In this document: positions 1 through 38,280 of the stretch, in pieces
Layout of the letters: every line of letters begins with the position of its first letter
How positions within the stretch are numbered: position 1 is the first letter of the stretch
Origin: Bacillota bacterium
Lineage (GTDB): Bacteria; Bacillota; SHA-98; UBA4971
Assembly: GCA_030024085.1 (NCBI GenBank)
Contig: JASEJE010000030.1
Location: forward strand, 1 to 38,280
Direction: 5' to 3'
Length of the DNA: 38,280 nucleotides
Notes under the pieces: generated by a model
Told to the model about the DNA's origin: nothing
What the model saw: the letters and a program-made list of their open reading frames with translations, nothing else
The model's database searches: none
Position numbers and translations under genes: made by a program

Positions 1-53
1 GCAACCCCAACACCGTCAGGGAAGATGGCGCAAACTTATGGCGCCATACTTAG
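1..53. repeat. Right end of a MITE-like fold-back element (partial copy)
   Basis: The first 53 bases match the right-hand ends of the elements at 7469-7680 and 8074-8287. They carry the tail of the ACCGGCAACCC arm, the shared CACCGTCAGGGAAGATGGCG block and the terminal ATGGCGCCATACTTAG. The rest of this copy lies outside the window. Confidence 0.75.
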
Positions 54-129
54 CCAGGCCCCCTGTATGCTTCGAGGCATGGTGCTCGTTGAGTGCAGGA
101 GGCAGGAGGGAAGGAAGGAGTGAGACAAC

Positions 130-1119
130 GTGACTGGGACGACGATTCGCCGCTGGTCTGGTGCGGCGCGCGTGCTTGCGCCGGTTAGTGGGACGCGAAT
201 CATGGTGATGGCCGTGGTGGTGCTGGCGCTGGCGGCTGCGGCACTGCCCCATGCAGCCGCCGCAGAGGAGTTTGGCTTCGTGGACCCGTTCGGGTTCGCA
301 GACGCGCGCCTCATGGGCATGGGCTACTCGCACGTGGCGGTGTGGGACGCGCCCAACCCGCTCTACTCGAACCCCGCCTCGTTCGGTCTATCGAGGGAGC
401 AGCTTGTCCTCACGTTCGGGGCAGGCTGGGGAGATAGCGCCGAGGCGGACAACTTCAAGTTCGTGGCCGTCTCAGACGTGGACCGGGGTGCCGGGGCGGG
501 CGGGTTCGCGTGGGGGCAGTATAAGTGGCGCGAGGGGGACGCGCTCTTCTCAGAGAACACGTTCAACTACTCGGTTGGTAAGCGCTTCGCAGACTGGGGC
601 GCGCTCGGGATGGGAGTGCGCTACCTGCGCGGCGGTGCGACCGGGACCAGGACCGGGGCCTGGGCTGAGGACCCGGAGGATGTCCCGGGCTGGCGCGGCC
701 TTGCGGCGGACGCCGGGCTCATGCTGAAGCACAGCGCCATCTCGTTCGGGGTGATCGCCCGCGACGTTACCGTGACGCGCCTCGCCTTCGACGACGGCAC
801 TACGGTGACCGTCAGGCCGAGCTACTCCGCGGGCCTGAGTCTGCAACCTTCGGGCCGGGCTGTGCTGGCCATCGACGCCCACCGAGTCGCGCCCGACGAG
901 GGTGGGCACGAGATCTACACCGGTGGCTTCGAGGGGTGGCTCACCCCACACCTTGCGCTACGGGGCGGGGTCATCGTGGGGGACGGCGCGGACCCCGAGG
1001 CGCGGGCTTACACGGGTGGGATCGGCCTGCGGTTCGGCGACTTCGAGATGTCCTACGCGCTGCTCACAGCCGAGGAGCAGGTTAAGAGGCAGTGCATAAC
1101 GCTGACGAGACGGTTCTGA
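130..1119 (+). CDS. Exported beta-barrel-like protein (PorV/UPF0164-like N-terminus)
   Basis: A 329-residue protein with an N-terminal signal sequence: a basic region, a hydrophobic core around residues 25-40, and a likely cleavage after an Ala-rich stretch near residue 45. The mature start reads DARLMGMGYSHVAVWDAPN followed by NPASFG. That resembles the GMGGA...DA...NPA pattern of PorV/UPF0164-type outer-membrane barrels. The rest alternates Gly, aromatic and polar residues as beta-hairpins do, and the last residue is Phe, typical of outer-membrane barrels. The GTG start has an AAGGAG 9 bases upstream. Downstream are convergent repeats and a gene on the other strand. Family assignment rests on pattern only; a surface-exposed beta protein of another family is possible. 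Confidence 0.6.
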   Translation: MTGTTIRRWSGAARVLAPVSGTRIMVMAVVVLALAAAALPHAAAAEEFGFVDPFGFADARLMGMGYSHVAVWDAPNPLYSNPASFGLSREQLVLTFGAGWGDSAEADNFKFVAVSDVDRGAGAGGFAWGQYKWREGDALFSENTFNYSVGKRFADWGALGMGVRYLRGGATGTRTGAWAEDPEDVPGWRGLAADAGLMLKHSAISFGVIARDVTVTRLAFDDGTTVTVRPSYSAGLSLQPSGRAVLAIDAHRVAPDEGGHEIYTGGFEGWLTPHLALRGGVIVGDGADPEARAYTGGIGLRFGDFEMSYALLTAEEQVKRQCITLTRRF

Positions 1120-1284
1120 TTCGCGGGCGACTTCTCGGGATTACGCGGAGCGAGAGTGTGGGTTCTCGGGTCGCTTCGGGCTGGCGAGCCAATATGAGGA
1201 GGTCATGATGAGACGGTGCCGCGGGCAGTGCCGTCGCCGCCGAGTGAAGGTTCGTTAGTTCCTCCCAGTTTGCCAACATTTGGT

Positions 1285-1327
1285 GGGTTGCCGGTGTTGC
1301 ACTCTCTCTTTGAGTCACCGGCAACCC
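1285..1327. terminator. 12-bp perfect hairpin between convergent genes
   Basis: GGGTTGCCGGTG at 1285-1296 pairs perfectly with CACCGGCAACCC at 1316-1327 across a 19-base loop. It sits between two convergent genes and may end transcription from both sides, although there is no T-run. The arms match the internal arms of the MITE-like elements at 7469-7680 and 8074-8287, so it may be a deletion derivative of one. Confidence 0.5.
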
Positions 1328-1330
1328 TTC

Positions 1331-1508
1331 CTACTGCCGCTGGAGAAACAGCAAATGGTTTGCGAATTGTACGCTGCACAATCAGCCGATTATCGGCGAA
1401 TTGGCCGCTGGATAATCAGCCGATCATCGGCGAATTGCACGCCGGCCAATCAGCCAATTGCTGGCGAATTGTTCCCGGGATAATCAGCAAGCGGTTGGCG
1501 AAGCGACT
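1331..1508. repeat. 34-bp tandem repeat array, copy A
   Basis: Units begin at 1331, 1365, 1399, 1433, 1467 and about 1501, exactly 34 bp apart. The four middle units start AATTG and share an AATCAGCC core; two of them contain the palindrome GCCGATnATCGGC. The outer units are degenerate. The array near the right end of the window (38072-38280) is the same family in the opposite orientation. There is no coding signal. Confidence 0.85.
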
Positions 1509-1509
1509 G

Positions 1510-1589
1510 TTGATTCCCTTGGCTGGGACCGTCAGCTCTCGGCCGGAACCATTAGCCTTTAGCTGGGACCGTTAGCCTTTGGATGGAAC
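1510..1589 (-). repeat. Four 20-bp tandem units overlapping the stop of the sigma-54 activator
   Basis: Read on the minus strand, units lie at 1589-1570, 1569-1550, 1549-1530 and 1529-1510. The first encodes the last five residues and TAA of the activator (GTTCCATCCAAAGGCTAACG). The next two keep the same layout with TAA or TGA at the same place; the fourth is degenerate. Confidence 0.75.
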
Positions 1590-2714
1590 GCCGTATCTCC
1601 TGAGCTTCTTATATAGCCCCGATCGGGATATGTTGAGCATCCTGGCAGCCCTCGCCCTGTTGTTGCCCGCGGCGCGGAGCGCTGCCATGAGAATGGCACG
1701 TTCGTGGGCGGCGAGGGAGTCGTCGAGCCCCGGTCCCCTGAACCCCGCGGAGACGTCCAGGCGGGAGGCGGGGGTGTCCCAGAAGTAGACCGGGATGTCC
1801 TCAGGGTGGATCTCGTCGCCGTCCGTAAGGTTGAGGGCCCGCTCCAGGACGTTCTCCAGTTCGCGGAGGTTGCCCGGCCAGGTATACCTCAGGAATGCGT
1901 CCATCACCGCTGGATGGATACCCTTCACGGACGTGTGGCACACCTTGTTGAGCTTCTTCAAGAAGCAGTCCACAATCTCGGGCATGTCCTGCTTCCGCTC
2001 ACGGAGCGGCGGGATGGTTATCGTGATCACGTCCAGGCGGTAGTAGAGGTCCTCCCGGAACTCCCCCGTCGCCACCATCTCGCGGAGGTTCTTGTTGGTG
2101 GCCGCGATGAGCCTCGGGTCCACCGGGATCTCCCTGGCCCCGCCCAGCCGCTCGATGGTGCGCTCCTGTATCGCGCGTAGCACTTTTGCCTGGAGCATGA
2201 GGGGCATGTCGCCGATCTCGTCCAGGAATATGGTGCCGCCCGAGGCCTGCTCGAACTTGCCAGGCCGTCCTGTCCTGAGCGCTCCAGTGAACGCGCCCTC
2301 CTCGTAGCCGAAAAGCTCCGACTCCATAAGCGACTCGGGGACGGCCGCGCAGTTCACGACCACAAACGAGCCGTGTGCCCGGCTGCCAGCTTCGTGGATG
2401 GCGCGGGCGAACACCTCCTTTCCGACGCCGGTCTCGCCGAGCAGGAGGACGTTGGAGTCGCCGCGCGCCGCGCGCCGAGCGAGGTTGCGAGCCGCTGTGA
2501 TGCCCGGGCTGGAGCCGATTATCATCGCGAAGGGATCGCGATCGTGATCGCGGTCCTGGTCCCGACCGCGGTCTCGGTCCCGGTCCCGGTCCCGCTTCCG
2601 GTTCCAGTCGCGGGTGCGGTTCCAATCTCGGGGGCGGTCCCACTCGCGGTTGCGGTCGTAGTCCTTGTCCGGGGGCTTCTCAGCATGCGTGGTGGGCAAC
2701 ATGGCCCTCGACAC
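1572..2714 (-). CDS. Sigma-54 enhancer-binding activator without a recognisable sensor domain
   Basis: A 380-residue bacterial enhancer-binding protein that would remodel sigma-54 polymerase by ATP hydrolysis. The AAA+ core has Walker A GETGVGKE, the sigma-54 contact loop within ESELFGYEEGAFTGA, Walker [11 protein letters not shown] and RxDLYYRL. A Fis-type helix-turn-helix closes the protein (NNRARAARMLNISRSGLYKK). The first 60 or so residues hold no GAF, PAS or receiver domain. Residues of about 15-60 are an Arg/Asp/Trp/Asn low-complexity run encoded by imperfect hexanucleotide repeats. The start is GTG at 2714 behind GGAAGAGAG; an ATG four codons later (2702) is possible. It shares the AAA+/HTH layout of the hydrogenase-like activator at 8971-11415, including similar recognition helices, so both could bind related sites. 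Its target is not evident from neighbours. Confidence 0.9.
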   Translation of the reverse strand: MSRAMLPTTHAEKPPDKDYDRNREWDRPRDWNRTRDWNRKRDRDRDRDRGRDQDRDHDRDPFAMIIGSSPGITAARNLARRAARGDSNVLLLGETGVGKEVFARAIHEAGSRAHGSFVVVNCAAVPESLMESELFGYEEGAFTGALRTGRPGKFEQASGGTIFLDEIGDMPLMLQAKVLRAIQERTIERLGGAREIPVDPRLIAATNKNLREMVATGEFREDLYYRLDVITITIPPLRERKQDMPEIVDCFLKKLNKVCHTSVKGIHPAVMDAFLRYTWPGNLRELENVLERALNLTDGDEIHPEDIPVYFWDTPASRLDVSAGFRGPGLDDSLAAHERAILMAALRAAGNNRARAARMLNISRSGLYKKLRRYGVPSKG

Positions 2715-3443
2715 CTCTCTTCCATGCTACAACAGGTATTCGGGCAAGGATGTCGCTGCGCATCTCTCGCGATGCCATGCACACACGGCCCAGAAGGGCG
2801 CCGGAAAGCAACACTAACTAATAGAGTATGCAGAGCGCCGGGACATATGCAGAGCGGAGGTTGTCGGTGTTGCGCTCCCCAGTCCGGCCCCTGTTTTCTC
2901 GAAGGACTTGAGGAATGCACGGGTTTTCGCGGGCCGCCGCGAGCCGTACCTGAGCGGCGTGAGGCAGCGCGCTTTGTGTCGAACTCCTCCATAAAGCCGG
3001 AATACCCGGCGGCGCGATCTCACGCATCTCTCGTAAGGTCATGCCACCGGGTATTCCCCATTCTGGACTCGGTCCCGCCCGGAGGGGGCGGGCTGGTAGG
3101 TTTTCGACCACCAGCGAGGTGAAGGCGGTTACATTCCGACCACATTCGCCGCCCCGACACTGCAGCAGCGGTGACCTGGTTGCTTTATGACCAGGTCCCC
3201 CGCGAAAGCGGGCCTTTAGTGAACCCGCCCTGAGCGAACGTCGTGAAATGCGAAAACCGACCAGGCTGGCGGTTGGCGCGGGCATGCCATTCTACCGCCA
3301 GGACCCACAGGCGTAGAGAGACGCAGCCATGTGGATCCCTGGGGCTGCCTGCGCTGCCGTGGTCGGTTACACTCCAGCTACCCGGGATCTCAGTGTCCAC
3401 CTGCTGACCCCGGGTCATCGCTCCCACGATGGAACCATAGTGT
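2715..3443. other. 729-bp noncoding stretch with hairpins
   Basis: I see no convincing gene here; the open frames lack ribosome sites and protein-like composition. It holds two adjacent perfect hairpins at about 3173-3216 (GACCTGGT/ACCAGGTC and CCCGC-GAAA-GCGGG, a GNRA loop), a larger inverted repeat at 3255-3368, and a short match to the MITE arm near 2866-2882. Confidence 0.6.
3255..3368 (-). repeat. Inverted-repeat structured element, copy 1
   Basis: AACCGACCA at 3255-3263 pairs with TGGTCGGTT at 3360-3368, and a second long imperfect stem lies inside. On the minus strand the left flank reads TGGACACTGAG, then AGCTGGAGTGTAACCGACCA. The same flank and arms occur on the plus strand at 8363-8461. 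Confidence 0.6.
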
Positions 3444-5984
3444 TCACCTAGTTGTGAATTTTCGATGCAATGGGTCAGAATCCTCCAGGGGTGTGCGGAA
3501 AATGTGCGGCCCGCCCCGGGTGCAGCGGCGTCTGGGATAGGGCCCGCAGGGGGGCGTGTAGCGGCTGGGCATGTGTGATCGGGCTTCGGACGGCGAGTCT
3601 GCGTCCGGCCCGACCGGTCGCATTTGGGGCCCCTGCGCGTCGCCGGGCATGAGATATCCCGAGTCCGCGGCGTGCCGGTTCATGGCTCGGATGGACGCTA
3701 TGGCGGCGCGCATTGCGGGGGACGTGCGCTCGGCAGCGAAGTAGACCCTGGCGCATGGATACTCGCGCGACCTCCCGGCGCGGCCGGCCATCTGGACGAG
3801 CGCGCCTGCGTCGAAGACGCGCTCGAAGTCGGCGTAAAGGACGACTACGTCGGCCATGGGCACGGTTATGCCGCGCTCCATGATCGTGGTGGTGACGAGG
3901 ACGTCTATGTGCCCTTCCTTGAAGGCCTCGCGCAGCTGGTCGCGTTCGGGATGGCGCGAGTGCACGAACGCAACACGCGGTGGCGCGGGGAGGGACGGCG
4001 GGCTTGCAGGCGACAGCGGGCCGCGCCTCTCCACTGAGGCAAGGGAGGCTTCCAGCATGGCGCACACCCGTCCGGCGAGATCGATGGTGGGGACGAACAC
4101 GAAAACGCCGTGCCCCGCGCGAATCGAGGTCTCGATGACGGCGACCACCTCGGGCGGCAGCCCAGGTGCGGGTCGGCGCCCAGGTGTAGTCCGGGGCTGG
4201 GACAGCCTTGAGAGCGCGCCATGATCCTCGACCGGCGGAAGCTTCGCCGTGATGACGCTGGGCACGGGGAGAGGGTGCCCGTGGTGGCGGGCGGAGATCC
4301 TTACGAGGGCGACATCGCCCCGGTCGGCAGCGGCAACCAGGGACGGGTCGGGCGTGGCGGTCACGTATACGGTCTTGCCGCCAGGCGCCGTCGCGCGGCG
4401 GAGGGCGTGGCGGAGCATCCTGCTGCCGCGGAACGGAAACGCATCAGCCTCGTCGAGGACCGCGAGGTCGAAGGCCTGGTAGAACCTGAGCACCTGGTGG
4501 GTGGTGGCGACGACGATGTCCGCATCGCGGTAGCGCTCGCGGGAAGCGCCGCGCAGGGCGATGACCCGTGCGCCCGGCATGGCCGCGGAAATGCGCGGCG
4601 CAACCTCGGCCACCACGTCGCTCCTGGGGACGGCGAAGAGCGCGCGGCCGCCCCGTTGCAGCGTGAGGGCGATGGCGCTGAAGCAAACCTCGGTCTTTCC
4701 GGCGCCGCATACGGCGTACACGAGGCACTCGCTGCGCTCATCCTCGACCACGAACGACGCAAGGAAGCGCGAGGCGTCTTGCTGCTCATTCGTAAGCTCG
4801 AAGGGCAGCGTGATCTCCCACGCTGGGACCGGGTTGCCCTGGAGGTCGAGGCGCTCCGGACGCTCCGGACGCTCTGGACGCTGCGGGGACTCCGGACGCT
4901 CCACCCACTCGGGGCGCTCCTGGTGCTCTGGTAGGGCCACGCGTGCCGGGTGCGCGGCGGGCGGCGGCGTGTGAAAGTGCGCTTCCGCAGGGGCAGCGAA
5001 CGCGACTTCAACCAGTCCGCTGACCGGCGGGACAGCCGGCGCCTCGATCGCTGCGCCAGGGGCTGCTCCGGATTCCATCGCGGGCGCCGCTCCGGTTGCT
5101 GCGTCGGCCGCTGCGGGTCCGAGGCCGGCTGCTCCGGGATGCTCTGCGCCCGGTGCCCGGGCACGCCCCGGAGCGTAATAGAGGGGACGGCACGACCTCG
5201 CCTCCCCCATGGACACACACTCCACGCAACGCAGGCACTCGTCGCTCCCGCACGAGGCGCAGCTTGCTTCGACGATGTCGCGCCCGCCGCACCTCGCGCA
5301 GGTGGCCATCCCAAAGCGGTCGATGGTGACCGACGGAGCGCGACCGACAAGCCCGCGCACGATGAGCACCTGGAGCGCGTCCTCGAGCGGCCCGGCGACC
5401 GGACGGCCTCGCTCCTCGAGGGCGCGCCGGATTTCGTAGTCGAAGAGGATTCGTCCCTCCAGGACGTCACGAATGGCATCGAGATCCTCTTGCGATGGCA
5501 CCTCCACGGTGCTGCAGTCCCGGACCGTGACTGTGGCAGACCTCGCGCGGGCGGAGGTGCCCGGGTGCAGGCTGGCCGGCTCAGCCGTCCTGTGCCGGTC
5601 CTGCATGCGCGAGTGTGGCGGGCACTTCCGAGCAACGAAGGCGCGTAGCGCATTCCGGAGGTGAAGCAGTCGCCGCCAGGGCCCCCCGGTCAGCCCGGTC
5701 GCTGCCGGCTCCTGCGGCTGGGCTTCGGTCGGCCCGGCCTCCCGCGGGTGGCCCAACGCGGCGGGGACGGTTCCGGAGCGCGCTTCCACGCGTCCGGCCA
5801 CGCGCCGGGCTTCCCGCTCCGCAAGCGCGAGGGGCAGCGGACCTTTTGCCACCGTGAGGTGCTCGTATCCCTCCTCCGCGAGGACGACGAGGTCCAGAAG
5901 CGGGTAGTGGGAGACGCCGACGAGGGGGGAGCCGCTTTCCCGCAGCGTGCGGGCGACATACACGAAGTAGAGGGCACCGACCAT
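3444..5984 (-). CDS. comFA: ComFA-type DEAD-box DNA helicase/translocase with long N-terminal region
   Basis: ComFA is the ATPase thought to help pull single-stranded DNA through the membrane during transformation. This 846-residue version has a Cys4-type zinc site at about 229-256 (CARCGG then CASCGSDECLRCVEC), Walker A CGAGKT near 426, DEAD near 511, VTATP near 541 and QMAGRAGRS near 750. Family members are usually about 450 residues. The excess is an N-terminal 220 residues of unclear fold and a Pro/Ala/Glu linker before the helicase, with repeated ERPERPE. The frame is open further upstream to 6446, but that part is Cys/Pro-rich repeat translation. ATG 5984 has GGAGGAGG 8 bases upstream and begins MVGALYF, so I chose it. 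The last 70 or so residues are low-complexity. comFC lies divergently, whereas in Bacillus the two are co-oriented. Confidence 0.9.
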   Translation of the reverse strand: MVGALYFVYVARTLRESGSPLVGVSHYPLLDLVVLAEEGYEHLTVAKGPLPLALAEREARRVAGRVEARSGTVPAALGHPREAGPTEAQPQEPAATGLTGGPWRRLLHLRNALRAFVARKCPPHSRMQDRHRTAEPASLHPGTSARARSATVTVRDCSTVEVPSQEDLDAIRDVLEGRILFDYEIRRALEERGRPVAGPLEDALQVLIVRGLVGRAPSVTIDRFGMATCARCGGRDIVEASCASCGSDECLRCVECVSMGEARSCRPLYYAPGRARAPGAEHPGAAGLGPAAADAATGAAPAMESGAAPGAAIEAPAVPPVSGLVEVAFAAPAEAHFHTPPPAAHPARVALPEHQERPEWVERPESPQRPERPERPERLDLQGNPVPAWEITLPFELTNEQQDASRFLASFVVEDERSECLVYAVCGAGKTEVCFSAIALTLQRGGRALFAVPRSDVVAEVAPRISAAMPGARVIALRGASRERYRDADIVVATTHQVLRFYQAFDLAVLDEADAFPFRGSRMLRHALRRATAPGGKTVYVTATPDPSLVAAADRGDVALVRISARHHGHPLPVPSVITAKLPPVEDHGALSRLSQPRTTPGRRPAPGLPPEVVAVIETSIRAGHGVFVFVPTIDLAGRVCAMLEASLASVERRGPLSPASPPSLPAPPRVAFVHSRHPERDQLREAFKEGHIDVLVTTTIMERGITVPMADVVVLYADFERVFDAGALVQMAGRAGRSREYPCARVYFAAERTSPAMRAAIASIRAMNRHAADSGYLMPGDAQGPQMRPVGPDADSPSEARSHMPSRYTPPCGPYPRRRCTRGGPHIFRTPLEDSDPLHRKFTTR

Positions 5985-6513
5985 GCGATCATCCTCCTCC
6001 AGCCGGCTCCAGCCAGGACGCCCCGGCTGCAGTCGGGGGACGGCTGAGATAGGATCTTCGAGCCGCCCCCGGCAAGTCCTGCCAGAAACTGGCATGCCAC
6101 CCCAAAACCACCTGTTCGGGTGATTTGCCGCGCCGCATCCCGAAACCGTGCCTTCGGGTGATTGTGTCGGCTTCTGCCGGGAGGGTAATATGGTGCCGGG
6201 CACCGGGGAGACAGCAGACGGAGTGAGGCCGAGGCGGTGCGCGTCAGTGTGAGCGTGGGTCTGCGGGGCAGCCAGCAGTGCAGTGCAGTGCAGTGCGGGG
6301 CGGGGCGGTAAGGTGAAGCGAGGGCAAAGGAAGGCCGGCGCCGTGCGAAGTGCGTGAAGCAATGTAAGGCAAGCAGGGCGGGGCAGGGTAGGGCAGCACA
6401 GGACAGGATAACACATGGCAGGGCAGCGCAGGGCGGAGCAGGGCAAGGCCGGGCGAGGCCCGGCAAGGTTTCTGGCGTCCCGAGAGACGGTCCAGGTTGG
6501 GGAGGTCTGATAG
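5985..6513. promoter_or_regulatory. Divergent comFA/comFC spacer with G-rich repeats
   Basis: This 529-bp spacer must hold the promoters of both com genes, but no clear -35/-10 pair stands out. It contains a TGCCAG-AAA-CTGGCA hairpin near 6080, a twice-repeated TTCGGGTGATT, a CAGTG x4 run near 6280, and GGGCA-type pentamer repeats from about 6370 to 6470. GGGCGGGGCAGGGTAGGG at 6376-6393 is a canonical G-quadruplex motif on the comFC coding strand. Confidence 0.6.
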
Positions 6514-7455
6514 ATGCTTCATTGGTTTACCCCTAAAGGTGCAGGGGCTGACCCTCCGGGCGTGGGCACCACCGGCACCTGGCCCCGGACGTCCCGTCCC
6601 CGGGCGGCCGGCCCGTCAGGCCCGGGCACCGCTCCCGGGGGTGTGTGGGCTGGGGTCCGCGGGGCCGTCGTGAGTTTCCTTAAAGATGCGGTCGATGTCC
6701 TCTTGCCTGAGGAGGAAGGCTGCGTTCTCTGTGGGCAGGTCCGCGGCAGGGGTATGCAGGAAATCTTCTACGCTCCCATATGTAGCGGCTGCCTCGGGAG
6801 GATACCCTTCGTGCAGCCGCCATACTGCCAGACATGCGGGCGGCCCTTGAGGGGTGCGGTCGCCGAGGTCACCGGGGATGGCCTGCGCGATGGCCCTATC
6901 TGCCGCGACTGCGCGTCAGGCGGGAGGTTCTTCATGGTGGCCCGGGCGGCTGGAGTCTACGACGGTGCCCTGAAGGACTTCATCTATGCCCTGAAGTTCC
7001 GCGGCCGACGGGAGCTGGCGGAGGGCATCGGTGTCCTGATGGCGAGGGTCGCCGCGCGCGAAAAGGCCATGAGAGGTTCGCAGCTCTTAATCCCCGTGCC
7101 GCTGCACCCGAAGCGCCTCGCGGAGCGCGGCTACAACCAGGCCGAGCTCCTGGCACAGATGGTTGGATCGTGCCTCGGCCTCCCGGTGAGGTCAGCTCTC
7201 GTGCGGAGCGTCCTCACCGGCGAGCAGAACAAGCTCGGGAGGCGCGACCGGCGCGACAACCTCCGCGGGGTGTTCATAGTCCCGCGTCCGCTCGAGGTCG
7301 CCGGGAAGAGGGTTTTGCTTGTGGATGACGTCATCACCACCGGCGCCACTGCGAACGAGTGCTCTCGCGCGCTCTTGCGTGCAGGGGCGGGCGAGGTGCG
7401 GGTGCTCGCCGCTGCCGTGGCGCCACTTGAGAAAGAGTGGCTGCACCACACCTGA
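6514..7455 (+). CDS. comFC: ComFC/ComF-type phosphoribosyltransferase-fold competence protein
   Basis: A 313-residue ComF-family protein linked to DNA uptake. Zinc-ribbon cysteines appear as CVLC (70-73), CSGC (90-93), CQTCGRPL (105-108) and CRDC (130-133). The phosphoribosyltransferase domain follows, with ALKFRG near 160, PVPLHPKRLAERGYNQ near 195 and the PRPP loop VLLVDDVITTGAT at about 267-279. The family is usually 220-250 residues; the first 50 or so residues here are a Pro/Gly-rich extension. ATG 6514 is supported by GGAGGT 7 bases upstream. A GTG at 6670 (VSFLKDAVD) would give a standard-length protein but has a weak ribosome site. The comFA partner diverges upstream. Confidence 0.9.
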   Translation: MLHWFTPKGAGADPPGVGTTGTWPRTSRPRAAGPSGPGTAPGGVWAGVRGAVVSFLKDAVDVLLPEEEGCVLCGQVRGRGMQEIFYAPICSGCLGRIPFVQPPYCQTCGRPLRGAVAEVTGDGLRDGPICRDCASGGRFFMVARAAGVYDGALKDFIYALKFRGRRELAEGIGVLMARVAAREKAMRGSQLLIPVPLHPKRLAERGYNQAELLAQMVGSCLGLPVRSALVRSVLTGEQNKLGRRDRRDNLRGVFIVPRPLEVAGKRVLLVDDVITTGATANECSRALLRAGAGEVRVLAAAVAPLEKEWLHHT

Positions 7456-7468
7456 GCTGCCGCATCCC

Positions 7469-7680
7469 GCTAAGTAGATCGCCACAAGTTCGCGCTACTT
7501 TTCAGCGCGCAGGTCCTCTCCAGGGTTGCCGGTACTGCCCTCCGGGGACGGCGCGTGCGGTGAGATGCGTTCGAATTTGGCGCGCGGGCTAGCCAAATTC
7601 CAGGCGCCCCGCCCTAGCAAGCACCGGCAACCCCAACACCGTCAGGGAAGATGGCGCAAACTCATGGCCCCATACTTAGC
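7469..7680 (+). mobile_element. MITE-like fold-back element, copy 1
   Basis: Ends are an 8-bp perfect inverted repeat, GCTAAGTA (7469-7476) and TACTTAGC (7673-7680). Inside are nested inverted pairs: GGGTTGCCGGT (7523-7533) with ACCGGCAACCC (7623-7633), and GAATTTGGC (7573-7581) with GCCAAATTC (7592-7600). A near-identical copy in the same orientation lies 607 bp on, and a partial copy opens the window. It has no coding capacity, as expected of a non-autonomous element. Confidence 0.75.
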
Positions 7681-8073
7681 GAGGTCCGTGCCGGAGAGTC
7701 CACATCCTCTTTTAGCATACTGACACACCCTGGGGTCCCCAGTCTGCGAGTTGCCGGCGAGGCACTCAGAGCTGGCACCTCTGAGAGGTGCATCCGCTCT
7801 TTCACGATCCTCTTGACAGCCACGAAGCACGCAGCAACGCTGCTCGCCAAATGTTACAAGCCAGCCATCCGTCTTGACCCTTGCAGGCACTCGCGCGGCG
7901 AGAGAGAATCGCCGGGCTGCGGCCGTAGGTGAAAGAAGGAGAACGTCAGAGCAGGCCGCGTTCAGAGCGCAGGATTCGGAAGTGCCCAGCTAAACCGCGA
8001 TTAAGCGACCACTAAGTGACACGATCTACAATTGGTTTGCAGGCCCAGGGAATGCGGATGCAGGCAGAACCCA

Positions 8074-8287
8074 GATCTAGGTAGATCGCCAGAAATCCGC
8101 GCTGCTTTTCAGCGTGCAGGGGATCTCCTGGGTTGCCGGTGTTGCACTCCGGGGACGGCCCGCTCGCGGCGCGCCTCGTTCGAATTTGGCGCGCGGGCCA
8201 GCCAAATTCTCGACGCCCCGTCGTGCAAGCACCGGCAGCCCTGACACCCTCAAGAAAAGTGGCGAAAACTCATGGCGCCATACTTAG
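8074..8287 (+). mobile_element. MITE-like fold-back element, copy 2
   Basis: It matches copy 1 along its length with scattered substitutions: GTAGATCGCC at 8081, GGGTTGCCGGT at 8130-8140, the GAATTTGGC/GCCAAATTC inner stem, ACCGGCAGCCC at 8231-8241 and CATACTTAG at the right end. Its terminal repeats have diverged. Confidence 0.75.
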
Positions 8288-8392
8288 TGACAGGTTCCGG
8301 TTCGACCCGGCGGAAGGAATAGGGCCTGCAGGCGGGGGGCAGGGATCCGTACCCAGTAGACTGGACACTGAGGGTACGGGGAGCTGGAGTGT

Positions 8393-8461
8393 AACCGACC
8401 AGCCGTGTACATCGTGCGGCCAGGGTGACAGCCCTGGTGGCGCACGTCGGGCCGGTCGGTT
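8393..8461 (+). repeat. Inverted-repeat structured element, copy 2
   Basis: AACCGACC (from 8393) pairs with GGTCGGTT (8454-8461). An inner stem GTGCG...CGCAC encloses the perfect hairpin CCAGGG-TGACAG-CCCTGG. The left flank TGGACACTGAG and GAGCTGGAGTGTAACCGACC match the minus-strand copy at 3255-3368. Confidence 0.6.
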
Positions 8462-8704
8462 CCGCTTTTCGGGGCACTGGTCGCGGACGGGCTGGCGGTG
8501 GGGCGGTGTTGTGTTTCTCGGCGACTGCGCGTATTGGTCTACGGACACGCCCCTGGAACGTACCGACGAATCTGACACTGATAATGGTACTGCTTCTGCA
8601 ACTTACGTCGTGCGAGAATCTGGACAGAGCGGCAGGCACCCCGGGAGGCATGTGTGCACTGGGCGATTGCGACCCCGTGCGTCCCAGGTGGCGGGGCCAT
8701 GCGG

Positions 8705-8809
8705 TGTCCGGCCGGCAGGACATGTGCGGTGCTGCGGACATAAGCCGATCTGGGCGTGGAACTCTAGTTTCATGCGCTGGTGACAGAAGGGTGTACAGCC
8801 GGGCGCACA
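8705..8809 (+). promoter_or_regulatory. Three-dyad upstream activator array (UAS) for the 8909 promoter
   Basis: Three 18-bp dyads of form TGTNC-N8-GNACA: TGTCCGGCCGGCAGGACA (8705-8722), TGTGCGGTGCTGCGGACA directly abutting (8723-8740), and TGTACAGCCGGGCGCACA (8792-8809). The spacing to the -24 element and between dyads is the same as at 16864-16968. The site type and distance fit enhancer binding by a sigma-54 activator. Confidence 0.7.
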
Positions 8810-8908
8810 GGTGTCGCCAGGCGGAGGCACATGAGGACCGCGCCTTAAGGCCTTGCAAGCGGCTGTTTATACACCCTGGCGGGCGGGTTGTGGCGTGGCG
8901 TGGACATT

Positions 8909-8924
8909 TGGCACAGCAGTTGCA
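8909..8924 (+). promoter_or_regulatory. Sigma-54 promoter of the hydrogenase-like activator
   Basis: TGGCAC-N5-TTGCA is a full match to the -24/-12 consensus. Initiation would fall near 8935, leaving a leader of about 35 bases with GGGAGGT at 8953-8959 before the ATG at 8971. This position also argues against the longer open frame upstream being coding. Confidence 0.8.
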
Positions 8925-8970
8925 TTTATGCAAGGATTGCCGCGCTGATGCAGGGAGGTATGGTGGCTTC

Positions 8971-11415
8971 ATGAGCGTCATAGGCACAGACGAGAGCAGG
9001 TGCAGGAAATGCTACGCCTGCATAAGAGAATGCCCGGTGAAGGCCACCAAGGTGGAGGACGGCCGGATGCGCGTTGTTGACGAGATTTGCGTTGCATGTG
9101 GTGAGTGCCTCGAGGCGTGCGCAGTCCGGGCCAGGTACAGCGAGGACGCTGTTCCGCTGGTCGAGTCGTTTCTGGCTGAAGGGAGCGTCATCGCTATCCT
9201 TGACCCGTCCTTTCCGGCGGCCTTTCCCACGGTCACGCCAGGTCAGGTGGTGGCCGGCCTTTCGGCACTGGGGTTCTCGGAGGTGCATGACACGTCGCTC
9301 GCCGTGAAGCGCGTGCTTGAGGCTTACCGGGCGACGCTCGCCCAGGTGGCCGGAGAGGCGGCGGCAGGCGTGCGGACCACGGGGGAAGCGATGCCGCTAC
9401 GCTCGTCCGCCTCGAGAATAAGCTCGATGTGCCCTGCTGTCGTGCGCCTTGTCGAGAGGCACTACCCCGATCTCGTCGGGAATCTCATTCCGGTGGTTTC
9501 GCCTCCCGTGGCCGCAGCACGGGCAATACGTGGGGCCCTCTCTGGCGGCGAGGGACCCACCGGCGCCAGGATCGTGTTCGCAGGCCCCTGCGTTGCCTGG
9601 AAAGCTGAGGCAGCCGAGCTCGGCGAAGCGTCCAGGGTCGATGCCGTCCTTACATTCGATGAGCTTGCTGCGATGTTTGAGTCCAGGGACATCGTCCTTC
9701 GGGACCTTGTTCCCCGCGGCCTGGACGGGGCCGTCGCCCCGAGGGAGCGACACACAGTCTTTGCGGGTGGGCTCTCGTGGTTGATGGGGATGTCTAAAGG
9801 GCTGTCCGACGACCACCTCGTCATCGCAGCGGGCAGGTCGAGGTGCATCGAGGTCATGGACGATCTGGCGCGGGGGGCTCTCACGCCCGCGTTCGTTGAC
9901 GCGTCCATGTGTCGTGGTTGCCTGGACGCGCCCATACTCCGCAGGCGCTCATCGATCTCCGTGCGCAAACGCGTGTGCCGCGTCTTTGCGTCGGGGGGTG
10001 AGGTGCGTGGCGGCGCCGGTGTAGGGGAGGCCGCTGACGGCGAATGCGACCCGGGCCAGGTCGGGTACGAGGCCTCCAGCAACGCGATCACTGCTGCCGC
10101 TGCGGCGGGTGGCGCGCACGGCACGGGCGGCGCGGGTGGCAGGCAGACGATAGACGCCCGCGTGCTCGAGCGCACCTTCAAGCCGGGCGGTCTCAGGCTA
10201 CCGATCCCCAGCGAGTCCGAGATAGCGGAGATCCTCGCGTTTTCAGGGAAACTGTCGCCGCAGGACCACCTGGACTGCGGGATGTGCGGCTACCCGACGT
10301 GCAGGGCATACGCCATCGCCGTCTACCAGAACATGGCGCGGTCCGACATGTGCGTGCAGTATCTCGTGGATAGGCTCGAGGACAAGGTCGAGCACATGAA
10401 GGCTGAGCTGGTATCGGTGAGGACGTCGTCCTTCGACGACATATACGGCGCGAGCCACCAGATCCGCGTGGCAAAGGACCTCGCCGAAAGGGCCGCAAGA
10501 AGCGGGTCCACCGTGCTCCTGCTCGGCGAGAGCGGCGTCGGCAAGGAAGTCTTCGCCCGGGCCATCCACGCTGCAAGCTCGCGGCGGGGCGGGCCGTTTG
10601 TGAGCGTGAACTGCGCTGCCATCCCCGACAACCTGATGGAGTCGGAGCTCTTCGGCTATGTGGAGGGTGCGTTCACAGGGGCCGCGAAGGGCGGCAAGCC
10701 TGGCAAGTTCGAGCTGGCATCGGGAGGCACCATCTTCCTGGACGAGATCGGCGACATGTCCCTTCAACTTCAGGCGAAGCTGCTGCGCGTGCTGCAGACC
10801 CACAAGATCGAGCGCGTCGGCGGGACTCGCGAGATCGACGTGGACGTGCGGGTCATGGCCGCCACGAACAAGGATCTCAAGGCGATGGTGGAGCAGGGCA
10901 CGTTCAGGCTGGACCTATACTATCGCCTCAACGTGGTGACCATCCGCATACCGCCCCTGCGCGAGCGGATAGAGGACATTCCACTCATCATCAGCAGGTC
11001 GCTGGCCAAGCTGTCGGCACGCTGCCCGACGAAGGTGACGTCGGTGTCACCCGAGGCGCTGCGGATCCTGCTCGACTACGACTGGCCTGGGAACGTAAGG
11101 GAGCTTGAGAACGTCCTCGAGAGGGCGCTCAACCTCGCGGACGGCGAGGTCATCGAGGTGGAGCACCTACCCGAGCACGTTGTGAGCGCGGCCAGAGGCG
11201 CAAGCCGCCTGGCCGTGCAACGGGCGGGCGAGGCTCTGGACGATGTCGTTGCCAGGGCCGAGCAGGAGGCGCTCCTGGAAGCCCTCAAAGCGACGAACAA
11301 CAACAGAAGCCGCGCTGCGAAAAAGCTCGGCATCTCGCGCTCGGCGTTTTACGAGAAGCTACGGAAGTACAAGATCGCGTACGGCCCACCGCCTCAGCTC
11401 CAGGCCCGCCCGTGA
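8971..11415 (+). CDS. [FeFe]-hydrogenase-like Fe-S sensor fused to a sigma-54 activator
   Basis: An 814-residue cytoplasmic regulator. Two [4Fe-4S] ferredoxin motifs come first (C11, C14, C17, C21 and C40, C43, C46, C50). Residues about 60-335 resemble the hydrogenase large-subunit C-terminal domain, with degenerate H-cluster motifs: SSMCPAVV near 155, GPCVAWKAE near 208 and MCRGC near 315. A Gly/Ala linker is followed by another Fe-S motif near 436-462 (CGMCGYPTC...C). The AAA+ module has GESGVGKE near 521, GAFTGA near 567 and [10 protein letters not shown] near 587; a Fis-type HTH lies near 778-802. ATG 8971 follows a sigma-54 promoter and GGGAGGT. Related HsfB-type sensor proteins pair such a domain with PAS or phosphatase modules; here the output is transcriptional. 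I infer redox or H2 sensing, and self-activation through the dyads upstream. Loss of canonical motifs makes catalysis unlikely. Confidence 0.88.
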
Positions 11416-11416
11416 T

Positions 11417-11457
11417 GGTGTGACAGTGCGACAATGTGACACTGGAACGTTCCCTGG
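11417..11457. repeat. Three 8-bp repeats and a palindrome between convergent genes
   Basis: GTGTGACA, GTGCGACA and ATGTGACA follow one another from about 11418, then GGAACGTTCC, a perfect 10-bp palindrome. This fills the short gap between the convergent activator and CHAT genes. No T-run terminator is seen. Confidence 0.5.
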
Positions 11458-11460
11458 GCC

Positions 11461-14400
11461 TTAGTCGCGGTGCGCCGGGTCTGGCCTGGGATCGCCCAGC
11501 AATACGAAGGGCGCCCAGTAGTACGGGTGAGGGAGGCGGTCCCTTATGCGCAGCACCGCGCACCTCAGGGCCTCGGGCTTCGTCCGCCCTGCCAGGAGCG
11601 AGCGGTAGAACTCCACCGCGAGATCCACGGTGCTTTCGTCGTTCACCTTCCAGAGGCTTGCCACAAGCGACGACGCCCCCGCGCGAAACACCCCGCGCGA
11701 CAGGCCCAGAAGCTCATCGCCGCTCGACACGTACGCCACACCCGTCTGGCACGCCGACAGCATGACGAGGGCGCACTCCATTCGCGTTTCGAACACGTCC
11801 AGGGCCGAGAGACCGCCGCCGGCCAGCTTGATGTGGGACCGCATGGGGTCCTCGGGATTGAAGACCGCATGGCCCGCCACGTGGACGACGTCGAAGCCGG
11901 GGGCGCTTTGGCTGAGGGCATCTACCGTCGCATCCTCGCCGAGAAGCAGCCTCGCGTTCCCCGTGCCGAAGAGCGCTGCGACCCTACCACACTCGGCCTC
12001 TGCCAGCGGGGCAGCGTCGTCTTTCACGCCGACCGCAAGGCACGTGCGGACGGCCCGGTGGCCTTTTCTCCAGATCGCCTCGAGCGCCCCAAGGCTGGGA
12101 GCGAAGAAGACCTCGTGGCTGTCGATTACGTACCGGCGCCCGTCATGAAGCGCATGGAACGGCACCTGATGGAGCGGGCCATGGGGCACGATGAGAAGCC
12201 GCCGCCGCCCGGCGATGTGGCGCTCCACGGGGGCGATGAGAGCGTCGTAGAGGGCGCGGGCGTGGTCGTCGTAAGAGGCGAGAAGCTGCGGCATGTTGGA
12301 GGCGACGAAGCTCCCCGGTGCGCTCTGCATGATCTCTATGTCGGTGTACAGCCATGCCACGAGGTCGTCGGGGGTGGACCTGTCGATACCGGTGGCCAGG
12401 AGCTGCACCTCGAGGGAGCGAGCGCCGCGTTCAAGCTCGAGAGGAGCGGCACCTCCTGCTCCTTGCGCAGTGGCCACGAAGACCAGGAGTTCCTGTGGCA
12501 GCAGGTAGAACTCAATGATGGCATCGGCGACGTTCTCATGCGAAAGAATGCTTGCTGCGAACAAGAGCGGGTCGGCTGCGGCCTCCCCTGCTTCGTGGTT
12601 TCCCATGCCGTGGATCTCCGTGACACCGTTGCTATCAGGTAGACCTCCGTTCGGCCCGGCGGGGGCGCCGGGGGCGCCATGTGAGGGAGAAAGCGCGGAC
12701 GAGGACGGGCAGGACCGGGATGACCGGGATGACCGGGATAAGGTTGCGGTCGCTGCCCCGGCGTCCTTTGCCGAATGCGACGACCGAGGGGCGGGTGCCG
12801 TCCCTCCTCTTGAACCATTGGCCGTGCCGGCGCTCCTCGCGGCCACCTTTAGCGAGTCCACGAACGCCCGGCTCTTGGCCCTCTCCACGATGGCAAGGGC
12901 GTCGTCGTACCTGCCCAGCCTCACCGCGAGCGAGATCGCTGCGTCGTACACGCGGGTCTTGTCGAACACGAAACTCCTCTTGAGCCGGTCCTCGGCAAGG
13001 GACTGCCTCATCCGTTCGATTTCCCGGATAGACCTCGTGTAGAGATCGAGTGCGCGAGGCGGGTCGTCGGGCTCGGTGGCCCGGGCGAGCCCGTAGAGCG
13101 CCGGGAAGGCGAGATCTGGCACGTCGCGGGCGGTGGCCACGTCGAGAGCTTCCTGACATGCGGCGCGAGCCTCGGCAAGCTTGCCGAGTTCGAGCTGGGA
13201 CAGGCCAAGGTAGAGGCTCGTCTGTGCCCGATAGGTGTCAATGGCCTGGTCATCGAAGCACGCCTTTGCGCGGGCGAAGCGGTCGATGGCTTCGCGGTGG
13301 CGGCCGGCCTCGGCGAGGATCTTCCCTCTGTAATAATCGACCCATCCGGCCTTCTGGCGGACGCTCAGCCGTTCAAAGACCTCCCCCGCGCGGTCGAGGA
13401 GCGCTAGGGCCTCCTCCGTCCGGCCGAGGCTCGCAAGCGCGATGCTGGTGTTCACGTCGATGGTGGCCGCTTCTGTCTCCATCCCCGCTGAGGCGATGAC
13501 GGGCCTTGCGTACTCGAAAAGCCTCACGGCCTCGGCGGGCTGGTTGATCTTCCAGTAGACGAGCGCCCGGTTGTTGTTCACGAAGGCGGCTTGAACGAGC
13601 ATGCCGCTCTGGACGAGGTCATCCTCGGCCCGCTCATACCAGGTGAGCGCCTCGTTGAACCTGTCCTGGTACCAGAAGACCGTGCCCTTTGCCTTGGCTG
13701 CCCGGCCGCGCCAGGCGAGGTCGCCGCACTCTGAGAACGTTACCAGGGCCTCATCAGATAGGGCGCCCGCCTCTGCAAACTCGCCGCAGGACATGAGGGA
13801 CTCCGCCATCATCACCTTGACGCGCGCGATTTCGCGGTCGATCTCGCATGCGTCGGAAGGACCGCAGTCGGAGGAAGCGCAGGCGAGGCTGCCGTGAAGG
13901 CCTCCTGGGAAGGTGTCGGGGAGAGCGCTCGGGTTGGGGTTGGGGTTGGGAGTGGGGGTGGAGATGGGGCTGGCCGGACGCACCTTCCTTGCAGCGCGGT
14001 AGTTTGCGAGGGCGCTCCTGAAGTGATGGAGGGCCTGGCGAAACTCGGTCCTGCGATGGTGCATCTCTCCGAGAGCCGTGTCACATTCTGCAAGTCCCAG
14101 AAGGAGAAGGGCCCTGCCCGAGCTATTTCGACTACCGCTGCTACTCTCTCCAGCGCTGTCTCTCCCGCCTCGGCCTCCGCCTCCGCTTCCGCTGCTGCTG
14201 TCATCGCCGTGGCCATGGCCGTCGCCATTGCCGTCACCATCACTATCACCGTCACCCTCGGTATCCCCATCCACATCAGGAGCATCTGCATCCGCATCCG
14301 CATCCGCATCCCTATTCCTATCGCTCTCCCTCTCCCTCTCCCCATCTCTATCCCTATTGCCATTGCCGGCGCCATTGCCATTGCTATCGCTATCTCTGAT

Positions 14401-14979
14401 GCCGTCCCGTGCCGCTGCGTCGTCGGCCCGATTCCCGATCAACTGAACTAAGCGCTCGCGGACACCGCGAAGCACTTCCTCGGCGTGCTCGTAATCGCTC
14501 TTGAGCGACAGCGCTCGTCCGCGTGCCACCTCGAGCAAGAGGAGCCCGAGGGCGGCCTCGGCGTGCAGCTCGGTCTCCGGCCCGGCCGCCGGCTCAGCCA
14601 ACTCAGCCCGCTCAGCCATCATCTCGGTTGAGGTCGGCATCTCCGGCAGCGTGCCAGGCAACGCCACGGTCGCCTGTCCTGACGCGTCTCTTGGCGATCC
14701 CGGCGGCGGGGTTGTGATCGCTTGCTTGCAGCGCTCTATCATGTTCAGAGCAGCCTCGGCCCTGCCCCTATCGAGCAGGGCCGAGATCTCGGAAAGCGCG
14801 TCCCTGAGGCCGCGGTCCACTGCGCTATGCCCCCCTGGTATCCCCTTCAGGAACTGCCTTTCGTTTCGATCCCATGGCTCCCCGGAAACCCGCGCCGTGG
14901 TGTGTGCAGGCATAGCATCGGGGCCGCGGGCGCCGCCTGTCATGCTGATCTGGGGCGATACTGCATGTGTGCTGAACAC
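11461..14979 (-). CDS. TPR-CHAT caspase-like protease
   Basis: A 1172-residue protein ending in a CHAT (caspase HetF associated with TPR) protease domain. The catalytic pair is visible: His1037 in VVHVAGHAVF and Cys1077 in VMLSACQTG. The late motif YYWAPFVLLGDP is typical of CHAT. The middle third is a run of TPR-like helical repeats (for example AEAVRLFEYARPVI, AIDRFARAKACFDD, ARAACQEALDVA). Residues about 190-300 are an Asp/Asn/Gly/Ser low-complexity stretch encoded partly by CATCCG hexamers. It is probably co-transcribed after the zf-HC2 gene (55-bp gap) and the ECF sigma gene. CHAT proteases with TPRs often act in conflict or stress responses; the substrate is unknown and could be the neighbouring anti-sigma-like protein. 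The start is uncertain: GTG 14979 has a poor ribosome site, and in-frame ATGs follow at residues 13 and 23. Confidence 0.9.
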   Translation of the reverse strand: MFSTHAVSPQISMTGGARGPDAMPAHTTARVSGEPWDRNERQFLKGIPGGHSAVDRGLRDALSEISALLDRGRAEAALNMIERCKQAITTPPPGSPRDASGQATVALPGTLPEMPTSTEMMAERAELAEPAAGPETELHAEAALGLLLLEVARGRALSLKSDYEHAEEVLRGVRERLVQLIGNRADDAAARDGIRDSDSNGNGAGNGNRDRDGERERESDRNRDADADADADAPDVDGDTEGDGDSDGDGNGDGHGHGDDSSSGSGGGGRGGRDSAGESSSGSRNSSGRALLLLGLAECDTALGEMHHRRTEFRQALHHFRSALANYRAARKVRPASPISTPTPNPNPNPSALPDTFPGGLHGSLACASSDCGPSDACEIDREIARVKVMMAESLMSCGEFAEAGALSDEALVTFSECGDLAWRGRAAKAKGTVFWYQDRFNEALTWYERAEDDLVQSGMLVQAAFVNNNRALVYWKINQPAEAVRLFEYARPVIASAGMETEAATIDVNTSIALASLGRTEEALALLDRAGEVFERLSVRQKAGWVDYYRGKILAEAGRHREAIDRFARAKACFDDQAIDTYRAQTSLYLGLSQLELGKLAEARAACQEALDVATARDVPDLAFPALYGLARATEPDDPPRALDLYTRSIREIERMRQSLAEDRLKRSFVFDKTRVYDAAISLAVRLGRYDDALAIVERAKSRAFVDSLKVAARSAGTANGSRGGTAPAPRSSHSAKDAGAATATLSRSSRSSRSCPSSSALSPSHGAPGAPAGPNGGLPDSNGVTEIHGMGNHEAGEAAADPLLFAASILSHENVADAIIEFYLLPQELLVFVATAQGAGGAAPLELERGARSLEVQLLATGIDRSTPDDLVAWLYTDIEIMQSAPGSFVASNMPQLLASYDDHARALYDALIAPVERHIAGRRRLLIVPHGPLHQVPFHALHDGRRYVIDSHEVFFAPSLGALEAIWRKGHRAVRTCLAVGVKDDAAPLAEAECGRVAALFGTGNARLLLGEDATVDALSQSAPGFDVVHVAGHAVFNPEDPMRSHIKLAGGGLSALDVFETRMECALVMLSACQTGVAYVSSGDELLGLSRGVFRAGASSLVASLWKVNDESTVDLAVEFYRSLLAGRTKPEALRCAVLRIRDRLPHPYYWAPFVLLGDPRPDPAHRD

Positions 14980-15034
14980 CTCACAGAGAGGCCACCGATC
15001 CTGGACTTCCTCAACTCAGCGGTGTTGGGGGCTG

Positions 15035-15778
15035 CTACCTGCCCTCGATCTCCACCCGGCACCTGGCGTCGCCCTTGTGGTTCGTCACGACCACGTTGTA
15101 CGTGCCCGGCTTGAGGCCCTTGAACGCGAACCTGCCGAGGGCATCGGTGGCCGTACGCGCAACCTGGGCGTCGCGCGCGTCGAGGAGCGCCACGACCATG
15201 CCCGAGAGGTCTTCATGCGCGGCGTCGAAAACCTGGCCGCGCACGTCACGTCCTCTCACGCTCACCTGTACAGTGCCGCCTGACGGGAGGCGGGCGGAAT
15301 CTGCGGAGCGCGTGGCTGGCTGGGGGACAAGGAAGCCTGGCCCGGGCACGCGGAGCCGCTCGGCTGCGTGATCCTTTGCGATGGGCCTGGCCCGCGCCGG
15401 ACGATGCGGCCCTGGACGGGCAGCCGGGCGGCGCGCGTCCGCCTCTGGCGCCACTCCGGCGTCTTCCTCAGCATGCGTCACGGCCTCCGTCTCCGTCTTC
15501 GCCTCTGCCCCCGCCTCCGCACCTGCCCTCGCTTGTGCGCCAGCTCCGCAGGGAAATATGGCGAACGCCTTCTGGAGGACGTGCTCGGGCACCTCTTCCC
15601 ATACGTCGTCCTCACCGAGCGCGGCGGCGAGCGCCTTTATGGCCCGGAGCTCTCGGTTGCATCTAGCGCAACCGGTGGCCAGGTGCGCCGCACAGCGCGA
15701 CGCGGTCGCCCCTTCCTGGGGAGCGAAGGCGTAATCAACGATCTCCTTGCGGCTGAGGCAACGCATCCTCAACACCAT
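15035..15778 (-). CDS. zf-HC2-like putative anti-sigma factor with carboxypeptidase-regulatory-like domain
   Basis: A 247-residue protein. Near the N-terminus, RCAAHLATGCARC gives the Cys-x3-His...Cys-x2-Cys zinc pattern of zf-HC2 anti-sigma domains. A long Ala/Glu/Arg-rich linker follows. The last 85 residues resemble a carboxypeptidase regulatory-like beta-sandwich (VRGQVFD, TDALGRFAFKGLKPGTYNVVV). No membrane segment is apparent, so it may be a soluble anti-sigma factor. It lies between the ECF sigma gene and the CHAT gene on the same strand, an arrangement that suggests sigma, anti-sigma and protease work together. ATG 15778 was chosen with GGCGG upstream; ATG 15766 is an alternative. The stop is TAG. 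Confidence 0.72.
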   Translation of the reverse strand: MVLRMRCLSRKEIVDYAFAPQEGATASRCAAHLATGCARCNRELRAIKALAAALGEDDVWEEVPEHVLQKAFAIFPCGAGAQARAGAEAGAEAKTETEAVTHAEEDAGVAPEADARRPAARPGPHRPARARPIAKDHAAERLRVPGPGFLVPQPATRSADSARLPSGGTVQVSVRGRDVRGQVFDAAHEDLSGMVVALLDARDAQVARTATDALGRFAFKGLKPGTYNVVVTNHKGDARCRVEIEGR

Positions 15779-16182
15779 GCCTTTCCGCCGTCCGCTGCGT
15801 GCCGTGTTCCATTTGTCGTCCACCGTCCACTGCGCACGTCCGGCGTTTGCTATGCACGTGCAGCACACCGTGCCGCCGCCCACCACTTAACACTTATCAC
15901 TTATTACCTTGAAAATGACCCGCTCGACTGCGTTTTCACACTGCGATGGTGGCAGCCGCAGGCCGCCATGGAGAACCACCCCGGAAACGCCAGATGGTTG
16001 CCATTTCCGTCAGTACGATGGTACCAGGCGATGCCCGGCGGGACTACTCACTACCTGCCATTTGGCCTTCGTGGCGGCGGTTCGCACCCCACACCACCCC
16101 CTGCACCGGACACCGTGCACCCCACACCGTGCATCCCGCACCGTGCATCCCGCGCACAATCCACCAGCGCAGGGGGCCGCCT
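15779..16182 (-). other. 404-bp gap inside the ECF-CHAT operon, with 14-bp repeats
   Basis: No gene is evident. Three 14-bp units CACCGTGCAYCCCR lie at 16111-16124, 16125-16138 and 16139-16152, the last two identical. A gap this size between sigma and anti-sigma genes is long, so an internal promoter is possible; I could not identify one. Confidence 0.6.
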
Positions 16183-16773
16183 CTACGTGGCAGCCCCCAT
16201 GTCCACCAGTACCTGCCTGAGCCGGGCAAGCGACCTCGACGTCAGGGCGGCGGCCACTTTCTCGCTACGGCCGGTGAGCCTCGCAATCTCATTATAAGGT
16301 AGATCCTTGTAGAAACGAAGGTAGAGCAGCCTGCGACTCTCCTCGGGAAGCCGGGCCAGGGCCTGCTTCACCGTGACCCTTTCAGTAAGCCGCGAGATCT
16401 CGTCATCCATACTTGACGTGGCTGTCCCCGACACAGGCTCGTGCCCGTCCATCCACTCTGCCGGCCAGTCCGAGGTGAGGCCATATCCCCTGGCCCGGGT
16501 CTTCGCTCTCATCTGGTCGATGCACACGCTCCTTGCGACCTGCGCAAGCCACGTCTTGAATCGGCCGTGCCCCCGGTACTGCTCGAGGTTTGTGTACACT
16601 TTCGTGAACACCACCTGAAACGCCTCTTCGGCCTCGTCGCTCGGCATGTGGAAGGCTTTGATGGCTATGGCGTACACGTACGCGCCATAGCGGGAGACAA
16701 GGGTCTCCCACGCTTCGCGACGCCCTTCAAGGCACATGGCTACAAGCTCGTCGTCGGTGGTGCTCTGCGCCAA
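16183..16773 (-). CDS. ECF-type RNA polymerase sigma factor
   Basis: A 196-residue sigma-70 family ECF factor. Region 2 spans about residues 20-90, with DEAEEAFQVVFTKVY and GRFKTWLAQVARSVCIDQMR. Region 4 spans about 135-190, with LPEESRRLLYLRFYKDLPY and EIARLTGRSEKVAAALTSRS, a helix-turn-helix. The start is TTG at 16773 behind AGGAGGAG, a rare start with a strong ribosome site. The stop is TAG. It heads an operon with the zf-HC2 and CHAT genes. Its control region is shared with the divergent sigma-54 promoter of the surface-protein cluster, so both may respond to the same signal. Confidence 0.92.
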   Translation of the reverse strand: MAQSTTDDELVAMCLEGRREAWETLVSRYGAYVYAIAIKAFHMPSDEAEEAFQVVFTKVYTNLEQYRGHGRFKTWLAQVARSVCIDQMRAKTRARGYGLTSDWPAEWMDGHEPVSGTATSSMDDEISRLTERVTVKQALARLPEESRRLLYLRFYKDLPYNEIARLTGRSEKVAAALTSRSLARLRQVLVDMGAAT

Positions 16774-16863
16774 TTGGCTCTCCTCCTGTCAGAATGGTTC
16801 GTCAGCGCTCTCCGATTTCCTGCCGTGCGCCATATGCCACGAGGCGGCCGACTCATGTCGGGC

Positions 16864-16968
16864 CGTCCTGTATGCCGGACATGTCCGGGCGGCCGTACAT
16901 CTTTGAGAACCCATGCTAGTACTTGCGAACAAGCTATGGTGTCCGGGAAGTGTCCGGCACACCGGACA
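16864..16968 (+). promoter_or_regulatory. Three-dyad upstream activator array (UAS) for the 17067 promoter
   Basis: Three 18-bp dyads: CGTCCTGTATGCCGGACA (16864-16881), TGTCCGGGCGGCCGTACA directly abutting (16882-16899), and TGTCCGGCACACCGGACA (16951-16968). A further half-site TGTCCGG is at 16940. The second dyad ends 168 bp before the -24 element, against 169 bp in the array at 8705-8809. The sites could also influence the divergent ECF operon. Confidence 0.75.
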
Positions 16969-17066
16969 GATGCTCCTGCTGAGCGAAGACCTGACGCCGA
17001 ATGTCTAGATAACGTACTCGCAGGTAGACACGGATTTCACCATTTGTCTACGCTCGTGAACGCCAT

Positions 17067-17082
17067 TGGCACGGCGATTGCG
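17067..17082 (+). promoter_or_regulatory. Sigma-54 promoter of the DUF2292/surface-protein cluster
   Basis: TGGCAC-N5-TTGCG matches the -24/-12 consensus. Initiation is expected near 17094, about 95-105 bases before the DUF2292 start. The leader has a perfect 8-bp hairpin, CCATCCTG (17149-17156) with CAGGATGG (17169-17176), just ahead of the first gene. Confidence 0.78.
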
Positions 17083-17187
17083 AAAGAAGAGGAAGAGGGG
17101 AGGGCTAGCCCGTCGTGGCTAAGCTACCGGGGCTGGCCAACACAGGTTCCATCCTGGCCGGCAAGAGGCAGGATGGCGTAGCAGGGG

Positions 17188-17445
17188 ATGGTGCAGGGGA
17201 TGGCAGCAGGCTGGATTGATCCCGACGAGCCGGATCGCAGGGTGGGGGAGCCTGGCGGCGGCCCGCGCGGGGCGGGCGATGGTGACGGACCCGGCGCGAA
17301 GCGGTGGACCGACGAGCTGGGCCGTGAGACGCTCGACCAGATCGTCCGGGCCATCCGTAGCGTCGTCTACGGCCAGGTGGTCATCATGGTCCAGGACGGC
17401 AAGGTGGTCCAGATAGACCGCACCGAGAAGGTCCGGTTGAGGTAG
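17188..17445 (+). CDS. DUF2292 (YezD-like) small protein
   Basis: An 85-residue protein whose last 45 residues match the DUF2292/YezD pattern: a short helix (ETLDQIVRAIRSV) followed by YGQVVIMVQDGKVVQIDRTE and KVRL. The function of the family is not established. The first 40 residues are Gly/Pro/Asp-rich and look disordered. It is the first gene downstream of the sigma-54 promoter at 17067-17082. The start is uncertain between ATG 17188 and ATG 17200; neither has a strong ribosome site, and the leader hairpin lies just upstream. A GC-rich hairpin (17449-17465) follows the stop. Confidence 0.82.
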   Translation: MVQGMAAGWIDPDEPDRRVGEPGGGPRGAGDGDGPGAKRWTDELGRETLDQIVRAIRSVVYGQVVIMVQDGKVVQIDRTEKVRLR

Positions 17446-17669
17446 GCATCCTCCGGCCGGGAGGAACCATTCAGCGCGGCCGCGGCTGGGGTTCGAGAGA
17501 CGTGGGACCGACCAAAGCACCTGACAGCTTGCACAGGGTAGGTGCCGCGTGGCGCTACCTGTTGGACAGGCTGTCATCCCTGGACTTTCACGAGACAACA
17601 ACGTGCCCCTCGGTATTCGAGGTTTGGTGGAGTAGGAAATGGGAGATATGCCGGCAGGAGGTGACCAGT

Positions 17670-17702
17670 ATGGGAGTTGCGATACACCTGAAGGGCGGAT
17701 AG
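17670..17702 (+). CDS. Possible 10-residue leader peptide
   Basis: ATG at 17670 follows a perfect AGGAGGTGA ribosome site by 5-6 bases and encodes MGVAIHLKGG before TAG. It lies 75 bp ahead of the giant surface protein. The strength of the ribosome site is the only reason to list it; a longer frame from 17502 reads through the same codons without a good start. Confidence 0.3.
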   Translation: MGVAIHLKGG

Positions 17703-17777
17703 GGCCAGTCTGGACAGCCCGGAAAGGTAATCGACCCGAGCAAGGTTGATTCGCCAGAGGCGAAAGGAGAGAAGGAG

Positions 17778-20700
17778 ATGGTACGAATCAAGCCCAAGTG
17801 GTTACTAGGAGCGATGGTAGCCCTGGTGGCGCTGGTTGCACTGCCGGCCGTCGCGCTGGCTGAGGCGCCGACCGGCGTGAACATCGTCTCGCCCACCAAC
17901 ACGTCGAAAGCCGCCGTGGCGGCGGGCAACAACGTGTACGTTACGTTCAATTATACGTCGGTGCCCATGGAAGCCAACACGACGAGCGCGACGATCCAGG
18001 TGGTCGACCCGGCGACCTCGACAGTGGTGGGCGAGCGCACATACGCGTACCCGGCCATACAGGACACAGGTCCTGGTGGCGCGCAGTTTACAGGCAACGT
18101 GACCATCGACTCAGGTGCCGCCGAAGGTAAATACGACGTCGTGGTCACGGTGACAAACCACGACGGGTCGGCCAGTGACACCGAGACGGAAGCGGTGATC
18201 GTGGACAACTCCCGCCCGGATGACGTGGCCAGCGTGACGGCGCCACCGTACACCAACGACACGACCCCGACGTTTACGTGGGTTGCTCCCGACGACAATG
18301 GGACTCCGCCCTCAGGCATAGCGGGCTACAGGGTGGAGATTTGGGATCCCGCTGGCCCCACTCGCGTGCGCGGGCCGTATACCGGAGTGACAGACGAAGA
18401 CCCGGTGTTGGGGGACGTTCAGTGGACGTTGCCCGACGCGGACGCCCTGCCGCCAGGCAGCTACGAGGTCCGGGTGTGGGCTGTGGACAGGGCAGCAAAC
18501 GAGAGTGCCAATCCGGGCACTGACTCGTTCGTGATCGACACCACCGCGCCGGTCCTCGACCAGCAGGGCCCGACGGGGTACACCAACGACGATACCCCGA
18601 CGCTCACTGTGAGGTTTAGAGATCTGGGTGCAGGTGCAAGCGGTTACGACGCGACGAATTCGCCGCTGTCGTTCACGCTGGATGGCGGATCTGTGTTGCC
18701 ACCCACGCACGAACCTTTAGATGGCGCGCTTGTGGATAGCATTACCAAGGATGTGGCTTCGGCGATCAGCCAGGGCGATCACACCGCGTACATAAAGGTA
18801 CAGGATCGTGCTGGGAATACAGCCGAGCTTACGTGGAATTTCTTCGTTGACAGCGTTGCGCCAAGTGAACCGGCTTCTGTCACGGCTCCGGAGTACACGG
18901 CCGATTCGACTCCGGATTTCTACTGGCCTGTGGCCGAGGACAACGGACCGTCTGACGAACAGTCTGGTGTCGGCAGTTACACCGTGGAGATTTGGAGTAC
19001 CGGGGTCGGTCCGGTGCGCGTGAGAGGACCATACACGGGCGTGACGGATGGCAATCCGGCGACGCCTGAAGTAGACTGGACTCTGCCCGACGCGTTGAGC
19101 GTTGACGGCGAGTACGAGATCCGGGTGTACTCTGTTGACAACGCTGGGAACACTAGCGCCTTGTATGCGAGCGACACCTTCAAACTCGACACAACTTCCC
19201 CTACCCTTGACTGGGAACAGCCGGCGAGTGGAAGCTGGACGAGCGATACCACTCCGACGCTCTGGGTCAGGTTTAGGGACACGGGAGCTGGTGCGAGCGG
19301 TTACGACCAAGCCGCATCGCCGACCGCGTTCACTCTCGACGGAAGCCCCTTGGGCGACCCCGATTCGGAGCCGGGGGACGGAAGCGTTGGTCCGGCGTAC
19401 ATAACCAAGGGTGTCACGACGGCGCTAGGGGACGGGGCACATACGGTCAGCATAACAGTCGAGGACCGTGTGGGCAACTCGACAACGCACGGGTGGACGT
19501 TCAACGTAGACAACACTCCTCCAAGCGATCCCACAAACGTGACGTTGCCGGATGCTACTCCGGACCCGACGCCTCCACCCGCTTACTGGACAAACGACTC
19601 GACGCCCAAGTTCCAGTGGGACGAGGCGACTGACACGGGTGGCTCTGGTGTAGCGAGCTATGACGTGGAGATATGGGTGAGCGGTGGCGCGTCCGCCGAG
19701 AAAACATACAGCGGCGTGACCGACCAGGACGTCGCTCCCGGCGTGCAGTGGACGATTCCTGACGCGCTCACAGAAGAGATCTATGAGGTGCGCGTCTACT
19801 CCGTAGACGTAGCGGGCAACAGGAGTACCGGCTACGGCAGCACGACTTTCGGGGTGGACATCACCATCAACCCGTTGATGCTCGACCAGCAGTTGCCCAC
19901 GGGGTTCATCAACGACGCGACGCCGTTGTTGTCGGTGAGGTTCAGAGACCTTGGGTACCCTGCGAGCGGCTACGACGCGGCGGACTCGCCGACGTCGTTC
20001 ACCCTCGACGGAAGCCCCTTGGGCGACCCGGATACTGAGCCGGACGCCGGGGATACGCTGGGGTACATCACCAAGCAGATCACGTCGGATCTTGGCCAGG
20101 GGTCACACAGCGTCTACATTGCTGTTGAGGACCTCGCAGGGAACAGTGCGGATTTGACGTGGGGCTTCTTTGTGGACACGATCCCGCCGGATACCCCAAC
20201 TGGTGTGACGGCCCCCGATCAAACGAATGATCCTACACCGGCGTTCTCGTGGGACTTCGGGACAGATCCGGGTGAAGGTGCTGTACCGCCGACCGGCTCA
20301 GGTGTCGGGAGCTACAACGTCGAGATATGGAGCGGCGGAGCGCGGGTCCTCGGGCCTTACACTGGGGTCACTGACGAAGACCCCGGCGACCCCGGCGACG
20401 TTGACTGGACGCTGCCAGATCCGCTCCCGACAGACGGCGCCTACGAGATCCGGGTGTGGTCGGTGGACAAGGCGACCAACGTGAGCGTGGATTATGGGTC
20501 CGACACGTTCAACTTTGACACGACCGACCCGGTGCTCGACAACGAGTCGCCGACGGGCTACATCAACAACGCGAGCCCGACCCTGTCTGTGAGGTTCACG
20601 GATAGCGGCGCAGGCGCAAGCGGGTATGACGAGACTTGGTCGCCCAACGTGTTTGAACTGAACGACACTAACATCACACCGCCCGGCAGCGAGCCTGGCA

Positions 20701-23700
20701 ACGGTGCGCTCACCGGCAACATTACCAAGAATGTCGGCCCGCTCGCGGAAGCTCAGCACAAGGTTGAGATAACGGTGCGTGACCTTGCGCAGAATGTCGC
20801 GAGCCTGACTTGGTACTTCACAGTAGACCTGACGGCGCCCAATCCTCCAGGGTCCGTGACGGCGCCAGAGTTCACCAACGATACGACGCCGACTTTCACC
20901 TGGACGGCAGGGTCCGACACAGGCTCGGGCATCGCGAGCTACATCGTCGAGGTCTGGACGACTGGCGGCGGCGCTGCGAAGATCCGCGGGCCATATACTG
21001 GCATCACAGGCCTCACGTTCACGATACCGAATCCGGATGCCATATCGCCTGACGGCGACTATGAAGTCCGTGTGTGGTCTGTTGACAAAGCCGGTAACAT
21101 CAGCGGCACATATGCTGCGGACGGCTTCCAGCTGGACACCGGCAAGCCGACTCTCATGAACGGCGCGCCGACCGGGCTATTGAACAGCCTGCAGGTGACG
21201 TTCACGGCGGACTATGCTGACGACAGGTCCGGGTTTGCCATAGTTCCTCCGCTCAATCCGTGGATGAGATACCAGGATGCGGACGACGGGGCGACGTGGA
21301 CGAACGTGGGCGCCATAACTGGGCCGTCCGTCGGTGCTCTCACCGGGCAAATCAAGGGCGAGAGCTGGCCCGGAACTCCCATTACGCTGCCCAACGACGG
21401 CACGTGGACGGTGCGGCTCACCGCGTTCGACCGCGCAGGCAACAACACGGATAACCCGGATCCGTACTCCTGGACGTTCACTGTAGACACCACTGCGCCG
21501 ACCTTCAGCAATCCCTATCCGGCTGAGGAAACCACCACGTGGGACAAGTGGACGGAGATCCACGTGAAGATCACCGATCCTCTCGCCAGCGACGGGACGG
21601 AAGGTAGCGGGGTAGATGGAGACTCACTGGAGTGCTACATCGACGGGCCTGGCATGATCCCGTGGGAACTGCAGCTTGAGTCCTGGGATCCGGAAACTGG
21701 AGAGGCTGTATTTACACAGCCTATCGGGCTCGATCTCGCTGACGGGACCTATACGGCCCATGTCAGTGCTGCCGATGTGGCTGGAAACTCCGGCTCCTAC
21801 GAGTGGGTGTTCGAGGTCCGGCAGGCGTACGCGCCAGGCATGAACGCCGAGCCTGAGTTCACTCAGGGCACTCAGAATACGGTAAGCTGGACTGATGTGG
21901 ACAACGAAGAGTATTACAATGTTGAGGTATCGGAGGATCCGTCCTTCGCGACGGTTTCTCATGGGGCACTATGCCCGGCTGAGACCACCTCAGTGACGTT
22001 CGACCTCCAAGACGGGCACACCTACTACTACCGAGTGCAGGCTATTGCATACGGTGACAGGGTGAGCCTGTGGTCCAACACCGTCTCCTCGACGCAGGAC
22101 GCAAGTGCGCCGACTGCTCCGGGAACTCCGAGCACGGCGAGCCCGACCAATGATACGACCCCGACCTGGACGTGGGCAGCAGCGACTGATGCTACGAGCG
22201 GTGTCGTTGACTACAACGTCCAGCTATGGAACACCAGTGGTGGGCCGTTGAGCTTCGATGGCTGGATCGGCAACACCACAACCTGGACGGTTCCTGATGG
22301 GGCTATCACAGCTGATGGCCAGTACGGGCTCATAGTCAAGGCCAAGGACGCCCTCGGCCAGGAGAGCGCGTGGTCAGTGGCGGGCTTCGTGACCATCGAC
22401 ACCACCGGCCCGACGGTGACTGCCGGCCCGGATCCGACTTCACCGACCAATAACCCACGGCCGACGTGGGCCTGGACCGGCGATGATGGAAGCGGCCCGG
22501 GAGTCACAGGAGTCAAGGGCTACTGGGTGACTCTCGATGGCGAAGCGTCCATCTGGACGACCGGTACTTCCTTCACGCCAGGTGCAGACCTTCCTGACGG
22601 CGACCATGTGCTGAAGGTGAAAGGCGTTGACAATGTCGGGAACGAGGGCATCGAAGTCACCCTCGCGACCGTGACTGTTGACACCACGCCGCCTGCGGTG
22701 CCCGGTATGCCGCACACAGAGACCCCGACGAACGACACGACGCCGACCTGGACATGGGCTGGCGTTGAGGGAGCGGCGAGCTACAACGTGTATCTGGACG
22801 ATGAGCTCGTTGACAACGTGACAGCGCCAAGCTACACAGTCCCTGAGGATGAGGCGCTTGGCGAGGGCCAGCACCACCTGCAGGTGAGCTCGCTCGACGA
22901 CCTGGACAACGAGAGTGCCCTGTCGGAGGCCGGGTATGTGGTGATCGACACGACTCCGCCAGCGGCTCCTGCGATGCTCCCGCTGCCGGAGTTCACTAAC
23001 GCTGATGAGGTCATCTTCATTTGGTCGCAGGTGACCGACGCGGTGAAGTATGACTTCTTCTATAGCGTTGACGGTGGCAGCAACTGGAACTCGGTGCCTG
23101 ATCTGACGGTGCAGACCTACACGCTGGACATCAGCGATGCGTCTGACGGTGACGTGATCATGGGCAAGGTGGTTGCCTATGATGCTGCCGGCAATGACAG
23201 CGACGAGTCCAACGAGGTCCAGACGATCGTGGACAGGACCGGTCCCGAGCTTGATGCTGTCTCGCCGGATGAGCCGGTAGTGACTCCGGACCCGAGGCCC
23301 ACGTGGGAGTGGAGCGGTTCGGATGAGGTATCCGGCGTGAGGGGCTATATGGTGACCCTAGATGGCGAGGCGGCGGGATGGACGACCGAGAACTCGTTCA
23401 CGCCGAGCGGAAACTTGGCCGATGGTGAGCACGTGCTACTCGTAGTGGGCGTTGACAACGCAGGGAACGAGACGCCGCTCGAATTCCCGACCGTGACCAT
23501 CGACGCTACGGCTCCTGACGCGCCCGTGATGGCGGCTGAGCCTGAGTTCACTCAGGGTCTCGCCAACACGGTGTCATGGGGCGATGTCTCAGGCGAGGCA
23601 CGCTACCATGTGCAGTGCTCGAGCGACTCGACATTCAGCACGGTGGACTCCGAAGACGACACCGTGACCGGAACGTCCAAGGAGTTCGCGGGCCTGCAGG

Positions 23701-25664
23701 ACGGCGTGACCTACTACTACAGAGTCCGCGCCATCGACGAACTCAACAACGTGAGCTTCTGGTCCAACATAGTCAACTCGACGCAGGACGCAAGCCCGCC
23801 GTTCCCGATCGGCTCCATGCCGACCATCACGCCGCTCGTCACCAACGGCGACGTGCTGACATTCCAGTGGCAGACGGCGATCGACGAAGTGTCGGGTATC
23901 GGGGCATACAGGCTCGAACTCTCGTACCTGGCTCCGGATGGCACGGAGGACACGGGCGACGAGGTGCTGCCCGGCGAAGTCACCACTTACACCGCGAGTG
24001 ACGCGCCTGAGGGACGCTGGATGGTCCGCGCCCGCGCCATCGACAAGGTCGGTAACGAGGGTGACGACGAATACTGGTCGCCGTGGTCGCTGCCGGCGAT
24101 CGTGGACCGGACTGCTCCGGCGGTGCCGACCATGGAGACTGAGCCCCAGTACACGCCTGGCACGTCCAACACGGTGTCCTGGGGTGCTGTGGCTGACAGC
24201 GGAGTGGCAGACGCGGTATCCGGACTTGCCAGGTACGACGTGCAAATGAGCACGAGCGCCGAGTTCCCGGCCGGTTCGCCGATCCAGAGCGTTGAGGCGG
24301 GCGTGACCTCCGCGACGTTCACAGGCCTTGCTCCTGGCCAGACCTACTACTACAGGGTCAGGGCCAAGGATGCGGCCGGCAACGTGAGCGAGTGGTCCGA
24401 ACCGACCTCCTCTACGCAGGACCCGAACCCGCTCGCGGCGCCGGTGATGGCAGCCGAGCCCGAGGAGTTCACGCAGGGCACGTCCAACACGGTGTCGTGG
24501 GGCGCGGTGTCCGGTGCTGACAGGTACCACGTGCAGTGCTCGACTGACTCGACGTTCGCGACGATCACCGCCGAGGACGAGAACGTAACAGGCACGTCCA
24601 AGACATTCGAGTCACTGAGCGACGGTGTAACCTACCACTACAGGGTCTGCGCCATCGATACGGATGCGTCGGAGCCGATCGCCAGCGAATGGTCTAACAT
24701 CGTCCACTCGACGCAAGATGCGAGCGGGCCGAGCGCGCCTGGCACGCCTAGCACACCGAGCCCGACGACCAGCAAGCGGCCGACGTGGACGTGGGCTGCT
24801 GCTACCGATGCAGGCATCGGCGTAGCCGATTACTGGGTCGAACTCAGCGTCGGCGAGGCTGTCCCCACAATAGTGCCTCGCAACGGTGGAGGTTCCGTGG
24901 TCTACGAAGGCTGGGTCGGGAACGTCACGAGCTGGACGTGTGGCGCCGATCTCGACGACGGGACATACGAACTGCGCGTGAAGGCCAAGGACGCCTTCGA
25001 CCAGGAGGGCGCTTGGTCCGATCCCGGTTACGTGACCATCGATACCACCGCGCCCGGCGTTCCGACGGACCTGGCTGTTACGAGTCCGACCGCCGATAAT
25101 ACGCCGACCTGGACATGGACGGCTTCGACGGGTGATGTCGCAAGCTACGAAGTGTCCCTGGACGGCGCGGCGGCTGTCGACATCGCCAACGTGACCAGCT
25201 TCACACCGTCTGCGCTCGCTGACGGGCGGCACAACCTCAAGGTCAGGGCGCTCGACGCCTTGCGTAACGCAAGCGCCTGGGCTGGCCCGGCGGAGGTCCT
25301 GGTGGACACGGTAGCGCCGGTCATCACGCTCATCAATCCGGAGAACGGCGCAAGGCTCAACATCACGACGGCGTCCACGATCCTCGCCGACCTGTTCGAC
25401 AGTGGCTCGGGTGTGGACCAGGCCAGGGTGTGGCTAAAGATCGACGGGGGCGAATGGGTCGCACCCACCGCGATAGTGGGCGGCACGCTCTACTACGTGG
25501 TGAACCTCCCATTCGAGGCCACCGACGACAAGTGGCACTCGATCGAGATCAAGGCCAAGGACGTCGTCGGCAACGAGACGAGAGTCCACGCCTGCTTCAA
25601 GGTGGAGCTGTACCGCGAGGGCTTCGGCTTCGGCAGGCTGAGATTCCCCGAGGAGTCTGACTAA
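17778..25664 (+). CDS. Giant exported Ig/Fn3-like repeat surface protein (2628 residues)
   Basis: A signal peptide spans about residues 1-28 (basic start, Leu/Val/Ala core, cleavage near ALA-EA). The first half, to about residue 1350, is built from five alternating A-B pairs with a period near 650 bp. Module A carries VTAP..TNDTTPTFTW, then RGPYTGVTD and YEVRVWSVD. Module B carries GYTNDDTPTLTVRFRD, GASGYD and FTLDG. The second half is Fn3/Ig-like, with PEFTQGTSNTVSWG and YYYRVRAID motifs alternating with TNDTTPTWTWA modules. The last Ig-like domain (PVITLINPENGA) is followed by a short REGFGFGRLRF tail. There is no LPXTG motif, SLH domain or C-terminal membrane segment, so anchoring is unclear. 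AAAGGAG precedes the ATG by 8 bases. Likely role: an adhesin or surface scaffold under sigma-54 control. Confidence 0.85.
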   Translation: MVRIKPKWLLGAMVALVALVALPAVALAEAPTGVNIVSPTNTSKAAVAAGNNVYVTFNYTSVPMEANTTSATIQVVDPATSTVVGERTYAYPAIQDTGPGGAQFTGNVTIDSGAAEGKYDVVVTVTNHDGSASDTETEAVIVDNSRPDDVASVTAPPYTNDTTPTFTWVAPDDNGTPPSGIAGYRVEIWDPAGPTRVRGPYTGVTDEDPVLGDVQWTLPDADALPPGSYEVRVWAVDRAANESANPGTDSFVIDTTAPVLDQQGPTGYTNDDTPTLTVRFRDLGAGASGYDATNSPLSFTLDGGSVLPPTHEPLDGALVDSITKDVASAISQGDHTAYIKVQDRAGNTAELTWNFFVDSVAPSEPASVTAPEYTADSTPDFYWPVAEDNGPSDEQSGVGSYTVEIWSTGVGPVRVRGPYTGVTDGNPATPEVDWTLPDALSVDGEYEIRVYSVDNAGNTSALYASDTFKLDTTSPTLDWEQPASGSWTSDTTPTLWVRFRDTGAGASGYDQAASPTAFTLDGSPLGDPDSEPGDGSVGPAYITKGVTTALGDGAHTVSITVEDRVGNSTTHGWTFNVDNTPPSDPTNVTLPDATPDPTPPPAYWTNDSTPKFQWDEATDTGGSGVASYDVEIWVSGGASAEKTYSGVTDQDVAPGVQWTIPDALTEEIYEVRVYSVDVAGNRSTGYGSTTFGVDITINPLMLDQQLPTGFINDATPLLSVRFRDLGYPASGYDAADSPTSFTLDGSPLGDPDTEPDAGDTLGYITKQITSDLGQGSHSVYIAVEDLAGNSADLTWGFFVDTIPPDTPTGVTAPDQTNDPTPAFSWDFGTDPGEGAVPPTGSGVGSYNVEIWSGGARVLGPYTGVTDEDPGDPGDVDWTLPDPLPTDGAYEIRVWSVDKATNVSVDYGSDTFNFDTTDPVLDNESPTGYINNASPTLSVRFTDSGAGASGYDETWSPNVFELNDTNITPPGSEPGNGALTGNITKNVGPLAEAQHKVEITVRDLAQNVASLTWYFTVDLTAPNPPGSVTAPEFTNDTTPTFTWTAGSDTGSGIASYIVEVWTTGGGAAKIRGPYTGITGLTFTIPNPDAISPDGDYEVRVWSVDKAGNISGTYAADGFQLDTGKPTLMNGAPTGLLNSLQVTFTADYADDRSGFAIVPPLNPWMRYQDADDGATWTNVGAITGPSVGALTGQIKGESWPGTPITLPNDGTWTVRLTAFDRAGNNTDNPDPYSWTFTVDTTAPTFSNPYPAEETTTWDKWTEIHVKITDPLASDGTEGSGVDGDSLECYIDGPGMIPWELQLESWDPETGEAVFTQPIGLDLADGTYTAHVSAADVAGNSGSYEWVFEVRQAYAPGMNAEPEFTQGTQNTVSWTDVDNEEYYNVEVSEDPSFATVSHGALCPAETTSVTFDLQDGHTYYYRVQAIAYGDRVSLWSNTVSSTQDASAPTAPGTPSTASPTNDTTPTWTWAAATDATSGVVDYNVQLWNTSGGPLSFDGWIGNTTTWTVPDGAITADGQYGLIVKAKDALGQESAWSVAGFVTIDTTGPTVTAGPDPTSPTNNPRPTWAWTGDDGSGPGVTGVKGYWVTLDGEASIWTTGTSFTPGADLPDGDHVLKVKGVDNVGNEGIEVTLATVTVDTTPPAVPGMPHTETPTNDTTPTWTWAGVEGAASYNVYLDDELVDNVTAPSYTVPEDEALGEGQHHLQVSSLDDLDNESALSEAGYVVIDTTPPAAPAMLPLPEFTNADEVIFIWSQVTDAVKYDFFYSVDGGSNWNSVPDLTVQTYTLDISDASDGDVIMGKVVAYDAAGNDSDESNEVQTIVDRTGPELDAVSPDEPVVTPDPRPTWEWSGSDEVSGVRGYMVTLDGEAAGWTTENSFTPSGNLADGEHVLLVVGVDNAGNETPLEFPTVTIDATAPDAPVMAAEPEFTQGLANTVSWGDVSGEARYHVQCSSDSTFSTVDSEDDTVTGTSKEFAGLQDGVTYYYRVRAIDELNNVSFWSNIVNSTQDASPPFPIGSMPTITPLVTNGDVLTFQWQTAIDEVSGIGAYRLELSYLAPDGTEDTGDEVLPGEVTTYTASDAPEGRWMVRARAIDKVGNEGDDEYWSPWSLPAIVDRTAPAVPTMETEPQYTPGTSNTVSWGAVADSGVADAVSGLARYDVQMSTSAEFPAGSPIQSVEAGVTSATFTGLAPGQTYYYRVRAKDAAGNVSEWSEPTSSTQDPNPLAAPVMAAEPEEFTQGTSNTVSWGAVSGADRYHVQCSTDSTFATITAEDENVTGTSKTFESLSDGVTYHYRVCAIDTDASEPIASEWSNIVHSTQDASGPSAPGTPSTPSPTTSKRPTWTWAAATDAGIGVADYWVELSVGEAVPTIVPRNGGGSVVYEGWVGNVTSWTCGADLDDGTYELRVKAKDAFDQEGAWSDPGYVTIDTTAPGVPTDLAVTSPTADNTPTWTWTASTGDVASYEVSLDGAAAVDIANVTSFTPSALADGRHNLKVRALDALRNASAWAGPAEVLVDTVAPVITLINPENGARLNITTASTILADLFDSGSGVDQARVWLKIDGGEWVAPTAIVGGTLYYVVNLPFEATDDKWHSIEIKAKDVVGNETRVHACFKVELYREGFGFGRLRFPEESD

Positions 25665-25740
25665 AGGCCTCCAAAGTCCGGTAGCTTGAACCTCTCGCAG
25701 CCCAGGATGAGCCTGCTGCGGGAGGGGAGGGGCAAGTAAA

Positions 25741-25779
25741 CGGCGGGGCCGGGCATCGGCATCCGGCCTGGCCCCGCCG
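25741..25779 (+). terminator. Strong GC hairpin after the giant gene
   Basis: CGGCGGGGCC (25741-25750) pairs perfectly with GGCCCCGCCG (25770-25779). There is no U-run, so it may only attenuate transcription or stabilise the mRNA 3' end between the giant gene and the lipoprotein gene. Confidence 0.5.
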
Positions 25780-25846
25780 CCCGCCCCGCTCCCGGGCATG
25801 GTAGGGTGGAAGATGAGCGACCCTGAGTCAAGGAGGGTATGGATAC

Positions 25847-26476
25847 ATGATAAGACGAGTCTTGCTGTTGGCAATCACAGCATTAGCCCTCGTCACGGTC
25901 TCCGGCTGTATCGGTGGCGGCGGGCAGGCGCCCCCGCCCATCGATCAGGGGGCCATCAAGGCGGCCATCGGCGCGGTCATCGATGGTTTCGAAGACGCGG
26001 TGGAGGCCTATGACGTCGACGGGATGCTGGCGTGCCTGTCGGGCGCGGGCTTCAAACTGACGCTCCAGGAGGGCGGGCAGTCGTATACGAAGGACTTCGC
26101 CAGGCTCGAAAGCGAGCTTGCGGCCGATGAGCCCTATCAGCTGCAGTGGCGGAAGCCTGCCGACCAGGGGGGCTACGGCTACGCACTGGATCTCGTGCTC
26201 GGCACTCAGACGTTCTCGAACATCACGGCGACTGGAGCCATCGTGACCCAGACGCACGAGGTCTATGAGAGCTCGACCAGGCTCGACATTAACCGGCTGA
26301 AGACGGACAACGGCACCATCACGTGGCACTTCGCGAAAATCAGCGGAGAGTGGAAAGCCACAGCCATGACCATCACGTTCGAGCCGGTCCAGATGGCAGG
26401 CGCCGTCGCACGGGTGCAGGCCGCCGAGTCCAGAGGCTTTGGCTTCGGGACTGGGGCTCCGAATCTGAGGCACTGA
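25847..26476 (+). CDS. Lipoprotein with an NTF2-like appearance
   Basis: A 209-residue protein with a lipoprotein signal: MIRR, a hydrophobic core, then VSGC as lipobox with Cys near residue 21. A short Gly/Pro linker leads to a domain that begins with a long helix (AIGAVIDGFEDAVEAYDVDG). It ends in strands such as TITWHFAKISGEWKATAMTI, the usual order in NTF2-like/SnoaL folds. The C-terminus has RGFGFGTG, echoing the GFGFG tail of the giant protein upstream. ATG 25847 has AGGAGGGT at 25831. It sits between the surface protein and the barrel-like protein, so a role in envelope assembly or anchoring is plausible but not shown. Confidence 0.7.
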   Translation: MIRRVLLLAITALALVTVSGCIGGGGQAPPPIDQGAIKAAIGAVIDGFEDAVEAYDVDGMLACLSGAGFKLTLQEGGQSYTKDFARLESELAADEPYQLQWRKPADQGGYGYALDLVLGTQTFSNITATGAIVTQTHEVYESSTRLDINRLKTDNGTITWHFAKISGEWKATAMTITFEPVQMAGAVARVQAAESRGFGFGTGAPNLRH

Positions 26477-26527
26477 GCTGACTCGCACCGACCGCACGCC
26501 GTGGAGTGGCGAAACGACCCGGGCGGA

Positions 26528-26555
26528 GGAGGGCAGGCCTTCAGGCCTGCCCTCT
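26528..26555 (+). terminator. Perfect hairpin after the lipoprotein gene
   Basis: GAGGGCAGGCC and GGCCTGCCCTC form an 11-bp perfect stem with a TTCA loop. It lies about 50 bp after the lipoprotein stop and is probably a terminator lacking a long T-run. The remaining 200 bases to the next gene hold another small hairpin (ACCGGCA/TGCCGGT) and no gene. Confidence 0.6.
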
Positions 26556-26760
26556 AGCTAGGTCGGAAGGCAACGCGCTGCTGGTGGTGTCTAGCCCCTG
26601 CCGACCGGCACTTCAGGTCGGTCGATTTGACGGCACTCCAGTGTGTTGTCAGCGTGCTAGTCGGGCGGCAGTCTGCGGAGGGGGATTTCCCGACGACGAC
26701 CGGCAGCCTGCCGGTGACGTCAGCTACAACCGCCATGAAACTGGATCGGAGGCGTTCCCA

Positions 26761-28701
26761 ATGAAGACCGCGCGGCTCAACATTCACACGGCCATGATCC
26801 TGGTCTTTCTTCTTGCGTCCATTACGTTCCTGGCGCCCCTGGGCCAGGCCCAGGAGGCACGGCAGGCCGAGGAGCCACCGCAGCTCCTGCCGGTCGACAT
26901 GGCCTCCGACGTATTCCCGCCGGTCGTGACGGCCGTCTCGCCGAAGCAGGGTGCGACTGTGACCACGGGCAGGCCTCTCATCGAAGTAGCCTTCGAGGAC
27001 GCAGGCTCCGGCATAGACGAGGCTACCTTCCACCTTGCCGTGGACAAAGCAGATGTCACCTCCCAGGCCACCGTGTCGCCGGGGCTCGCCGGGTTTCCCA
27101 CGGCGTCTGGCAGGATCACCTACAGGCCCGCCGTGCCGCTGGCGCGAGGGAGCCATGAGGTGTACTTCGGCGTCCGCGACCGTGCCGGGAACCTCGCCGA
27201 GGTGCGCTGGACCTTCGAGGTCGAGCCGTTCTTTGAAGGCCTCAAGGTAGGGGGCAGGAACGCTCTCAAGGTGGAGTGGTACCCGATCTCCAAGTCCACG
27301 GACACGTTGGATCTCACGGTACAGGCGAGGGTCGCAGCCTCCGACGTGCGCCTGCGGCTCCAGGGCCGTGGAACCAACTACCCCGGCGGGACTCCGCTCT
27401 TCAGCTACGGTGACTACAATACCTACCTGGACAAATACTCGCTCGAGTTCCGCCATGGCGCATCAACCGTCGCTGCCGGTTACGCCTCGATCCCAATCAC
27501 ATCGGAGATATTCCAGGTAAGCCGCGAGGTGCGGGGTGTCGTGGCGAGCACTGCGGTCCGCGTCCCTGCGGGACAGCACGATATCTCGGCGTTCTACGGC
27601 AAGATCGCTAGCTCGAGCGGGCTAGGCCTTTCGGTGTACGACGTGGCGGGCGTCACCGAGCGGTGGAAGGCGAAGAGCGGCCTCGTGCTGGGCGGGACTT
27701 ACCTTTCCATCGGGGGCGCTGACGGCTACTACATGTTCGGGGCGACCGGCCAGGCGCGCGTGGGCGGGAGGGCCAGCCTCGGTTTCGAGGCGGTCTACGG
27801 GGCGTCAAAGGACGGGGATGAGGCGGGCAGCGGCGTCGCGGCCCATTTCGACGTGCCGTTCGCGTCGTCGTCCCTGGGCCTCGACCTTGCGATGATCCAG
27901 GCAGGCTATCCGCTCCCCGGCACGCCAGCGTCGCTTTCGCCGCAAAGGGGCGGGGTGTTGCGCTATGGGCTGCGGGCCATGGCGAAGGTCCCGGCAAAGG
28001 GCGTCCTCAACGTGAACGCGGCTCTCACCCGCGACAACCTCGACGGCACCGCGCCTTACACGCTGAACCGTGCCAACCTCGCTGCGGCCTACTACTATCC
28101 GCTGGCAGCGGGATGGAGCGTGCGCGCGTCCTACCAGGGCGAGCTCAAGCAGAGCGACGACCAGCCGCGGCGCACTGTGGACTCGGTCTCCGGCACCGCG
28201 TCGGTGGGCGCGTCCGGCCAGATAAGCCTGGGAACGGCGGCCAGGCTGTCGATGCAGGGAACCTGCTCGGCCGGGTCGTCTGAGGACCGGGTCTCAGGCA
28301 AGGCCTCACGCGTCACGGGGATCTCGGCGTCGTGCTCGGCTCCGCTCGGGTCATGGAGCCTGAGCGGCGGGCTCGACGTGTCCAGGAAGGAAGCGCTCGA
28401 CGACGGAACGCGCACAGAGTCGGCGGGGGCGAAGGTGACGGCGAGCGGGCAGATCGTCCCGAAGGTGCTCCAGGGCACGCTCACTCTCTTCCGGACGGCG
28501 AGCGACAGCTTCAAGGAGCCGTCGGCTGCGCCCGTCCAGCGCAAAACCGAGGCCGGGCTCGAAACGACGCTTCGCCTGACGGTTGGGAAGTCGTCCACCG
28601 TCGCCGTAGTCTTCAAGAACTCGTGGTGGACACAGGAGGACGCATCGTTCAAGGAGGGCCAGAACCGCACGCTCAACCTCGAGTGGGTGCTGGCGTTCTA
28701 A
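26761..28701 (+). CDS. Exported Ig-like plus outer-membrane-barrel-like protein
   Basis: A 646-residue protein. The signal peptide covers about residues 1-33 (cleavage near GQA-QE). Residues about 50-155 are an Ig-like domain (VVTAVSPKQGATV, GSGIDEATFHLAVD, ARGSHEVYFGVRDRAGNL) close in pattern to the last domain of the giant protein. Both are followed by a similar VE-F-EG-G stretch. The remaining 480 residues are amphipathic beta-strand-like, rich in Gly, Ser and Tyr, and end WVLAF. A terminal aromatic residue after alternating strands is the hallmark of outer-membrane barrels. GGAGG 8 bases before ATG 26761 fixes the start; the open frame upstream to 26506 crosses a terminator. It may anchor or export its neighbours in a diderm envelope. 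Confidence 0.72.
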   Translation: MKTARLNIHTAMILVFLLASITFLAPLGQAQEARQAEEPPQLLPVDMASDVFPPVVTAVSPKQGATVTTGRPLIEVAFEDAGSGIDEATFHLAVDKADVTSQATVSPGLAGFPTASGRITYRPAVPLARGSHEVYFGVRDRAGNLAEVRWTFEVEPFFEGLKVGGRNALKVEWYPISKSTDTLDLTVQARVAASDVRLRLQGRGTNYPGGTPLFSYGDYNTYLDKYSLEFRHGASTVAAGYASIPITSEIFQVSREVRGVVASTAVRVPAGQHDISAFYGKIASSSGLGLSVYDVAGVTERWKAKSGLVLGGTYLSIGGADGYYMFGATGQARVGGRASLGFEAVYGASKDGDEAGSGVAAHFDVPFASSSLGLDLAMIQAGYPLPGTPASLSPQRGGVLRYGLRAMAKVPAKGVLNVNAALTRDNLDGTAPYTLNRANLAAAYYYPLAAGWSVRASYQGELKQSDDQPRRTVDSVSGTASVGASGQISLGTAARLSMQGTCSAGSSEDRVSGKASRVTGISASCSAPLGSWSLSGGLDVSRKEALDDGTRTESAGAKVTASGQIVPKVLQGTLTLFRTASDSFKEPSAAPVQRKTEAGLETTLRLTVGKSSTVAVVFKNSWWTQEDASFKEGQNRTLNLEWVLAF

Positions 28702-29170
28702 GGGCAAGGATCTTTCGGGTTTCATCCCGGGTTGTGGCATGGGCCAGCCGGAGAAGGTACGGATAGTGGCGGCGTCGGTCAGGTATCTTAAGGAACAAGT
28801 CGAGTCGGTCGAGGTAGTCTCGCGCGTAGTCCAGGGCCAGGTCCAGCGCCTGTTCCGCGGCGGTGGCTTTGTCGTCGGCCCACGTGTAAATCGAGATCTC
28901 GTCGAGAAAGACCTGCCATGATTTTGTGGGTTCATCGTATTCCATCTTGGGTGAAAACCTGTACCCCTCGGCCAGCCATTCCTCCAGCAACTGGGTGCTG
29001 ATGATGGAGGCCCTGCGGCGGCCAGACGCTTGCGAGATCTCACAGATTACCTCGCGCCCCTTCAGCGCGGCTTGATCGAACAGCAATGCAAGCTGCGCGG
29101 GGACCTCGCTGATGCTCGTCACCGGCGCCATTGGCCACATCCTTTCCCCGGAGGAGTTTTCGCGATCCAC
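28673..29170 (-). CDS. Antitoxin-like protein (Phd/YefM-like then HicB-like)
   Basis: A 165-residue soluble protein. Residues about 18-65 (SISEVPAQLALLFDQAALKG and later ASIISTQLLEEWL) resemble the start of Phd/YefM antitoxins. Residues about 75-120 (DEPTKSWQVFLDEIS and AAEQALDLALDYARDYLDRL) resemble a HicB-type fold. The rest is helical. No toxin gene is adjacent, so it would be an orphan. GTG 29170 follows GAGGTGG, and TATAAT lies just upstream on the same strand near 29185; an ATG at about 29131 is an alternative start. Its 3' end overlaps the convergent barrel gene by 29 bp. The assignment is by pattern only. Confidence 0.5.
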   Translation of the reverse strand: MDRENSSGERMWPMAPVTSISEVPAQLALLFDQAALKGREVICEISQASGRRRASIISTQLLEEWLAEGYRFSPKMEYDEPTKSWQVFLDEISIYTWADDKATAAEQALDLALDYARDYLDRLDLFLKIPDRRRHYPYLLRLAHATTRDETRKILALRTPAPTRG

Positions 29171-29316
29171 TGGCTGCCACCTCGATTATAGCGCAGGCCC
29201 GACGCGCTCACATACAATACCCGCGGGTGAATTATCTAACCAAACTGGGTGGACGCTATCTCGCAGAGCCAAGCCGCCGCCGGCGTCCCTCCCGGCCTGT
29301 CCTACACGGTCTCTCA

Positions 29317-29877
29317 TCACGTCGAATTCGCGAGGTACCGGGTTATTCCTTCCGTGATTGCCCGAGCTGCCTTTGACTGAAAGCCTTCGTCTTTCAGGAG
29401 CGCCTCTTCATTCTGGTTTGATATGAACGCAAGCTCGATGAGAGCTGCCGGCATCCTGGTGTGCCGCAGCACATAGAACCCTGCGCTCTTGACGCCCCTG
29501 TCGGCGAGGCCGGTCGCGCGGACGAGGGGCCGGTGTATTGCGCTTGCCAGCTTCTGGCCGGCTTCACTCCGGGGATAGTGATACACTTCGGTGCCGTGGG
29601 CGGCCTCGCTCTCCGCCGAGTTGCAGTGGACGGACACGAACGCTGCCGCGTCCGCATTGTTTGCCCTGCTCACGCGCGTCCTGAGGGACACCGACGCGTC
29701 CTTGGTCCTGGTCAGGATCACGTCAACTCCCTCGCCCCGCAGCACCGCCGCGGCCCTGGCCGCTACGGCCAGGTTGATGTCAGCCTCGCGCGTGCCGAGA
29801 CGGCCCACCGCACCCGGATCGTCGCCGCCGTACTAGTGGCCGGGGTCCAGACACACGACAGTCTTTTCCCCGAGCAT
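29317..29877 (-). pseudogene. N-acetylmuramoyl-L-alanine amidase (Amidase_3) interrupted by an in-frame TAG
   Basis: Starting at ATG 29877, behind GGGGAGGTGG, the frame reads MLGEKTVVCLDPGH, then TAG at 29835-29833, then YGGDDPGAVGRLGTREADIN and onward without a break to 29317. The zinc-ligand His of DPGH is codon 14, so the stop directly follows it. Later Amidase_3 landmarks are intact: Glu of TREADINLA, His of FVSVHCNS and Glu of ALIELAFISN. Restarting at GTG 29808 would lose the first zinc ligand. The family cleaves the sugar-peptide bond of peptidoglycan and is common in phage and spore lysis systems. A single base change (for example TGG to TAG) would explain the state. Two neighbouring genes end in TAG, which argues against recoding. 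A holin-like gene lies divergently. Confidence 0.85.
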
Positions 29878-29944
29878 ATGGCACCACCTCCCCTGACCGT
29901 GTGACTGGCTGCTGACCGTCTGCCTCCTCGCGCGACTCTCTGTG

Positions 29945-30040
29945 CCCCTCTGAGCCCATCCAAGCCCCCTGAAACCCATAAGACCCCCGCCCCCGAGGCC
30001 CCTAAGCCCCCGTGAGACCCCTTAAGGCCCGTGGAGACCC
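29945..30040 (-). promoter_or_regulatory. G-tract array upstream of the amidase
   Basis: On the minus strand this 96-bp stretch has at least eight runs of three to five G separated by one to nine bases, the densest part at about 29965-30022. It is a very strong G-quadruplex candidate 70-160 bp before the amidase start. The rest of the 442-bp gap to the holin gene has no gene. Confidence 0.55.
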
Positions 30041-30319
30041 TCCGGGGTCCTTCGCTCGGACAGAGGCGGCGACTGGCGGCCGTCAGTGTCATCGGTCCCT
30101 CTTCCGAATCGCCTGCGCCCGAGCCGCCTGCGCCGTCTGTTTCGGCGCCCTCAGCCCTGCATCGTTAACGTATGCAGGCCCCGTCCCAGTTGTGACACTG
30201 GTTGGCAGCCCTGCGTAGACTATGAGGGGAAACCGCACCGGGCATCCGCCGCCCGTTCCGCAGTAAGCTGCATCGCCGGCGTGGGAGCCGTCCATTGAGC
30301 GCGCAGGAGGGGCGAGAGC

Positions 30320-30610
30320 ATGGAGAACGGGGTAAGGATAGGGTATGACCTCAACCTCCTTGACGCAGGCCTGATCCCGCTTGTGATCGTCATCGTGCAG
30401 TACCTCAAGAAGCATGTCAACAAGAGGTGGATCCCGATTCTGCCGTTTCCCGTGAGCGCGGCGCTGTCGGCACTCTCCGTCATCGGCGCGGCGGGCGAGT
30501 GGCCTGGATGGCCGGCGTTTCTTGCACAGACGACGGTACAAACGCTGAAGGTGGCGTTCGCTGCCATGGGCCTGTTCAAGATATACTGGACTACCGTGCT
30601 CGGGAACTGA
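30320..30610 (+). CDS. Holin-like small membrane protein
   Basis: A 96-residue protein with three hydrophobic segments: about residues 16-29 (AGLIPLVIVIVQYL), 42-59 (PFPVSAALSALSVIGAA) and 70-92. A basic patch (KKHVNKR) lies between the first two. Size and layout fit phage holins, which permeabilise the membrane so that an endolysin reaches the wall. The broken amidase diverges upstream and two coiled-coil envelope proteins lie downstream, so the area may be a decayed or domesticated lysis cassette. AGGAGGGG lies 8-10 bases before the ATG. No specific holin family is recognised. Confidence 0.6.
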   Translation: MENGVRIGYDLNLLDAGLIPLVIVIVQYLKKHVNKRWIPILPFPVSAALSALSVIGAAGEWPGWPAFLAQTTVQTLKVAFAAMGLFKIYWTTVLGN

Positions 30611-30757
30611 TACTGCTCTATCACCTATGCAGTTCCTGGCGAATTCGTCGCCCGCCGGGCCGTCCGGGACCTTTGCCACACGGGTCCGAGGCCAGCCAAT
30701 CGGCAATTCGATCGCCGGAAGGGGCGTGAGGCTGCTTATCAGGCAAAGTAGTACTAA

Positions 30758-30883
30758 GTGAGGGTTTAGCGATGCTCCCGATTTCGCTTTCGTCAGGGCG
30801 CCCCGCGTGAAGCGCGATCCCCGACGGCAATGGCGAGATCCCTACGGTCGCTGGGAAGTAGGCAGGAATCAACGAACCCTCAC
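30758..30883 (+). ncRNA. Candidate structured RNA closed by a 9-bp stem
   Basis: GTGAGGGTT (30758-30766) pairs perfectly with AACCCTCAC (30875-30883). Between them three smaller stems can be drawn: GCGA/TCGC, CGTC-A-GGG with CCC-C-GACG, and a second GCGA/TCGC near 30832-30851. The right part reads GGGAAGTAGGCAGGAATC, which resembles the GGGAAGCAGGAATC often seen at right ends of IS605-family elements (omega-RNA region). No tnpB gene is present. It could be an IS605 remnant or a stand-alone RNA. Confidence 0.4.
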
Positions 30884-31005
30884 CATTATTGCTCTGTCAG
30901 ATACGAAATGCCATTCGGTTTGGCACGGCGGCGGGTCTGGCGGGCTTGTTTGGCGGGCCAACTCCTGGCCCTGGTCGCCTTTTCCGCGCAGTTCGCGGGT
31001 AAGGC

Positions 31006-31550
31006 GTGATGCGCGGAACGCGTGATGCGGAAAGAGTGATCTACGTCAGCGGTCGGTTCCGGTGCGTGACGTACGGAACGGGTAGGGCTCGGACCAGTGA
31101 TGCGTATCACTCATCAGCCTTCAATGATGACACAGGGAACCGCTCAGGAGGAACCCATGATGTGCGTCACCCGTCCTGCGTCAACAAGAGACGTGTGGAA
31201 CGCTTCATTGAGAACGCGTGATGCTGGGAACGGCCGAGGAAGAACTCGCGATGTACGTCACCTATCCCGCTTCAACGAGTGACGTATGGAACGATTCACG
31301 AGGAACCCGTGACCCAGGGAACGGGTCAGGCGGCAGCGATGATGTACGTCACCGATTGGCCGCGGAAGCGTGACCCAGGGAACGGGAGAAGCCCGACGAG
31401 TGATGCACGCCATCCTTTCCATGGCATGTGTGACGTGGGGAACGGGCAGGGCGGGACCAGTGATGTACATCACTGGATGGTTTGTAAGCGTGATGTAGGG
31501 AACGGCCCCGGAGGAATCCGTAATGCACGTCAGCCGTCCTCTCAAGAGAC
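31006..31550. repeat. Degenerate satellite with 30/30/31-bp phasing
   Basis: Units starting GTGAYG (or a one-base variant) occur at 31006, 31036, 31066, 31097, 31127, 31157, 31188, 31218, 31248, 31279, 31309, 31339, 31370, 31400, 31430, 31460, 31490 and 31520. Two unit types largely alternate: one continues TGATGTACGTCAC (near-palindromic; GTGATGTACATCAC at 31460 is perfect) and one continues GGGAACGG. It is read through by several frames but none is sustained, so I regard it as noncoding. Confidence 0.88.
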
Positions 31551-31619
31551 GGCACTGCCGGGTACTCCATATGCAAGAGAGCAGTACCAGGTGCGGCTTT
31601 TGAAGCGCTCTTCTGAGCA

Positions 31620-31757
31620 CAGGCGGCGCGATGGGCACAGGCGGCGCGATGGGCGCGGGCAGTGCGATGGGCGCGGGCAGTGCGATGGGCGCCGGCAGTG
31701 CGATGGGCGCCGGCAGTGCGATGGGCGCCGGCAGTGCGATGGGCCGCGGGAGTGCGG
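31620..31757 (+). repeat. 18-bp tandem repeat
   Basis: About seven units of GCGATGGGCGCSGGCAGT run up to the coiled-coil membrane gene. In frame they would give six-residue repeats (MGAGSA or CDGRGQ), but no start with a ribosome site precedes them. Confidence 0.85.
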
Positions 31758-31797
31758 CGGGTATCTGGAGCGTGGTGGGCACGAGGGAGGTGACCTC

Positions 31798-32091
31798 ATG
31801 CTATTGCCGATCATCAAAAAGTGGGCGCCATGGATCCTTGTCGCCGTGCTCGTAGCCGCAGTCGTGTTCATGGGGACCAGGTGGTATCAGCACGACCGCC
31901 TGTTGCGCGAGGCCCTCGAGGCGAAAGACAAGGCCGAGCAGGCGCTGAAGAGCATGGCGTCAGTTGAGGAGCAGATGAAGGCAATCCTGGAAAATGTGAA
32001 AAGGCTCGACGAGAAACAGGCGGAGATAGATGCGCGGGTCCGCGAGCGCGATAAGAGGCTCGAGGACCTTGAGAGGAGGACGAAGAAGTGA
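31798..32091 (+). CDS. Membrane-anchored coiled-coil protein (Rz/i-spanin-like layout)
   Basis: A 97-residue protein: one N-terminal membrane segment (about residues 10-28, PWILVAVLVAAVVFMGT), then a long heptad-rich coiled coil of Glu, Lys, Leu and Arg to the end. GGAGGTGA lies 7 bases before ATG 31798, so the longer frame that runs through the satellite upstream is not used. It overlaps the next gene by four bases (GTGA), indicating translational coupling. An inner-membrane anchor plus periplasmic coiled coil paired with an exported coiled-coil partner is the layout of two-component spanins. Sequence homology to Rz is not evident. Confidence 0.75.
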   Translation: MLLPIIKKWAPWILVAVLVAAVVFMGTRWYQHDRLLREALEAKDKAEQALKSMASVEEQMKAILENVKRLDEKQAEIDARVRERDKRLEDLERRTKK

Positions 32092-32663
32092 ATCATATCA
32101 AGCGTACTCTGATAATTGCGGCCGCGGTCGCGCTCGCTCTTGCAGCATGGTGCGCGTCTGCTGGTGCGCAGAGTGGGTCCGCTGCGGGCGCCGCTGATAA
32201 CGCGGCGACAGGGGGAGCGGGGACCGGCGAGGCGGCGGCGCCCCAGGAAGCGCCGGTTCAGGTTCAGGTTCAGGTCGAGGGTCAGGTCCCGGAGACGTAT
32301 GCCGAGCTCAAGGCGCTATACCTCAGCTCGCTGGATCGAATCACCGAGCTGGAGGCCGCGCTGCAGGAGGCCATCGATTTGGCCCGCGGCTACCGGTCAG
32401 ACTGGGCGGAGGAGCGGGCCGTCGCCGAGGCCCGGAAGACCCAGACCGAGCAGGTGCTCGATATGGCGAAGACGCTGCAGGACCTCATCCGCGAGATGAA
32501 GGACATCATAAACAAGCAGCACGAGATCATCATGAAGCTTACAACGGTGAAGCCGACGTCCATCGGCTTCACCGCCGGGGTGTCGCTCCAGCGAACCGCC
32601 CTCGCGCCGGACCGGTTCTCGTATCAGCCCGGCTTTACCGTCGGCATCATCGTGTTTCCGTGA
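32088..32663 (+). CDS. Exported coiled-coil protein with beta-like C-terminus
   Basis: A 191-residue protein with a signal peptide (about residues 1-27, cleavage near AGA-QS), an Ala/Gly/Gln-rich spacer with QVQVQVEGQV, and a helical coiled coil from about 65 to 150. The last 35 residues are strand-like (SIGFTAGVSL ... GFTVGIIVFP). WC near residue 22 is not a good lipobox. GTG 32088 has AGGAGG 8 bases upstream and overlaps the previous stop. The two coupled proteins could interact through their coiled coils across the periplasm. Alternatives to a lysis role are an envelope-spanning tether or a cell-wall scaffold. Confidence 0.7.
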   Translation: MNHIKRTLIIAAAVALALAAWCASAGAQSGSAAGAADNAATGGAGTGEAAAPQEAPVQVQVQVEGQVPETYAELKALYLSSLDRITELEAALQEAIDLARGYRSDWAEERAVAEARKTQTEQVLDMAKTLQDLIREMKDIINKQHEIIMKLTTVKPTSIGFTAGVSLQRTALAPDRFSYQPGFTVGIIVFP

Positions 32664-32776
32664 GGAAACGGCCGAAAGCGTCGGTGGTAGCCCATCGCAC
32701 AGGCACCGCCGCCAGGCGGGCGGACTTGCGGGCGGAGGCTGGCACCGGCACCGCCGTCTGGAGTTGCGCGAAAGCC

Positions 32777-33814
32777 TCACCTGGCGGCCTCCTGTCTCCT
32801 GGCGCTGGACTCTCGTACCGTCAGGGTGAGCGGGAACAGCACGTGGCGCTCGGCCGGGGTGCGCCTTTCGACCAGCTTGATGAGGAGTTCGGCTGCGGCC
32901 TGGCCCAGGCGGTAGATGGGCTGTGTGACCGTGGTGAGCGCGGGCGTGACGTATGCGCCGAGAGCGATGCCGTCGAACCCCACGACGGACAGGTCCTCGG
33001 GCACCATGAGGCCCCGCTGTCGCGCGGCATTTATGGCGCCTATGGCCATCATGTCGTTGGACCCAAAGACCGCCGTGATGCCGGGGCTGCGGTCGAGGAT
33101 GTCCATCATCGCGCGGTAACCGCCCGGCTCGGTGAAGTCTCCTTCTGCGATGCGCGACCCGTCATATGGAATGCCGTGGCGCCCGAGCGCCGCCCGGTAT
33201 CCTTCGAGGCGGCGGAACGTGGCGGTCTGGTCGGGCGGGCCGGCGATGCATGCGATGTCTCTGTGTCCGAGGGCCACGAGGTGGTCCACGGCCATCTCGA
33301 CGCCAGCCTTGTTATCCCCGTCCACCCAGCAGATGTCGCTGTTCCGGCCGGGGTTGCCGAGGAACACGAACGGGATGTCCCGCTCCTTGAGGAAATCCAC
33401 CCGCTCGTCGGCGACCTTCGGCTCCGTGAGGATGAGCCCGTCGACCCGGCGCGAGCTTACGATCTTCGAGAATGTCGTGTTGCTTGCAGAGCCGTCCTGC
33501 GACGCCTTCGGACTCGAAAGCAGGATCGAGAACCCTTTTGTGATGGCAAAGTCTCCGATGCCCCCGACGAACTCGAGGAAGAACGGGTCCGAGAGGGAAC
33601 GCGGCGCGAACGGGATGACGAGCCCGATGACGTTGGTGCGGCGCCGCGCAAGGCCGCTTGCAGCCGTGTTGGGATGGTAGTTGAGCTCGCGGGCCAGGTG
33701 CTGCACGCGCGCGCGCGTTTCGCTGCTCACGCGCGGGTCGCCAGCGAGCGCCCGCGACACGGTTGACTTCGAGATCTTGAGCCAGTGCGCGAGGTCCTGC
33801 ATGGTGACGGGCAC
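32777..33814 (-). CDS. LacI-family transcriptional repressor
   Basis: A 345-residue LacI/GalR-type regulator. The N-terminal helix-turn-helix (VTMQDLAHWLKISKSTVSRA) and hinge (NYHPNTAASGLARRRT) are followed by a periplasmic-binding-protein-like sensor. That domain has IGLVIPFA, GLILTEPKVA, HLVALGHRDIACIAGP, FGSNDMMAIGAI and LSVVGFDG. GTG 33814 has GGGAGG 8 bases upstream and gives the usual family length; the open frame extends to 34102 but runs through its own promoter. No sugar-uptake genes are nearby, so the ligand is unknown. A LacI-type operator overlaps the predicted start of transcription, pointing to autorepression. Confidence 0.95.
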   Translation of the reverse strand: MPVTMQDLAHWLKISKSTVSRALAGDPRVSSETRARVQHLARELNYHPNTAASGLARRRTNVIGLVIPFAPRSLSDPFFLEFVGGIGDFAITKGFSILLSSPKASQDGSASNTTFSKIVSSRRVDGLILTEPKVADERVDFLKERDIPFVFLGNPGRNSDICWVDGDNKAGVEMAVDHLVALGHRDIACIAGPPDQTATFRRLEGYRAALGRHGIPYDGSRIAEGDFTEPGGYRAMMDILDRSPGITAVFGSNDMMAIGAINAARQRGLMVPEDLSVVGFDGIALGAYVTPALTTVTQPIYRLGQAAAELLIKLVERRTPAERHVLFPLTLTVRESSARRQEAAR

Positions 33815-34001
33815 TTCGTCATCCTCCCCCTCGGCTTCGCCGCCCTGGCGGCAGCCAGCGCCTCGGCCGGACGACCGTCGCCGCCATCTCCCTCGGATAG
33901 ACAGGCAGGCAAGATTTACCACGCCAAACCCTGCGGATCTCCGGGACGGCGGCCGGGCCGACTGTTCACGTCGGGCAGCCAGACTGCACTGCCAGATAGC
34001 G

Positions 34002-34049
34002 TGCAACCGGTTGTATCCCAAGTATACTGGTTCTTCTCTCGTGACGCAA
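34002..34049 (-). promoter_or_regulatory. Autoregulated promoter of the LacI gene
   Basis: On the minus strand TTGCGT (34049-34044) and TATACT (34026-34021) are separated by exactly 17 bp. The palindrome TACAACCGGTTGCA (34015-34002) then covers the expected start near 34014. CR-CGGYTG-centred palindromes of this kind are typical LacI-family operators. The leader to GTG 33814 would be about 200 bases. Confidence 0.7.
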
Positions 34050-34228
34050 TTCCTCTTTCGACGGCGAATACGGGATAGATCCCAGCGTACGACGGCCCCC
34101 ACAGGATAGGTCCCGGCGTTCGACAGCTCTCACGAGACATGCTCCGGCGTGCGACGGTCCTCGCCAGACAGGTCCCGGCACGCGACGATTCTCGCGGGAC
34201 AGGCCCTGGCGCGGCAGAGCGCAGGCAG
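34043..34228. repeat. 31-bp tandem repeat array
   Basis: Six units begin at 34043, 34074, 34105, 34136, 34167 and 34198, exactly 31 bp apart. Typical unit starts are GACAGGTCCCGGC and GATAGGTCCCGGC, with a CGACGGTCCTC-like second half. The first unit is the most divergent and holds the -35 element of the LacI promoter. The following 277 bases to the transpeptidase gene show no gene. Confidence 0.85.
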
Positions 34229-34505
34229 GGAGGCGTCCGCATATCATAGGGTCAGGGCGGAAGCGTGAGGTGTGGGCCCCGAAGTCTGTGCTGTCTTGGC
34301 GGACGCTCTTCGGCAGACGCCTCAGGGTTACAGGCGCTTACACTGCGGGGCGCTCCTGATCCGGCTGGCCTTAAGCGCCGAGTCCGGCGAGGCGCACCGT
34401 AGGCATGCTGTGACCGAGGCGCGAGACGGGCAACCCTGGAGAAGTGGCAGTACTTGCGAGGCCACACTTGGCCTGAAGGTATAGCCGAGGGGGTGGCGGG
34501 AGTCT

Positions 34506-35921
34506 ATGGTGATCAGCCGGCCGGTTGCGTTCAAGCGGGGCGATAGAGGGCCGTTCGTCGCCGACGCGCAGGAGATGCTGGCGAAGCTGGGGTTCGACCC
34601 CGGAGCGCCTGAAGGCGTGTTTGTGTCCAAGACCGAGGACGCGGTCAGGGCGTTCCAGCGAGAATACGGGATCGAAGTCACCGGCATCCTGGACTGTGCA
34701 ACGTTGAAGGTGCTATACGAGGAGGCGGACCCGGGTGGGTATCCGACGGTCCTGATGGAGGGGTCCGGGACGGCTGGGACGGCCCAGACGGCCGAGACGG
34801 CCGGGGCAGGCGGGGCGGACGGGGCAACGGGGGCGACCGGGGGAGCCGGGGCAACGGGGGCGACCGGGGGAGCCGGAGCGGCGGGGACGGCTGGAGCGAC
34901 CGGAGGGGCGGGAGCGGTGGAGGAGCCGGGTGAGCCGTCGGATGCGGACTCGCGGGGGGCGGCCGGTCGGCAACCGAACGGCGCATCTGACGCGCAACAG
35001 GCGTCCGTGGCAGGTGCCCAGCAGGGTGCGCCGGGGCGGACTGTAGTCATCAGCGTGGGCGAGCGTGCCCTGGGTCTGTACGAGGGCGACCGGCTCGTGC
35101 GTCGGTACCCGGTGGCTGTGGGTAAGCCCTCGACTCCGACACCAGTCGGCACCCACAGGATCCTGGAGAAAGTCATGCACCCGGGCGGCGGCCTCGGGAC
35201 CCGGTGGATGGCATTCACCTACCAGATGCACGGCATCCACGGCACCAACCGCCCCGAACTCATCGGCCAGGCCGTCTCAAACGGCTGCGTGAGGATGTAC
35301 AACGAAAACGTTGAAGATCTCTACGACCTTGTGGACGTCGGCACTTCTGTCATCGTCATCGCGGGGCCGGTGGAGTCCTGGCCGTCCATGGGAAAGGCGG
35401 GCGGTGAAGGTACGCCCTGGCCGGCGGGAGCCGGTGCGGGATCCGGGGCGGGCGGGCAGCAGGCCGGAGCGCACAGCCCGTCGGCCCAGTACGGCGGCGT
35501 CGGGGGCGGGGCCGGCGCAGGTGGCGGCACGGGGTCCGGTTTTCCTGGTGCCGGGCCTGGCGGCGCCGCGGGTAGCGGCCAGTGGAGCGGTCCTGGAAGC
35601 GGCGCGGCCGGCGGCCCGGCCAGCCGTCCGGGCAGTGATTTCGGCAGTGGTCTTGGTAGTGCTCCTGGCAGTGGCCCCAGTAGTGGTCCCGGCGGCGGCT
35701 CTGGCGCCGGGTCAGGCGGCGGGCTGTGGAGCCCGGGGTCGCCCCAGCCCAAGGACGCCCCGGCAGGCGCCCCGGCGGGCCGCACATACACCGTGCAGCC
35801 CGGCGACAGCGTCTGGTCAATCGCCCAGAGATTCGGCACCACCGTGGACGCGATAGTCGCCGCAAACAACATCCTCGATCCGGACCTCATCTATCCGGGC
35901 GAGGCTTTGAGGATACCTTGA
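34506..35921 (+). CDS. YkuD-type L,D-transpeptidase with peptidoglycan-binding and LysM domains
   Basis: A 471-residue cell-wall enzyme. Residues about 10-75 form a PG_binding_1 domain (GDRGPFVADAQEMLAKLGF, VRAFQREYGI). A Gly/Ala/Thr linker (about 80-150) is encoded by 27-bp and shorter G-rich repeats. The YkuD domain spans about 175-290, with HGTN and the catalytic SNGCVRM (Cys261). A second Gly/Ser/Pro linker leads to a C-terminal LysM (about 425-471, TYTVQPGDSVWSIAQRFGTT). YkuD enzymes make 3-3 cross-links or attach proteins to peptidoglycan. No signal peptide is visible, as in Bacillus YkuD, which is spore-associated, so export route or compartment is open. GGGAG lies just before the ATG but spacing is short. 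The 3' end overlaps the convergent ATPase gene by 35 bp. Confidence 0.93.
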   Translation: MVISRPVAFKRGDRGPFVADAQEMLAKLGFDPGAPEGVFVSKTEDAVRAFQREYGIEVTGILDCATLKVLYEEADPGGYPTVLMEGSGTAGTAQTAETAGAGGADGATGATGGAGATGATGGAGAAGTAGATGGAGAVEEPGEPSDADSRGAAGRQPNGASDAQQASVAGAQQGAPGRTVVISVGERALGLYEGDRLVRRYPVAVGKPSTPTPVGTHRILEKVMHPGGGLGTRWMAFTYQMHGIHGTNRPELIGQAVSNGCVRMYNENVEDLYDLVDVGTSVIVIAGPVESWPSMGKAGGEGTPWPAGAGAGSGAGGQQAGAHSPSAQYGGVGGGAGAGGGTGSGFPGAGPGGAAGSGQWSGPGSGAAGGPASRPGSDFGSGLGSAPGSGPSSGPGGGSGAGSGGGLWSPGSPQPKDAPAGAPAGRTYTVQPGDSVWSIAQRFGTTVDAIVAANNILDPDLIYPGEALRIP

Positions 35922-37683
35922 GCGTCCGCAGTCTGTTGAGCGCTGCGGTAATCTCGATGGGGCGGGCGAGGCAGTAGTCACCGTGGACGAACGGCGCGAC
36001 CACATCCATCCCGTGCGCTGCGATCTCGCGCTCGAGCGCGGCGATGAGGTCTGGCACGGTCGTCCTACCGTCCAGGAGGTGCGCCTCCAGGTAGCGAAGG
36101 GCGTCCGCGATGAACCTCGTCTGCCCCGGGTCCACCACCTGCTCCACGTTGCGAAGATCGATCTCCTCATGCCCGAGCACGATGGCGTCGGTGCCGCGCG
36201 CCTTGGTCCTGGCGGGGCGGCGGTCGCCGGGCCTCGCGAACCCCAGCGACACCGGCACCCGGCGCGCGGGCCGCAGATGCTCATCCTCGCCTCCCTCGAA
36301 CTTGCGGCCGGTCGCAAAGTGCGCCGCCACCTCGCGGGCGCGCGCCGTCACATCCACGGGCCGGTATTCGTCCATCATGATTACGGTGTCCGCGACATCG
36401 AGATAGTCCCCTGAGCCGCCCAGGACCAGCACCGTGGAGATACCGTCCTCGGCGAGGCTCCGCACGCGGTCGATGAACGGGGTGATGGGCTCGCGATCCT
36501 TCGCGACCAGAGCCTGCATGCGGCGGTCGCGGATCATGAAGTTCGTGGCGGACGTGTCCTCATCCACCAGGAGTACCTTCGCCCCGGCCTCGATGGCTTC
36601 GACGATGTTGGCGGCCTGCGAGGTGCTGCCGCTCGCGTTTTCGGTGGAGAAGTGGCGGGTGTCGGCGCCGAAGGGGAGGTTCGTGATGAAGAAGCTGATG
36701 TCGTCCTCCGTCACGGCGCGGCCGTCCTCGGCGCGGATCTTGACGGCGAGCGGGGATGTCACGACGAGCTCGCGGCCGTCGCCGGGGATGTGGTTGTAAA
36801 CGCCTCGCTCGATGGCGCGAAGGAGCGTGGACTTGCCGTGGTAGCCGCCGCCAACGATGAGGGTGACGCCGCGCGGGACGCCCATGCCGCGCACGGGGCC
36901 GCGATTGGGGAGGGTGACCTCCACCTCGAGGGACGACGGGGATGTGAACGGGACCACGTTGCCGCTGTCGAGGGGGCGGTCGTCCACGCCGCTGCGGCGC
37001 GGGAGGACGGCGCCGTTGGCGACGAACGCCACGATCTCGAGGCCGGGGAGGGCGGCGCGGAGGGCGTCGGAGTCCTCGGCGGTCTCGATGTGCCGCTCGA
37101 GGTCGGCGACGGGGATGGAAGCGAACAGGAGCGCGTCGCGCACCAGCCTCGGGACGGCCCCGCAGATGATGTCTTCGGCGACGCGGCCCAGGATGCTGCG
37201 GCCGGCGGCTGGGAGGCCCACCGTGAAGCGAGCTTCGACGAAGTCGGCGTCCACGAGGACGGAGTTGCGGGGAAGGATCTCCTGGCCGGGGCGGGCCATG
37301 GAGATGCGGCCGCTCTTGCCGGTCCCGGGCGTCGCCGACCCGCCCGGGCTGTGGCTGTGGCTGTGGCTCTCGCTCTCCCATGCGCCCTGGCCGTGGCCGT
37401 GCGAGAGGGCGGCGGCGAGGGCGCTGAACCGGCGCGCGAGGAAGTCCGCGAGCGCCACGCGGCGTCCGGGCGTTGCGAGGGACCACTCCGGAAACCCAGC
37501 CATGCTCTGCAGGACGCGCACCCGGAACCTGCTCGGCGGGGCGAACGGGTCTGCCTGGACGTGGTCCACGTAGAGATCGAAACCGGGAAACCTGAACTGC
37601 CCGCGGATGTCCTGGTATGCCTTGTAGCCCCGGTGGTCGATACGCCGAAGGATCGATGATAGCCGCTCCTGTCCTGAAGACAC
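35887..37683 (-). CDS. COG3044/PF09818-type predicted ABC-class ATPase
   Basis: A 598-residue P-loop protein. Walker A is GGGYHGKST near residue 290, the signature-like ENASGSTSQA lies near 355, and Walker B with the family-specific continuation is VLLVDEDTSATNFMIRD near 375. These identify the single-chain ABC-ATPase family that includes trypanosome MRB1590. An RNA-related role is suggested only by that relative. Residues about 95-125 hold a His/Ser/Gly low-complexity insert (HGHGQ, SHSHSHS). GTG 37683 has AAGGAGG about 12 bases upstream. A degenerate duplicate of the first 29 codons lies just upstream at 37702-37791. Confidence 0.88.
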   Translation of the reverse strand: MSSGQERLSSILRRIDHRGYKAYQDIRGQFRFPGFDLYVDHVQADPFAPPSRFRVRVLQSMAGFPEWSLATPGRRVALADFLARRFSALAAALSHGHGQGAWESESHSHSHSPGGSATPGTGKSGRISMARPGQEILPRNSVLVDADFVEARFTVGLPAAGRSILGRVAEDIICGAVPRLVRDALLFASIPVADLERHIETAEDSDALRAALPGLEIVAFVANGAVLPRRSGVDDRPLDSGNVVPFTSPSSLEVEVTLPNRGPVRGMGVPRGVTLIVGGGYHGKSTLLRAIERGVYNHIPGDGRELVVTSPLAVKIRAEDGRAVTEDDISFFITNLPFGADTRHFSTENASGSTSQAANIVEAIEAGAKVLLVDEDTSATNFMIRDRRMQALVAKDREPITPFIDRVRSLAEDGISTVLVLGGSGDYLDVADTVIMMDEYRPVDVTARAREVAAHFATGRKFEGGEDEHLRPARRVPVSLGFARPGDRRPARTKARGTDAIVLGHEEIDLRNVEQVVDPGQTRFIADALRYLEAHLLDGRTTVPDLIAALEREIAAHGMDVVAPFVHGDYCLARPIEITAALNRLRTLKVSSKPRPDR

Positions 37684-37701
37684 TCCGAGTAGAAACCTCC
37701 T

Positions 37702-37791
37702 TCATTGCCGCCGGGTGTCGCGGTTTGCCTTGTAGCCCCGGTGGTTGATACGCCGAAAGATCGACGACGGCCGCTCCAGTCCCGACGGCAT
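37702..37791 (-). pseudogene. Duplicated 5' fragment of the ATPase gene
   Basis: This 90-bp frame reads MPSGLERPSSIFRRINHRGY and continues KANRDTRRQ before TGA. It aligns codon for codon with the first 29 residues of the downstream ATPase (MSSGQERLSSILRRIDHRGY, KAYQDIRGQ), about 80% identical in DNA. The offset is 108 bp. It ends right before the ATPase ribosome site. It has an ATG but no good ribosome site of its own, so it is either a dead fragment or an accidental leader ORF. Confidence 0.8.
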
Positions 37792-38071
37792 TTCAGGTGG
37801 AGACCGCCTCACCCACCTGATCCACCTGTGCGTACCGTATCATTCCTACCAAACGCAGTCAATACAACCCCCGATCGCGGCAGGTGCAGTCACGGTGGAT
37901 TTGGTCACGGTAGGCTGCGGTGCAGCGGGATCGGTCACAGTGGGACGTCAACAATCGGCTCAGCGTGGAGGGGGTGGCACGGCGGGATCGGCACAGTAGG
38001 ATCGGTTACAGTGAGCTTGGGCATGAAGGCGTCCGCACGAAGGTCTCAGCGCCGCGGTATCAGGTGTTGCC
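37792..38071. repeat. Noncoding stretch with a loose 15-bp period
   Basis: No gene is seen. Between about 37886 and 38015 GGTCACGGTGGAT-like units recur at multiples near 15 bp (37888, 37903, 37919, 37933, then 37990 and 38004). Confidence 0.4.
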
Positions 38072-38280
38072 AACTCGCCGGTGGCTGGGTGTTTGGTCGG
38101 GTGCTAATTCGCCAATTATCGGCTGATCGGCCGGCGGCCAATTCGCCGACGGTTGGACGATTGGCCAACGCCCAATTCGCCAATGGTTGGCTGTTTCGCC
38201 AGCGACGAATTCGCCAGTGGCTGGATGTTTGGTCGGGTGCTAATTCGCCAATTATCGGCTGATCGGCCGGCGGCCAATTC
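38072..38280. repeat. 34-bp tandem repeat array, copy B
   Basis: Units starting AATTCGCC (AACTCGCC in the first) lie at 38072, 38106, 38140, 38174, 38208, 38242 and 38276, exactly 34 bp apart. A 63-bp block recurs after 136 bp, that is, four units. The unit AATTCGCCAATTATCGGCTG is the reverse complement of the core in the array at 1331-1508. It continues past the window edge. Confidence 0.9.

Follow-up and report, generated by a model that had tools for sequence, protein, structure and literature searches.

An amidase gene in a 38,280-nucleotide stretch of DNA from a Bacillota genome (hereafter the window) is interrupted by an in-frame TAG directly behind the codon for a zinc-ligand histidine. 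This TAG is real: it is neither an error, nor a fresh inactivation, nor a pyrrolysine site. Comparative sequence analysis suggests, with a probability that we put at roughly three in four, that it is a natural programmed in-frame stop-hop site, seemingly derived from an HNH endonuclease cassette. We also regard it as likely that HNH homing endonucleases carry this natural in-frame stop-hop as part of a self-restoring cassette, and that the hop sites can outlive the endonuclease and become fixed in bacterial lysis genes.

Organization of the interrupted amidase gene

The gene lies on the minus strand at 29877-29317, with the TAG at 29833-29835 as its codon 15, right behind His14 of MLGEKTVVCLDPGH, and past this codon the frame is open as far as the TGA at 29317. 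In translation the gene reads MLGEKTVVCLDPGH-stop-YGGDDPGAVG...LANST, and the relevant features are as follows:

29887..29893, minus strand: strong Shine-Dalgarno sequence GGGGAGG of the amidase gene, preceding the ATG
29836..29877, minus strand: 5' coding part, codons 1-14, whose last residue is the zinc-ligand His (reading frame; raw pN/pS)
29839..29875, minus strand: stem-loop whose 3' arm ends immediately 5' of the take-off codon (RNAalifold, pair counts, folding energy, synonymous recodings)
29836..29838, minus strand: take-off codon CAC (His)
29833..29835, minus strand: in-frame stop TAG
29830..29832, minus strand: proposed landing codon TAC, one nucleotide from a His codon
29317..29829, minus strand: 3' coding part, GGDDPGAVG...LANST and TGA, encoding the Amidase_3 catalytic domain (Pfam and PHROG matches, alignment)

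The first-pass annotation had described a frame intact on both sides of the TAG, a strong ribosome site and the persistence of all other catalytic residues, and each of these holds. The part downstream of the stop matches the Pfam Amidase_3 family (PF01520; 4.5e-48, 164 bits against a cut-off of 27) and contains the other zinc-ligand or catalytic motifs GTREAD, SVHCN and ELAF; against PHROG, the amidase gives an endolysin match of 2.3e-48. The residues of the Amidase_3 motifs are invariant across a ten-row alignment in which one G003 gene appears twice. Leaders of the GGAGGTGGTG type also occur upstream of several phage copies (L161, L163, L229).

Conservation of the stop in bacterial homologues

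A search with the read-through product against 17 genomes of the class and 398 genomes of the phylum, in which the spacing around the stop was left free, recovered ten homologues at 59% identity or more, distributed over four genera (g1, g3, g4, g5) and three families of the class. Comparison with these close relatives bears out the stop: in nine of the ten a single in-frame stop is present, and its place is invariably behind the same His (eight TAG and one TAA, the latter in G014). Four of the stop-bearing loci are also found in the named MAG records JAAYXB, JACIXY, DKEX and DUSO, and the 50 further homologues listed, at 57% identity or less, are stop-free. When all pairs of the ten genes are compared, raw pN/pS comes to 0.305 in codons 2-14 and to 0.343 in the 140 codons that follow the site, and pS lies near 0.66-0.68, so that synonymous sites are close to saturation. 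Given the similar ratios on both sides and this degree of divergence, the codons on either side of the stop appear to act as one constrained protein while the silent sites have turned over.

The first-pass annotation had left the choice between a very recent inactivation, a sequencing error and readthrough. The stop recurs in MAGs that represent other species and were deposited separately, and sequencing error is therefore rejected; a recent inactivation is likewise rejected, as the stop is older than the split of the three families and the flanking codons are under purifying selection. With these two excluded, recoding is the answer, although the classical form of readthrough is disfavored relative to a hop. 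Recoding had been judged less likely on the ground that TAG ends at least two nearby genes; none of the 15 other window ORFs checked ends in TAG, and the conservation of the stop across three families, with purifying selection on both sides, reverses that judgment. TAG is still a normal stop in the genome, where it ends 11 of 44 long ORFs in the stretches examined (which include overlapping loci, so that a few genes are counted twice).

The tenth homologue, G015:C1, reads DPGHGGVDPGA and lacks exactly six nucleotides, namely the stop and the next codon. Since it is nested within the stop-bearing clade as the sister of the stop-bearing G013 gene (support 100/98), it reads as an exact six-nucleotide loss from a stop-bearing ancestor. 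A tree of 87 amidases, from which the locus L158 is absent, shows 13 changes of stop label, at least seven of them forced by well-supported branches, with long branches calling for caution; the stop thus appears to have been gained or lost many times among amidases. The nine bacterial stop-bearing copies show no disruption besides the stop itself. One of them, on contig C82 of G002 (L091), has an ACG where the ATG would stand; roughly 0.8 kb downstream of it there is another amidase copy, which is truncated and interrupted by a TGA.

The codons flanking the stop in a wider set of amidases

A pattern scan of the 398 phylum genomes (D[PA]GH, TAR, any codon, GG) matched 15 genomes, comprising the nine known homologues, four matches rejected as chance (G179, G299, G032, G314) and two unrelated stop-bearing amidases (G034, CAT TAG CAC; G368, CAT TAA CAT). 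In IMG/VR, the DPGH patterns with TAR gave 15 matches, ten of them amidases, and the DAGH patterns with TAR gave 20, four of them amidases; all 14 amidases carry TAG. The DPGH pattern with TGA gave 21 matches in the viral set and patterns with GxD instead of GGxD spacing gave 40, none of them amidases (by eye in the latter case); as these viral-set patterns have fixed spacing, sites spaced otherwise would be missed there. Replacing the stop by NNN in the pattern gave 25 matches; eight of these are amidases, and all eight have TAG. A sense-codon version of the two-codon insert was found neither in 63 stop-free amidase N-termini nor among the NNN-pattern amidases, and a BLAST search of L161 against phages gave no match.

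After identical sites were collapsed (L229 with PK5.1, L160 with L164, and L226 with L224), these searches yielded 23 distinct stop-bearing amidase sites, 21 with TAG and two with TAA, among them unrelated endolysins of phages and prophages. L158 fell under the HMM cut for the set of N-termini and was added by hand to the hairpin comparison described below. A His codon precedes the stop, and UAG or UAA follows it immediately, in 23 of 23 sites, both being fixed by the search design. The codon after the stop was free in every pattern, and is CAC in nine sites, CAT in six, CGC in three, CAA in two and TAC, CCC and CTT in one each; it thus encodes His in 15 of 23 sites, and in all of the remaining eight a single substitution would turn it into a His codon. 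Pairing with tRNA-His(GUG) is possible in 19 of 23 sites when G-U is accepted at every position, four of the 23 needing such a G-U pair. The TAC of the window is one of these four, and could pair through a first-position G-U wobble. In the other four sites (CAA twice, CCC, CTT) the codon cannot fully pair with this tRNA, wobble included. The base following the stop is C in 22 of the 23 sites. Together with the 5' hairpin and the HNH association described below, the flanking codons point to a six-nucleotide hop rather than classical readthrough.

A hairpin 5' of the take-off codon

RNAalifold analysis of the nine bacterial sites predicts a stem that ends immediately 5' of the take-off codon, in which 90.9% of cells are paired and seven cells are changed on both sides, against 29-59% paired cells and zero to two two-sided changes in slid controls. 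Only one of 500 shuffles reaches the paired-cell value of this stem and one of 500 its two-sided-cell value, whereas 105 of 500 have at least as many pairs with two-sided changes as the sites themselves. In the window itself the hairpin has an energy of -16.8 kcal/mol (P 0.047 against 150 synonymous recodings).

The hairpin extends to the wider set. When the best hairpin with a 3' arm ending 0-6 nt before the take-off codon is compared, the mean energy is -14.1 kcal/mol in the 23 stop-bearing amidases and -7.0 kcal/mol in 64 stop-free ones (Mann-Whitney P 2e-8). Relative to synonymous recodings of the N-terminal peptide, P is 0.05 or less in 18 of 23 stop-bearing and 6 of 64 stop-free genes (group comparison P 8e-9). 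These P values are optimistic, because the sequences share ancestry and their independence is overstated. The hairpins of L010, L164, L150, L224 and L158 (5 of 23) are not significant against synonymous recodings, and that of L158 is present only in the longer stretch used for the energy comparison. The hairpins of PK5.1, L161, L162, L165, L228 and L237 differ in sequence.

Association with an HNH endonuclease cassette

At eight loci (L157, L158, L163, L165, L229, L232, L237 and PK5.1/L265) the stop-bearing amidase is immediately preceded by an ORF for an HNH endonuclease, the end of which, where measured, falls between 7 nt inside and 18 nt before the amidase start. These ORFs match Pfam HNH or HNH_3, several of them below the curated cut-off, and an HMM built on four of them matched only those loci among the loci compared. 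The HNH gene is absent from most stop-bearing loci, the whole family of the window gene included, and a search of the 17 class genomes found none, which is not proof of absence.

The origin of the arrangement can be followed in the Geobacillus phage vB_GthS_PK5.1. Its sisters D6E, PK3.6, PT9.1 and NIIg9.7 encode the MVRIVLDAGHGG endolysin without interruption. In PK5.1 the native start of the endolysin is cut off behind GHGG by the HNH gene, which is followed by a new ribosome site and then by MTQRLLKIVLDAGH-TAG running into CAC-GGC-GGC. PK5.1 presents both hallmarks of an HNH homing endonuclease cassette, namely an HNH domain and an insertion into a host gene that is uninterrupted in relatives. 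PK5.1, L229 and L232 share one nearly identical insert in the endolysin gene, made up of the HNH gene, the replacement N-terminus and the TAG. Since the same cassette occurs in L229 and L232 while the native flanks differ on both sides, the TAG is the last codon of the cassette, and the codon behind it the native His codon. A homing endonuclease thus seems to have spread the stop site.

According to the available portion of the PK5.1 paper, the HNH gene lies between holin and endolysin, the phage forms plaques and it has one endolysin; that portion mentions neither a split gene nor a stop (PMC10459684). The stop-bearing gene is the sole annotated amidase of this plaque-forming phage. In the PK5.1 record (OP341628.1, 16066-17264; L265, 2066-3264) the amidase start is annotated at 16656, past the TAG, and the split gene is missed.

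A proposed mechanism

We propose that the ribosome would make MLGEKTVVCLDPGH and pause once peptidyl-tRNA-His sits on CAC and the A site holds UAG, whereupon tRNA-His would release CAC, the mRNA would slide six nucleotides forward, and the tRNA would re-pair immediately past the stop, on what was at first a second His codon; nine nucleotides would thereby give one His. A hop of this kind would yield the canonical Amidase_3 active site DPGH-GG, in a protein with two residues fewer than readthrough would give. By folding again behind the ribosomal decoding site, as has been proposed for T4 gene 60, the hairpin just upstream of the take-off codon probably promotes or assists the slide; on closing once the P-site pairing breaks, it would pull the mRNA forward. 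The hop, its efficiency and this role of the hairpin are inferences. The four landing codons unable to pair fully with tRNA-His(GUG), the five hairpins that are not significant and the lack of an HNH gene at most stop-bearing loci weigh against the proposal.

The site itself would have originated as the right end of a mobile HNH cassette, with a presumably active endonuclease, whose insertion point is the DPGH/GG codons of endolysin genes in phages. The cassette would bring a new ribosome site and an N-terminus whose terminal His-TAG comes to lie directly before the native His codon. The bacterial lineage to which the window belongs would have lost the HNH gene and kept the hop site. Retention of the stop could then be understood from the hop itself: a change of UAG to a sense codon would place two residues behind the zinc ligand, and a plain gene could be recovered solely through deletion of exactly these six nucleotides, which would explain both the lack of sense versions and the single, exact escape. 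Keeping a lytic enzyme scarce may further contribute to its retention.

Alternative explanations

Programmed readthrough, in which a near-cognate tRNA decodes UAG or UAA at low frequency to give DPGH-X-Y-GG and thereby keeps the lytic enzyme scarce, is the main rival; it appears unlikely, though several observations fit it. A stop followed by C is a context weak for termination, in keeping with the C behind the stop in 22 of 23 sites; stop-free amidases vary in loop length after GH (GHSGP, GHG and longer inserts), so that two extra residues might fit; and the 5' hairpin, a point against the hop in this respect, might also favor readthrough. Decoding of the stop leaves unexplained, however, why in all 23 sites the codon behind it either is His or could become so by one change, and why sense versions are lacking. 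Moreover, the stop-free relative G015:C1 lost six nucleotides rather than three or one, and the cassette junctions place the stop between a cassette His codon and a native one. A dedicated tRNA for UAG, whether for pyrrolysine or another suppressor, would agree with UAG at 21 of 23 sites, but is extremely improbable given TAA at the other two and the use of TAG as an ordinary stop in the genome. A search for the suppressor tRNA or pyl genes that the first-pass annotation had considered supported neither: in the own genome the PylS profile scores 37.6 bits against a cut-off of 178, and at a loose level it also matches 13 of 14 control genomes, so pyrrolysine is rejected; no CUA or UUA anticodon occurs among its 44 tRNA matches. 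Loss of RF1 is rejected too, as the genome has an intact RF1 gene (prfA), the single TAG reported for which is the codon just before the ATG and not internal.

We consider it very improbable that the gene is a pseudogene or a split gene, in which translation would finish at the stop and leave either a dead protein or two parts acting separately. The ACG start of the G002 copy would suit this reading, but purifying selection is similar on both sides of a stop kept across three families, nine bacterial copies are free of other disruption, and a plaque-forming phage has the stop-bearing gene as its sole annotated amidase. Equally improbable is that the hairpin and the stop are DNA-level features of a mobile element, such as an end structure or a mark of cleavage resistance, with the endolysin made otherwise, for instance by RNA splicing. 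Their location at the right end of the HNH cassette would suit this idea; against it, the HNH-less bacterial copies keep the hairpin with compensatory changes, the codons upstream of the stop are under protein-level selection, and no Rfam group I or group II intron matched at the gathering score in five cassette loci (L265, L229, L163, L158, L165).

The preferred stop-hop calls for tRNA-His, and the RF00005 matches in the own MAG include no tRNA-His, tRNA-Ile(GAU) or tRNA-Ala(UGC). As congeners and other members of the class have tRNA-His(GUG), we take its absence to be a gap in the MAG. Among the tRNAs of this genome, one at 152-227 of L129 (own contig C35, 4051-4123) stands out: it belongs to class I, is 76 bases long and combines a GCU (Ser) anticodon with an atypical T-loop; a normal long-arm tRNA-Ser(GCU) is encoded elsewhere in the genome.

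Relation to known bypassing and homing systems

In-frame stop-hops have been made with constructs, and the part of the literature available to us states that no natural occurrences were known as of 2016, and that some apparent readthrough might in fact be hopping (PMC5009743). Our literature search for endolysins of this kind, or for natural stop-hops, found no prior report. The codon-stop-codon arrangement of a stop-hop, with nine nucleotides in the same frame, appears to be present at the amidase sites, which differ from the synthetic E. coli stop-hops in having a conserved hairpin and, in some cases, landing codons that have drifted (PMC5009743).

For the bypassing of T4 gene 60, the same source in part describes a 5' hairpin model and a homing endonuclease upstream (PMC5009743). 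There the gap is 50 nt, the codon is Gly and a single phage gene is concerned, whereas the amidase site has a gap of 6 nt with unchanged frame, uses His and recurs in many endolysins; it also has a short N-terminal leader, and the peptide made before the site is the first strand of the enzyme itself. Like the bypassing of Magnusiomyces capitatus mitochondria, as far as the source covers it, the proposed hop would skip short inserts at translation with landing codons that are not always matched; the former differs in taking place in fungal mitochondria and in being seemingly independent of mRNA context (PMC5009743). The T4 mob genes, free-standing HNH homing endonucleases, are comparable in that the HNH gene lies beside or inside a gene at a critical codon and can split its host, but the account at hand has the host restored by assembly of two polypeptides, where the amidase would be restored by a replacement N-terminus and a recoding site (PMC2988022).

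The amidase family thus offers many candidates for natural stop-hops, including one in a cultured phage, with diverse hairpins and a built-in control in the relative with the six-nucleotide loss. If the proposal is correct, bypassing would become a recurrent mechanism instead of a curiosity of a few genes, a second link between homing endonucleases and recoding would be added after T4 gene 60, and annotation pipelines would be wrongly truncating or restarting such endolysin genes, as in PK5.1.

A lysis-type neighborhood

Three genes around the amidase bear on its context:

30320..30610, plus strand: divergent neighbor encoding a holin-like 96-aa membrane protein, kept beside the amidase in G001-G004 (weak PHROG holin match, E 0.0055)
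31279..32091, plus strand: ORF whose C-terminal ~90 aa resemble Rz-like spanins (PHROG, E 1.2e-5)
28673..29170, minus strand: PHD_like (PF12910) gene downstream of the amidase (Pfam match)

Because holin-like and Rz-like-spanin genes adjoin the amidase, and this is conserved in sister genomes, the locus resembles a lysis module of phage type carried by a bacterial chromosome. An Rz-like spanin C-terminus (31279-32091) would suit a cell with an outer membrane, and bears on the envelope of this Bacillota lineage. Also near the lysis-type genes, the window encodes a 2628-aa protein of bacterial Ig-like (Big_13) and fn3 domains (17778-25664) and a 731-aa weakly Ig-like protein (26506-28701); the lysis-type module might help the release of these large Ig-like proteins.

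Follow-up and report, generated by a model that had tools for sequence, protein, structure and literature searches.

The stretch of DNA analyzed here (hereafter the window: 38,280 bp of contig JASEJE010000030.1, from the 3.1-Mb Bacillota genome G000) carries an array of 18 short units at 31006-31535 (+ strand), lying upstream of the operon at 31798 and co-directional with it. The feature reaches beyond the coordinates proposed by the initial annotation: the nhmmer model, combined with the analysis of terminal inverted repeats (TIRs) and target duplications (TSDs), delimits a whole element at 30887-31586 (+ strand), which belongs to the 18-unit subfamily of what we describe below as an IS701-type MITE with a phased array. 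The element starts with the left TIR TATTGCTCTGTCAGATACG (30887-30905, + strand), ends with the right TIR (31571-31586, - strand; reverse complement TACTGCTCTCTTGCAT) and is bordered by degraded TSDs, CCAT at 30883-30886 and CCAG at 31587-31590. Its array is enclosed by a conserved 5' flank (AAATGCCATTCGGTTTGG...; 30906-31005, + strand), common to short array-less MITEs, and by a conserved 3' flank that extends up to the right TIR (31536-31570, + strand). One short MITE with IS701-type ends and without array lies just upstream (30611-30753, + strand; flanks CTGA and CTAA); the intervening stretch, 30754-30886, is bounded by AAGTGAGGGTT and AACCCTCAC, and similar sequence is present beside other copies of the element. 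Between the element and the operon, seven copies of the 18-bp repeat GCGATGGGCGCCGGCAGT occupy 31628-31756 with 92% matches. A 34-bp repeat family, GCCAATTCGCCAATGGTTGGCTGATTGGCCGGCG, forms two further, oppositely oriented arrays, one close to each end of the window (1342-1502 and 38069-38280); the other G000 stretches retrieved contained no copy of it. The window also encodes a 996-aa protein (8425-11415), probably a hydrogenase-like sensor-regulator, in which a Fis-type HTH and a sigma-54 activator domain are combined with Fe-S domains and the large-subunit domain of an iron-only hydrogenase.

The 18 units of the array follow the order BABABABBABBABABABA and start at 31006, 31036, 31066, 31097, 31127, 31157, 31188, 31218, 31248, 31279, 31309, 31339, 31370, 31400, 31430, 31460, 31490 and 31520, the step pattern 30, 30, 31 bp running four times and being followed by five 30-bp steps (mean 30.2 bp). 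The self-match of the array at lag 91 reaches 0.48, compared with a best value of 0.35 for lags 20-119 in 500 dinucleotide-preserving shuffles. The phased units reported by the initial annotation are thus present, as are their sequence drift and the two unit types that it distinguished, which mostly alternate. The A unit, with consensus close to GTGAYGTACRTCAC, is indeed a 14-bp palindrome with GTGA-N6-TCAC half-sites; the B unit, with consensus close to GTGAYGTAGGGAACGG, has the same left half-site GTGA but GAAC as its right half. Examples in the window are the A units GCGATGTACGTCAC (31248-31261, + strand) and GTGATGTACATCAC (31460-31473, + strand), the latter perfectly palindromic, and the B unit GTGATGTAGGGAACGG (31490-31505, + strand), with its right half GAAC. 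The underlying period is a 91-bp block of three units; copies with 15 units additionally show a 273-bp, nine-unit higher-order repeat, in which units 1-6 resemble units 10-15. The claim that the spacing is close to three helical turns stands only as an approximation, for 30.33 bp corresponds to 2.89 turns at 10.5 bp per turn, equivalent to about 40 degrees of rotation per unit in relaxed DNA; sites would share one face only if DNA in the complex had ~10.1 bp per turn. No AA/TT phasing at 10-10.5 bp is present, and hence no sign of intrinsic bending. Of the suggested phased protein binding or DNA bending, intrinsic A-tract bending is therefore rejected; that the array binds protein is the likeliest interpretation.

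The array had been taken for a local feature, but our array search of the genome revealed ~40 dispersed copies of the element at unrelated intergenic places. The 14-mer of the A unit, with up to two mismatches, has 184 forward occurrences compared with 4 for a reversed control, and the profile (nhmmer) of the dispersed element was built from such places, 37 stretches around matches having been retrieved. Gap-free alignments of the best dispersed arrays extend over ~300 bp, with 70-82% identity. The order BABABABBABABABA and the spacing 30, 30, 31 are both exact in nineteen copies, while the 18-unit subfamily includes the window copy and one copy in another species (L126 in G004); a 21-unit version also exists, and the phase is the same in all. 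Length differences among the long copies consist of three-unit (91-bp) blocks, so that the phase is kept. Full copies retain ~100 bp of conserved 5' flank and a short conserved 3' flank, are bounded by TIRs whose sequence across copies is TACTGCTCTGTCAGATACG at the left end and TACTGCTCTGTCACATATG at the right end, and measure about 600-700 bp in full length. Given this fixed length and order of the array (15 or 18 units), its conserved flanks and TIRs and its inclusion in a mobile element, the term satellite is not appropriate. All copies are intergenic, no called ORF overlapping the element in the 43 copies or fragments that were scored, and no common neighbor gene or common distance was found among them.

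Identical YTAR TSDs are present at both ends of four copies (L069, L074, L057 and L080) and are degraded in others, while short MITEs of ~125-145 bp possess the ends of the element but no array. The combination of TIRs matching IS701 ends, YTAR TSDs, exclusively intergenic copies and array-less short MITEs identifies the element as an IS701-type MITE carrying a phased array. It shows the TIRs, TSDs, lack of a transposase gene, multiple intergenic copies and insertion polymorphism by which MITEs are recognized. Its length of about 600-700 bp exceeds the usual <500 bp, a feature that is typical rather than strict for MITEs (PMC10969869) and does not by itself exclude membership.

The parentage of the element can be traced to IS701-family insertion sequences of two related genomes, G013 and G016, which its ends match. 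In G013 (locus G013:C54) the right end CTAATACTACTCTGTTAGATACGAAATACC adjoins an IS701-family transposase (NF033540, E=1e-118), and in G016 an IS copy (L172) has closely matching ends on both sides of a broken reading frame. The IS701 transposase (DDE_5, PF13546) was found neither in G000 nor in the other five genomes of the genus, which makes present mobility doubtful. Short-read assemblies often lose IS copies, and such a loss is possible in G000. Descent from IS701 does not need an autonomous partner in the same genome, whereas one is expected for a currently active MITE. We also considered as parent an IS1182-type transposase of the same genome (L137, G000:C36), but discarded it because the nearby TAGTACTACCCTGTCA motif points away from the gene; this IS1182-like transposase is frame-broken and lies beside a CRISPR array with the repeat GTTCCAGTCATTGACCCGACGACGAGGGGACTGAAAG.

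Comparison with related species documents both the persistence and the loss of the element. Some copies are orthologous between species (L069/L122, L058/L123, L052/L124, L055/L128 and L059/L130), with L123 lacking nine units relative to L058 and L130 being decayed; at the L063 site of G004 the element is absent, its flanks being joined with only a short unrelated stretch between them. At four of the shared copies (L069/L122, L058/L123, L052/L124 and L055/L128) the flanks are often 92-99% identical, compared with 80-86% for DNA farther away, as if these regions had been recently exchanged between species. The downstream operon of the window locus is kept in G001, G002, G003 and G004, all four without the array. 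In G003 and G004 this site shows a ~30-bp array-like remnant, similar to one and a half units, so an element may have been present there in the past. In the sister species G005, nothing matched the element at E<=1e-3. When the collection was scanned for the A-A pattern, two named genus members, UBA6811 and AS02xzSISU_21, proved to have copies, and scattered pairs appeared in unrelated taxa.

The many copies also disclose which parts of the array are constrained. Among the 25 long copies, the 437-bp core has accumulated 4 indels, compared with 17 for ~110 bp of the 5' flank, a rate per bp ~17-fold lower in the array; as a control, however, this flank may be exceptionally indel-prone, given its many short repeats. 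The proposal that spacing is kept better than sequence is therefore borne out across copies. The TGA of A units is invariant in the same 25 copies, and over 39 copies or fragments the cells that differ amount to 1.7% for TGA and 1.3% for the GAAC of B units, compared with 18% for the linkers. Private and shared mutations, in a count that ignores gene conversion between copies, number 34:11 at key sites and 123:215 in linkers (Fisher p=1.2e-6). Key-site mutations are thus mostly private and linker mutations mostly shared, indicating that damage to half-sites does occur, but that the copies affected seldom give rise to new ones. That the order of the probable protein-binding sites and their exact spacing have been kept while the surrounding sequence drifted suggests that the element needs them to spread.

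The observations establish that the element has the structure of a MITE, is present in many copies, conserves the order and spacing of its units and rarely multiplies once its sites are damaged. To these we can add a functional reading, which we regard as probable: the element is a MITE with IS701 ends whose array of putative sites would be cooperatively bound by a dimeric protein and would aid its spread. The non-autonomous element would have been moved by an IS701 transposase acting in trans. Its interior would constitute a directional array of 15 putative protein-binding sites (18 in the window), presenting GTGA every 30, 30 and 31 bp, with right halves alternating between TCAC and GAAC, and would have grown as blocks of three units (91 bp) and nine units (273 bp) were duplicated. 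A dimeric DNA-binding protein may then occupy the array cooperatively, and the resulting complex could help the element to spread, for instance by wrapping or folding it so that its ends meet. Binding of protein to the array, needed for spread, is what the pattern of sequence conservation most likely reflects.

Other explanations of the same data have to be considered. The element might have been domesticated, each copy being a selected regulatory, nucleoid-organizing or segregation-related site that benefits the host. Private mutations are depleted at TGA (13 vs. 22 expected, p=0.025) and at GAAC (9 vs. 18 expected, p=0.017), and this frequency of about half the expected value suggests that some constraint, reflecting host function, may act on resident copies. 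Copies are also biased in orientation, since tandem-gene contexts are co-oriented with the element in 17 vs. 4 cases (p=0.007) and the right-hand gene is co-directional for 31 of 42 copies (p=0.003); a leading-strand cause of this bias was not sustained, GC skew near copies agreeing in 25 of 40 cases (p=0.15, not significant). Arrays without IS701 ends in other families (see below) would fit host benefit as well. However, the constraint consists mostly in a failure to multiply rather than in missing private mutations, and the decay or absence of copies at orthologous sites of sister species, the lack of matches in G005 and the lack of a shared neighbor gene or distance speak against selection for each resident copy, so that we consider host benefit unlikely, if still worth weighing. 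We assign a lower probability to the array being a functionless minisatellite, a passenger repeat trapped in a MITE, with a regularity that would reflect only the duplication history of 91-bp blocks. Blocks of 91 and 273 bp do exist and repeat number changes by three units, but neutral repeats would show none of the contrasts described above, namely half-site bases 10 times less variable than linkers, a ~17-fold deficit of indels per bp relative to the flank and the strong difference in private and shared mutations.

The two remaining explanations appear very improbable. The initial annotation envisaged that the array acts locally on the operon at 31798, by regulation or bending, in keeping with the position and direction of the array in the window, and the absence of the array in close relatives was to count against it. 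Such absence was found in part: G001, G002, G003 and G004 conserve the operon without an array at the orthologous place, and ~40 other copies precede unrelated genes; A-tract phasing is also lacking. Equally remote is the idea of a structured RNA, in which the transcribed palindromes would be elements of a conserved fold. Single sequences do fold into structures stabler than shuffles (z = -7.4 on the + strand and -3.4 on the - strand), yet a row of palindromes yields this stability anyway, while folding 21 copies together yields a weak consensus (-93.5 kcal/mol vs. -275 for one copy) with almost no covariation (-0.87 kcal/mol over the 21 copies), the term on which we rejected a structured RNA element. 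We further discarded CRISPR, because the units do not form invariant repeats with unique spacers and the linkers are conserved between copies, and a coding repeat, since a period of 91 bp is not divisible by 3 and the copies are free of called ORFs.

Among known systems, bacterial MITEs resemble the element in their TIRs, short target duplications, absence of coding capacity, many intergenic copies and IS-family ends in relatives, but differ in being usually <500 bp long rather than about 600-700 bp (PMC10969869) and in that here the bulk of the element consists of binding-site-like units arrayed in phase and in a fixed order. Tandem arrays inside MITEs are not mentioned in that review (PMC10969869), and nothing on IS701 MITEs or on phased arrays inside MITEs was found in the limited open-access literature that we searched. 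Correia elements of Neisseria, MITEs with an IHF site, similarly carry a site for a DNA-bending host protein, but only one, compared with at least 15 phased putative sites here (PMC10969869). BOX elements of Streptococcus pneumoniae (boxA-[boxB]n-boxC) are likewise dispersed and intergenic, and their fixed ends also enclose a tandem module (PMC3049150); this comparison regards architecture alone, without any claim of sequence relation, and our element differs by its 30/30/31-bp module, two alternating unit types, set order and preferred number of 15 units. Galileo/Foldback transposons, which have multiple internal transposase-binding sites (PMC3688188), are comparable in that repeated sites for a protein, putative in our element, lie inside a DNA transposon as part of its machinery, but are eukaryotic members of the P superfamily having their sites in long TIRs and no comparable phasing.

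Turning to the protein that might bind the putative sites, the layout GTGA-N6-TCAC is that of CRP-type operators. The consensus of the A unit has the CRP/FNR half-site arrangement and the B units its left half only; long phased arrays with asymmetric B units are, however, atypical of CRP/FNR-family operators. G000 encodes a CRP-family protein with the recognition helix RETVTR (L050:8417-9112), and on this basis a CRP-type regulator can be tentatively proposed as candidate ligand, although we doubt the assignment. CRP-family proteins occur in nearly all bacteria and are present also in array-free relatives, which renders the link weak, a lead only.

A units at 30/31-bp steps also form arrays in two genomes from other families of the class, G016 and G015, where no IS701 ends were detected. 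The function of the array need not, therefore, be tied to an IS701 transposon, and the reappearance of unit and spacing beyond the MITE suggests a modular array having a function of its own. Different arrays were encountered as well. A phased palindrome array TGCCAAG...CTTGGCA, with steps of 32 and 73 and a block of ~105 bp, is found in G002 (L205, G002:C82, 430-960), where it occupies the same intergenic place as the window array, and in G015 (L133, G015:C8, 4460-4830); another periodic array, with lags of 31/63/94, lies directly upstream of the 30-bp array of G016 (L084, G016:C6, 5790-6100). It is conceivable, if rather improbable, that this little-studied class of Bacillota harbors several unrelated families of intergenic arrays, namely the 30.3-bp GTGATGTACRTCAC, the 32/105-bp TGCCAAG...CTTGGCA, the 31/63/94-bp and the 34-bp families, with palindromic sites phased at about three helical turns. 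By this speculative extension, they would represent a new kind of element, cooperatively wrapped by protein, either transposon-borne or free-standing, in which spacing would be what is chiefly inherited.

In the usual view of bacterial MITEs, the two ends matter and the interior hardly does. In the present case, however, a long series of strictly spaced and ordered site-like units is strongly constrained inside a MITE, and its copies provide a natural record of which bases matter, so that the role of internal cis sites for a non-autonomous element or its host becomes directly testable.
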